A stretch of DNA of 64,000 bases, from positions 273,419,258 through 273,483,257 of the forward strand of contig CM041779.1 of NCBI GenBank assembly GCA_023374045.1, in the 5' to 3' direction. Below the pieces are notes generated by a model. The model was not told the origin of the DNA. It searched no databases and worked only from the letters and a program-made list of their open reading frames with translations. Positions 1 to 64,000 of the stretch are shown here, in pieces. A program made the translations under genes and the position numbers. This stretch comes from Limonium bicolor. Taxonomy: Eukaryota > Streptophyta > Magnoliopsida > Caryophyllales > Plumbaginaceae. The first letter of the stretch is position 1. Every line of letters begins with the position of its first letter.

Positions 1-622
1 AAGCTTCAACTCAGTACCCAGCACTTCCCGTGTCGCTCTCCAGTATCTCGAAAGAAATCTGGTATCACGGCCAGATACTATGGTCTTCGGGACTCCATGG
101 TGTCGAATGATCTTCTTGTCGAACAGCTCAGCGAGCTTCGCCACCTTCCAGGTGTCCCTCATCGGAATAAAGCGGGCAACCTTGGTGAGACGATCAACTA
201 CCACCCAGATCATGTTGAGTCCTCCCTTGGCAGGTGGGAGTCCTACAACAAAATCTATGGAGATATCGTAGAATTTCCACTCTGGAATTGGCATAGATTG
301 TACCATTCCTCCCGGTCTTCGGTGCTCGAACTTCACTTTCTGGCAAGTGAGACACCTGAAAACATACTCAGTCACGTCGGATTTCATTCTCGACCACCAG
401 AAGTATCTCTTCATGTCTTTGTACATCTTAGAGGCTCCCGGATGGACGGATAATGTAGAACAGTGTGACTCTTGCAGAATGCGATCCCTTAGCTCAGCAT
501 TGCTTCGGGGGACGCATAATCTGCCATTCAGTCGGATCAGACCATCTTCATGCAGTTTGAAGTCATACTTTCGATTCTCGAATGTACCCTCTGTGATTTT
601 CTGTCTGATCTCTTTCATGTAA
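1..622 (-). pseudogene. integrase, N-terminal and core part (copy A), truncated by window
   Basis: This segment encodes the linker after RNase H, the integrase HHCC zinc domain (here complete, ending CLTCQKVKFEHR) and the beginning of the DDE core. The first catalytic Asp lies in the motif IDFVVGLP. At the position of the second catalytic Asp, where copy C has VSDRDTRF, copy A reads VSGRDTRF (near base 70): a GAC to GGC change that removes an essential metal ligand. The Glu and the C-terminal chromodomain lie beyond the left edge. Integrase inserts the cDNA copy into the genome; this one should be inactive whatever its frame state. Confidence 0.88.
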
Positions 623-2587
623 GGGTCGCTCAACTGAGCCTCTCGCACCTCATCAACCAAGCTAAAAGAAGAGAGTAGCGAATGGAGTGAGTGTGCTCGA
701 CGGCTCAGGGTGCCGGCTACAACGTTTGCCTTCCCTTCTTTATACTGAAGGTCGATGTCGTTCAGATAGGAATTCCATCCACCTTCTCTGTCTCAAATTC
801 AGTTCTTTTTGTGTGACGTACTGTAGGCTCTTATGATTAGAATAGATGGTGATGCTTACCCCATATAGATAGTGTCGCCATATCTTCAATGCGAAGAAAA
901 TGGCTCCAAGCTCTGAATCGTGAGTCGTGTAATTCTCCTCATGTTTCTTCAGCTGACGGGAGGCGTAAGCTACTACCTTGCCATGCTGCATGAGTATGCA
1001 TCCCATGCCTTTACCAGACGCATCACAGTTTACCTCGAATCCCTCTGTGCCCTCTGGGAGAATGAGAATGGGTGCTGAGGTCAACGAGTCTTTCAAGCTC
1101 TGAAAGGATTTCTCATAGTCGTCAGTCCATACAAATGGTGCATCCTTCTTCATCAATGTCGTCATGGGCTTTGAGACTTTGGAAAAGTCTTTCACAAATC
1201 TCCAGTAATAACCGGCTAGACTAAGAAAACTCTGGATGTCGATAACAGTCTTAGGTCTAGGCCATGATCGCACTACTTCAATTTTACCCAAATCTACTGA
1301 AATACCCGCGCTCGAGATAACATGACTGAGGAATGATACCTGGTCAAGCCAAACTCGCACTTGAAGAACTTCGCATATAGCTAGTTCTCGCGCAGTGTCT
1401 CAAGTACTTTTCTTAAATGGTTTTCATGCTCTTCCGCTAACTTCGAATACACAAGGATGTCATCGATGAAGACTACTACAGAAGTGTCCAACTGATCACT
1501 GAATAGGTGGTTCATCAGATCCAAGAACTTGGCTGGTGCGTTCGACAGACCGAATGGCATCACCGTAAATTCATAGTGGCCATATCTCGTTTGGAATGCC
1601 GTTTTCTCAATATCTTGATCTCGGATGGCAATCTGATGGTATCCGGATCAGAGGTCAATCTTAGAAAAGACTGAAGCTCCCTTTAACTGATCGAACAGGT
1701 CGTCGATGCGTGGCAATGGATATTTGTTCTTTACAGTGACCGCGTTCAATTCGCGGTAGTCGATGTAGAGTCGGAGGCTACCGTCCTTCTTCTTCACGAA
1801 GAAGACCGATGCTCCCCAGGGTGATACGCTCAGGCGTATAAACCCTTTGTCGAGTAGATCACGTAATTGCTCTTTCAGCTCTGCCATTTCTGGCCGTGCC
1901 ATGCGGTATGGTGCCCTAGCAATGGGACCAGTACCAGGCACAAGGTCAATCTCGAACTCTACTATTCTCGGGGGTGGCATACCAGGTAGCTCTTTCGGAA
2001 ACACATCTGGAAATTCTAATACAACTGGCACCTCGGTGCTGAATTCTGGATCTCTCTCCAGATCTTGCACATAGCATTAATATACATCGTACCCTTTTCT
2101 AAGCTCCCGGTACATAGCCATAGCGGAGATGACTGTAGTCGAAGGCTCTCTCGGCCTCTAGCGGTATGAAACAGTAACCCCAGATGGACTCTTGAGCAGT
2201 AGTCTATGCTCGGTTTAGAGGATTCACCCTTTGTGCCGCTCCAACCAGTTCATCTCGACTATCAAGTCGAATACCAACTCGTTGAATTCAATGAAGGAGA
2301 TGGGGAATTCTTCACTTTGACTTGAATTGTGGTGGTTCGATAATACTTGGTACATCTTACTCGCTTCTTCGATGGGAGAGTAACCATAAAGTCTGGTAGC
2401 TCATCTGCGTCTAGCCTCAACCTCTTCGCAAATGATGGCGAAACAAAGGTATGAGAGGCACCGGAGTCGAACAATACTGAGGCATCAATGCTGTTTACCG
2501 GGAAGGTACCTGTTAAAATGGTGCCGCTCTTATCGGCTTGTGCTTTGGTGAGGATACTCAGGTTACCATCGGTACCGAGTCCACAAC
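623..2587 (-). pseudogene. pol: protease, reverse transcriptase, RNase H (copy A)
   Basis: Decayed pol exon beginning at the acceptor ...AATTAG|GTTGTGG (exon base 2587). The aspartic protease motif FDSGASHTF lies near 2470. Reverse transcriptase runs from about 2070 to 1381 and keeps the catalytic FIDD box ([11 protein letters not shown]). A TGA stop splits it at about 1648, where C reads Arg in the RSGYHQ motif. RNase H follows (about 1110-740) with CDASGKGMG and the DSELGA Glu, but the motif IYSDHK of copy C is IYSNHK here, so a catalytic Asp is lost. Several frame breaks separate the blocks. In the family, pol matures the polyprotein and copies the RNA into cDNA. Confidence 0.9.
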
Positions 2588-2654
2588 CTAATTGTCATAA
2601 GATTTATAAAAATTGGGGGTATAACGCAAGTGGAATTTAATAACCAACTCTACT

Positions 2655-2660
2655 TTTATT
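2655..2660 (-). promoter_or_regulatory. AATAAA poly(A) signal after AlkB gene (copy A)
   Basis: AATAAA on the minus strand lies about 70 bases after the AlkB stop codon and upstream of the pol splice acceptor. The same hexamer is in the same place in copy C (60545-60550). A functional role in ending an AlkB transcript is inferred. Confidence 0.5.
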
Positions 2661-2730
2661 GAATAAACCACCCATCATACACATTGTGTCTCTAATACAC
2701 ATTACTAATGCATTACATGGAATTACAAGG

Positions 2731-3502
2731 TTAATACTTTCTAAAGGTAAGGTTCAGGCGTCCTGGTTTCATGTGTGTGGCATTGATTATTGCCAGTGGT
2801 GCCATATTCAACTTGATCTTCTTGATCCCGTGATAAAGAAACCTTGATTTTTCACCCATGCTCAAGACATCTCCTGATCTCAATACCATTTTCTCTGCGT
2901 GGTCCACACACTTCTGCTCGCTATACAGGAATACCGCGTCATCAGGAACGGACCAAGACACTATGGGCACTCCTCGTTCAAGAGATTCTGTTGTCTCGTC
3001 CTTATCTTGGTGTAAGCCAAGTCGTCCTTCTTTCTCGTAGAAGTTGATGATACAAAGTCTGCTATAGGTTCTCTTGAGGGGCTAGTAGTATTTGGATGTT
3101 GTTTTTTTTTGGATCACCTTCACATTGTTGTGCAATTTCTACAGCTTGTGTAACAAGTGTTTAAAATTCGGTGGGTATTGTTAGTGGTGTCGCTCCGTCT
3201 TGCTTTCGTGTTGCTTGGAATGTCTTGGTATAAGGATTCAAATCCTTTCCCAAGCACATCATTTTCAGCTTCATCTTCGCTCCACCGGGGAATTCAGGTG
3301 TGTAAAATCCTCCTGGACCCGCTCCTAGTTCATTGCATCATTGGACGATGGCAATTTGTGCTTCGGGTGTTAGGTATCCTTTTAATAGAATCATACCTGG
3401 TCGGATAACCTGACACTGCTCGTCGGTGAAGTGGGGAGTGGTGATGTTAGTTTCTTCATGGTTTGGGTTTGAAGGTAATTGGGTAGCAGATATTAAATCT
3501 CC
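2731..3502 (-). pseudogene. AlkB-like 2-oxoglutarate/Fe(II) dioxygenase carried by retrotransposon copy A
   Basis: Sense-strand extra gene in the gag-pol intron of copy A. It has the landmarks of the plant ALKBH1-like AlkB group: MILLKGYLTPEAQI, GGFYTPEFPGGAK and KMMCLGKD in the N-terminal part, then CIINFYEKEGRLGLHQDKDE with the iron-binding His and Asp (His codon 3010-3012). Next comes YHGIKK with the distal iron His (2830-2832), then GRLNLTFRKY with the two Arg of the RxNxTxR 2-oxoglutarate motif. The catalytic half is open from about 3060 to the TAA at 2731. The N-terminal half carries two stops (after IAIVQ and after TEF), an early indel and a frame switch just before CIINFY. The start is set at a splice acceptor (CCTTAG|GG). 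An upstream ATG meets TAG within six codons, so splicing is the likelier entry. AlkB enzymes remove methyl groups from nucleic acid bases; the substrate here is unknown. Confidence 0.9.
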
Positions 3503-3658
3503 CTAAGGTTGTAAATTCATCTACGTGAGTTCTAGTTTCAACTAGTTCATTTCATGCTTAAATTCATACTTTAAGTGCTTACGCCTTCACGCATTCACTC
3601 AAACAGGTAATTCGATACTTTAGTTATGCTCTTCAAGGATTAAAGGTAATAGTTAGTA

Positions 3659-5116
3659 CCTAGGCCGGACTTAGTACCGGTCCCATCACGATCATTGATG
3701 TGCAAGGCTGGCTGCCTCTGCTGTGCGCCCTTATGAGCACCTCGGGACCCCTGTCCCTGTGAAGTATGCTGGGCCTCAGCGTCACCAAATGCAACCTCCT
3801 TGCCTTCTCGCTATTTATAGCCCTGGTAGTTGCCCTTGGGCTTCGAGTTGCTAGGGCATACATTCCCACGGTGCCCCGGTTTCTGGCAGTTGTAGCATCA
3901 GATCTCTCTTCCCTAGCAATCGGTGCCGGGGTGATCCTTGTTGCAATGACGGTAGACATAGTTATGACCATCACTTTAGTTCTTACCATAGCCAGAACCA
4001 GAACCTGTAGCTTCGAAGTTAGCAAGGTTCGGCATACTTACATTAATTCACTTGTATACTAATTCGGTTTTGGTTTCTTACCCTTGTAGGGCTGAGATCT
4101 CAATGGCTTCGCTGCCACTGGCACAGTGTAGGCGAGCTGCAACAGCTCAGCTGCCTTGCCCTTCTCAGCATGGGCACTGCTGTCTCTCGGGGTATTCTTC
4201 TGGTGCTGCTAGGTGAATTTCCCCTTCCTCTTCTTTTAGTTTTTACCTTGGCTTTGCTCCTCAGAGCTGGTGTTTTTGTTGTTTGCCTTGCGCTTGAGTG
4301 CTTGCTCTTTATCCCTCAGCTGGCATGTGATCTCAACACGGGATGCAGCATGATAGCACTCCTGGAGTTACTAGGTATTAGCTAACATTCTTTGTATACA
4401 AAGGATTAATTCACATAGACTACGACACTAAGGGTTTAAACGCTGTTTACCTGAAGTGAGGTAAACCGTGTGTACCCCATGCCATACCGGAGTCGATGGC
4501 TCAATCCGCCGTAGAAGCGGCCGACCAAGACCTGGCCGGTATACCCAAGGTCGGGTAGTAGTCTAAGAATAGAGGTGAATGTGCGGTAGTACTCATCAAC
4601 CGTCATCTTCTCCGTCATTTTGAGTGCGTCGAGCTCAAGACGCTTCTTGGTCTTGACATGCTCAGGGTAGTACTTGGATCGAAGGAGAGAGGTGAAAGCT
4701 TCCCAGTCAAATACGGGGTAAGCAATGTGCTCGACCTTAATGAGCTTCCACCAATCCATAGCCGCGTCCTTGAGATAGTACCCATCTATCCTCACCCTCA
4801 TTCCAGCAGGAGCCTCGAGGGTCTCGAAAGCCGTCTCCATCTCAAAGATATAGGACTCGAGTTTGGCAGGGTCGCTCTCGCCTCTAAAGTAGGGAGGTCG
4901 AAGATCAGTGACTCTCTTTACTCAATTTTTTTCCTGGGGTAGAGGTGGGTCGGGCGGTTGTCGCTGGTTTTGTTGTACTTGCTGCTGGGCTGCAGTCATT
5001 AGCTGGGGCAGCAGCTGTGCCACAGTGGCGGCGACGATCTCGGCGATCGTCTGCGTGCCAGGCCCCTCAGCAGGCCCTCCACGGCCTCCGCCGCGACCAC
5101 GTCCTCCGCCTGACAT
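3659..5116 (-). pseudogene. gag in three exons (copy A)
   Basis: Capsid and nucleocapsid gene on the minus strand, starting MSGGGRGRGGG at 5116. Exon 1 (5116-4451) holds the retrotransposon gag domain with DAAMDWWKL and SKYYPEHVKTKKRLELD. It has one TGA where copy C has Trp (C reads ANWVKA). A GT-AG intron (4450-4362, 89 nt) joins TSLQ to ECYHAASRVE without changing frame. Exon 2 (4361-4082) is a Lys/Gln-rich linker with two stops. A second intron (4081-4005, 77 nt) precedes exon 3 (4004-3659), which holds the CCHC knuckle CYNCQKPGHRGNVC. A third intron (3658-2588, 1071 nt) contains the AlkB gene and leads to pol. All three introns sit at the same places in copy C. The splice calls are by eye. 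Confidence 0.85.
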
Positions 5117-5319
5117 CTGCACAAGTATGGATTACATTAGATACTGTGACCAGGTGGTCTTGATTTAAGTAATGAAATCGTCTCCACAAACATTAAAGGG
5201 TATCCGTTATTATTAATGGTCATTCGGGGTTAGGTTTCCACTTCTATGTTGAAAAATGGTTTGTAATCCTAACTCGGTAACCATTACGCTCGGTAATCTA
5301 GCCATTAGAGCGCTACTGC

Positions 5320-5331
5320 GCTCTGATACCA
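5320..5331 (-). other. primer-binding site, tRNA-iMet (copy A)
   Basis: Minus strand reads TGGTATCAGAGC, the standard plant initiator tRNA-Met site, 5 nt inside the LTR end at 5337. Downstream bases fold back on its 3' part (AGAGCGC/GCGCTCT, + strand 5307-5324), as also happens in copy C. Confidence 0.9.
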
Positions 5332-6993
5332 CTTTTTGTAACACACCAACTGCTAATCCTATTATTATCCTCTAATCGTCTCCATAATTACTATACTCGC
5401 AGCGGAAATTTCTACATACTCCGGCGGGTGATACAACGCCGTTAGCCACCCAATGACTAATCAGGCTCATGCTACTTACTCTAACGGACTGATGATTAGA
5501 ATATACCTAGAAATAAATAATACTTCCATTACATTCCAAACCTTACTTACATCCTTGGATTACCGGGTATACAAAAGCATATCAATTACATTCCATTCTT
5601 ACAATTCTATCAAAAAACTATAAGTTTATACATCTACACATTTCTACCAATTCATAGTTCCAATATCCAAAAGGGTGTACCACATGGTACACCGGCTACT
5701 CAAAAAGGCATAAGCCGTGTACAACTCGGTACACCATTTCAAACCTATTAACTACTCAAAAAGAATTCATCTTGATCCTAACTCGACCATCACCCTTCAC
5801 GAGCACCTGTAAAATAAAAACAGTGCCCCAAGGGGCTCAGCAAAAGCTGCATATGAAATTCGCATACCCCGCGTGCAAACGGGGGTACGTCGACTACTTG
5901 GTCGAATACATGCGGTTCATTTTATACATGCATACATGCTATATTAAGCAACCATACATTCATACCATATTGCAACACACGTACAATACATACAAGGAAA
6001 GACCTTCACAAGTCAGCCATGCATACTTACCCAAGCATTGAGATACACTTCTCAATACATACCCATTACTTTGTTAGGTACTTACCCACCCGGGTTAATC
6101 GGGTGTACTTTACTCTTTTACTCGAGATCAATGACTTACACTAGCCATGATCCTTACTCATACAATTACTTCCTTTCATACTTTATACTCAACTCAAGTC
6201 GGTGTGACCTCCGGGCAGGGACTACGATATCCCACCAGTGGGCTTTAGGGTGGCTCACTAATCTAGGTTGCTACCCATTTAAGGGATTTGGACCATCGAA
6301 AACATTAAGGCCAGGAATCAGATCCAACCTCTCGTGTCTCCTCATCCTCACGCGTGGCAGAAAATATGTCGGAATTCTTACATATTCCAATTTACCAATT
6401 TCTCAAGTTAGAATGTTAGGTAGTTAGGAAGTTAGTGAGAAGTCCTTCTTTCTATACTACTAGGTTAGTACACTTCACATCAAGACCACAAACACTTCAT
6501 TCACATTCATACATTTCATGAATTATACAAACTATGAGTTCAAATAGGAAGCCACCAAGGAACAATAAAATACAAGCACAAGAAAGTGCAATAACCCAAT
6601 TCGTGCATTTATCTTATTTAGGTGATCACATAAACACACAAATCAGGTAACCAAGGTAGCATACAGGGCATAAGAAAATCATACCATTCACCGTCGTACT
6701 CGAACTCCAACTTTCCTTCAGTGTTCAACTATTAGATTCCTATAACATATATGGAGTTTTATGGTCAATGGTCTATTATTGACCTAACTCATTCTTTCAT
6801 TAATACTTCCAATTTACACTTACTAGTTCTTTACGATTCATACTTAATCATGATAGCCATTTTGTTTTCATTATCTCTTTAGCTTGTTCTCTTACTTATG
6901 TGCATGTTTTCTCACCATCTTTACTCTATTAATGGTGTACTACTAAAGCCCCATATATATACATATATATATACATATATGGTTACTATATAT

Positions 6994-7412
6994 ATTTTGA
7001 CCTGACCGACCTTACCCAGAGTCGGCCCCAAGGTCGGTCGAAGTCAGTAGGGTATGGTACTAGAAAATTCAACTTCGACCGACCTTCCCAAGGTCGGTCC
7101 TAGGGTCGGTCGAAGTCAGTAGACATCCGTTCTTGAAAAATTTTGACCCGGCAAACCTTGCAGGGTAGGTACCAAGGTCGGTCGAAGTCAATAGACTTCT
7201 GGTTCTGAAAATTTATTACTCGACCGACCTTGCAGGGTAGGTCCCAAGGTCGGTCAAAGTCAGTAGACTTCTGGGTTTACAAACTATGACTCGACTGACC
7301 TTGTCAAGTTCAGTCCCAAGGTCGGTCGAAGTCAGTAGACTTTCGTGTTTGCAAATTATGGCTCGACCGACCTTCCTTGGGTCGGTCCTAAGGTCGGTCG
7401 ACACCAGTATAC
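6994..7412 (-). repeat. tandem GGTCGGTC array upstream of the LTR TATA (copy A)
   Basis: Six units of about 70 bp, each with ACCGACCTT, a short gap, AAGGTCGGTCGAAGTCAGTAG and then a variable AT-rich spacer. In LTR orientation the array ends about 15-40 bp upstream of a long TATATA tract (6953-6981), which is where an LTR promoter would sit. Each unit can fold as a GC-rich hairpin in an otherwise AT-rich LTR. Confidence 0.85.
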
Positions 7413-9048
7413 TCATTTTACTTTGTTTTTCTGCTCCATTCTTTCACCCATTTCTTCTCTAATCTTTTCCAAAGTATTACTAACATATTTAACACCAATT
7501 TTAGCTCTTCAAACCTCTTTAAACCATCTACTAAACTCATTCCTATTTTAACTTACACAATTCTCTCACTTTCATTTCAACACTTATACTAGTTTTTATT
7601 TCTTCTATGCTACAGATTTTTAAACTCATTCTTGCCACTCAATGTTTCCTCATCCAATGCTATTAGTCGAGTTCAACTTGCAATATCTTATCACACACTC
7701 TACTCCATTACCTAACTTTCCCCAAGTTAGTTCCCAAGGTAGTTAATTACTCACATTAAACACTAAGACACTCTAGTTACTTCCTAGGTTATTCCCTCTT
7801 CCTAAAACACTTAAGTCTTATAATTTCTAGACAAATTTTTATATAGGTTCCCCTAAATTTTTAACATTTCCCACACACCATTTCAGCTCACAAACTCATT
7901 TCCAACTTCTCATCAATATTCCACACACTACAACACATTAAATTTTCCTGCACATATACTCTTATTTCTCAAGGTTCTTCCCAAGCTTTTAATCATCATT
8001 TAAAAGTTCCAAAACAATTTAGTTCTCTTCCTCATTATACCACATCATAACTACTACTCAAAACCATTTAAATTCCTCATTTGAAGCATTCAAAATATGT
8101 TACAACAAAGCATCCAACTAGCTCAAGGTAAGAGCATTTACCTTGTATTTCTAGTTTTTCCTTTCCCTCTTCCTTTCTCCTTTCTTCCTTCTTCTTCCTT
8201 GATTCTTTGTTTCTTATTCTTATTCTTTGCTCACCAATTCGGCAATGCTACAGCCACCCACACACCAACACTAACTTAGAAAATCATCCTTAAACTAACC
8301 TAGAACTTAATATATGTTAGGGTTTATAAGGGGGGTATTACCTTGTGTTCCTTAGTGGGACTTTTGGGCAGCAAAGAATCAAGGTGTCCAGCTCCAAGAT
8401 AAACAACCAAAACCGACTGGAAGGGGAAGAAAAACAAGGCTCAACTTGTATTTTCGTTTTGCAAAGAAAGCTGGAAAAAGATGGACTTTCAAGACTATTT
8501 TTACCTTAGAACAATGTGAAGATGGAGGAGGACACAATGGTGGTCTTCAAGCTCCAAAATGAGCCACACCCATGGAGATGAAGTGTGAGCTTTTCAAATT
8601 TTAAAAGGTGGAAAATGAAGCCCAAGAGAAAGGGAGTTCGATGGTGTAATTTTTATGGGATTTGGAGTTGATTTGCACCTTCAAAAATGGAAGAGAATGA
8701 GAGTGCTGGTGGTGGTCTTCTAAATCACCATTAACGGCTGGAGGGAAAAGAAAAATTCAGGAAGGAAGGAGGGAGTACGTGAGGGAAGTGAGGAATGGGG
8801 AGGAGAGAGAGTCCCACTTACTTTTTCTACTTTGCACTTTATTTTTTTGTCTCTTAGTGTATTAGGAAGAAGTAAAGAGAGTGAGAGGGAGCTGAGCCAG
8901 CCGGCCACACAGCACACACACAACACTTTTTCTAATTTTTATTTGCAAATGGGGAAGGCTAGTTTAGCTTTATTACATTTAATTCCCCACAAGTTCTAGT
9001 TTTTACATTATTCACTACCGAAACCCGTTTTCCGGAATTTTCTCGTTT

Positions 9049-9586
9049 GGGAAAATTACATGTCCCACCCATGACGTTTGGCGCAATTACATACTCCACC
9101 TACGTGGTTTCACAAATTACTTTCCCCACCCATGTGGTTTCCCTCTTTTTACATCCAGTAGCTTTTCTAATTTTTGTTCAATTCAAAAGATGCTTAAACA
9201 TTGTCCGAAATTGATGAAACTTTACATACACGATGTTAAAGTGTTATATTTTGGTTCAGTAAGAAATCTAAAGTTTTTTAAGCTTAAATGTGACATGTGG
9301 GACCCAATGAACATGTCACATGTTTCATTGGGTCCCACGGGTCACATTTAAACTTAAAAAACTTTGGATTTGACATAAGATCAAAATATATCACTTTAGC
9401 ATCATCCATGTAAAGTTTCATCAATTTTGGACAACGTTTAAGCATCTTTTGAATTGAACAAAAATTAGAAAAGTTGCTGGATGTAAAAAGAGGGAAACCA
9501 CATGGGTGGAGAAAGTAATTTGTGAAACCATATGGGTGGAGTGTGTAATTGCGCCTAACGTCATGGGTGGGACATGTAATTTTCCC
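9049..9586. mobile_element. 538-bp foldback MITE inside LTR A
   Basis: Starts GGGAAAATTACATGTCCCAC and ends with its reverse complement. The inverted repeats run almost to the centre (GTGGGACCCAATGA...TCATTGGGTCCCAC), so nearly the whole element is one imperfect palindrome. The matching place in the LTR of copy C lacks it (C reads through near 56400), so C gives the empty site. I cannot fix a clean target duplication, so the superfamily is uncertain. Confidence 0.85.
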
Positions 9587-9842
9587 ATTAATTTTTAATG
9601 GTTCTAGACCTTCACTAATGTTTAATTATTGACATTTGATTGACTAAAATTATTACGGGTCTATTTGATCCGCTTAATGTCGTGTTTTCCCAGTTTCCTC
9701 GAAAAACGTGCTTTAAGGTTCATTTGTGCTTTTAATCCGTTTTCTTTGGGGAATTGTTCCCTCATGTCTATTTGGGCATAATTAAGCTTCTAAAATCTGC
9801 ATTAGCCTAATTAATCACTATTTTTAATTTAGAGGTATTTCA

Positions 9843-12047
9843 GCAGTCATCATCGGACACTCTGAACTCGAAATCCTGACCATAAGTAACCCTCTCCCTA
9901 ATCTTACACAATTCAGCATCGAGCTTCTAACTGGCCTTGATCCAGTCAATCAAGGTAGGCTAAACCTGCAGAGTAGCCAACATCCCAGAACTCTCTAAAC
10001 TAACAACCCAGACACCTAAATGCTAGTTGTAGCTCCAGCAAAGATCTCTGCACACCTGTCAGCATACAAACAACACCAGAAGGTCCTCAACAACTGAGAG
10101 TGTTAGCTACCACATTAACTCTATCTAGATGGTAGAGTATCTCCAAGTCGTAATCATGCAATAACTCTAGCCACCTCCTCTACCTCAAGTTCAGCTCCTT
10201 CTGAGTGAAAAGATTGTGGTCCGTATAAACCTTACATGTCGCACAAAATAGGTAGGGCCTCCAAATCTTTAAGGCGAACACTACTACTACTAACTCCACA
10301 TCGTGGGTCAAACAGTTCTTCTCATATGGCTTAAGCTGGTGCGAGCCATATGCAACTAACTTCCCATGTTGCATTAAAACATAACCCAATCCCTTATAAG
10401 ACGCATCACAGAAGACCCTTAAACCATCAGTACCCACTAAAAGAGTCAAAATAGGCGCTGATGTCAATCATTTCTTGAGCTCCTGAAAACACAGCTCACA
10501 AGCTTCACTCCACTCGAACTTCACTTCCTTCTACAGTAGACAAGTCAGGGGAGTCACAATCTTGGAGAAGCCCAGGACAAACTTACGGTAGTAGCCCACC
10601 AAACCAAGGAAACTACGAACTTCAGCAACATTGATGGGTCTATCCCACTCTGCAATCACCCTGATCTTCTCCGGGTCCATAGAGATGCCATCCTTGGAGA
10701 CTACATGTCCCAAGAAGACAACCTGATCCAACCAAAACTCACACTTCTTCAGCTTCGCATACAACTCTCTCTCTCTCAGAGTCTGAATCACAACCTCAGA
10801 TGCTCCTCGTGCTCCTCAACACTCTTGAAGTACACCAAGATATCGTCGATAATCACCACAATAAACTGGTCTAAAAATGGCTTGAACACTCGGATCATCA
10901 TGTCCATAAACACTAAAGGCGCACTCATCAGACCGAGTGGCATCACCAGGAACTCATAGTGACCATAGCAAGTTCTGAAGACTGATTTAGGCACATTGTC
11001 TGCCTTTATCCTCAACTGATGATAACCGGATCGGAGATCTATCTTCAAAAACACCGTGGCTCCAGCCAACTGATCAAACAAATCATCTATATATGGAAGG
11101 GGTATCGGTTCTTGATCATGACTTTATTAAGCACCCGTAGACAATACATAGCCGTAGACTACTGTCCTTCTTCTTGACAAACAGAACTGGTGCGCCCCAA
11201 GGTGACACACTAGGGCATATGAAGCCCTTGTCCAGCAGCTCCTGTAACTGAATCTTCAACTCCTTCAGCTCAGCAGGACCCATACGGTATGGGGAACTAG
11301 ATATAAGCTGACTCTCAGGTGCGAGCTCGATCTAGAACTCCACCTCTCTAACTGGGGGAAGCCCAGGAACATCATCTTGGAACACATTTAGCAACTCTAA
11401 CAACGGGAATGTCCACCAACTTCGCATCCTTACTGACCTCGGGGATGTAACAAAGGAACCTCTGACATCACTTCCTCAGATGGCAAAAAGCTTGCATCGC
11501 TGAAATCACTGGCGGTGAACAAGGGATTTTATTCCCTACTACAGACAAATGGGGCTTACCCGGCTCCTCAAAAGTTACTCTCTTAGCAAAACAGTCAATA
11601 TGGACATGGTGGGCAGCAAGCCAATCCATACCTAAAATCACATCAAAATTTGTCATCTCCATAGGGTTGAGATTAGCACATAGAATCCTATATTGCACTA
11701 CTTCTTCTCTACACATAGAATCCATAATCATGGAAGAGTTTATAACCAGGGGACTACGCACACATAACTCCACACCAAGAGACTCAATAGGAAAACTGAT
11801 CTCACCCACCAAATCAGCAGAAATAAAGGAGTGGGTGGCTCCAGAATAAAAAAAACAAAACATCGTTTGAGAAGACAGCTAGAGGATACATGTGACCACA
11901 TGGTCGGTCGACGGTCCCGTAATCTAGCCATCACGTACACCCTTGCCTGGGCCTTGGGCTTCCGGTCTCTGGACTCTGATGCAAATCCTCCAGTCTTACC
12001 TCCCAAACTTCCTCTGCTCCTCTCTACCTGAGGACAATCGGTGATGC
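9843..12047 (-). pseudogene. pol of element B: protease, RT, RNase H (integrase missing)
   Basis: Reading from 12047 down: the last residues of the gag zinc knuckle, a basic linker, then the protease near 11860. Its catalytic triad motif is YSGATHSF, with Tyr in place of the required Asp, followed by VILGMDWLAAHH. Reverse transcriptase (about 11300-10700) has [20 protein letters not shown] and a catalytic box [11 protein letters not shown]. RNase H (about 10467-10130) has VFCDASYKGLGYVLMQHGK and [16 protein letters not shown] linker then runs into the LTR of copy A at 9843. Frameshifts and stops break it into at least five pieces. The missing protease Asp alone would block maturation. Confidence 0.87.
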
Positions 12048-12409
12048 GGTGGTGATAAGTGAGAAATACATAGACATTTAAGGGTTTAATCTACCTTGTA
12101 CTTACTTACTTTCAGGATAATATTACTCACTTATCATATGTTTTTCTTAGATTTATGTTTTGATATGAATAAGATACATTTTGTGTTAAATGCAGGAACA
12201 AAATATATATATATATTATATATATATATATACCGCATCATATTAATATTGCAGGTCACTTAACGTTGGCAACCAATTTACAAATTGGTATGGGCTGCAA
12301 CTAATCACACGCCATCACATTCAATTTTAGATTGATATTTATTAAACTGGAGTTTGATGAGCCGCAAAGCACGGTTGTCATCATACGGATTAAATAATGG
12401 ACTGTATTA

Positions 12410-12700
12410 ACGTGGAGTTTGATGTCCGCTCCTTGTCCGTGGAATTAAGCCAGGACAACAAACAGAGCAAAAGTGTGTTCGTGGATTTATGACCGGACAA
12501 GGGCCGGACGGACTTGTGTCCGTGTGCTGTCCGAGGAACAAAAGCCGGACGTGAGCATACTGTCCGTGTCTGGTCCGGGTAAATAAAGCCGGACGTGGGA
12601 AGCAAGGTCCGTGGAATTATGGACGGACAAGGGGCTGACGCAACAAGGACATAAATATGTCCGTGGAAATATGGCCGGACACAAACGCGGACGCCTCTTA
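12410..12700 (+). repeat. tandem GGTCCGTGGAAT/CCGGAC array in solo LTR
   Basis: About five degenerate units near 60 bp, with recurring TCCGTGGAATTATGG-CCGGAC and GCCGGACGTG words in both orientations. The array lies about 200 bp upstream of the TATA box of this LTR. Confidence 0.7.
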
Positions 12701-12908
12701 ATACAGACCAGATCCAGAAATTAACGCGACAGAATTTGCTGTCGTCTTCTTCGTTCTGCGGCGCTAACAAACACATCCATCTACCCGATCGTCAATATCA
12801 AGCGCCGGCTGACAGTCCTGAAAATCCTCACACGTTCTGCAGCCCCAATCCACTCCTCAATTCCCTCACGCGGTGTTCCATCCCTGTCTTCTTCCTCCTC
12901 CTTTCTTC

Positions 12909-12916
12909 TATATAAA
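12909..12916 (+). promoter_or_regulatory. TATA box of the solo LTR
   Basis: TATATAAA in CTATATAAACCC, followed by a pyrimidine- and CA-rich leader, as in plant LTR promoters. Function is inferred. Confidence 0.55.
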
Positions 12917-13888
12917 CCCAGTACCTCTGCATCAAATATGATCAATCAACCCCTTCCACAATCCATCGCTCACAGAATCAAACCACACCTACGATCCACT
13001 CCATCCTCTTATCCCCCACTTCTCCATTTTATTTTCTTTCTTCATTCATTAGCCTTATGCTGTTAGTTTCCAGAGGACCAACGAAGAAGTCGATTACCCA
13101 TCTGTTCGTTCTTCTTCGTTGGTTCCGACTATTTTATTTCTTATGCTTGTTTTACTGTATAATTATGTGTGATTAATAAACCTATCCTTCCCGGTTTAGG
13201 AAGCAAGCCTATTTTATATAATTGTGTTTTGTAAGCTTTCCAGTATAATTTATCTAAGCAGTATTTTGATTCTTGTCCTTAATGCACTTTAATCTTCTTG
13301 CAAATTGTTAAAGTGATATTTGTAGTTCTTTGTTAAAATGCAGTGCTGAGACAAGGTTCTAGACATAGGAAGTCAAACGGGTTAACGACTAGAAGCGAGT
13401 TTCTCGCCGTATAGGTTAATCTATCTCTAATAGGGATTATTAATAATGCGATTAATTTATTAATAACTTGAGCAAGGATTGCACTTGTTGTTTAAATTAA
13501 TCAGGGTTTATTAGACAGGGAATGGTCAATAAACTAATTAAGATTCTTGAGTTTATTGCTAAAGTGGGAAAGTTATATTAATATGATTAAATAAAATAAG
13601 TAAGCAGAGTAACCCGGGATGCTTCTTAAAAACACAAAAAGATTTATAATTTCTATTTCTTTTCTGTTTTAATTAGTTGTTTTTATTATTGTCTTATGAG
13701 TTAGCTGATAATCATTTCCCTCAAAAAGATAAAATTTGTTTAATAGAAATCTCAGTCAATTTACTACACTATCAGTTATCCACAGCGAGGTCCCCAAGAG
13801 TACGACAACCCACATATCCACTATTCTACAAAACGATAGGTACACTGCCTACGTGGTAGAAGTAGTCACATATTTCTCCAACAGGTGG

Positions 13889-14793
13889 TCGAGGTAGCCA
13901 CACTTGAAACAGGCACCAGACTTCTTGTAGCATCCATGCCCTTGATGAAACTTGCCACAAGCCTCGCACTTCACAGCAGTAGAAGAAGATGAGGAAGAGC
14001 CACCCTGATCTCTTGAACCCTGGCACTCCCCAGCGAACTACTTCTTCTGGGAAGCACCCAGATCCTTCCTCTTTAAATCCTCTAGCCTCTGCTTCATCTT
14101 CTGGTCCTTCCCATCAGACTGATGGCCCTTCAGGTCTGCCTCTGCAAGCAAGGCCACATCAGCAACATCTCTAAAGGTCTTATGATGAAGGGGCGTCACA
14201 GTGGACCTGATATCTGGCCTAAGGCCACTCTCAAACTTCCTGCCCTTCCGGTGCTCATCCAGCTCAGGTGCAAACTTAGACAGCGTGATGAATTTCCTGA
14301 TATAATCCTCCATTGACATATCATGACCCTGACAGAGGCGACTATACTCAATGATCTTCTGATCCTTGTAGACGTCAAGGTAGAACTGCTTATTGAATTC
14401 CCTGGTAAACTGCTCCCACGTACAAAGCTATGGGAGATTCCCAATCACTGACCTCCACCACTTTTTGGCTTCATCCTTGAACATGAAGGTGGCGAAGTCC
14501 ACCTTCTTCTCATCCTCGGACCCCATCACACACAATAGGTCCTCAATCTCAGAAAGACAATGGCTAGCCTCTTGAGGATATTCACTCCCATCAAAAGTTG
14601 GGGGCTTCATCTTCATGAACACCTGCAACAATTTCACGTTGGGCCCCCCAGCATTCGCAGCCTTAGCTCCGGCTACACCATCAGCAGCTCTACCAGCTGC
14701 AGCCATAGACTACATAAGCTGCACCACAAACTGTTGCACTACCTCAACAGCATCTCCCTGAGGAGTATCCCTTGGTGATCTACGGGGTGGCAT
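13889..14793 (-). pseudogene. gag of element B
   Basis: Starts MPPRRSPRDTPQ at 14793, meets a TAG at about 14711, then continues in the same frame. The gag domain reads KMKPPTFDGSEYPQEA, ATFMFKDEAKKWWRS and, after frame changes, FITLSKFAPELDEH. Near 13980-13890 are the zinc-binding residues CEACGKFHQGHGC and CFKCGYLDH, where the solo LTR cuts the second knuckle. Gag packages the element RNA. The block has at least two frameshifts besides the stop. Confidence 0.85.
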
Positions 14794-14903
14794 TCAGAAA
14801 GTCCACATATTCAAGCAGATAGTTACACAAACTCTTCAGACAACAGATACTAACATTCTGACTGACTGACCAAACCTAAAGTCCCTACAGATTCAAACCC
14901 AGA

Positions 14904-14915
14904 CCTCTGATACCA
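14904..14915 (-). other. primer-binding site, tRNA-iMet (element B)
   Basis: Minus strand TGGTATCAGAGG matches the initiator tRNA-Met site at 11 of 12 bases and lies 5 nt inside the LTR end at 14921. Confidence 0.8.
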
Positions 14916-14920
14916 CTAAA

Positions 14921-17169
14921 TGTAATGACCCCAAACACGGTATAGTTCTAAGGTCATTACACACTACACATTTACTACCCAAGATATGCAAGGCTCTAAC
15001 TAACGATCCAGCAAACAGATGCATAAAAGCTTATAAATATATATATATATAGCATAGGAAATATTTTACAATCTCCAAAGGCGTAATCTAAATACCAAAA
15101 TATAATTCAGTAGTCAAAAGCTAATACAAATATAAAGTCAAAAGGCCTGAAGGCTACAAAGATCCAAAAGTCTCAAGTATGCTTAGCTAAGCACAAATGA
15201 GCTAAGACTCCATAAACCGTAAGGGGAAAGAATCCTCACTAATCAATCTGCAAATGTTAGTAAGATTAGGGGAATGAGCAACCACACGCTCAGTAGATGA
15301 CAAAAACCATCAATAAGCATGCTCAAAATAGTTGAAAACATATTCATAATTCTAAAAGTCAAATAGAAGGAAGTGGTATCCTTCCATCAGTAGAAATAAC
15401 AGTAGCAAAAGCCAGTCTTATCACAAACCAAACGGAGTTCAGAGGTACAACCAGAATAGAGAGAATCACAAAATAGAGCAGGACACTAGGGTTCAATGCA
15501 TACAGACAGAGCGAAGCAAACCCGTAAACAAAACAAGGAAAACCACTTGTGAACAGAACAAGGGAGACACCCATGGAAAATATTAGAAGGATGTCCTACG
15601 CAGTGTGCTACAGGATAGTTAGACCCAGCCATCCACGGCTCAGACACAAAGAATACTAGGTCCCAAAAAAGAAGCTAAAATAATAAAGCTTTAGTGCAAA
15701 GAAAAGCACCACATAGAGGTTTAAACACTTGAGCATCAGAAGAGGAATACAACCCCACAAATGGAAGTCAAAACACAGTTCTAATGAGTAGTTTAGGCAA
15801 AAATAATGGTGTGTCCGAACATGTGTACGAACATCAATGTTAAGACACAAGTCGAGACTTAAAACAACAGAAGTTCCAAATGTTCGAACATGTGTCCGAA
15901 CATCAATGTTTGGACACATACTGAAAGTCAAAACCAAAGGTCTGGACGTTAGAAGTTCGGACAAGTTCTGAGAAAATTTTACGTGGTGGCGTCTGAACAT
16001 GTGCCCGAACATCAATGTTTGGACACATGCTGAGAGTTAAAACATAAGAAAGGAGTAAGAGCTGTCCGAACTTGTGTCTGGACATATAAGTTTGGAAACC
16101 TGCCAAGACTTGTAAGCCAGACATGTCCTCACACCCCGTTCGAACTTACATGTTCAGACGGAAGTTCAGACACAAGTTAAATTGCAGAAATTAGAAGGCA
16201 CAACAGGGTCTGTCAGAACTTACAAGTTCAGACAAACGTTTGGACACAGCAAAATTCAGAAATTTCAGAACAACAAATGTACACAAACAAAACCTCAAAA
16301 CATCAGCAAAATCTGTAGCACAATTCTAGAATTTTTATTCTCAACTATAGGGGTTTTAGAAAGTTAAAACCAAGGCCAAAATCAGATAGAAAACGCCCAC
16401 GATCACAAGACAATTCGAACTACCATAACTCTCAATCCAGAAATGCCCCATAGGCGAACACACCCATCGAATCCACTCATCACCTACCTCACATTAATGT
16501 AGAGGAAGCTCTAAATCTGGAGAAGAATCAGTCACCAACACACAGACCAATGCAGAAGCAGCAGCCTACTGACTACACAAACAATTGTAGAAAAATCCCT
16601 AAAATCAAAAAGTGCGTAAACCCCAAAAATAGATAATTGTAGATGACAAAAGCCACCAATCCAAACCTAAAATTAAACTTTGTAGACAGTGTAGAAGAGG
16701 AGCCAATCACGGAAGCGGTGACAGCAAAACACAAAATCCGGCAGCCTAAAAGCACTCAAATGAGAGGAAGAAGATTTCTCTAAAGAGGGAGAAGAGAGAA
16801 GCGCACTATGAGATGAAGGAAACTGTCGATCGTGATAGAATGTTAAAACGATTAAGGGAGTTAGATTTCTTATTTAAATCCTTACCAAAAGTAGAAGAAG
16901 GAATAGACTTCCTTGTCCTCTCCTTTAGCTCAATAGACTCCAATGTCCTAAAACCATATAAAGTCCAACTTAAATCAGAATGTGGTGAAATAAATTATGC
17001 AAATAAACCTTGGGTTATAACATATTTGAGCTTCAAAAAACACAGTGTAACGGCTTAAGGTAGTTGCCTGTGTGTGTTGGTCAAAGACAATGTCTATGGG
17101 TTATTATACCTTCAAAGTAGGGAAAGTTTAGGAGTGTGATAAAATCTCCTTACTTGAGTTAAGGCTCAC
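14921..17169 (-). repeat. 5' LTR of element B (outer end uncertain)
   Basis: Begins on the + strand with TGTAATGACCCC next to the primer site. It carries a TATATATATA stretch (15038-15049) and the array at 15805-16240, and has no gene. The outer end is not certain: a new LTR terminus (TGTAACACCCCC) starts at 17170, and I see no clear CA end or target duplication before it. Confidence 0.7.
15805..16240 (-). repeat. tandem TGTCCGAACATG array in LTR B
   Basis: About five or six degenerate units near 75-90 bp with words such as TGTCCGAACATGTGT, CGAACATCAATGTT and ACTTACATGTTC. The same words, in both orientations, form the arms of the palindrome at 40877-41329. Confidence 0.75.
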
Positions 17170-18007
17170 TGTAACACCCCCACTTAAACGTCTCTGAAAT
17201 GTCGTCTAATCATCATACTTAAATAATCTAATCACATCAGAGATAAAGAATATTGCATATTAATAGTGTTACCGCCCTCACTTGCCCGTACGAGTGATAA
17301 AGCATCCAACTTAAAACCGAATACAAATACGAAACGTTGCCACAATGATCTTAAGAGATAGATAGAAGTTTGTAGTCCTTTATACAATCCATAATACAAC
17401 TAGTACACGTGAGCATCTAATTAATACAACCTTGGTATAACAGAACCCGAACCCAAAATCATAAAGTGTGTATTAATCCTAAAAGGTATACCGCTACTCA
17501 AGTCCACGCTTCTGTGTAGGTAATCAGCTATGCCCCTATAGAATTATTTTTGTATGTCTGGAATCAGCCCCCGCTGAGTATGTTATTATGTAACCGTGAT
17601 GCCCCCTTGGACCCCTCAGTTAATTAGTTGAGTGCATGCAGTTCATTTTACATGCAATACCATTTTTTAAAAAAACTATAAAGTAATACATAGTATAACC
17701 AACCATATATTAAACACACATAACACATGCTCTTCACATATAATATCATGATACAGTTAAAGCATTCTAAACACACTGGTGGAACGAAAGCCTTAAATTA
17801 CGGTCCCAAACCGTGTATAATGACGGTTCTGGATCGTACTTAACGCGGCGGTCATCTAAGAAGGAGACGTCTTTAATTACAGTTTAAAACTGTAATTAAA
17901 GACCATTTTCCAGTCGCGCTCGTGTCGGGGGTTTTTAAATTACATCTTCTAAAAAACCGTAAGGTAAAGTGTTTTGGCGCGGGCATGCCATTGGACTTTA
18001 GATTATG
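17170..18007 (-). repeat. LTR end fragment plus CACTA-like debris
   Basis: TGTAACACCCCC at 17170 is the end of a minus-strand LTR of the same broad family as A and C, with a CCCTTGGACCCCTCAG block like the CCCCAAGGGGCTCAG of C. From 17774 the sequence changes to CACTGGTGGAACG followed by ACGGTCCCAAACCGTG palindromes, a near-perfect palindrome GTCTTTAATTACAG...AATTAAAGAC (17870-17905) and GTTTTGGCGC. This style fits the subterminal part of a CACTA transposon. The block is cut by the solo LTR at 18008 and resumes at 24696. Confidence 0.5.
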
Positions 18008-18999
18008 TGAAATACCCCTAATTAATTAAACATATAATAAATTAAATTAAGGCCTCAACATGCCTTAAAAATAAATTAAACACAACAATGTTTAACAGAA
18101 AGCAAAAATAACACCCTTTAAACTTTTTAGGGTGACTAAATATCCAAACGAACTCCGTTTGACCTAAACTTTTAACCTGAGCCTTATAACACATAAATGA
18201 ACACATTAAGACCATTTCTAAGGGAAACCAAGCTCAGAAACTCATTGGAACACAAAATGTGCACTAAGCTTGCTTAAAGCACATTTTTGTGAGATTGTCT
18301 CCAAAATGAGTTCTATTTAATAATAGGGTCTTGAATACCCTTAAATATACTAATGTGACATAATGTGCCACATTAAAATGCTTAAATCAAAGTTTTTCAA
18401 AAAACCCAAAAAAAAAATATGGGCATTGTTTTATGAATAGTGACCAAATAGTGCAAAAATAACATTTAATCACTTAATCTTGTCTATGGTCAATATGTTC
18501 CCTTTACCTTGGCTATATTATTGCCGGCAGTTTAAGACTCTTTTCCCAGCTTATATCCGTTCCCATTAGCAATTAATCATGACTCATTACTTCTACCTTA
18601 TTAAAGTATGTATAAGTACACCTTTTTACAATAAACTTATAACCTTATCTCTTCCACGCTTGTATGACCAATGGTTGCCATTAACTAAGAGGTCTCTTCT
18701 CAACTAATTACCGGTTACCAAACAAATAAAAGTGGCGCAGCACTCTCACCTTATTAACATAACAAAAAGTGTACTTTTATTATAAAATACTAATAAACCC
18801 CATCCTTTCTTATCCCATCCGACAGCTTCTGCAAGTTTATTGACTACTAATAAACCCCATCCTTTCTTATCATTACCGATTTCTTTCCTTTCCATTACCG
18901 TTCTCCTCTTCCTCCTCCTCCAGTCGTAAGTCTCTGCTCTCTCCTCGCTGTTTCTTCCACCGAGAGCTGCCCACAACTTCCATGGTTGCTGCCCCAAGA

Positions 19000-20340
19000 T
19001 CTAGGTAAGTTTTCAAGACAAAAACATGCTCATTTTTCTCCTCTTATTCTCCTCTCCTCAAAGAGCTAAACCATGCTCATTTTCACCCAGCAACTAGGAC
19101 TGAATTGGGAGCTAAAGTAGTGAGGAACTTCAGTTAAAAACAGAGAAGGAAGGGAAGCAAACTTCCTTGTTTTCTCAAGGTAAAATCTGCATAACCCAAC
19201 TTGATCTTCCTCCTCCATTTCGGTATTGTCCCCAGCTTATACTAAGCTCTCTCTTGTTTCTTTACATGGGAAAAACTAGAGAAGTATACCCTGGTTGAGG
19301 AGAGAAAAAAAACCCAGGTGAGAGCCTCTTCTCTTCACCATTCCGGTAAGTCACCACTGCTTTTCTCCCTTTGTTTTTGCCGGTAATATTGCTAGCCTAT
19401 CCTAAGCTCCTCTTCTTGTTTTCTTTACGTACAAAACCAGAGGAGAATCACCCTATCTCATGCAGTAGCACTATCCAAGTTAGAGCTCCATTCTTGACCA
19501 AATCGGTAAGGAAAATCCCATCTCTTATACTCCTCTATTACCGGTAATATATTTCCAATTTCCCCAGCTTGTACTCTGCTTCTTCACGTACAAAAACAGA
19601 AGGAAAAACCCACTACTTATTCCTCATCTCCAACCGGTAATATATGTAGATATAGCAGCAGCCTAACTCCTTGTTTTGCCTTGGGAAAATCAGGCATAAA
19701 CAACCATGCAAACACCCTTGTGTGACCATGCTTTCGGTAAGGAAAAACCTTCTCTATTTCCTCCTTGTTCTACCGGTAATATATGTGGTATAAGTGGCAG
19801 TTTTAACATTTGTTTTGCTCACAAAAACCAGGTGCGAGTAATCCTTGAAACCAGCCTTAAACCAAGGTAAATCCCATGAGTTTTCTAGCTTAAAACAACC
19901 ATGTTTAGCCCTATTTTCTACCGGTTATACATGCTGGAACATGTAGTGTTTTAACACTTCTCTTGGCCTTGGAAAAACAGGCGTGAATGAGCCTAGAAAC
20001 TAGCTCCAAAACAAGGTAAAAACATGCCTTGTTAAGCTTAAACTCATCACTTAATTGCCTACATAATGAGTAACCAATACATACTCTTTTACTGCATGAA
20101 ATTCCTGCCGAAAACACATTGGAAAATCTTGGAAAAATTTTGCACAACATGAAGAACCAAGTCCAAGAAAATAAGTGTTGGCAAGGTGAGTATTCCCACT
20201 CTATAAACTTGTGTATATATTAAGCTAAGGATTAAACTTTCAAAACTAATTAAATCTGGTGTTAACAACTAGACCGAGAGTGCTAGTTGCTGTTTGGAGT
20301 GCTTGGGAACTTGGAAATCAAAAACTAGGTGAGTAATACT
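19000..20340 (+). repeat. modular AAGGTAA/ACCGGTAATAT repeats in giant LTR
   Basis: About eight degenerate modules of 110-160 bp. Each module has a CGGTAAG or AAGGTAAA word, a pyrimidine-rich stretch, CCGGTAATAT, CAGCTT..., ACGTACAAAA and CCAG. The words look like splice donors and acceptors in alternation. Similar AAGGTAA words recur in the LTRs at 43640-45030 and 47980-48620. Confidence 0.55.
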
Positions 20341-21445
20341 TACCTTATTATATAATATGGTTTTTATGATATTTTGTTGTATATATATACAAGCCGAGGG
20401 TTTAGATAGGATTATATAACTTAACTGTGTATTAAAATGTGTAATAACATTTTTGGTTGGTTAGTTGGTGTATTAATGACCTATAAGGTCAAGGAAATTA
20501 ATTATGGGTCAAAAACATAATTTATAAAAAAATATGGAGCATGGGAAATAAAAGCCGAGAACAATAGGATTTAAAATAGCTAAACTATGTATTATAATGT
20601 TTTATAGCATTTTTTGTTGATAATATAAGGTTTAGATGACATATTATGTCCTAAGGAATAATTTAATGATTTTAGGAAACATTAAAGAAAAACCATATGA
20701 TAAACCGTAAACAATATAGTTTTTATGACATTTATGTGTAATTATATTCTACTTTAATTATTGTAATAAGGCCAAGCATTGTAGGCCATTTAATTTAATT
20801 GTTATATTAAGTTTAAAATGAATTTAATATAGAAAATAACATTATCGAAAATTATATGGGATTTTTCTGTAATTAAAATAATTTTAAGGGTTAAATATAG
20901 GCATTAGCCGAAAAGTAGGCTTTAAAACCTTATTTTATGAATTCTGTAAAATTTAACAAAGTTTTGAGGCAAAAATGTGATTTATGAAAATTATAAGGGT
21001 CAAACTGTAATTATATAAACTTCTGGTCAAACTGAAAGTCAATACGTCAATATAGACCATATTAGGAGGTTTGACCAAATTTAATGTCATAAATAATTAA
21101 TTTATGAACTTATGTTAACATTATAAGTGAAATGTTGAATTTATAAAACTTATGGGGTATAGAATGTAAATACCGAAAAGTAGAGGTATGATTTGGTTAA
21201 TATGATGATTTATATCCTAAGTATAAAATTTGGGAATTTTTGGAGTTATATAAGTGGTTATATTGATAAAAGTATATAATATATAGTTTTTGTGACATAT
21301 GGAAGTATATCATATAAAATGGGGTCAAAATGTAAATAAAAAAATGTGGGCGAAAAGAGAATTTCAAAACAGAAGGGGGCTGTTTGGGTTAGAGTAACAT
21401 AAAGCTATAGGTTATATGGATAATAAATATTAAAACCATATAATA

Positions 21446-21683
21446 CTCTCTCCGTCCTGAATTGACCGTCCTGTTTACTATTTGGACATGTCGTTTGACT
21501 TCAATATTTAACATATAAGATAAAATAATTTTAAAAATTTGAGTTTTGCATATGATTCCTTACATAGTAAACTATATATTACAAAATTTAGTTTTATAAA
21601 ATTATTTTATCTTATATGCTTAATATTGAAGTGGAAAAACGTGTCATAAAGCAAACATGACAGTTAATTCAGGACAGAGGGAG
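21446..21683. mobile_element. Stowaway-like MITE (238 bp)
   Basis: Terminal inverted repeats CTCTCTCCGTCCTGAATT and AATTCAGGACAGAGGGAG, flanked by TA on both sides (21444-21445, 21684-21685). This is the Tc1/mariner target and the typical Stowaway end. It is nested in the giant solo LTR, so it inserted later. Confidence 0.9.
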
Positions 21684-24600
21684 TATAACCTATATATATA
21701 ACTTGTTATAATATATGTGGCTAACGTGTAAATAAGGGAAATTGTGTTGCTGGAAAAAGATAAACCAAACAGACCTTGGTCTGTTCGGTAATAATGAAAA
21801 GTAACATATAAAAACCATATGTTATAAATATGATAATGTTTGGATGATATAATATATGTTATGTGAAATATTATAAGATTTGTGGTAAAAGAATAAATAT
21901 GAAAAGTTGGAGGGTTAAAAAAAATAAAACCTAAGGGTTTGTTTGTATTTTTCGGAAATATTGAAACTATATAGTATACATACTATATGATTTAAATGCT
22001 ATAATATATGGTAAGTTAAGTATGTTATAAAAATTATGGTGAAAATGTAATAATTATAAAGTGTGGGGTTTGAAAGGAAATGAAATGTTAAATATATGCC
22101 TATTCGGCAATTAAGGGGGAATATATCAAAACTATAGATTATATCTTATTACAAAGTTTTGATGTTATAAAATAAGGTATTTATAACATGGTATAAGTAA
22201 TGTGGTTATTTTATAATTAATGAAGACTATGTGGATAAAGATGTAACAAGTGTAATATATGTATATCATTTTCGGTAAATGATATTAGTTACCAAAACTA
22301 TATGTTATAAGTTAATGGCATGTAAAATATCATGCTATATAATATTATGATATGGGTGTAACACTTTATGATTTTATGTGGTCAAAAGTATGGTTTATAA
22401 AATCAACATGCCGTAGCGCATGCTTATATATTAAAAATGAAGATATAAATTATAGTATACAATGACATAAATAATATGGTTAATATATGATTTTGGAATG
22501 GTTAAATAAACCTTGAGTAAGGAATAACATATGCATAATATAAAGTTCCTTATTTCATTAGAAATTCATGTGTATATATATGTATATATGCTGGCGCAAA
22601 TAATAGGCACATATATATTATGGTTTACAAACCATATAATAGGAAATAATGAATGTTAACCTATTAGTATAATTACATGCTATAAAGTTATAAGGTTTTA
22701 TTTGAACACAACTTGTTACATAAATGAGAAGTTGTATAACGCAAGGTATGCCGAGGAATAATAATCTATCGTGTATTATAAACTAATGTTGCATGGAATG
22801 CATGCAACCATAGATTATAAAATATAACCATGCATGCAACTATAGGTTATAACAACACCTATGCATGCGATAAAACGGTTGGATTAAAATATACGAGAAC
22901 GAACGAACTTACATAAGTGTAACGCTTATTAGATACTACGGTTGGAAATTGTAATTCCTAAGTTTGAAAAAGTTAACCAAGACGTTCGAATAAAAACCGA
23001 CGTCTTTGTTAAACCGAATATTAATACTTACTACGAGTAAGGAGTTTTTAAAGATAACGATACCTTAACTAATAACAGTTGAAATCCGGGGATGTAATAC
23101 CGGGGTTACTGACGTTATTCGGAAATACTGAATCATAATGTCATGTGGATTGACACTTAGCGTTCTTCATATTGTTAGATTGCCTATCAAACGTGCGCGC
23201 TCGAGAAGCTTAGTGGTCTACACTGCGCATCCTTGGTCTAAGGTGTACGGTATGTAAAGGGGTTTGATCCGGGTTGTCCTGAGGAATTCCTCGGGCTCGG
23301 ATTTGTTTGATAATGTGTGTGATGGATATCTGTGTTTACTGCATTATTTATTTATGCACGAACGTCCTACGGGACTAATACTATGTTGACTATAGATCGA
23401 CTTATATAAAACTACATATGCGAGTTGTGTGATGGTGATTACGGTTGCCTGACCTAATACGCTAAGTATTACAAGTATGTAGTTATATCCTAAGTAAAAC
23501 GCTTAGGAACGGGACACGACATAGTCGGTCTCTAGAGCTTTGACTCGAACATAAATACTACCTAGAGTTATTCTAGGCATTCATAAGACCCACAGGGCAG
23601 CCAACAAATTAAGTGATATTTCCATAATTAAAACAGTAACTGAATTACTAACTAACGAGGTTAACAGTGGAGTGTGAATGAATGTGATGTTGTACCTTAA
23701 TCCAGACAGTCACCGGCTGCTGGTCGCGTGTAGAGATCTCTTGGGTTAACCTGTGTCGGGTTTTCCCTAGTTAATCCTGAACGAACCTAGATAGATCGTC
23801 AGGCGGAGTGTGCTACCGTTGGCACCAGGCCTTTGGCCACCTAAATGGACCCCTTTACAAAGGCAAAGTGAAATAGTCTCGGAGTCTTCGGATGATCAGG
23901 GCAGTCAGCACCTTGTGTGTACGTTGGACTACCGTCCAAGTGAGTATATTTCGGGTTGTCCTAATTGACGCCCGACAGTGCTAACCAAATCAAACAATAT
24001 GTGAAGGCCCGGGGGGCCGAGTGTTGTAATACGTGATGATGTTAATAAACGATGCATGAGTTACTGATGTTATTGTATTGTGTGACGTGGGGCTGTGCTG
24101 TGTATATTTGTAATGACTGGTTGGATTGGATGGATGGTTATGTGATCATGCATGTTTGTTACAGTATTTATATATCTGTAAAATGGTAAAGCATGAAATC
24201 AATCTAATATCAAGATGGTTAAAAATGACAAGTGACCAATAGGGTCCAGGTCAGGCATACTCAGCATTTATCGCTGAGACTACACTCATTGTGCAGGTTG
24301 CTGATCTCCGTCGAAGCCGAAGTGCGGGAACAGGGTAGTTAGGATTACTTTAATTATCGCACATGGAATTTATTTGTATAACGATATCAGTCTGTGGATG
24401 TATGACGGTATGGTTGTGTTTATTTGGGATTTGGGTAGATGCTCACTTGTCGACTGTTATGGATGTGGAGTTAGTATGATGTATAGGAGGTATCTCGTTG
24501 TCACAGCGGTTTAGTAGTGTTGTGTATTTTGGTTGTTGGACTTAGTTCTGCTTCGTTACTCGCATGGGCGAGTAATGACAGGTGACACCCGAGTGAGTTT

Positions 24601-24695
24601 TACTGTTGTTATTTATTCTTCCGTTGTAAGACGTATTTATTTTCTGATAATGTGAGTGATTATTATGTGTTTATTGAGAGGGGTGTTACATTATG

Positions 24696-25110
24696 GTTCT
24701 ATCAGAAACTGTAATCTAAAGTGTTTTGGCGCACGCTCGCTAAAGGGATTATATTACAATTTATTCAGGAACCATAATGTAAAGTTTTTTTTCTTTATGT
24801 TTTTTTTATTAAAATCGCCAGGAATCTGTTACAATTGTGCAGTTTCTGCACAATTGCAATAGATATACACAAATTGTACAATTGCAACACACCTTTACAA
24901 AATAGCAACAAAACACATTCTCTGCGCACAATTGCAACAGATAACAGAATCTGTTACAGCTCAAATCACTAGGAATCTGTTACAGATTGTGTAGAAACTG
25001 AAAATTGCAACAGATGTGCATGAACTTAATTTACAAAATCTGTTACAGATTGTGCAGAATAGCTCAAACATCAATTTTTGGCTTTCATTACAGCAGACAT
25101 TTGCCAAACA
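24696..25110. other. subterminal-repeat region of a probable CACTA element
   Basis: Continues the block interrupted at 18007: GTTTTGGCGC recurs here (24722) as at 17970. It is followed by at least four copies of the word ATCTGTTACA with GATTGTGCAG or its inverse TGCACAATTG between 24825 and 25060. Clustered short words in both orientations are typical of CACTA subterminal regions where transposase binds. I did not find a matching far terminus (CCACCAGTG), so the assignment is tentative. Open frames here look accidental. Confidence 0.4.
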
Positions 25111-25869
25111 TATTTGTTCCAATCTTAATTTACAAAATCGTACAGTAGCTAGCAATTCACAAATCTATTATACATTTCATTTCAGATTTTTCAATCCTGA
25201 TAACCACCTACATTTTCATGCCTCTACATATATACAAGACAAAAAGCTTGCTATCCTACCACTCTATTCTAAAAAAGAAGGCCACCATGCTCTCTCTGAC
25301 ATGAATCAAGTCTTTTGGCCCATAAGTCTTGAATTTGCCAAAGTGCTCAATAATCTGGAACAAGACAATGAATGGAACACATAATGAAATTAAGATAAGA
25401 CACCAAAAATCTGCACAAAGAACTAAATACAAGACAACACCATCTATCGTATTACCTTCTCTTCAGAGTTTCCAAATGTTGGGAAGTACGTGCAGAACTC
25501 GTACATGTACCGCATGACGAAGTACCCGCAACTTTTGGAATCCGGTTGCTTAGGGCACTAAATCACCAAAATTCACGTGTGTAAAATAATTGTAAAATGA
25601 TAATTAGCACGAATGAAAAAGTAAATTAATTTTGGTTCAAAAAAACTTAGAAATAATTAAGCACTAATTGAAATTTTCATACTTTATGATTAAGTCTTCA
25701 ACGATGAATTCTTTCCACTACCCCATTGGATCTAGAACGAGCAGAGAAGTAGTGGCGGTGTAGAAGATAAACAAAGCCCACTGGTGGCTACAATTTCAAA
25801 TACAAAATCAAATGAGGAATGAAGGTACATAAGTTAGCTAATTAGTATGTAAACTTACATCAGAACTCA

Positions 25870-27005
25870 TGTTTGGTGATACAACATTAGCATAAATAAT
25901 TTGTTCTCTTCTTCATCAACATTGAAGCAACGCTTCATGTATCTACAAAAACTCCCTGGGTCCCTAGTGACTGAATTGAAAGATAAACACTCCGCGCACA
26001 CCGCATAAATGGTGGTGATATTCTTCTCATGGCATCTTTCAAGTAATGCTCTATTATATCACATGTACTATAAAAAGTTAGCTAATGCTACTTCATAGTT
26101 ACTTATTCTATAAGATTTTAAATTATAAGAAAAGAACACTTACTTTACATAAGCTTGAATGATGTAATGTCTAGGTAATCTCCTGGACATCGTCTCTCTG
26201 ATATCCCCAAAGTTGATCGTTGTGGTCATATCTTCTTCGTAGTGAAACAACAACTTTGGAAGTGTCATAATGAAGTTGATGCACTAAGGTCCCTTCGCAA
26301 TAATCTTGTCATAAAGATTGACCTGATGAGGCCCTAAGAGTTTAATCAACTTATCTGGTAGTGCGAACCTAGGTGTCGGTGCCCTAGAAGTTCTGGCTTG
26401 ACCCAGGGTCATTGGATTAGTACCCTTCGTACCCCGGGATGTAGGGTTAGACTTTTGAGAAGCAACCTACATATCCTATAGCTCACATTGATCAAAACAC
26501 ACACAAGCAATCATTAGCCCCACCATCGTCCGGGGGTGTCCGTGGTTTCAGACAGGGCATCTTGGACCCCAGATAAGGCATTTATGGGTACGGATCACCC
26601 TTAGATAACAGCATTCACATGGTTTCTGGCGGTGTTTTTAGCTCAACTTTATGTACGTGTAGCCTGAAAGATTTTAAGTATGTTAGTAATCAAAAGAACT
26701 CATTTTGACTTCAGATTATTAACTAAACTTAGCAAACAGGTTATTAGGTAGACACACAAAGAAACCTACATTAGGGAGCCAGAAAAAGACGGTTTAATCC
26801 CAAATTTAGACATAGAGTATATTAAATCTAAGGAAGTTAGAAAATCTTATTTCTAACTTTTTTTACCTTCAGAATCTGGGAGTTCCTCCACCTCAGAATC
26901 CTCGAAAGCTTCGTCGGTGGTAGTCCCAGATTGAGTTCAACCCAAGCTTCTAACTCTTGATTGTTGATGATATTCTTCACGTTTTGGTGGTGGTTTGATG
27001 GATGT
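25870..27005 (-). pseudogene. decayed four-exon gene, family not recognised
   Basis: Coding-like minus-strand segments joined by convincing GT-AG introns. Exon 1 (about 27005-26867) is acidic: KREEYHQQSRVRSLG, TTDEAFEDSEVEELPDSE. An intron with donor G|GTAAAA and acceptor TTTCAG leads in phase to exon 2 (26663 to about 26480; KHRQKPCECCYLRVIRTHK). Exon 3 (26466-26144) reads TPRFALPDKLIKLLGPHQV and HYEEDMTTTINFGDIRET. Donor AAA|GTAAGT and acceptor TTATAG lead to exon 4 (26067 to about 25870; YAVCAECLSFNSVTRDPGSF). At least five stops or shifts make it inactive. I cannot name the family. Its position beside CACTA-like repeats suggests a transposon gene or a captured host gene. Confidence 0.5.
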
Positions 27006-30000
27006 TTGATGAGTTGTGTTGCAATGGGAGTTTGAAAACAAGCTTTTTTATGGATTTCAATGGAATTTTGGCTTTAATTCGGAGCTTGGGAGTTCAAAAC
27101 GTGGGGAATTGAAGATGGCTGGGAATTTTTACTTCTTAGGGTTCTTAGTTATCTCTCTAGGTCAAAGTAAAGGTTCCTTATATAGACATCACTAAAGGTA
27201 GAGTAAACTTGGTAAAAGACCGAAGTTTGCTGGGATTCGGTCGGGTAACTTTCTGAAAGAATCTGATCATGAAATTTTGCCAGCATGTAAAAGAAGATAT
27301 AAAATTGGAATGTTTGGATAAAGGAATATTTTTAAAATCAAATTTTCATCAGATCATGTTCAGAAAATAATAGTAAATTATTGGAAATTCAAAATTTGAA
27401 ATTCCAATTCCATGATGCTCTAATTGTCATCCGTTATCATGAGTTAACATTTCGAGTTGATTTGAATCATTTTCAGAGGAGAGAGAAAGTTTACGAGATG
27501 GTTTAAGAGCCTTGAAAATTACAAAAATGTCCCTCGGGATTATTAATCGGTCACCATTGTCCTGAGATGTGTGAACTAGTCATGGTAGGATAGGGGAAAT
27601 TCTTAAGACGTTCTTCAACTTGGGATTCTACGCCCTTAGACCATTTTTCCCTTTAAAGCACTTGTGTCCTAAGACACCCTTTTTTGGGGGTCAAAATTTT
27701 GGGTATAACACTTTCCACCAAGAGACAAAATATCCCTCAAACACTATAAAGAGTCCAAAATACCCTTCAAACTTTTCAAATGACCAAAATGCCACTTAAC
27801 CCATTAAAAGGTTTGAAACATTCCTCAAGATAATCGAAATTCCCTTCAAGCTCTTGGATGACTCCCAAACCCTTCAAATGCTATTCATGCCTTAAAAATC
27901 TCTATTACACTCTTTCTCCCTATTAAAAGTTGCAAACCTACACAAGATTGCCAAACACTCTTAAACATCTCAAAAGACCAAAGAACCTCTCGTCTTCAAC
28001 GACATCCATAAATTCTCAAACCCCTCAAATCTTCTTACAATTCCCCGATCACTAAATTTGGGTCTAATCTAGCCATTCAATTCTCTAACTCCTCCCATTT
28101 GTTCATTAAATTTTTCCATATTTCTTTAAGCTTCTCAACTTTGACAATTTCCTTACACATTTGGTTTTGGCTTGGTAGGAAAGCTCGCCTCCACAACGGT
28201 CAATAGTGTACTCTCTTCCCATCCTATCATATCTTCCTCTTTGTGCCCCTTTAATTGAAGCTTTCTATAAAAGGGTTTTGAAAGAAGGTAATCTTCTACA
28301 GTCAGAGACCGTGGGTTCCACAAGAGCCATCTGAAGTTGTGGTTGATCTTCTAAGGGGCGTAACGTAGTAGGAACCCCACATAAAGTCTCTAGTATGACC
28401 AGATAAAATAATATCCATAGTTAACAATCTCAAAGTCAATTAAAGATTACTATAACCCTCTCTTTCACTTCCTACTTTGTTTAAATCAAATGAGGTGGAA
28501 ACTCTAGTTAATTTCCACCCTTTGGCTTAAGTCAGTTGGATCCCACTGAGAGCAGGTGTAGTGCTTGTTGGCATTCCTCGTGAAGCTTTCTAAGAAAACA
28601 ACGATAAGTAGGTATTTGAGGGACACCATCATCCACAGTATGCCATTTTCTATGATCTAGATTTTATAGTTAGAACCATTAATATGCCCCCCCCCCCATG
28701 CTGAAAAATCACTTTCCACACATGCACACACACGCACACACACACACACAACATTTTTAAAGTTTCAAAACAAGTAAACAATCTCGTTAAGTATAGCAGT
28801 AGACTCTGAAATTTTGTACAAACAACAATTTATAATTATAAATAACTAGTCATGATCTCATATGATTGTTGTTTAATCAAATACAAAAAACTAGCTAACA
28901 TATAGTTTGTTCCAACATGATTGTATTCAAAAGGTAATTTTTACAACACGATACTTAGTGAACTGTAGCCGATCCTAGTTTGTAGAAGTTTTTCAGTTTT
29001 GTCCTAAGCTTTGTAGACATTTTGTGAGTTTTGTTTACCAAACACCCTATCTCTTTTTTCTAAGAGATGTAAAAAACTGTAGTGTGATATTGTTTTTTTT
29101 TGTAGTTCCTTTGATTTTTTTCAACTACAAGTGATTCAGTGCTCCTTTATTAAATTTCTAAAATTTGAATAAATTTCAGATTTTTTTATGACTTTATGGT
29201 ATTATGTGACATGTGGGTTGCTGTTATTTAAAAGTGTAATATATTCCATATAACATTTATATTCTATGAGAAATTTAAAAAAAGTCGCATGACTGATAAA
29301 TGTCTTTATTTTGTTCTGTTTTTTAAAATTTTATATAAATTACTAGGGCTTTTGTATAAATATCTGAACATTTTGTATTTTTTGTAAGCACCAAGTGTTT
29401 CTACAATCTAAAAATGCTTACCAAATACCATGAATCTATATTCTCTAAGAGATACTAAAGAACTAGTTTAATTTAACTATCTTTTTTGTTTATATCCCTT
29501 GGAGTTCATATAAAATGTTAGAGAGTTTGTATCAATTCCTATTATTTGTATACGTTGTATGGGAGCTATACACATCTAGATTTTATTTATGTTGTTTGAG
29601 ATTACTTTAATTATTAAAATAAAAATTACAACCTTTAAATCTCAAGCATAGATTAAAACTAAAATAGGATAATGAATTTGTTTTACTCAAGTTAGGTTCT
29701 AAATATAGAATTTCTTTTCATAAAATGACTATACAATAGTTAAATTTTATTAAAACTTGGTGAAGAAGATGGCACTATTAGTTCTTTGATGATGCTTCCT
29801 TATTTAATGAGTAAGAATACAAATAGAAAAAATTTATAAGATGTTCACATGCCTAAATGTGAAAGTTTTTTTTTTCAAATGACACAAACAAGATAAAGAA
29901 ACTAACAAGGAACAACAACACAAATGGGATAGAGGAGGACAATGTGCTTTTTAAACAACTTTACTTTTGTTTACTTCAATTTGTTTTTTCTTAAGAAATG

Positions 30001-30767
30001 TTTTAGTAGGATTGTTAGACCATCACAACCGACTGAAATCTATTAATAATAGTATAAAAAATAAAATATGAGCTGAAGGAAAGAAACAAATAACAAAAAA
30101 AAGAAAATGAGAAAAACATAATTATTTAGAACAAAAGAATTGAATATCTTAATAAAATAGATTATATATAAACAAAGGGACATACTACTATTTTTCTAAA
30201 GATTGAATTCCACTTTATTGTCATGGATATAGTGTTACATTTTTTTCTAGCTACCTAATGATTCATGTCATTAGCTCAAGTAACACACAAAACCAATATA
30301 GACTAGATATGTGACAACTTTTGACATTCCTAGACATCAGGCATACTCGTGAAGAGGGTGGGTTAAATCTGTCATACCATTTGTTCAGGTTGAATAATTT
30401 CTGTCTAGGTCAAGACCCATCGATTAGTACATTTTTTTAGTTACATCATAACTTTCCCAATGCTTCTTGCTGGAGCTAACCAATTCTCTCTCGGGCGAGA
30501 GCTCTTCCCTGCCCCCTCCTCCTTTTCCTCACTTGTAAAATAATTTTTTTAGTTTCATTAATGAATACAATCATGGATCTTCCTAAGTTGATTTTTTTCA
30601 AAGCTTTCCTTGTCCATTAAAATTCACAGATCTATGGTGATATTCTACCACACTGTATATCATCGACTCCTTATTCTTGATCCTCTGCTCCAGCTAGTAA
30701 TCCCTTCCTTTCCAGTTGTGCCTTTAGGCCACTCTCTACTGTAACCCCCTCCAACTGGCCACCACCC
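27006..30767. other. no gene recognised
   Basis: AT-rich sequence without supportable coding regions on either strand. 27700-28150 is rich in CCCTTCAA and CCTCAAA words but has no clear repeat unit. 28760-30480 is low-complexity A/T. No tRNA or other RNA gene was seen. Confidence 0.6.
28687..28752. repeat. poly-C run and (CA)n microsatellite
   Basis: A run of 11 C (28687-28697), followed after 26 bases by about 14 CA units with one ACG interruption. Confidence 0.9.
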
Positions 30768-31924
30768 TTGTTCTACCCCCCAACTCTAGTTCGCTCTATG
30801 GGATCTCTCACCCATCGTTCAGTGAAGGAACTCACCTGTCTATGTGAGGAGATTTCACTCACAAAAGAAGAGGTCTCACATATCTCCATTGATGGCTTGA
30901 TGGACCATGACTTGGTCCTGTCCTTCAATAAATGTATGTTAGGAAAGTTAGTCACCACTCATGGCATCAACATGCGGGCGAAGGAGGCTACCTTGTCCAA
31001 GGTTTGGAAACTCCAAGGCCACCTGAAGATCAAGAAGGTCGCCTCACAAATCTTCTTACTGGAGTTCAAGTGCATAGGGCATGTTGCATGTAATCCTCGA
31101 TCGTTGTTTGTGGTCTTTTGATGGAGCTCACCTAATCCTTTAACAAATCGATAAGAAGAAAGCCTCCTCGGATCATGTCTTCCTGATCATTCCCATCTGG
31201 GTAAGATTCCACGATGCCTCTCTTATCTTGCACAACAAAGACTCTACTAGTAGCCTCGCTTGTCGTTTTGACACATTTTTGGAGTTTGAGGATGAAGGAG
31301 CTCGCTACGGTGGGGACTACCTGCGTTTCAAAGTCATGATCTTGGTTAATAAGCTGGTGCTTCGCTGCTTGAAAGTCATCCCCAAGTCAGCAAATTATCC
31401 TTTATGGCATCTCCTTTATGGACCATGGTTGTGGGCTTTAAGCCTCCGTATAGAGCAATAGGCGGGCTTTGACACCAACTCAGACACTTGGAAGATTGTT
31501 TGAGGTCTCGCGAGTAAGCCATCGTCAAGCCTACCAGACCCACATTCATCCAAGGACATTAATCCTTCTGAAACCTCGACCACAACAGATGTTTCATCCC
31601 TTCAAAGCTCAGAGGATGCTAGTGCCCCTACCCTGATCATTAACTTAACTTCGGCCATGCCAAGCGCATCTATGAGCTTCCAAGACATCTTCGACAAAGG
31701 TATGGGACCAACTAGTCCCGTGGACCTTTCAAATGTAAAGAAATGCAACTATGATAGGGTCCTCAAGAGTACAGACTCGCATGGAGCCGTCGCCAACCCC
31801 TAAGGCCATCTGTGTCCATAAAGACTTCTATGCCCAAGGACTCATCCATAGTCATTGACCTCATGCAACCTACTACGAACAAGGAGGCAATCTCTGGCAA
31901 GCCCAAGGACTTTCTAAGCAAATG
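30768..31924 (+). pseudogene. LINE ORF1-like relic with DUF4283 domain
   Basis: The first 117-codon stretch (30768-31121) contains LGKLVTTHGINMRAKEATLSKVW and ASQIFLLEFK, the usual start of the plant DUF4283 domain in LINE ORF1. The frame then shifts: WSFDGAHLIL follows from about 31104, with IIPIWVRFHDASLILHNKD and GGDYLRFKVMILVNKL after it (31180-31360). This matches the WSFDG, PxWVRxxxLP and LRVRVxID landmarks. A Ser/Pro/Thr-rich tail (GLASKPSSSLPDPHSS onward, to about 31924) completes a typical ORF1 layout. The zinc knuckle after DUF4283 is not clear. No reverse transcriptase follows, so this is a 5' fragment of a dead LINE. DUF4283 also occurs in other transposon-derived proteins. Confidence 0.72.
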
Positions 31925-34900
31925 ATTGGTGGTGCCCATGGTCACCAGGCACGACAAGGAATTGTGATGGCTATGTGGGTCAACTGAAGTCACTTATCTA
32001 CATACTTTACAATAAGAGCAAAGCCTCACTTATCTCAAGAGTTTTATGTTATTATGATTTTAATTTGTGTTAGTCCTTTTATTGCTATGCTTATGTGAAT
32101 ATCTGGTAATCCCTTTGTTTGTTGGAAGTCTTTGTTGACCTTTACTAAACACAACAAATGGAATAAGTGGTGGGATCTATCGGTGTTCCTAGTGGTGCTC
32201 TTCTTGACACTATTATCCCCCATTTGCACTGCTCTTAAAAGGATGCTTTCATTGATAGCTGGATAGGAAGTCGTCTTGTCGGATAGAACTGACCTCAGTT
32301 GTCTCCCCCCTCGGACTAGCCATAGCACTCCATGTCTAAGCTAAGAATCAGGAGACCCTATGCAATTTCCTTTCATAGCGTTGCATTAAGGTAGGATGGT
32401 CACCTTAGATTAGGGGCGGAGCCAAGAAATTATTTTAAGAGGGGCAAGAATTTTTTCAATAACATTAATTAATATTTTTAAATTAACTTTTAAATTTTTA
32501 ATTAATATTAATTTTCAATATTTGTAATTATATTTTAGAAAATGACATAAATATGTAATTTAAAATTGAAATATATAGATTAACATATAAAGAAGTTTGT
32601 TTTACCTTTCTTTTTATTTCAAGTTTTAAAAAATTGGTATATTAAATTATATGTTCATGTCAATAATATAGAACAATAGTTCCAACTAGTAGTTTTTTTC
32701 TAAAAACTTCTTCCAAATTTTTTTTGATTAATTATAGTATTATTTTAATTTGACAAATATGTAATAAAAAACTAAAAACACTTGTATTATGGATAAATAG
32801 GGTGCATGATTACTAAGACTAACCTAATAATCAGTTTTACTTTAGACTATATCGCTAAAATTGAAATATTAAGAGTTTTAATAGCTAATATAGACGAAAA
32901 TGATTTTTACAATATAATTTTAATTAAAACAAATATTACATGTTAATAGAAATATAATTGATAATCTTCGTTTCCTTCTTGACTACTAGTTTATGGTATC
33001 TTAGGTTTGTAATCACTTATTTATAATAAAATGTCTTACTTAAAAAAAAGACAAATAAAATTTTTGCGTTACTTTAGGTTCGGGTCACTCGGATTGGTGT
33101 TAGATTGTGTTTAGATTACAAGTTAAAAATGGATTTAGATTATTTCAAATCATGGTTAATATTTTGAATAAAATAATTAAATAAATATTTACTAAATTGT
33201 ATAAAAACATAATTTCTACTGAACAAAATATAATGTTTGTTGTCTTTAGAAAAAAGCTTAATTTTTAGATATAAAAAAAAAGAAATATCTATAAGACTAA
33301 AGCTATGTTTGCCTTGGTTGTTTTTGTTTTAGCTATTTATATGTCATAATATTTATTGGAGGAGAACTTATACCCACTTGGGATGCAATGAGACCCATAC
33401 AAGTACCATCTTTTTATGCTATAAATTTGTTATGCTACAAAAATAACGAACGAGAATAGATCGTGGATCCTAGTAATATAATGCTAAGTTATAAAAAAAT
33501 TCAATACAACATCCATTTCAATTTTCATTCAATTTATTCATATTAAATCTAATTTGCAGTCATTGTTATTTTGGGTCACTTGGTTTTGGGATTGTTTTAG
33601 GTCATTATTATATCAGGTTATTTGATTTCACAATTTTGAGTCAGCAATATTGAGGTCAATCAGTTAAATATGTTTAAATATTGAAGTTTTGGTTGAGTTA
33701 GGATTTAAATCAAATTGATTTATTTTTAAAGCTTGGATCAAATTTTTACGGACTTACTAGTGGAGCTTTAAGATATTGGATAAGTTCTGACGTCATACCA
33801 AAATTTGCATTATTAATTTAAAGTGTCTGTCAATAATGCTAATTGATCGAAAAAACTTTACATATTTGAATACAAAAATTAGATCACCATTCATATAAAA
33901 AATTAATCCAATTATCAAAGTGAATATGACACTTTATTTTAGTGAAGATATAGGGAGCGTTTGGTTACATAAAAAACAGTATAAATGGACAGTATATTTG
34001 TTGTGGCATATGCTATTTTAGTCTCATTTATTTGTTTTGTTGTTCCGGTAAAACAGCATAAATATCAGCATTAACGTCGGTATCAAATACTACTTTTTCG
34101 TTTCCGCGCCTTTTACTTATCTCATGTCATTTTTTACAAGTTAATTTATTTGTTATAAATAAAACATTGCTTCAAATAATTTATAAAAAATATTACTACT
34201 TCGTTAGCCAAATTAATAATACTAATTTACAATATATTATTTATAATACCACATAAATTAATAAAATTTAAAAAACCAATAAATATACACACTTGTTAAT
34301 ATATGAATTAAAATATTAGAAATGTGTATAGAAATATGAATGTATCATACAAAGTTAAAAATGTATATATATTATTAAAAATTACAATGTCATTATAAAT
34401 TCACACAACATTATTAGAAAATATTTAAAACGCTTGTTTTCTTTTTTACGCTTTTATATTTGTAAGAATTATAAAATTAAGAAAATAACAATACATTACT
34501 TAGAAGTTACAAATTTTACTTATATAATAAAAATTAATATTTTATTGGTTATATAAATATATTTATTTTTTTGGTTTCTCGGGCTTTTTATTGTAAATTT
34601 TTACTCATAGTAATATATTGTTTGTGATTTTTTTTTTATTAACAAAATAAAGTTAGGTAGTGTAATAAAATAAACTATAATTGTAATGCAAAAATAGTAA
34701 ATACACTACATATATGTCACACTATCAAAAAGTAATTTTTAAAACAACTATAAATATATGTCAATGTCATCCTACAAACAAATAGACCTGCTACTAAATA
34801 TGTTACAAATATATCGCCAAAACAGAAAAGAGCCATAAACCTCTATTGGGCGAGCAGAGCACGCACGGCGATTAAGTTAGAGATATCGGTTTATTTCAAA

Positions 34901-34964
34901 GAGGTGGCGGGACTTACTTTTCAAAAATAAAATAAAATAAAGAGGTGGTGGGACTGGGAGGAAG
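31925..34964. other. no gene recognised, very AT-rich
   Basis: 32400-34800 is strongly A/T-rich without supportable genes. Two short transposon-like words stand out: TTAGGGGCGGAGCCAAG at 32411 and TAGGGAGCGTTTGGTTACA at 33950, both common at ends of plant DNA transposons. I could not find matching inverted ends, so no element is called. Confidence 0.55.
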
Positions 34965-35236
34965 ATGAGACCCACGCACAAAACTTGCGGAGGTCTCCTC
35001 CAATTTTCTGCCTTTCTCTCTTCTCTTCCCACCCTTTACCGTTCCAGTTCCACCTTGATATCGTCTGTGTTCTTGGTCCTTTTCCCCTTTTCTCCTCTCT
35101 CAAACCCTAAAAGAATTTCAAACTTGGTCGAGGGGTGGGGGAGAGAGACAAACGATACAAACGAGACGGGGCTGTTGATTGTTCGGATTGAAAATTTCGG
35201 CGCTTGCGGCCTCAATCAACAGTCCCGTTTGAACAG
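34965..35236 (+). other. candidate 5' UTR exon of the host gene
   Basis: CT-rich stretch (CTTTCTCTCTTCTCTTCCC, CTCTCTCAAACCCTAAAAG), typical of plant 5' leaders. It ends TTTGAACAG before GTTCTTGT, a possible donor. It is the nearest leader-like sequence upstream of the gene at 38729 on the same strand. If joined, the intron is about 3.5 kb. An open frame of 101 codons from 34965 has no recognisable content. Confidence 0.4.
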
Positions 35237-35899
35237 GTTCTTGTTTTGCAAATTATATTCATTACTTTGATGCTTATTATTGTCACCGGGGTTGATTTTG
35301 AAAGGTTACACTTTCTGATTGTTGTGTTTTTGTTCGAAATGACTGCATTTTTGTTTTTTTTTTATTGCCGTATCAGCTGGTTCTCCAGCCAATTATCAAA
35401 AAAGACTGCATTTTTGTTTTTAAAAAAACTCTGAATATCATTGTGGAACATGGTCTCGCATCCAAATTGTTGTAGGACTTCTCCTTGATTTTTACATTGA
35501 TTAGTGTCATTAATCCAAATTTTAAGCTACGGTATGATTGTTTGAAGCTCGATTGAATCGTGAGAGATCAATTTTTTCAGGCATATGAATTGGTTTGCCT
35601 TTTTTGACGTGTTTGTTCAACTCATCCTTTGTACTTGTGTTTGTTCTTGGTGGAACATGATAAATTAAAGAAGCAGTCTCTCTGTTGTCCTTGGGTTACT
35701 GTCATTAGAACGTAGATATCCTTTTATTTGACAACAGTATACTTCTTGTCCGATTTTTCTCGGCTGAAACGACTATATTCTGTGGAGATTGAGTTTGCAT
35801 GGTCTAAGTCGTGAAACTATTGCAGATTGAATCTGTTTATTAATTTGATATTTTTATTCTGTACGTCACTACGATGGTTTGGCCCAATATGTAATCAGC

Positions 35900-36199
35900 C
35901 TAAGTTGGCAATTAAATTGGTTAGACAAATCACTTAGGAGGAAGATAGCAATATATTTGTTTACTAAAGTAGTTTTTATTTTCTGGTTATTGTAATCTTC
36001 TTCTATCTAATGCTTTGATTTTCTCTTTAATGCTTCGATTCTATTTCCTATATTATTTTCATCTTCTTTCTTTCCATATTGTATAAATAGACCCCATACC
36101 TACACCCGATCAATACAACTGAGTTTACATTCATCTTCTCCACTTTATATTTCTCTCTCTTCACGAAACCGAATCTTCTTGGGAATTCTAAATCAAACA
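35900..36199 (+). repeat. Ty1/copia LTR, 3' part (left end uncertain)
   Basis: Ends ...AAATCAAACA and is followed at once by TGGTATCC-TTGCTCTGA, a damaged initiator tRNA-Met primer site. It contains a TATA box (TGTATAAATAGACC, 36080) about 115 bp before the end, and CT-rich leader sequence. The left end was not located. Confidence 0.55.
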
Positions 36200-37330
36200 T
36201 GGTATCCTTGCTCTGATTTGGAGTTTCAACACGATTAACAATGGCTGACGAAGGAAAGACTTGAAATATGACCACGACAAGTAGTAACCCCTTTTTTTTG
36301 TTCATGGGTCAAGAAGCTGCAAGAAGAAGAGGACTACCTGCTCTTTTCGTAAGAAATGATGACACACATAAATGGAATCCTTCTAGAGACAAAAGTGTGT
36401 GCTCATTGTAAAAAATCAGGGCACCATGTGAGTGACTGTTACCAACTCCACAGATGGCAAACTGTCCTTGCTTGCAAGAATGAGGGAATCATAGCTATGG
36501 GGAAAGAAAATGAACTTATGGAAGATGAGAAGCCTAGTGGCCCAATTGATTATACGATAAATTTTGTATGATGAACAAACACACACAAACTAGCAATGGA
36601 GAGTGGATATTGCGCAACAACTCGCAAGTGTGGATTACTTGAATCAGAAATTGAGTTATTAAGGGAGTGTGATTTTACTTGATGGGAGGTCGGGGAAGTT
36701 AAAAAAAGAAGAAGAAACTTCTTGTTAAAAAAGTAGTCTACATTCTTGATTTCATCTTTAATTGAATCTCGGTCTAAAAGCTTGCTAAATAATTCGAGCA
36801 GCCATTGATTTTCTTTCTGAATGAATGTTGTGTTCAGCACGGGAAGATTAAGAGGCCATTGAGCTAGCATGTTCAGGATTATGCACGCTAGATAAGAGTG
36901 GGGTCAAGGAATGTTGTGATCCGTTTGTTACGCCAACCAAAAAGGAAAATAAAGCAAAGGGACTAGAGAACGGATGAAAAAAAGGGTCGGAAATGAGATA
37001 ATGGGTCTTACTACTACAACTTCTTCATTAGCCATAGAAACCCATATTAAACCGGGATGCGTATCTTATGAGAAGCGTGTAAAGATGGGTTTCATAAATC
37101 GTAAAAGTTGGTCCCTTTAATGATGCTTGTGATTTTTGCTACAAGTCATGAGCTAGAGGCTCTCTGATTTGAACTTAGAGCTAGAACATTATAATGAAGC
37201 TATCCAACACAAAGAATGATTGGAGAGAGGCCACACGACGTGAACTTCGAGCTCTGGAAGAAAACAACACTTGGATGATCGTGCATCTTCCTAAAACAAG
37301 AAAATTGTGTAGGATTGGGGTCTACTTATA
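36200..37330 (+). pseudogene. Ty1/copia gag-pol remnant in the gene's 5' intron
   Basis: Begins with MADEGKT-like coding after the primer site. The diagnostic piece is the gag zinc knuckle CAHCKKSGHHVSDC followed by YQLH (about 36400-36450), the copia CX2CX4HX4C type. From about 37190 comes the start of the copia reverse transcriptase: YNEAIQHKE, RRELRALEENNTWMIVHLP. Stops and shifts throughout, with protease, integrase and most of RT missing. It has the same orientation as the gene around it. Confidence 0.75.
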
Positions 37331-37416
37331 CAATAGGGAAAAAAAGAAGATGGAAATAATATAGGGAATAGAATCAAATCATTAAAGAAGATGGAAATAA
37401 TATCCTTCTTCAGAAG

Positions 37417-38590
37417 CATTAGATTTGACTTTTGATGCTTGGGTTTTAAATACTTAAATATGTATAATTTGTAGCTTGGCTTGAAATCTTTTGCTCTGAA
37501 CAAAAATAACACATTTAAAGACCATGGAGACTCTGGTTTTGGTTTTTTATCAGCCTATTTTATACATCAAGTCTACGCGCTTCGCATTAATTTTGAATTT
37601 GATGTTTGAGTTTTAAATTCTTAAATATGTATAATTTGTAGCTTGGCTTGAAATCTTTTGCTCTGAACAAAAATAACATATTTGAAGACTGTGGAGACTC
37701 TGGTCTTGGTTTTTTTTAGCCTATTTTATACATCAAGTCTACTAGGCTTCGCATTAATTTTGACTTTTGATGCTTGGGTTTTAAATTCTTAAATATGTAT
37801 AATTTGTAGCTTGGCTTGAAATCTCTTGCTCTGAACAAAAATAACATATTTGAAGACTGTGGAGACTCTGGTCTTTGTTTTTTTTAGCCTATTTTATACA
37901 TCAAGTCTACTAGGCTTCGCATTAATTTTGACTTTTGATGCTTGGGTTTTAAATTCTTAAATATGTATAATTTGTAGCTTGGCTTGAAATCTCTTGCTCT
38001 AAACAAAAATAACATATTTGAAGACTGTGGAGACTCTGGTCTTTGTTTTTTATTAACCTATTTTATACATCAAGTCTACGGGCTTCGCATTAATTTTGAC
38101 TTTTGATGCTTGGGTTTTAAATTCTTAAATTTGTATAATTTGTAGCTTGGCTTGAAATCTCTGAACAAAAATAACACATTTGAAGACTGTGGACACTCTG
38201 GTCTTGGTTTTTTATTAGCCTATTTTATACATCAAGTTTACGGGCTTCACATTAATTTTGACTTTTGATGCTTGGGTTTTAAATTCTTAAATATGTTCAA
38301 TTTGTAGCTTGGCTTGAAATCTTTTGCTCTGAACAAAAATAACACATTTGAAGACTGTGGAGACTCTGGTCTTGGTTTTTTATTAGCCTATTTTATACAT
38401 CAAGTCTATGGGCTTCGCATTAATTTTGACTTTTGACGCTTGGGTTTTAAATTCTTAAATATGTATAATTTGTAGCTTGGCTTGAAATCTTTTGCTCTGA
38501 ACAAAAAAAACACATTTGAAAACTGTGGAGACTCTGGTCTTGGTTTTTTTATAAGCCTATTTTATACATCAAGTCTACGGGCTTCGCAAG
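37417..38590 (+). repeat. seven tandem copies of a 168-bp repeat
   Basis: Copies start near 37417, 37581, 37748, 37916, 38084, 38246 and 38414, spaced 162-169 bp. The unit runs from TTCGCATTAATTTTGACTTT through GTAGCTTGGCTTGAAATC, GAAGACTGTGGAGACTCTGG and ATTTTATACATCAAGTC. By eye the middle copies agree at well over 90%. The array lies in the putative 5' intron and ends 126 bp before the splice acceptor of the first coding exon. Confidence 0.95.
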
Positions 38591-38728
38591 TGTAAGTCAA
38601 GGCCTGTAATGGTATTTTGCCATAAACAATTTAGCTTCAACTTGACTAATCCTTTTTTGCATTGACATTATGCTTAGGTGAGAGTACTTTGAAAGCTAGA
38701 GTAAAGATTCAATTAGTTGACGAAGCTA

Positions 38729-39813
38729 ATGGAGTTAGAACAAGTAAATGAAAATACCAAGAAACTTAATGATTCCTTCCTTCCAAATGAAAGACCCAGA
38801 CCGTCCAATGTACTATCATCATCACCTTCAAGCACATCCGAATTTGAAGATCCTGTCGATACAACCAGTAAGTATACATTTTGCTTTAAAAACTTGGTTT
38901 TTATGTTCCCTGTCAACTTGTACCTTGTTACTCTTGTTCACTCTTCCAGACAGCTCAACTGGAGACTCTAAGAAGAACTCATTGTCACCACATTCATTTA
39001 CGGACACATCAGTTGGTGAAAACTCAACTAAAGATTCCCCGGTTGAATCTCCAGTCCACTCTCCTCTTAAGTCTCCCCTAGTCCAGAAAATGGAACTACC
39101 GCTCGAGGGGCTATCACATTACAGAATACCCTCCCATGTTTTTGGTCCTGCTAATTCAAAAGCTCAAATAGAATGGAGTGCTACTTCGAATGAGTCATTA
39201 TTCAGCATCCAAATGGGAACTATGAGTTTTACCAAAGAGCAATTTAACTATTTGATAAAATCTGGAGAGCTGAGTGCTGTTGAAATAGCCAGATTGGGAA
39301 ACCCAACAAAATCAATAAAACAAGAAGATCCAGGACAACAGAAATTACCTGGTCAAGATCCGCCTAATGTAGCTACTTCATCAAATAATAGTGAGAAAGT
39401 TGATGGTGAAGGTCATGACTGTACCTCAAACAAACAAGGTTTGACCCTTAAGACAAAAGATTCAAAAAATGGGAAAGCTTTTATTGGTGATGATGAATCT
39501 TCTCCTTTTTCTGGCCGGCATTCTGATGCAAGCAATCATTCTTTTGCTTTTCCAGTGTAAAGTTTCCCTATTCATAGACACTTTTATTGTTAGTCACTTG
39601 CCAAAACAATGCCTCCAATTTAGTTGCTTATGATATAATGTGTGGTGGCCCTACAGGCTGGCAACGGATGTAGGGAGGGGTAGCTCTGTCAAATCTGGGC
39701 ATGTACAAACACACCAACATAAAACTGACAGGGTCGGATCTCAAGCTCCTGAAAACAAACAAGCTCAGTCTTCAATATTTACGACTTGCTTCTCTTGGTG
39801 CCCTTGTTGTTGA
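38729..39813 (+). CDS. plant-specific protein of unknown function, 300 aa, three coding exons
   Basis: The only convincing host gene. Coding exons are 38729-38867, 38950-39556 and 39657-39813. Both introns (82 and 100 nt) are GT-AG (A|GTAAGT...TTCCAG; T|GTAAAG...CTACAG) and both joins keep the frame, giving 903 nt including the stop. The product is Ser/Pro-rich and mostly disordered. SPVESPVHSPLKSP repeats (about residues 70-90) look like proline-directed kinase sites. A conserved-looking core follows (IEWSATSNESLFSIQMG, then MSFTKEQFNYLIKSGEL), and the Cys-rich end is FTTCFSWCPCC. I recall the EWS-SNESLFSI-MG core from a small uncharacterised plant family but cannot name it. An acceptor AG at 38716 and an in-frame upstream TAG show that an upstream exon joins here; the true start may lie there. 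The Cys cluster could be lipidated (inference). Confidence 0.85.
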
Positions 39814-40876
39814 ATCGATTCAATTTATTTGGTCTGTTTTTTTGTAATGTCTACCTAATTAAAGTTACTCAGCTGAGCTTAGTCTCTAACCAATGTTTTG
39901 ACGCAGTTTTTCTTATGTTTTAAATTAGGCTTCTCTGCTCATGGTTTCTAATGATAATCTACATAAAGTAACTTCAACTGCTATTAAGAGCATTTTCTGG
40001 CCTTCTAGTTGACGACTACTCAATTATGGCTTGGAGTTGGAAGTACATCAAACTGTGTATATGAGAGGGGGAGGTTGTATTTTGTTGCCTTTGTACTTGT
40101 GTCTTTCCGTTGATCCAATTGTGCAAAATGATCAATATATATGATGGATGAATTGGAGTATCATTTCCACAACCAGTTGATTTGTTCCATTATGTCTACA
40201 TTGTTAAAGTAAATTTTATTTTCAATTGAAGATATGGAAACGTTTTCATTAACTTCAATGTTGGAGTAATACTAAAATAAGGCATGAGTTTCATTTCATT
40301 TCCATACCTGATTGATTCATTCACTAGAATATAATATTGTCATTGAATGTACTCGTTTTAAATATCCGCGTACGACAATCAGACCCACAACAAAGTTGAA
40401 CACAAACATTTGAGAAAAAAAAACTTTGGGAAGATCCACAACTCGTACCCACAGAAGCCACGAAAGTCTAGTCTAGTGAGTTATAGATCATCTGTATCGG
40501 AAGCATGCTATGGAAACAACATGCCCTGGAGTAAAAAGGTAGAAAGAAAAGAAAATCCCTTGATACATCATACACTACCATGAGCAAGCTGCAACCAGCT
40601 GTTAAGAGCAATGCCAACCAATCTACGAGCAACATGAATAGTAAACATTCAAAGATAATAAGAGTATTGCATTACCTATGGGATAACCTTTTCGCCACAA
40701 ACTATCTCAATAGAACCATGTATGTTTGGTGAACTTCACATAAGCCATCAACCTCTAACGCAATAAGTTAACTCAATTTAATCCTCCAAACTCATCTGAC
40801 TACTTCCTTTAGACCTTGAAACTGCACAAATTTTTTAGTTATCTATTGGAAGTCAGAGCCATTCAGAAAAAGTCGG
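39814..40876 (+). other. 3' UTR of the host gene, then no gene recognised
   Basis: Untranslated sequence after the stop contains no exact AATAAA on the + strand. An AT-rich CAAAATGATCAATATATATGATGG stretch near 40125 may end the transcript. 40200-40876 has no supportable feature. Confidence 0.45.
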
Positions 40877-41329
40877 TGTAACACCCTAGATATTGTCTCA
40901 AATGAAAGTATACGACGATATGAATCTAACGCCACAAATGGAATCAAAAACGGACTTTAGACGAGTCTTGAAACTGAGAAACAAGATCTGTCCGAACATT
41001 AGTCCGAACATGTAAGTTCGGACATGTGCCGAGACTTACAGTTCAGACCCGTCCTCGCATGCTGTCCGAATATGTAAGTTTGGACAGATGCTCGGGCACA
41101 CTAATACTATGAAAAACAAAATGCTCTTGGGGCCTGTTCGGACGGACGTTCGGACGGGTCTGAACTATAAGTCTCGGCACATGTCCGAACTTACATGTTC
41201 GGACTAATGTTCGGACAGATCTTGTTTCTCAGTTTCAAGACTCGTCTAAAGTCCGTTTTAGATTCCATTTGCGGCGTTAGATTCGTATCATCGTATACTT
41301 TCATTTGAGACAATATCCAGGGTGTTACA
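40877..41329. repeat. palindromic LTR-end element (453 bp) next to a primer-binding site
   Basis: Starts TGTAACACCCTAGATATTGTC and ends with its reverse complement. The two arms match for about 170 bp each (for example GTCTCAAATGAAAGTATACGA at one end and TCGTATACTTTCATTTGAGAC at the other) around a centre of about 110 bp. The right arm is a normal LTR 3' end, because a primer site follows 3 bp later. The left arm is an inverted copy of it. The inner arms share TGTCCGAACATGTAAGTTCG with the array of LTR B. Confidence 0.85.
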
Positions 41330-41332
41330 AGA

Positions 41333-41344
41333 TGGTATCAGAGC
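41333..41344 (+). other. primer-binding site, tRNA-iMet
   Basis: TGGTATCAGAGC, exact, followed by ATGG, 3 nt after the LTR end at 41329. It marks the start of an internal region on the + strand. Confidence 0.85.
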
Positions 41345-42781
41345 ATGGTTTTCAAAATAAGATAAGAATTAGTTGAAAAGGATTCAAATTTGGAATAAGC
41401 CGTCTTTGGGGGATTGCATTGTGTGTTATGATGTGTGCTTGATTATTTTGTAGGGTTGAGTTATATACTCCCGTGTGCTATGTGATGTATTGGGATGTGT
41501 TGAGATGGGTATTGGGTCGTATTACATATATATATATGAACACACTATTATATATGCTATACAGGGATTGTTAGCATTAGATTTCAATGTAGTATGATAA
41601 TCAGTTATGGGGAATGTAGAGAATTAGAATGCTTTGAATAAGGGTTGGAGTTATAGGTTGTGAGGATATTTCTATGATGACTTGTGTGACGCCTTCTGGT
41701 AAGTTCCTACTTCTCCCTGATGATACCATGTTTCCTTATCTGTTATATTTACAAATCTGCGCGTGCTGAATTATGAATGTCTATTGTTGAATCTCTATGT
41801 GATGTACCGATGGACAGTATAGTCCAATGTATGGTGTTTTCTTCCCTTAATTGTGGATGCGTATATTCTAGTAGTCGCTTATAAAGGACCATCTATTACA
41901 ATAAATAGACTAAGTTGTCGTCGTGAATTTGTAAGGGGAAAGAAGGAAAAATACTTTAGCAATGACTACCAGATATGGGGAATGTATAGATATATATACA
42001 CATATATAAATATATTTAATGAAAGAACAATGGGTATATTATCAGCGTTAGTCCTGGAGGGATTTTGGATGATAGCGATTTTGAGTTGAATAAAACCAGG
42101 GAGAAATGTTTTGCTTTCTGCCACCATGGTTATGTGTGAATAAGTCTGTTTATGTAGGAGATGTGTGACGAACTTATTGAAAATGAGTCTGGCATCCTTG
42201 TTTACTGTTGTCTGTACAAAGTGTTTATGGTGATTTATGTTGGGTTAACCGAGGTTATAGCAAGTCGTAAAGCTTGTTAATTGTATTAACTACAGCGTAA
42301 TGGATGGATCGTTAATTTTAAATTGATATTTATGTATTTGGCAATTAGTTCTATAAGCTGCCCTCCAAATCTTTATATTTTGTGTAAACAGACTTAAGAG
42401 TATTTAGTAAACGAGTAGTTATGTGTTTAGCTAGTTTCTGAAGAATACTATATATGTAGCCAATGGAGTGTTGTTTGAAATTATTTCTACGTCTTTTTAA
42501 AAGCAGATATTTTGTAGTAAAGATATATATAGTCTACGTCTTATTTAATATGTTCATAAACAACAAGTTGTGGCAATTATCCCATTGACTGGAACACCAG
42601 TGTAGTCTTGGTATTAATTGAAAGGATTGTTGTGATCAGCCTGATGGATATGTATAGTTAGTGTGGTTGTGAAGTGTTACAATTAGGGACTTGTAAGAAT
42701 ATGCAATAGGTGCAATGGATCGCGGTATGCTTGACTGTAGGATGTTAAACACTAGCATACTTATATGGGTGTAGATGTATT
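41345..42781 (+). other. non-coding remainder after the primer site
   Basis: GT-rich leader-like sequence with a short TATATATA stretch near 41530. No gag or pol frame could be recognised, so the element is either deleted or non-autonomous. 5 bp before the next LTR terminus at 42782 is GTATT. Confidence 0.5.
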
Positions 42782-43765
42782 TGAAGTACTCCAAACATTT
42801 ATTACCTTAATTAATAAAGAATTAATTTAAATAAAGGAGAATAATCAATGATTAGTCACCTAATGAGTAATATTCATTACGAATATTATTATATAAATGT
42901 ATAGTCCAAAATGGACACTAAACTATATATAAAATCTCTAAATAAGAAGAGAACATTATTAAGAAGAAAACAACCTAAAATTAATACACGTAATATATTA
43001 ATACATGTATGAATATCACAAATAAGGTGATAAGATTATATAAAATGTTTTATATAGTCAAATTAAATTATAAATACAACAATCACTTATATATATATTC
43101 AACTAAACAAAAATAACACATGTCACCACCTAACACATATAACAAGTTCATTTTACACATTAATGTCATAATATTAAGCCTTAAAAAGTTTAAAATCTCC
43201 CCCATACCTGCTACAGCCGGCCAACAGTCAAAGAAAAAGAGAAGGAAAAATTTGATAAAGCAAAATTATAAAAGTAGACAAGTACACCTAAGGCATAAAA
43301 TAAGGAATATTTTTTTGTACTAATACCCATTCTTTCTTCCTTTTTTTCCTTACCCACTTCCGGCTGGCATTCACCTTCCCTCCTTCTCTTACGTACTGCA
43401 GATTAAGAGAAGGCAAATAAAACAAAAACAATGTTAGACATAAAGCAAATAGCAAGTACAACTAGCTATCTATTATAAGACTTTCTTATTTCTATTACCC
43501 ATTCCTAATCCCTTTCTCCCATCACTCACGGTCAGACCTCCCTATCTTCCTCCCTTGCGTAACAAGCTTCTTCTTCTTCCTCCCTCCTTCATCTTCAAGC
43601 TCAAACCAAGCAACATTAATGGTGAATGAAGAGAACAAGGTAAAAACAACCACTTTCCTCCAGTTCCTTGCGTTTTTGTTCATGGTCTATCTTCCCATCT
43701 GATTTTCTCCTTCTTCAAAGGTTTGAAACTCCCTCTTGAAGACCTCCATACTCGGCCATAGCAAC

Positions 43766-46700
43766 TGAAATACCCCAAACCTAAGTATGTTAATTAAACA
43801 TCAAGTTATGATGTAATAAGGATAAAACATGCCTTAGAGCCATTGGTAGACAATCTAAACCAAAGAAAATACAAGGAAACACCATAAGAGCAATTTAAGC
43901 AAAAACATGCTCTAAGCTTGGAGTAACTTCATTTAGCACCAAAATATCATTCTAAGACCTTATTAACATGCTAATGGACATGTTAAATCAATTACCAAAG
44001 AAAACCAAGCTCAAAAACAAGTTAAAACCCAAATTGTGCTTTAAGACTTCTTAAAGCACATTTTTGGCTAAATGCCCATGATTACACCTTAATCAACATG
44101 TGTACTAATTAGTATCACATTAGGAAGTCTAAAAACAATGAGAAACCAAAAATTTCATAAATTTGTGCACTAATTATGAATAGTACCCAAATAGTGCCCA
44201 AAATAAGTCAAATGACTTTCTTAAGTGGTCAATGGTCAAACAACACCTAAATATCTAAGTGAATGAGAGGGCGGAAGGTTTTAAGGTGATGAGTCACCAT
44301 AGGCTTCAGCAAAATAAGAAAAGAAGAGAAAGTAAGTGGGAAAAAACTGTTTACCTTTATTAAGCAAATATCTTCTTTAAGCCTCTTCTCTCTCCTCTCT
44401 TCTTCATTTCCTTCCTTCCCCACTGAATGCTTCTTCATTCTCCTAGTGGAAAACCGTTCTTGCTACAGCCATTATTCCTCCATCTTCATTTGCTCACCAA
44501 ATGTTCATTTTAGCTCCAAATCAAAAACTAAGCATAGATTTCTCTTAGTTAGAGCAAGCCCTTGCTTCCTATCTTTTCAAAACTGGAACATCTCCATTTC
44601 GGTGCCAAGAGGAAACTCCATTGAAGGAGGAAAATCAAGTTCGAAGAGCTCATTTGGTTCTTCATTCATTCAAGGTAAGGAAAGTGGAAGACAAATCAAG
44701 TTTCCTTCATTTCCGAAAATTACCATCTCATGGGATCTTGTTTTATCCCTTGAACTATATTGTTTTCATTCTCTAAGGACTAGAGGAGGTCCTCCTTGAT
44801 TCATATCCAAGCGTATCTTAAGACTTCAAAGGTAAACATTCATTTTAATACCTTAAAACACATTTTTAACCTAAGATTGGATTCCATGAGTTTAGGCATG
44901 ATGCTTATTACTCATTAGATTATTTTGATGTGGATTAGAACATTGGCAAGAGAATTGAAGTCCTTGGCCGAGAATCATCCAAGAAAACCTAAGGAGGAAG
45001 TTGAGAGAAAAGTTTGAAAAACAAGGTAAATAACTTACCTTAAGGTGTTTTGTTGTTTACGGGGTGGTATTTAGATAAGTACTATATGTAGCTTAAAAGT
45101 TACATTAAGTAATGGGTTATATAACCTAGGAAAATGGATTTGAACAAGCTTGTGAACTTGTGACTAAGGAGCCAATGGAAATGAGTTAGTAAGATAAAAT
45201 TAAGATGGATTTTAAGAGCATTATAACTACTATGAGATTGATGGGTGTAATTGAAGGTTGAAGGCTATTATATGTGTGAAATTTAGTGTTTAAATTCATG
45301 TCATTTAAGGGCCTATAAGCCATGTCATTTAAGGGCCTAAGAGCCATGTCATTTCAGAGCCTTAGTGCTATGCAATTTAAGAATATTGCACTATATTGAG
45401 TTGGTTATGAATGGTCTAGATTTGGTGAGAAATATCATGAGGAAAGGCTTTGATATGTGTGTGTTGATTAGAGGAGGAAAACTATGCAAATGGGCATGAT
45501 AATATACTAGAGGAGTTATGGCGAAATTTGAGTAGAAAACAAAATGTTTTAGTGGTTGTTGTGAATTTAAGTGACCAAGGATTTGCTAGGAATATAAAAG
45601 AAATTAGAGGGGAAATAAGTTAACAACGGTGTTCTTGAGGATTAGAATGACCTAGAGTTGTCTAGGAGGAAGTAGAGGTTAGGAGGGTGTATCAAACACA
45701 CCAAAATCATGGTATGAGGAATGTTGAAACTTGTGCAAAAATCTGTAGGAAATGATGTATAATACCTTATGATGATTTAGGTATGATCTAGTTGGTGTGA
45801 CCTTCATAGTATTAAGTGGATTGAGTAATGGGATGAAAGTGTCTAAGGATGGTATAGCATGGTCAAGGTAAATTAAGAACAATGTTAAGGAGTAAAAAGG
45901 ATGACAAGAAATGTATAGTTAGGTACAAGTTTAGGAATGATGAGTAGTAAGTGTAAATGGGAGGAAATTATGCATGGAGATGCAATATGACTTTGAAGAC
46001 TTTGAGAAGTTTGAGTAAATGAAATGGGGAATGCATAATGATGCTTGAGGAGTATTTAAGGTGGTGGTGAAGAAACATTTTGGTTAGTTGAGGTCTTAGG
46101 CAAAATTACACATTGGAAATGTAAGGAATCAAGTGTTAAGTGTTAAGAATTTAGTAAGAATTTGAGTAAATGTTCAAGGAGATTGTTGGATGGTTTAAGA
46201 GGGTTTTGAGGTGCTAAAATGATGTTAAAACATGTGGGGAAACATGTGGAATGATTAGGAAAATATTGGGGTGAATTTGGAGTTTAAAATGAGAAGAAAA
46301 ACACTTTGAAAAATAGGTTCTGTTATGGACCGCCCCTGTGACCTCCCCAAAGGGGCGGTCTTTTGCAGAAAAAAAAATTTAAGGCTTCTAATGATGGGGG
46401 ATTGGATGGTGATGGTTTTAGATGATGTTTAGGCCTTGTTTGGTGACATGTAAAGGCCTTAAAAAGTGTAAACAAGTGTTAGGTGGGATGTGAGAGTTGT
46501 GAACATAAGATCACAAGAGTAAAATTAAGTATAACGGGATGACAGGGTTAACTAAGGGCGCATTAGTCGTTAAACAATCATATTACCCCGATGTTAATGG
46601 AAGCAATTGTAATGTTATCAGTTGTTCGAGAATTATTCGAGGAACATAAGAGGACACAATAGAGTGGACCTTGGTGACATGTATGGTTTTCTTGTAGCCT

Positions 46701-47941
46701 GCTTGCTAACGAGGTGTCCCTCGGCTTGTGTGCTATTTGTTAATGTGTGCCGACTAAACAAGATAAAGCATGCAACCGGAATATTATGTTTGTTGTCTGT
46801 TTGTGATGCACTAACACAACTTACCTTGAGAACTTACTAACTCCGATTAGTAAACAATTGTGTGAGAACAAGGAACACTCCCTAATATTAGTTTGTTAAT
46901 AACCGAAAGAGGTTTAACTAACAAACATTGTCTTTGAGACTTCTACTAACTGGAACTTGGGGGGGGGGGAGTGAGGAATCTGGGACGGTCTGGTCATGCA
47001 TGTTTGAAGGGGAGGTTGGTATCCTTATCAGGTTACGACTTCCAAATATGACTTGTCTTTGGACTCGTCGCCTATGGTCGACATACAGACTCAGTCACCT
47101 CGACTTCTGTTCGAGGTGGGAGGCATTATTAAGATGGTGTGGTGGGATCTACCTAAATCCCAAATTTAAGAAATATTGTTTATTTAACCCAATGGAGCTG
47201 ATAACTCATTGGCTAGGGTTACTTTTGACCCGACAAAGATAAACAATGAATTAAGGAACAACCAAATCTAATTAAAGAACGGTTGTTGTGTTTGAGATAA
47301 GAGGAGGTATGAGAACCAAATGTTTCTCGAATTTAAGGAGTTAAAAATCTAACTCACTTACTAAGGGAACACTTTTAAGTTGTTCATTGTGTTTGAACTC
47401 TGATTGTTCATATGTGGCTTGTTGTTTATTGCACTTCTTATTTATGTTGTGCATCTAATCAACTCCATGCTATCGACAATTAGTCATCGTAGCCCCGTTA
47501 GCTTAGGAGCTATAAGAGAATCGTACCAGCAAAGGTGCTGACCCCCTCGGGGGCTGCTGTTTATATTTTGCAGGTGAATATCAGAAGACGACCGTCCTGA
47601 GAGTAGGATCAGGTAGAATTACTACGGGTTGTTTTACTTTCGTTACACGAGTTGTGCATGTACACTCGTTTAGTGAATGGACGAGATGTCAGTATGTTGT
47701 ATTAGGATATAAGATACTTGGATTAAGAACATGTATTTGGTTAAGATTTTAGTATGCTAATGTTCGGTATAGTTGGGTCCATCAGACCGTAGCTAGATCT
47801 TGGAGTATTTAGTAAACCTAGTTAGTCACGTGGGTGACTAACGGTGGTAACACCAATCGTTGTAAGAATTCTGCTGTAATGTTGAGGTAAGTAAATGGAG
47901 GTTTATGAGATGACTATGTATTTATGAGTTGGGGTGTTACA
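43766..47941 (+). mobile_element. solo LTR (4176 bp) with TSD GCAAC
   Basis: Starts TGAAATACCCC and ends GGGGTGTTACA with an exact 5-bp duplication GCAAC on both sides (43761-43765, 47942-47946). It has no internal coding region. It contains AAGGTAA words (44670-45030), a single GC-rich hairpin GACCGCCCC...GGGGCGGTC (46324-46364), a run of 10 G (46960) and the CCCCCTCGGGGGC block typical of these LTRs (47540). Several open frames of 70-117 codons inside have no protein-like content. Confidence 0.92.
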
Positions 47942-50399
47942 GCAACCCATGGAACTAGGAGCACACTTTGAGACCTTAAGGTAAGAAAAACAACCTTAAA
48001 ACACATTTTTTTCTTCACCCCTTAAACAAGTCTGAAAATGCTGCCCTTCCTCACTCCTTTTCTACACCATTTTGTACACTAAATGAAGGTTAGTTCAGCC
48101 CCATTAATTGAACCAAAGAGCAGCGCCAAAGCACTCCTCAAGGAGCTTCAAATGACGGTAAAACCGAGGGCCTACCATGGCTGTTTAAGCTCCTTCCTTT
48201 CATTGTTTTTCCATGAAACTAAACTCATCTTCTACTCCTATAGATGGTTGAAAATATAGCCTAGGATCTCAGCAAAAACCCAAGGTAAAGACTCTCTCTT
48301 TAAAGTTTAAAAATTCATGCTTTAAGACTCTCTAAACTGGTCATCTTGTTAAGGCATTAACTCAACCTTTTCTTCCTTGTATATTGGTGGCCGAATGGCT
48401 CTCTTCCCACCCATGAAGTGCTGTGTGACTAAGAGCTCATTTCCAAGGAGAAAAACCAATTTTTAAAAGGTAATTACATCATTAAAGCCTTAAGAGCTAT
48501 ATTTGTGGGTTAAACTTAATTTAAGGAAGAAATATCTAAATTAAGGTTCTGTTTATAATTAGTGCCATGAAGAGTGAAGGCTGGTGTGGATTTCTTTGTG
48601 ATTATAACAAGGTAAATATGCTTTAAAATCCTTTTTATGCATTAATGTTAATTATGTTGTAAATGGAAATAAGTGCCGAGATTTTGTGGGTATGTATGGG
48701 TTAATTCAACCCTAGAAATGTGGATTAAATTATGGATAAGTGATTGGTTATTAAACTTTAGTGTTAATGACTTATTAAGGTCAAATTTATAAGTAAAAAG
48801 AGAAAGAAAAATGATTTCAAAAAGGTTAAGGAAAATCTGTAGAGGATGTAAGTTATGAGTATATTTGGGACATTTTAATGTCATTTTATGGTTAAATTTA
48901 CATTATGTGTAAGGCCATGTGTTAGGCCATTTCTATTATGGTAATTTAAAACTTTAAATATTAATTATTAAGCTTTTGGGGTGGTAATATAAATTAAGTA
49001 ACTGGTGCTAAGATGTGATTTTACTGGAAATAATCTTTTAGTAACACCTTAGATAAATATTGATGAATTTAGGTGTTACATAAATTAAGTATAAGGTTAC
49101 AAATATAATTTAAATGAAATATAGACTTTATAAGTATTTTAATGAACAAAAGAAGTGTTATTGTGGTCAAAATGTAATTAAAATAAAATAAGGGTGCCAA
49201 ATTATATTGAGGCTGCAAGTTAGGGTTGGAATCGAATTTATAGTTAAATGTTAAATTTATAAGATTAAAGGATTAAAATGTGATTATGGGAACACAGGGG
49301 TCATTATCGTAAATATAGAGAAATATGAGTCAAAGGGGTATGTGAGTGGTCAACCTTGACCATGAGTAAGGTTTGACCAAAACTCAATGATAAGATTGAT
49401 TAGATTGGTAATTTAATTACGTATTAAGTTAAAAAATAACTAAAGTTATAAAAGTATATGTGGTGGTTTGGTAATTACCGAAATATAGTTGGCGGAAATG
49501 CAATTATTAAAGCCTTAGGGGCTGTTATGAATTTTAGAAGAATTATTGGGTAGGTTTTGTGATTTAATAAATTAAGAAGTATAATATATAGTTAAAGGAT
49601 TAAAATGTAACATATATAAAACTTATGGGGCTAGTTTGTAATTAAACAAATATTGGGGTGAAAACCGAATTTAGAGAAGTTTAAGGGACTGTTCGGAAAT
49701 ATTAAAAGTTATTGGGGTTAGTTTTGGCATTTTAAATAAGTAAATGGTATAATATAAAGTTTAGAGATTAATCTGTAAAGTTTATAAAGTAATGTGGGTT
49801 AATATGTAATTAAAGAAAAGTTGTGGGAGAATAAAATAAAATGCTAGAGGTAATTGGTGCTGTTTAGAATTAAAATAAATAATAGAAAACTATGGGTTAA
49901 AATTTAATAAGTGAATAAATATCATGACATATGATATTAGGGTGGTTCTGTAATATTTGAAAAGTTTATGTGGAAAATATACAATTTTTGGAACTATAGG
50001 GTACAGGGCGTGAATACTATAAGTTGGGAGTGAATTATAACATAAAGCTTGCAATGATATAGTGTGACATTATATTAAAGTCTATGGGAATATGTTATAA
50101 GGAAACAAATATGACATGAATATACCTTGTAAACAATCACATAAAATAATGTGATTAAGATAGAAATTGGGAAGTTTAGTACATGCTAGAAACCTTATAA
50201 TATAAGGACATGGAAATGTATTAAAATACATTGAACAATGTTAGGATAAATGTGAACATATAATAATAAAGTGTAACATGAAGTATAGTGGAGAAATTCA
50301 TTTATGGAACCTTAATACTAATGTTATAAAATAAGGTTGTTAAAGAATGAATAAACTATAAGTTATATAATTCAAATGTTATATTAGGAATTATATAAA

Positions 50400-50482
50400 C
50401 ACCTTGACTGGGAGACATTGACCAAGTCAACCATATTGACTAAGTCAAATAATTGACCTAAAGTAGTCAAAGTTGACCAACC
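50400..50482 (+). promoter_or_regulatory. cluster of W-box-like TTGAC motifs in LTR E
   Basis: Five TTGAC and three GTCAA in about 75 bp, including the palindrome TTGACCAAGTCAA and TTGACTAAGTCAA. TTGAC is the core bound by WRKY transcription factors. Regulatory use is inferred. Confidence 0.45.
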
Positions 50483-50714
50483 TAAGGAATTATAAAGTTA
50501 CATGGTCAACCATAAAATGTAGATATCAAACTACACGAATTGTATATGTACGTATATATATATACCTTATAGAACAAATATATATGTATAAAGTTGGTTG
50601 GAATGTAATGGGAATTAATAAGGAATTACAAGGATATAAATATCCACACATAAAATGATAAGTTTATTAGAGTAACAAGTGTTATGATATAAGGTTGGGA
50701 CCTTATAAAATCAA

Positions 50715-52684
50715 TGTAGCACTCCAACTACAAACTCCACACAAAACCATTAATCGTAGCGGAAAGTACATCATAAAACACTAAACAAAAGGGACGGTGT
50801 TACACGCCGTTAGCCGCCCACGTGGCTAACAAGGCTAATACATACATAGTGTACCGGTCTGATGGACAGTACTCCCGAGCATTATACATTACAATTCCAC
50901 TTCATAACTAAACCGAGTCAATCACACTTACATTACAACTGTACCGAGTCTAATACATTTTATTACCGATAACAATTTCGGTCTTACTATACTTACAATA
51001 CATAAGCAATTAAATAACTACCCATGCATAAATAGCCACCCCGTCCTACTCTCGAACGGCTACCAGCTCCATTGTACCTAAACGTAATGGGTGGCCCCAA
51101 AGGGGCTCAGCACCTTTGCTGGTATGGTAATCGTGCAGCCCGCATACTAGCGGGTCACGCACAACTAATTGTCGTCTGAGCATGCGATTGATTATATTTA
51201 AATCATGCATGAAATACTATAAACACACAATACAATCAATAGGTAATCAACACTGACATACATTCAGCAAGTTTAAAACATTAACGTTAATAAATCACAT
51301 TACTTGGTCTATAGACCATGAGAGCTTTTACTTCAAATGTAGATATCAACTCCCAAACACACGCGCGCGACCGGACTCCCGGATTCCTCACCCCCAAGTT
51401 ATACACTAGTTAGAAGCTCCCTCTATGGGGCTTATCACAACAAGTTACATTATAAATAGTCAAGTTTGGTTAGACACAAGCAGAGGTAAGATACCATCCG
51501 CCATACATGAATATAACATCGTTCGTTACACAACGACATACTCAAAGGGGCAAACACACATCACACACAACCACAACATACAACTAATGCATGGATAGCT
51601 GTAGTTAGAACGTTCCCGTAGGTTGGGACGTTAATTCCGAATACCGATCTCTTATGCGATCCTAGAGTCGGTTAGCTACGGTTTAACACATATTCGAGGT
51701 TAAACGGTATTGGAACTAAATATGCCACATAAATGAATTACTATAAACTCATTTCATGCTTTATCTTGCAATGTGGCAAACATACAGAATAACAGGTTGG
51801 CATACAAGCCGGTGTAACCCGGTAGGACACATGTTCCAAGAAAACCATACCTGTCACCTGGGAATTACTTTAGCGCGTCATCTCACGCTCCTTAGTTAAT
51901 TCTCGTACAACTGATATCATTTCAAATGTTTTTATTAACATCATGATCATACGGTATGTAAGCTACTATTACTCTCGTACTTACCCCGTTGTCCCGGTAT
52001 CCTTAACTTTCTTAGGTGATCTTAAGTTCACAACTTACACATTCACTTCTAGCACTTGTCTATACTTCTTAAGACCTTTACATGTCACCAAACAAGGCCT
52101 AAACATCATCTAATATCATCCCCATTCAATTCCCCGTAATTAGAAGCCTTTAAAACACTTTCGGGTGAATTTTTGGGGTGGTCCGGGACTTGGTTCTGGA
52201 CTTAAGTCCCGGACCAATGATCTGGCTAACTTTCGAATTGATTTTTAAGGTGGTCCTGGACTAGGTCCTAGACTTAAGTCCCGGACCAACCCTCCAGTGG
52301 TGTTCTCGGGGCATTTTAAGGTGTGGTCCGGGACCTTATCTAAGGGCTAGGTCCCAAACCTGCTAAAAAGCTGCTAAAACACTATTTTCAACCCTTAATC
52401 CAACCTTAAACCTCACCCAAACTTTTCCTAATCTTTCCACAAGTTTCTAAACATGTTATAACACCATAAACATGCATTAAACCTTCCTAAATCACCACCA
52501 AACTCATTTTTCAAATTTTGTTGAATTCTACTCATTTCTACTCCCATTTTCAACACTTATGCACACTAGTGCATTACCAACCTCTCTTGGTGTTTCATAA
52601 CCTTCTACCAACATTACCAATTCACTTATTGACGATTCCGAATCCTTCTTAAACATTGAAAATTTTGTACTCAAGTTCACTAAC
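50715..52684 (-). repeat. LTR D, cut by insertion of copy C
   Basis: Starts on the + strand with TGTAGCACTCCAAC. It follows copy C's LTR in outline: CGTAGCGGAAA, ACACGCCGTTAGCCGCCC, GGTCTGATGGACAG and CCCCAAAGGGGCTCAGC. It is broken at 52685 where copy C begins. The 5 bp before it are ATCAA (50710-50714); the partner is outside the window. No genes. Confidence 0.75.
52187..52345 (-). repeat. GGTCCGGGAC repeat pair in LTR D
   Basis: Two to three units of about 75 bp with GGTCCGGGACTTGG and ACTTAAGTCCCGGACCA. This is the counterpart of the hairpin arrays in LTRs A and C. Confidence 0.65.
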
Positions 52685-55600
52685 TGTAACACCCCAACCG
52701 CTAATCCTATGCTTATCATCTAATCGTCCTGTTAATCCTACGAGTTCGCAGCGGAAATTTTACTACTTACTACGGCGGGTGGTACAACGCCGCTAACCGC
52801 CCATACGGCTAGCTAGGCTTACCTTACTTACAGTCACGGTCTGATGCATGTAGTGTACCGAGCTACTAAATTACTTACCAAAATACCATATATCACATAC
52901 TTACATCCATGGATCACCGAGTATTTAAAGTATATTCAATTACAACCTTTCAAGCTTACCAAAAGAATGAGTTTCTAAGGCTACTCATCTATACCCCCAA
53001 TCCAATACTTCCACTAACCAAAAAGGTGTACCCCATGGTACACCGGCTAACAAAACGTACAGCCGTGTACTACTTAGTACACCAATCATGAATTCACTGT
53101 TTACAATCCAAAAGAAAGACAAGAAAATTAAACTTCAACTCTCCTAGTCTTCATCCTTCACGAGTACCTGCGTGTAGTAAAAAAATGGTGCCCCAAGGGG
53201 CTCAGCAAACGCTGCGTATAAACTCCGCATATACCGCGTGCTAGCTAGGGCACGCCGACTATTTGACGTCCACTAAACATGCTGTCCATTTATTTCATAC
53301 ATACATGCTTGCATACAACATACATTCATTCCAAGGCAACAATACAATAAAGCTCACAATACTTACCTTCACAAGGTTAGCCATATTATGCATCCGGGTT
53401 AATCGGAATGCTCATTACCCTTTTACTCATTGCACAATACTTACACATTCTCTTTCATACTTTACTTGCTTACCTTTCCATACTCATTTACTTGCTCTTA
53501 CTTACTCATACTTACTTACTCATACTCATGTTAAGCCGGTATGGCCTCTGGGCAGGGACTACACTGTCCCACCACCAGGCTTTACTTGACTCACCAATCC
53601 GGGATGCTACCCATTTAAGGGATTTGGGCCGCGGACCAGTTAAGAGTCAGGAATTGGAGCCAACCTCTCGTGACTCCGCATCCTCACGCGTGGCCGAAAC
53701 TATATCGGACTTCTACTCATTCCAATTTAATTACCAATTTAAGTTAGATTGGTTAGCTTGTTAGGAATAAGTTAGAAGTCCATTCACATTAACAATCGGT
53801 CACGATGCAATACAACATACATGCACACATTCATATTCATCCAAACATTTCATGAATTATACAAACTAAATTTGAAGACATTATACAACAATATACAACA
53901 CTACATATTCACAAGTAAACATGATAACTCCGATTCGTGCATTTATCTTATTTGGTGATCAATTAGCACACAACACACAAATCAGAGTAACCAAGATAGC
54001 ATACGGGGCATGAGGAATCCATACCGTTCACCGTTGTACGTGTTTCCAAACGTCCTTCGGTGTCACAAATCAAGTCCTATTATATACATACAATTGAATG
54101 ATTAATATACCTATCATCAACTTAACTCCTACTTACTATGTCCTTATACTTCTTACACTTACACTTTACTTTTTTATTTTTCATTACTTAAGTTTCACTT
54201 TCTTACTTAACATTGGCATGCTTACATACATGTACATATATATATATATGTAGGTATATACATATATATATATATATATTATTTAATTTAAATAATTTTT
54301 TTTTTGACCGGACCGGACTTGCGACCGACCTTGCAAGTCCGGTCCATTCCAGTAGCTCACATTACCGAATCTTTCTGGTCGACGACGAACTTGCAAGTCC
54401 GGTTGCAAGTTCGGTCCATTCCAGTAAGTTTTGGTTTCGAAATTCTGGAGTCGACCGACCTTGCATGTCCGGTCCCAAGGTCGGTCCATTCCAGTAAGTT
54501 TCGTTACAGGCGAATTTTAGCCCGACCGACCTTACAAGCCCGGTCACAAGGTCGGTCCATTCCAGTAGCTTACTCGACGGAAAATTTTTGAGTCGACCGA
54601 CCTTGCAAGTCCGGTCGCAAGGTCGGTCCATTCCAGTAGGTTACAGACGGGAGAATTTTCTAGTCCGACCGAACTTGCAAGTCCGGTCGATTCCAGAAGC
54701 TTTCCCGTCTTTGTAAATCTGGGCTCGACTGAACTTGCAAGTCCGGTCGCAAGTTCGGTCCGCCCCAGTATTTGCATTTTAATTTCTGTTTTCAGTCCCT
54801 CTTCTTACCCATTACTTCCCCATTGTTCCTACACTTATTCCCACATGTTTTAACACTAATTAAACCTCCTAATACACCTTAATTCATTCATTAACTCTTT
54901 ACACATTTCTATACTCATTCACTCACATAATTTCCCAAGTTTCATACAACACTCTCACTAGTCTCTTCTCTAGTTGCATTTTGCTACATATTTCTCTTCT
55001 AACTCTCCCCAACTATAACTCCCTCTTCTAATGTCATTTCTAACACCTCTAATACATTACAACTACATTAGCTATCTCTCCTAATATACCCTCTATCTTT
55101 CTCTAACAAAATCTGTTACACCCTACCTTATTCACCTAGTTTAAAATTCACTAAGTGTTCTATTCCTAGGTAAATTTTGCCATGGTCTCCCCTATATTTT
55201 TACACTCTCACCACATATTCTAGCTCACAATTCAACACTCATTTCACCTGTTTCAATAGACATCAATATACAAACCTTCATACACAATTCCTAAACACTA
55301 AACACTACTAAAAATTCCTACACATAATTACTAATCCCCAATCTGTTTGTAACAGTTTTTAAAATGTCATTTAAGGTTTTACAATCTTGTTTCTTCCTAC
55401 GCATTACACTACCAATGCATTACTATTTTACATTACATATTTTCATTTCTCAAAATCTGTTACACATTCATTTACAAGGCTACACAAGGAAGAGTGCAAT
55501 TACCTTGTTCCTTTACTAGCTTCTCCTTTCTTCTTCTTGCTTCTTCTTTTCCTCTTCCCCTCCTCTTCTTACCGGTTATAAACCAACTCTAACACTACAA

Positions 55601-56666
55601 CCCATACATATACATATTTCAATACACCATTTTAATACTAAAACTAACCCTAACCATTATTCAAGCTCTAATGTAGGTTTTAGGGTTTAGAAATTATATT
55701 ACCTTCCAAGAGTGCAAATGAAGCTTGGAGTGGTTCAAGAACAAGATTTCCAACTCCACCAAGATGCCAAAATCGGCTAGGATACAAGAGGCCAAACAAG
55801 GGTTTAGTCTAAAATTTGTTTTGCCCTTAAGGCTAGGAAGACAATGAAGTTTTGAGAATATTTTTACCTCAAAAGAACAAGGAGAAGGAGGGCCTTCTAA
55901 TGGTGGTGTTGAAGCTCCAAATGGGACATACCCATAAAAACAAAAGTTCTCCTTTTTGATTTTTGAAAAGAGGGAAATGTTGCTCTTGAGGAGAGGATGA
56001 CAATGGTGTAATTTTTACAATTTTTGGAGGAAGTTTAAGGGAGTAACAAGAGGAAAGAATGTGGAGTTTGTGGGGGTTGTTTCAAGCTTCCATGGCTGTC
56101 GCAGGGAAAGGAGGAAAGAAATGAGAGTGGGGGAGTGAGGCTGCTATACGTGAGAGAGAAATGAGAATGGGAGAGAGAGAGTGTGAGAGTAAAATATGTT
56201 ACTTTTTGAATTGTAATTGCTTTTGTCTTTTGTGAGTAAAAGGGAATAAAGAGAGGGTGTGAGTGGGGATGTGCAATCGGACACATACAGAACCCATAAG
56301 GGTTTTAAAATCCTTTTTACATTATTGGACACATAAGTTTGTGTTATTTATGTTTCTACCCCACAACTTCCCGTTTTTGACAGTTTTTACTAATTCCTCG
56401 TTTTCTTGATTTTATTGGTCTAAAGCTCACTAACATTTATTAATGATTATTTAGTTGACCAAAATTATTACGAGTCTATTTGACCCGCTTAAAGACACGT
56501 TTTCCTTACCTCGAAAAACGCGCTTTAAGGTTCGTTAGTGGTTTTAATCCGTTTTAAGGATCCGTTTTCTTTGGGATTTGTTCCCTCATGATTATTTATA
56601 CTTAATTAAGCTTCTAAATTATTTATTAGCCTAATTAATCACTATTTTTAATTACGGGGTATTTCA
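52685..56666 (-). repeat. 3' LTR of copy C (3982 bp)
   Basis: Complete LTR with TG...CA ends: minus strand TGAAATACCCC at 56666, ending GGGGTGTTACA at 52685. It is next to the polypurine tract on the coding side. It contains the CCCCAAGGGGCTCAGC block (53188), TATA-rich tract (54230-54285), hairpin array (54303-54770) and AT-rich remainder. No genes. Confidence 0.95.
54303..54775 (-). repeat. tandem GACCGACCTTGCAAGTCCGGTC array (copy C LTR)
   Basis: About seven units near 70 bp: ACCGACCTTGCAAGTCCGGTC, AAGGTCGGTCCATTCCAGTA, then an AT-rich spacer. As in LTR A, it lies directly upstream (in LTR direction) of a TATATA tract. Confidence 0.88.
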
Positions 56667-56682
56667 ATCTACCCCCCTTAAG
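56667..56682 (-). other. polypurine tract (copy C)
   Basis: Minus strand CTTAAGGGGGGTAGAT, directly before the 3' LTR start at 56666. It primes plus-strand cDNA synthesis in the family. Confidence 0.88.
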
Positions 56683-57116
56683 AAACTTTGCCCTCAAAGT
56701 TGCTCAAGGTTAATAGTTTAGTAATTCTACTCATTAGGCAAACCAATTGCACTAATGTGTCTTAATACCACCTATGAGGTGTTTACTCCATTCCACATTG
56801 CAAACATACACACTTCAAGCATCATACACAATTCACATACACAATCCAACATTTTCCACACATGCCATTCCACAATACGCAATACATCATTACCATTCAC
56901 AATACACATTACACATACATCATCCATCATACAAATACATTCATACACTACACATTACACGTACCAAATTCACTTACACTACATGTGCCATACAAAGATT
57001 TATTACAATACCTACACACTAAGCAATGCTTACCCCGAAGCAATGCAAAAGCAAAAGGGCTCTACCCCCCTTAAAAGGGGTACGACCCGTACCCGTATTG
57101 CTAAATACTAGACTCT
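56683..57116 (-). other. 3' untranslated part between pol and polypurine tract (copy C)
   Basis: CATACA/CATTACAC-rich low-complexity sequence with no gene. The CCCCCCTTAAAAGGGG palindrome lies near 57064-57079. Confidence 0.6.
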
Positions 57117-60100
57117 CTAGTCTATGAACAGCTGTGGGTACTTAGCCTTCATGGCATCTTCCAATTCCCATGTCGCTTCTTCGACATTATGGTTTGACCA
57201 TAGGACCTTCACCATTCGTATAGACTTATGGCGAGTGTCTCTGGTCTTCCTATCGAGGATTCTCAGTGGGGTTTCAACATATCTCATGTTTGGCTCAATG
57301 GATAAGTGCTCGGGCTCTAACACATGAGAAGGATCAGCAATATACTTCTTGAGTTGTGACACATGAAATACATCATGGACACGCCCCAAGTCCTCAGGTA
57401 GTGCTAACCTGTAGGCTACGGATCCAACTCTTTTGGTGATAGTGTACGGCCCTACAAACTTTGGGCTTAGCTTGCCCTTCTGACCAAAACGGAAGACACC
57501 CTTCATAGGTGAAACTCGCAAGAACACTTGGTCGCCCACGGCGAACTCAAGGTCGCGTCGTCTCACATCCGCATAGGATTTCTGTCTATCTTGGGCTGCC
57601 TTCATGTTAGCTCTAATCTGCTGCACTTCAGCTTGCACTTGCTCAAGATACTCCGGTCCTATTATGACCGCTTCACTTGACTCATCCCAACACAAGGGTG
57701 TACGGCAAGGTCTACCGTATAGAGCTTGGAAAGGCGACATCTTAATCGAGGCGTGATAACTATTATTATACGAGAACTCGATAAGATGAAGCTTATCTAA
57801 CCAACTCCCCTGAAAGTCCAAGGCACATGCCCGAAGCATGTCCTCCAGTGTCTGGATGGTCCTTTCTGTCTGACCGTCGTCTGAGGATGGAAGGCGGTAC
57901 TCAACTTCAATTCTGTACCCAACGCTTCCCTTGTAGCTCTCCAGTATCTCGAAAGAAATCTGGTGTCGCGGTCAGATACTATAGTCTTAGGGACTCCGTG
58001 GTGTCTGATAATCTCCTTATCGAAAAGCTCAGCTAGCTTTACTACCTTCCAGGTGTCCTTCATCGGTATGAATCTGGCAACCTTGGTAAGGCGATCGACT
58101 ACAACCCAGATCATGTTGAGTCCTCCCCTGGCAGGTAGTCCTACAACAAAATCCATGGAGATATCATGAAATTTCCACTCCGGAACTGGCATAGATTGTA
58201 CCATTCCGCCCGGTCTACGGTGTTCAAATTTTACCTTTGGCATGTTAGCATCTCAATACAAATTCCGTCACATCTGATTTCATTCCAGACCACCAGAAGT
58301 ACCTCTTCATGTCTTTGTACATCTTGGAGGCTCCCGGATGGACTGACAATGTGGAACAGTGTGACTCTCACAGGATGCGATCCCTTAGCTCAGCATTGCT
58401 TCGGGGGACGCATAACCTGTCATTCAACCGAATCAAACCATCTTCATGTAGCTTGAAGTCATACTTCTTCTTCTCAAATGTACCATTCTCGATCTTGTGT
58501 CTGATTTCGGTTAGGTAAGGGTCGCTCAACTGAGCGTCTCGCACCTCGTCAACCAAGCTAGAAGAAGCGAGTAGCGAATGGAGCGAGTGTGCTCGACGGC
58601 TCAGGGCGTCGGCTACAATGTTTGCCTTCCCTTCCTTATATTGCAAGTTGATGTCATAATCTGAAAGAAATTCTATCCATCTTCTTTGTCTCAGATTCAG
58701 TTCTTTCTGTGTGAATACATACTGTAAGCTCTTGTGGTCGGAGTAGATGGTGATGCTTACCCCATAGAGATAGTGTCGCCATATCTTCAAGGCGAAGACA
58801 ATGGCTCCTAACTCTAAATCGTGAGTCGGGTAATTCTCCTCATGCTTTTTCAGCTGGCGGGAGGCATAAGCTACAACCTTGCCATGCTGCATGAGTACGC
58901 ATCCCATTCCTTGCCTGATGCATCACAATATACCTCAAATCCCTCTGTGCCCTCTGGAAGAGTAAGGACGGGCGCTGAGGTCAATGAGTCTTTTAGTTTC
59001 TGAAATGATAACTCGCACTCGTGTGTCCATACAAACGGTGCATCTTTCTTCATCAATGTAGTCATGGGCTTAGCGACTTTCGAGAAGTCCCTTACAAATC
59101 TCCGGTAGTAACCGGCTAGACCAAGAAAGCTCCTAATGTCGGTAACAGTCTTGGGTCTAGGCCATGATCGTACAGCTTCTATCTTAGAAGGGTCAACCTA
59201 GATACCTGCGCTCGAGATGACATGTCCAAGGAATGATACCTGATCAAGCCAAAACTCGCATTTGAAGAACTTCGCATACAGCTGGTTCTCGCGCAGTGTC
59301 TCAAGCACTTTCCTCAAGTGAGTTTCATGTTCCTCTACTGATTTGGAGTATACAAGTATGTCGTCGATGAAGACAACCACAAAAGTGTCCAACTGCTCAC
59401 TGAATAAATGATTCATGAGGTCCATGAATTTAGCTGGTGCCTTCGACAAACCGAATGGCATCACTGTGAATTCGTAGTGGCCATATCTGGTACGGAATGC
59501 CGTTTTCTCAATGTCTTGTTCTTTGATTGCAATCTGATGATACCCTGAACGGAGGTCAATCTTGGAGAAGACTGAGGCTCCTTTCAACTGGTCGAATAGG
59601 TCGTCAATACGTGGTAGTGGGTATTTATTCTTGACTGTGACCGCATTCAACTTGCGGTAGTCAATACAAAGTCGGAGACTACCGTCCTTCTTCTTCACGA
59701 AAAGAACCGGTGCTCCCCAGGGTGATACGCTCGGGCGTATAAACCCCTTGTCTAGAAGGTCTCTTAACTGCTCTTTTAGTTCGGTCATTTCTGCAGGTGC
59801 CATGCGGTACGGTGCCCTAGCAATGGGACCGGTACCTGGCAATAGATCAATTTCGAATTCCACTGCTCTCGGTGGTGGCATGCCGGGTAGCTCCTTAGGG
59901 AATACGTCGGGAAATTCGGATACAATCGGTACCTCATCACTAAACTCTGGATCTCGCTCCAGGTCTTGTACATAACATAGATACACCTCTTGGCCCTTTT
60001 TGAGCTCCCGGTACATGGCCATAGCAGATATGAGTGTGGTCGAAGGCTCTCTCGGTCTCTGGCGGTAAGATACAGTAACCCCAGAAGGACTCTTGAGCAG

Positions 60101-60489
60101 CAAACGATGCTCGGCGCAGAGGATTCTACCCTTGTGCCGCTCTAACCAATTCATTCCAATGATTAAGTTGAATCCCAATCCACTGAATTCGATGAAGGAA
60201 ATGGGAAACGATTCGCCTTTGATTTGGATTGTGGCTGATTGATAGTACTTGGTGCACTTTACTCGCTCCTTCGATGGGAGAGTAACCATGAAGTTCGGTA
60301 GCTCATCCGCATCTAGCTTCAACCTCTTCACGAAAGATGGTGATACGAAGGTGTGAGAGGCGCCGGAGTCGAATAACACATTGGCATCAATGCCATTTAC
60401 TGGGAATGTTCCCGTTAAGATGGTGCCGCTTCTGCCGGCTTGTGCTTCGGTGAGGATGCTCAGGTTACCTTCGGTACCGAGTCCACAAC
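57117..60489 (-). pseudogene. pol: protease, RT, RNase H, integrase, chromodomain (copy C)
   Basis: Starts at acceptor CCAATAG|GTTGTGG. Protease has [10 protein letters not shown]. Reverse transcriptase (about 59900-59200) is intact, with [20 protein letters not shown] and [13 protein letters not shown] at about 59200 (SAGI-stop-VDP) breaks the frame. RNase H has a frameshift after CDASGK but keeps LELGAIVF and [11 protein letters not shown]. Integrase has its zinc domain (a 2-nt loss at the CxxC), MDFVVGLP and VSDRDTRF, then a frameshift in the DGQTERT-equivalent region. The last 240 codons (57839-57117) are open. They end in YVETPLRILDRKTR, VKVLWSNHNVEEATWELED and KYPQLF, the chromodomain-like tail of Tekay/Del chromoviruses, thought to guide integration to heterochromatin. 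Few lesions, but the product would not be full length. Confidence 0.92.
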
Positions 60490-60544
60490 CTATTGGATTC
60501 AAGTATTGATGGTGGACACAAGTGGAATTAAATCAACACTGCTC

Positions 60545-60550
60545 TTTATT
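60545..60550 (-). promoter_or_regulatory. AATAAA poly(A) signal after AlkB gene (copy C)
   Basis: TATCAATAAAGAGC on the minus strand, about 70 bases past the AlkB stop and before the pol splice acceptor. Conserved with copy A. It would let a transcript end after AlkB, excluding pol. Confidence 0.5.
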
Positions 60551-60617
60551 GATAAACCAACCATCATACATGCCGTGTCTCTAATACACGTTACTAAAAT
60601 TACATGATACTATGAAT

Positions 60618-61353
60618 TTAATACTTTCTAAAGGTAAGGTTCAGGCGTCCTGGTTTCATGTGTGTGGCATTGATTATTGCCGGCGGTGCCGTATTCAACT
60701 TGATCTTGTTGATCCCGTGATACAGCATCCTAGAGTTTCCACCCATGATTAGGACATCTCTGATCTCAATACCAGTTTCTGTGCGAGGTCCACACGCTTC
60801 TGCTCGCTATACAAATACGGCGTCATCACCAATGGACCAAGACACTACGGGCACTCCTTGTTCAAGAGATTCCACTGTCTCGTCCTTGTCTTGGTGTAAC
60901 CCAAGTCGTCCTCCTTTCTCATAGAAGTTGACGATACAGAATCCGCTTCAAGTGCGGGGATCGGTTCAGGTTCACATTGTCGTGCAAGTTCTACTACTGC
61001 TGTGACGAGTGTCTGAAACTCTGGTGGTATTGTCGGTGGCGTCGCTCCATCTTGTGTTCGTGTCTCCTGGTATGTCTTGGTATAAGGATTCCAGTCCTTT
61101 CCCAAGCACATCATCTTCAGCTTCATCTTCGCTCCACCGGGGAATTCGGGTGTGTAAAATCCACCTTGACCCGTTCCTAGCTCGTTGCATCGTCGAATGA
61201 TTGAAATTTGCGCTTCGGGTGTCAGGTATCCCTTTAATAAGATCATAACTGGTCGGATGACCTGACACTGTTCGTTGGTGTAGTCGTGGTTGGTGATGTC
61301 GATCTCTTCTTGATTCAAGTTTACCGGTATCGGGTAACAGATACTAAAGCTTC
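60618..61353 (-). pseudogene. AlkB-like 2-oxoglutarate/Fe(II) dioxygenase carried by retrotransposon copy C
   Basis: Extra gene between gag and pol, sense to the element. The N-terminal half is open from an acceptor at 61353 (an alternative ATG is at 61372): MILLKGYLTPEAQISIIRRC, GGFYTPEFPGGAKMKLK, MMCLGKDWNPYTKTY, PPTIPPEFQTLV. The catalytic core follows after a -1 frame change near 60950: CIVNFYEKGGRLGLHQDKDE with iron ligands His (60894-60896) and Asp (60888-60890), then VPVVSWSIGDDAVF. A 2-nt loss near 60810 shifts frame again before GDVLIMGGNSRMLYHGINK (distal His 60717-60719) and GRLNLTFRKY with both conserved Arg. About 245 codons, a single AlkB domain with no added domains. AlkB enzymes oxidatively remove N-methyl groups from DNA or RNA; an RNA-protecting role for the element is inference. 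This copy would not make a whole enzyme as it stands. Confidence 0.92.
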
Positions 61354-61508
61354 CTATGGTTATAAATTTCATCTACGGTGAGTACTAGTTTCAACTACTT
61401 CATTTCATGCTTAATACACACTACATTTTATTTACTCATGCATTCACTCATACAGTTACTCTACAACTTAGACATGCTATTTCAAGGATTAAAGGTTTAG
61501 ATTATTAC

Positions 61509-62990
61509 CTGGGCCGGACTTAGAACCGGACCCATCACGGTCAATCACATGAAGGACAGGCTGCCTCTGAGGTGCACCCCGCGGAGGTCCCCGGGATCCT
61601 AGTCCCTGTGGTGCCTGCTGGGTCGGTGCATCGCCCGATGCAACCTCCTTGCCTTCCCTCTGCCTGTAGCTTTGGTAGTTCCCCTTTGGCTTGGCATTTT
61701 CTGGGCAAAAATTGGCTCGGTGCCCGGGCTTCTGACAATTGTAGCACCGGATTTCTCTCCCTTGGCAATCCTTGTCGGGGTGGTCTTGATTGCACCTTCG
61801 GCACATGTAGCTGCGGCTGTCAGGATAGCTCTTGGTGGGACCGGAGCCAGAACCTAAGGTTTAGAGGGTTAGCACATTTGTGCGTGGATATACTAGATAT
61901 GGTACTGATATGAATACGAATTAGAAATAGAAGTTTACCTTTAGGTGGGTATGATCTCAGTGGCTTTGCTGCCACCGGTGCAGATGAACCAAGTTGAAGA
62001 AGTTCAACCGGTTTGCCCTGCTCAGCATGGGCACTGCTTTCACTCGGGAATTTCTTTTGGGATTGCTGAAAGAAATTTCCCTTCTTCTTTTTCCAGCTCT
62101 TACCCTGGTTCTGCTCCTCAGTACTGGTGTTTTTGTTGTTGGCCTTGCGCTTCAGCGCGGTCTCTTCATCCCTTAACTGGCAAGTGATTTCGACGCGAGA
62201 AGCCGCGTGATAACACTCCTGAAATCTCAGGTATTAGCCGGGATTCTCATTTCGGAAAGAATAAGGAAAAGATTCAAGGAATTTCAAGGAATTGAAATGA
62301 TACTAAGGGTTAACTGATATTTACCTGAAGGGAGGTAAATCTGGTGTAGCCCATACCGTACCGAAGGCGATGGCTCAGACCGCCATAGAAGCGATCGACC
62401 AACACCTGGCCGGTGTATCCTAGATCAGGGAGGAGACGGAGGATAGAAGTGAAAGTGCGGTAGTACTCATCGACAGTCATCTTCTCTGTCATCTTCAAGG
62501 CATCTAATTCTAGCCTTTTCTTTGTTTTCACATGCTCCGGATAGTATTTTGAACGGAGGAGAGATGCAAAGGACTCTCAATCGAATGTGGGGTCGTTGAC
62601 GTGCTCGTGCTTGACTAGCTTCCACCAATCCATGGCTGCGTCTTTGAGGTAGTAGGCTGCTACTCTGACTCGAACTCCAGCAGGAGCTTCGAGGGTTTCA
62701 AAGGCTGTCTCCATCTCGGAGATGTAGGCCTCTAGCTTAGTCGGATCACTCTCGCCCCTAAAGCAGGGAGGGCGGAGTTCCACTACAGCTTTTACCCAGT
62801 TCGCTTCTCTGGGTGGCGGGGGAGAGATTGGCCCCGCTTGAGTTTGTTAAAACTGTTGGGTTTGTTGCACGGCTTGGATTACTTGTGGTAGCATCTGCGC
62901 TACCTTGGCGGCGACGATCTCAGCTATCGTCTGCGCGCCGGGTCCGTCATTGCCCCCTCCTCTAGGGCGACCTGGACCTCTTCCTGACAT
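61509..62990 (-). pseudogene. gag in three exons (copy C)
   Basis: Starts MSGRGPGRPRGGG at 62990. Exon 1 (62990-62325) has the gag domain: CFRGESDPTKLEAYISEME, DAAMDWWKL, SKYYPEHVKTKKRLEL. It has two stops (TAA after QQTQQF; TGA after DPTFD where copy A has Trp), both explained by C-to-T or G-to-A changes. Intron 1 (62324-62219, 106 nt) joins TSLQ to ECYHAASRVE at a codon boundary. Exon 2 (62218-61939) is a Lys/Gln-rich linker. Intron 2 (61938-61854, 85 nt) leads to exon 3 (61853-61509) with CRRCNQDHPDKDC and the CCHC knuckle CYNCQKPGHRANFC. Intron 3 (61508-60490, 1019 nt) holds AlkB and joins SKSGPG to CGLGTEG of pol in frame. All introns are GT-AG and match those of copy A. Confidence 0.9.
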
Positions 62991-63184
62991 CTGAATATTC
63001 AACAGTTTCGTTAGGCTCCGCAAGATATGACTCAAAGGTCTTGGAATTTAAGCAAAGTATCGTTCCTAAGAACGTCAAGGGTATCCGTCGTTAATAACGG
63101 TAGCTCCTAGTTAGGTTTCTAAGTATCCGTCTTAAGGCGGTTGAAATCCTAACTCGATAATCCCCTATGCTCGGTACTATGGAC

Positions 63185-63212
63185 ATCAGAGCGTAACTAC
63201 GCTCTGATACCA
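63185..63212 (-). other. primer-binding site within a perfect hairpin (copy C)
   Basis: Primer site TGGTATCAGAGC (minus strand, 63212-63201), 5 nt from the LTR end. It overlaps an 11-bp perfect stem ATCAGAGCGTA/TACGCTCTGAT with a 2-nt loop (63185-63208), so most of the site can pair with the sequence just downstream. Confidence 0.88.
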
Positions 63213-63217
63213 CTTTT

Positions 63218-64000
63218 TGTAACACCCCAACCGCTAATCCTATGCTTACCGTCTAATCGTCCTGTTAATCCTACGAGTTCGCAGCGGAAATTTTACTACT
63301 TACTACGGCGGGTGGTACAACGCCGCTAACCGCCCATACGGCTAGCTAGGCTTACCTTACCTACAGTCACGGTCTGATGCACGTAGTGTACCGAGCTACT
63401 AAATTACTTACCAAAATACCATATATCACATACTTACATCCATGGATCACCGAGTATTTAAAGTATATTCAATTACAACCTTTCAAGCTTACCAAAAGAA
63501 TGAGTTTCTAAGGCTACTCATCTATACCCCCAATCCAATACTTCCACTAACCAAAAAGGTGTACCCCATGGTACACCGACTAACAAAACGTACAGCCGTG
63601 TACTACTTAGTACACCAATCATGAATTCACTGTTTACAATCCAAAAGAAAGACAAGGAAATTAAACTTCAACTCTCCTAGTCTTCATCCTTCACGAGTAC
63701 CTGCGTGTAGTAAAAAAATGGTGCCCCAAGGGGCTCAGCAAACGCTGCGTATAAACTCCGCATATACCGCGTGCTAGCTAGGGCACGCCGACTATTTGAC
63801 GTCCACTAAACATGCTGTCCATTTATTTCATACATACATGCTTGCATACAACATACATTCATTCCAAGGCAACAATACAATAAAGCTCACAATACTTACC
63901 TTCACAAGGTTAGCCATATTATGCATCCGGGTTAATCGGAACGCTCATTACCCTTTTACTCATTGCACAATACTTACACATCTCTTTCATACTTTACTTG
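63218..64000 (-). repeat. 5' LTR of copy C, inner 783 bp
   Basis: TGTAACACCCCAACC at 63218, nearly identical to 52685 onward. It runs past the window end; full length should be near 4 kb. Confidence 0.95.

Follow-up and report, generated by a model that had tools for sequence, protein, structure and literature searches.

Capture of an AlkB demethylase by a plant Ty3/gypsy LTR retrotransposon has been described in Phalaenopsis, where Tat/Ogre elements (2-ODD Gypsy, Gypsy_Pa_2799) are present in high copy and encode an ALKBH5-like AlkB with m6A RNA demethylation activity in vitro; of the 121 genomes surveyed there, the others had consensuses without such an AlkB domain, and Ogre elements are typically without an AlkB ORF (PMC9289625). 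The Phalaenopsis element is 25 kb long, has a tRNA-Arg primer binding site (PBS), encodes gag-pol in one ORF and keeps AlkB (565 aa) in a separate ORF2 (PMC9289625). Among other selfish RNA-based elements, the Alphaflexiviridae, Betaflexiviridae and further plant RNA viruses have also captured AlkB (PMC9289625). Regions separating gag and pol occur in Ogre and Bianca, and an intron between gag-pro and pol, removed from a subset of transcripts, has been demonstrated for Ogre; AlkB is not among the eORF domains named in the available part of that source (PMC6317226). Splicing in Ogre, EVADE and BARE has been reviewed, with the orchid AlkB cited; in the Ty1/copia elements EVADE and BARE it splits Gag from Gag-Pol output, in EVADE by excising the protease region to give a short Gag, with no extra enzyme mentioned in the available sections (PMC12786077).

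Here, a high-copy Ty3/gypsy LTR retrotransposon of Limonium bicolor with a captured AlkB is described. It shares an intron ahead of pol with Ogre, but unlike in Ogre, a non-chromovirus, this intron has a second acceptor for a coding exon, and gag carries two introns of its own. The Limonium element also differs from the Phalaenopsis element: it is about 14.5 kb long and has a chromovirus-type integrase end and a tRNA-Met-type PBS, its AlkB matches ALKBH1-like proteins in the PDB, and this AlkB lies between gag and PR as a predicted alternative exon with phases that join it in frame to gag. With its different enzyme subfamily, element type, position and expression mode, the element is apparently an independent AlkB capture. 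The first-pass annotation of the locus knew of no chromovirus family with an AlkB gene. None was found in a literature search of open-licence papers (titles and abstract openings); AlkB as such was already known in plant Ty3/gypsy elements (PMC9289625).

The element was delineated in the window, by which the whole analysed stretch of 64,000 nt is meant. The sense strand of element C is the minus strand of the window, and a profile search placed gag capsid, CCHC knuckle, PR/RT, RNase H, integrase and an SH3/chromodomain-like end in that order from about 62990 down to 57117, within one LTR-flanked element. In the following list a slash marks a splice point.

63218..64000, minus strand: 5′ LTR of element C, window part; the LTR runs 3203 bp beyond the window end.
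63201..63212, minus strand: primer binding site TGGTATCAGAGC, tRNA-Met type, located by motif.
62325..62990, minus strand: gag exon 1, capsid part (PF03732, E 9.6e-7, and ORFs); start approximate, spread over several frames in copy C.
62219..62324, minus strand: gag intron 1, with ends CTTCAG/GTAAATATC ... TTTCAG/GAGTGTTATCACG.
61939..62218, minus strand: gag exon 2, from the tblastn gag2 piece and junction motifs.
61854..61938, minus strand: gag intron 2, from junction motifs; missing from some other copies.
61509..61853, minus strand: gag exon 3 with the CCHC zinc knuckle (PF00098, E 8.2e-6); its 3′ end is the shared donor.
60490..61508, minus strand: intron 3, the gag-pol intron (1019 bp) holding the AlkB exon; donor GGCCCAG/GTAATAATC at 61509/61508, pol acceptor CCAATAG/GTTGTGG at 60490/60489.
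60618..61353, minus strand: predicted alternative exon for AlkB, a 2OG-Fe(II) dioxygenase, to its stop codon (PF13532 in two frames; acceptor AACCATAG/GAAGC; tblastn pieces).
60545..60550, minus strand: AATAAA motif 3′ of the AlkB stop, which may serve a Gag-AlkB mRNA as poly(A) signal.
57117..60489, minus strand: pol exon with PR, RT, RNase H, integrase, SH3 and a weak chromodomain, in several frames in copy C (PF08284, PF00078, PF17917 and PF24626 above cut-off).
52685..56666, minus strand: 3′ LTR of element C, TG...CA, 3982 bp; partner LTR 3986 bp.
2588..3659, minus strand: AlkB-containing intron of copy A, with interrupted AlkB pieces at 2734-3524.

As measured from copy C, the internal part is about 6.5 kb long. 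The primer site TGGTATCAGAGC is presumably of the initiator tRNA-Met type. The LTR pair of element C is flanked by the target site duplication CTAAC and has diverged by a K2P distance of 0.0119, which corresponds to an age of 0.46 or 0.85 million years at LTR substitution rates of 1.3e-8 or 7e-9. Within the LTR, a 61-nt repeat with palindromic GACCGACCTTGCAAG-type parts occurs about five times at window positions 54301-54774, at a spacing of about 71 nt, and repeats are present in the 5′ LTR as well. The sole other pol-like match found in the window was a Ty3-type RT stretch at 10666-11854 (minus strand), about 67% identical over its best parts, near which no AlkB match was found.

The chromovirus-type context proposed by the first-pass annotation is supported by the profile search and by the gag and PR/RT flanks in other copies, with a strong match to the Tf2-1-like SH3 domain (PF24626, E 2.3e-26) in copy C. 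In the same copy, the only one scanned for it, the chromodomain (PF00385, E 2.1e-4) scored 21.5 bits against a Pfam cut-off of 25.1, and the integrase core (PF00665) scored 28.3 bits against 32.6. On these profiles the element is classed as a chromovirus-type Ty3/gypsy element; its suspected membership of the Tekay clade is a guess from the LTRs of about 4 kb.

The presence of an AlkB fold signature on the sense strand was borne out by PF13532, which matched the minus strand of 60490-61508 with E 5.5e-25 in the second half and 8.4e-8 in the first half, in a different frame, and the motifs LGLHQDKDE, YHGI and RLNLTFR were all located in copy C. A plus-strand reading of the same interval was dropped, as none of its three frames matched any Pfam family at E 0.001. 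In copy C the reading frame of AlkB changes near 60960 and meets a stop near 60808, so that no one frame covers the gene and this copy, by its reading frames, is unable to make the enzyme. The AlkB block is not confined to this disabled copy: a degenerate-codon pattern for GLHQDKDE gave 16,571 exact matches in the 2.92 Gb genome and 0 when reversed. A profile search of the genome scored 150 of 38,325 candidates, and all 150 were above the cut-off.

Context was read in the first ten copies of the GLHQDKDE pattern list, which were not picked for quality and are all situated close to an end of contig 1. The order gag1-gag2-gag3-AlkB was found in 10/10, with PR/RT directly next in 9/10; in the tenth copy PR/RT was not found within the 6.9 kb read. 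AlkB was uninterrupted over the tested length in five of these copies and broken in the other five, a figure on which the prior requirement of a GLHQDKDE match bears. The family is estimated to occupy about 4-8% of the genome, the two values being based on the 6.5 kb internal part and the 14.5 kb complete element. AlkB matches were also seen in runs about 10.4-10.6 kb apart, for example at 1430339, 1440800, 1451251 and 1461716 of contig C1; this spacing equals the internal part together with one LTR, a sign that LTR recombination may have produced tandem arrays of the element.

Splice sites could be scored in 41 of 42 oriented copies. Both gag introns have GT...AG-type ends with few exceptions, their excision restores the gag frame in the displayed copies, and in one copy (L036) intron 1 is precisely missing. 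The third donor, AGGTA, occurs in 40/41 copies and ends one base into a codon (phase 1). An A/GG acceptor precedes AlkB in 38/41 copies and pol in 40/41, both acceptors supplying the two bases that complete the single-G codon of the donor, mostly to glycine, and a stop codon lies right behind AlkB in 38/41 copies. Since the phases of donor and acceptors match, Gag can be joined in frame either to AlkB, with its own stop, or to pol.

RNA that is spliced before reverse transcription leaves spliced copies, so that the splice prediction can be checked in the genome itself. The junction lacking gag intron 1 gave 747 genomic matches, the gag-pol junction 26 and the gag-AlkB junction 3, and each of the three reversed patterns gave 0. 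In all of the first 12 listed copies without intron 1, gag exons 1 and 2 abut, with the exact 12-nt exon remainder in 11 and 11 nt in one; intron 2 is also gone in four of the 12, and one copy (L049) is irregular. Twelve of the 26 gag-pol matches were inspected, again the first listed, and in ten of these AlkB is lacking and gag and pol abut. The interval 60490-61508, which the first-pass annotation had taken to be exactly the gag-pol intron, is in copy C the located donor-to-acceptor interval, and its junction occurs spliced in other copies. The gag-AlkB junction is abutting in all three matches, with the gag introns retained; two of these matches, with about 10 kb between them on the same chromosome, perhaps stem from a single event. 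For scale, the intact unspliced acceptors gave 10,029 (pol) and 2,402 (AlkB) exact matches, beside which the spliced copies, no more than 26 for gag-pol and 3 for gag-AlkB, are rare.

Copies without AlkB or without introns might instead be deletions, or descend from an older AlkB-free lineage. The gag-pol pattern by itself does overcount, as the remaining two of the 12 inspected matches (L058 and L064) are false: they still hold AlkB, and their pol acceptor reads ACCAGG. The other ten, however, show the junction as predicted and belong by sequence to at least two subfamilies, seven keeping both gag introns and three having neither, and together with the zero counts of the reversed patterns this makes an origin other than splicing very improbable. 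As read from their junctions, the spliced genomic copies represent RNAs of these kinds that were once reverse transcribed, and say nothing on how abundant such RNAs are.

Downstream of AlkB, an AATAAA motif is present in 36/41 spacers, against 19% in shuffled sequences. It has a near-fixed place in three clades (27/28, 6/6 and 2/2 copies), with only 1/5 in a fourth, and its conservation suggests a poly(A) site for a putative Gag-AlkB messenger.

The AlkB domains of two other copies, L003 and L012, matched PF13532 with E 1.4e-49 and 3.8e-49 and have the HxD...H...R......R residues. The nearest solved structure to L003 AlkB was 5XEG (E 1.9e-70 over residues 37-252), which we take to be the rice ALKBH1 protein; its other matches were bacterial AlkB (about 1e-22) and ALKBH1 (about 2e-11). 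The 21 PDB sequences matched comprised rice 5XEG, bacterial AlkB and ALKBH1 alone, with ALKBH5 absent among them. With plant host proteins, element AlkB is about 45-55% identical among the matches listed. The enzyme is accordingly best described as plant ALKBH1-like in sequence, an assignment made from PDB and named protein matches. With plant ALKBH1C/D and rice ALKBH1 (5XEG) it would thus share the dioxygenase subfamily and the catalytic core.

The substrate of such an enzyme is where another explanation has to be weighed. AlkB repair enzymes act on m1A and m3C, and the element protein could reverse alkylation damage of this kind in the template RNA or cDNA. A repair function has been discussed for the AlkBs of RNA viruses (PMC9289625), and the bacterial-type AlkB model NF011930 matches the element protein (E 8.3e-34), though at 116.9 bits well under its cut-off of 267. 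Its closest listed relatives are, in contrast, plant proteins that carry the database label DNA N6-methyladenine demethylase, which is annotation, with ALKBH1C/D-like proteins among the named near matches (best 120 of 1186 and of 2406). Repair is therefore considered rather unlikely.

Four database proteins (P0001-P0004), 59-71% identical to L003 AlkB and located on contigs of up to 26.6 kb, may be element AlkBs of other plants; the design of the cross-species search covered proteins up to about 630 aa. The predicted fold of P0001 has a pLDDT of 92.3. No relative was found in viral contigs. A careful AlkB tree without outgroup combined hand-picked listed proteins, with the genome's own gene and P0005 included, and 12 element rows out of the 31 that are intact. 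In this tree a branch supported at 100/100 separates the 12 element AlkBs and P0001-P0004 from 33 host-labelled plant proteins. It is preferred to an earlier tree, likewise with 12 element rows, that was rooted on E. coli AlkB and had 32 host-labelled rows, in which the element clade had the weaker support of 80/100 and the outgroup branch was very long. The outgroup-free tree gave no resolved host source within Limonium or Caryophyllales: it does not group the element clade with the ALKBH1-like gene of the genome itself, and a constraint joining the two was not rejected (p 0.198).

Within its catalytic domain, that host gene (L074, contig C3:702700-704420) is interrupted by two introns, one behind PEQV and the other behind GLHQ. 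Two more host ALKBH1-like candidates were noticed at C3:133828275 and C3:132821415. Unlike the plant ALKBH1C/D host proteins, from which its branch also separates it, element AlkB is intronless, lacking both introns of L074, so capture from a spliced RNA is likely, unless the introns were lost later. That the start of the AlkB exon was copied from a host exon boundary found no support, the FDIC motif lying inside an exon in the host gene.

Selection on AlkB was estimated from 31 intact rows, 26 of them from a profile-ranked set, which lowers dN in the estimate. Mean dN over mean dS was 0.13 for pairs with dS 0.4-0.8 and 0.11 for pairs with dS 0.8-3, single between-subfamily pairs gave 0.06-0.12, and close pairs (dS under 0.1) about 0.25. 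Between clades, 13 AlkB pairs gave a pN/pS of 0.20-0.30, and pol, which was long enough in 8 of the 13, gave 0.12-0.18; these ratios are rough since synonymous sites are near saturation. By these rough ratios, AlkB is under purifying selection between the subfamilies. Quick trees of AlkB and pol from 32 copies gave the identical four clades, paired differently in the two trees (SH-aLRT 89 for AlkB and 94 for pol); the careful AlkB tree pairs them like the pol tree. As the four clades are common to both genes, AlkB most likely predates the subfamily split and has been retained since.

The many broken copies, among them window copies A and C and half of the ten first listed, would suit a passenger, a functionless captured exon that spread by hitch-hiking. 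Against this speak the purifying selection seen between clades with nearly saturated synonymous sites, the clades shared with pol, and the conservation of the acceptor phase and of the catalytic motifs; the copies that were checked keep these motifs, L029 with an HQD variant context. A mere passenger is hence scarcely credible.

The reading we prefer, to which a probability of roughly 60% is given, is that a choice of splicing yields Gag, Gag-AlkB or Gag-Pol and that a particle-borne AlkB demethylates the cDNA or RNA of the element. A chromovirus-type element would have taken up a plant dioxygenase of the ALKBH1 type, the source probably being a spliced mRNA of a host, and kept it as an alternative last exon within the gag-pol intron. 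Splicing of the phase 1 donor at the end of gag to the AlkB acceptor would give Gag-AlkB, ending at the AlkB stop, and splicing to the pol acceptor would give Gag-Pol, in a division of output akin to that of EVADE and BARE; where the intron is retained, translation would stop shortly past the donor and leave Gag alone. Plant RNA viruses have their AlkB domains in replicases, in contrast to the place behind Gag in the Limonium element. Fused behind the capsid and zinc knuckle of Gag, AlkB should enter the particle and reach the nucleic acid of the element, where it would most likely strip N-methyl groups from single-stranded cDNA or RNA. We infer from the sequences that Gag-AlkB would be translated, packaged and active, and that its substrate would be a methylated base of this kind.

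Rice ALKBH1 has 6mA activity on ssDNA in vitro and affects R-loops and PRC2 repression, according to the available part of PMC10469495. By analogy with this nearest studied relative, 6mA in single-stranded DNA is a plausible target at least as much as RNA. The role suggested by the first-pass annotation, in erasing methyl marks or in repairing the RNA of the element, is plausible. The same protein, through its action at R-loops and against PRC2 repression (PMC10469495), also lends itself to a different explanation, in which 6mA or m6A at element loci or in host transcripts would be removed by Gag-AlkB, or by a cleavage product of it, and silencing thereby eased. ALKBH9B, which frees ONSEN RNA from stress granules in Arabidopsis according to the available sections of PMC12786077, fits with such a role on host RNA or chromatin. 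The fusion to a Gag with a zinc knuckle favours the particle or the element RNA instead, and action on the host is regarded as unlikely.

A more specific form of the preferred reading, particle-borne demethylation governed by splicing, can be put forward tentatively, although we lean against it in full: a three-way splice switch would pack an ALKBH1-type ssDNA demethylase that erases N6-methyladenine from nascent cDNA or genomic RNA, was kept through the split of at least four subfamilies, and helped the element to reach more than 16,000 motif-bearing copies.

With the Limonium element, plant Ty3/gypsy elements have apparently captured an AlkB demethylase for a second time, and such recurrence is an argument for the importance of base N-methylation in the conflict of plants with their retrotransposons. 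One donor with two in-frame acceptors is a clear model for housing a new gene in an intron while gag-pol stays unbroken. The ALKBH1 type of the enzyme, finally, makes a contested question testable, namely whether DNA adenine methylation, beyond that of RNA, is a barrier to plant elements.
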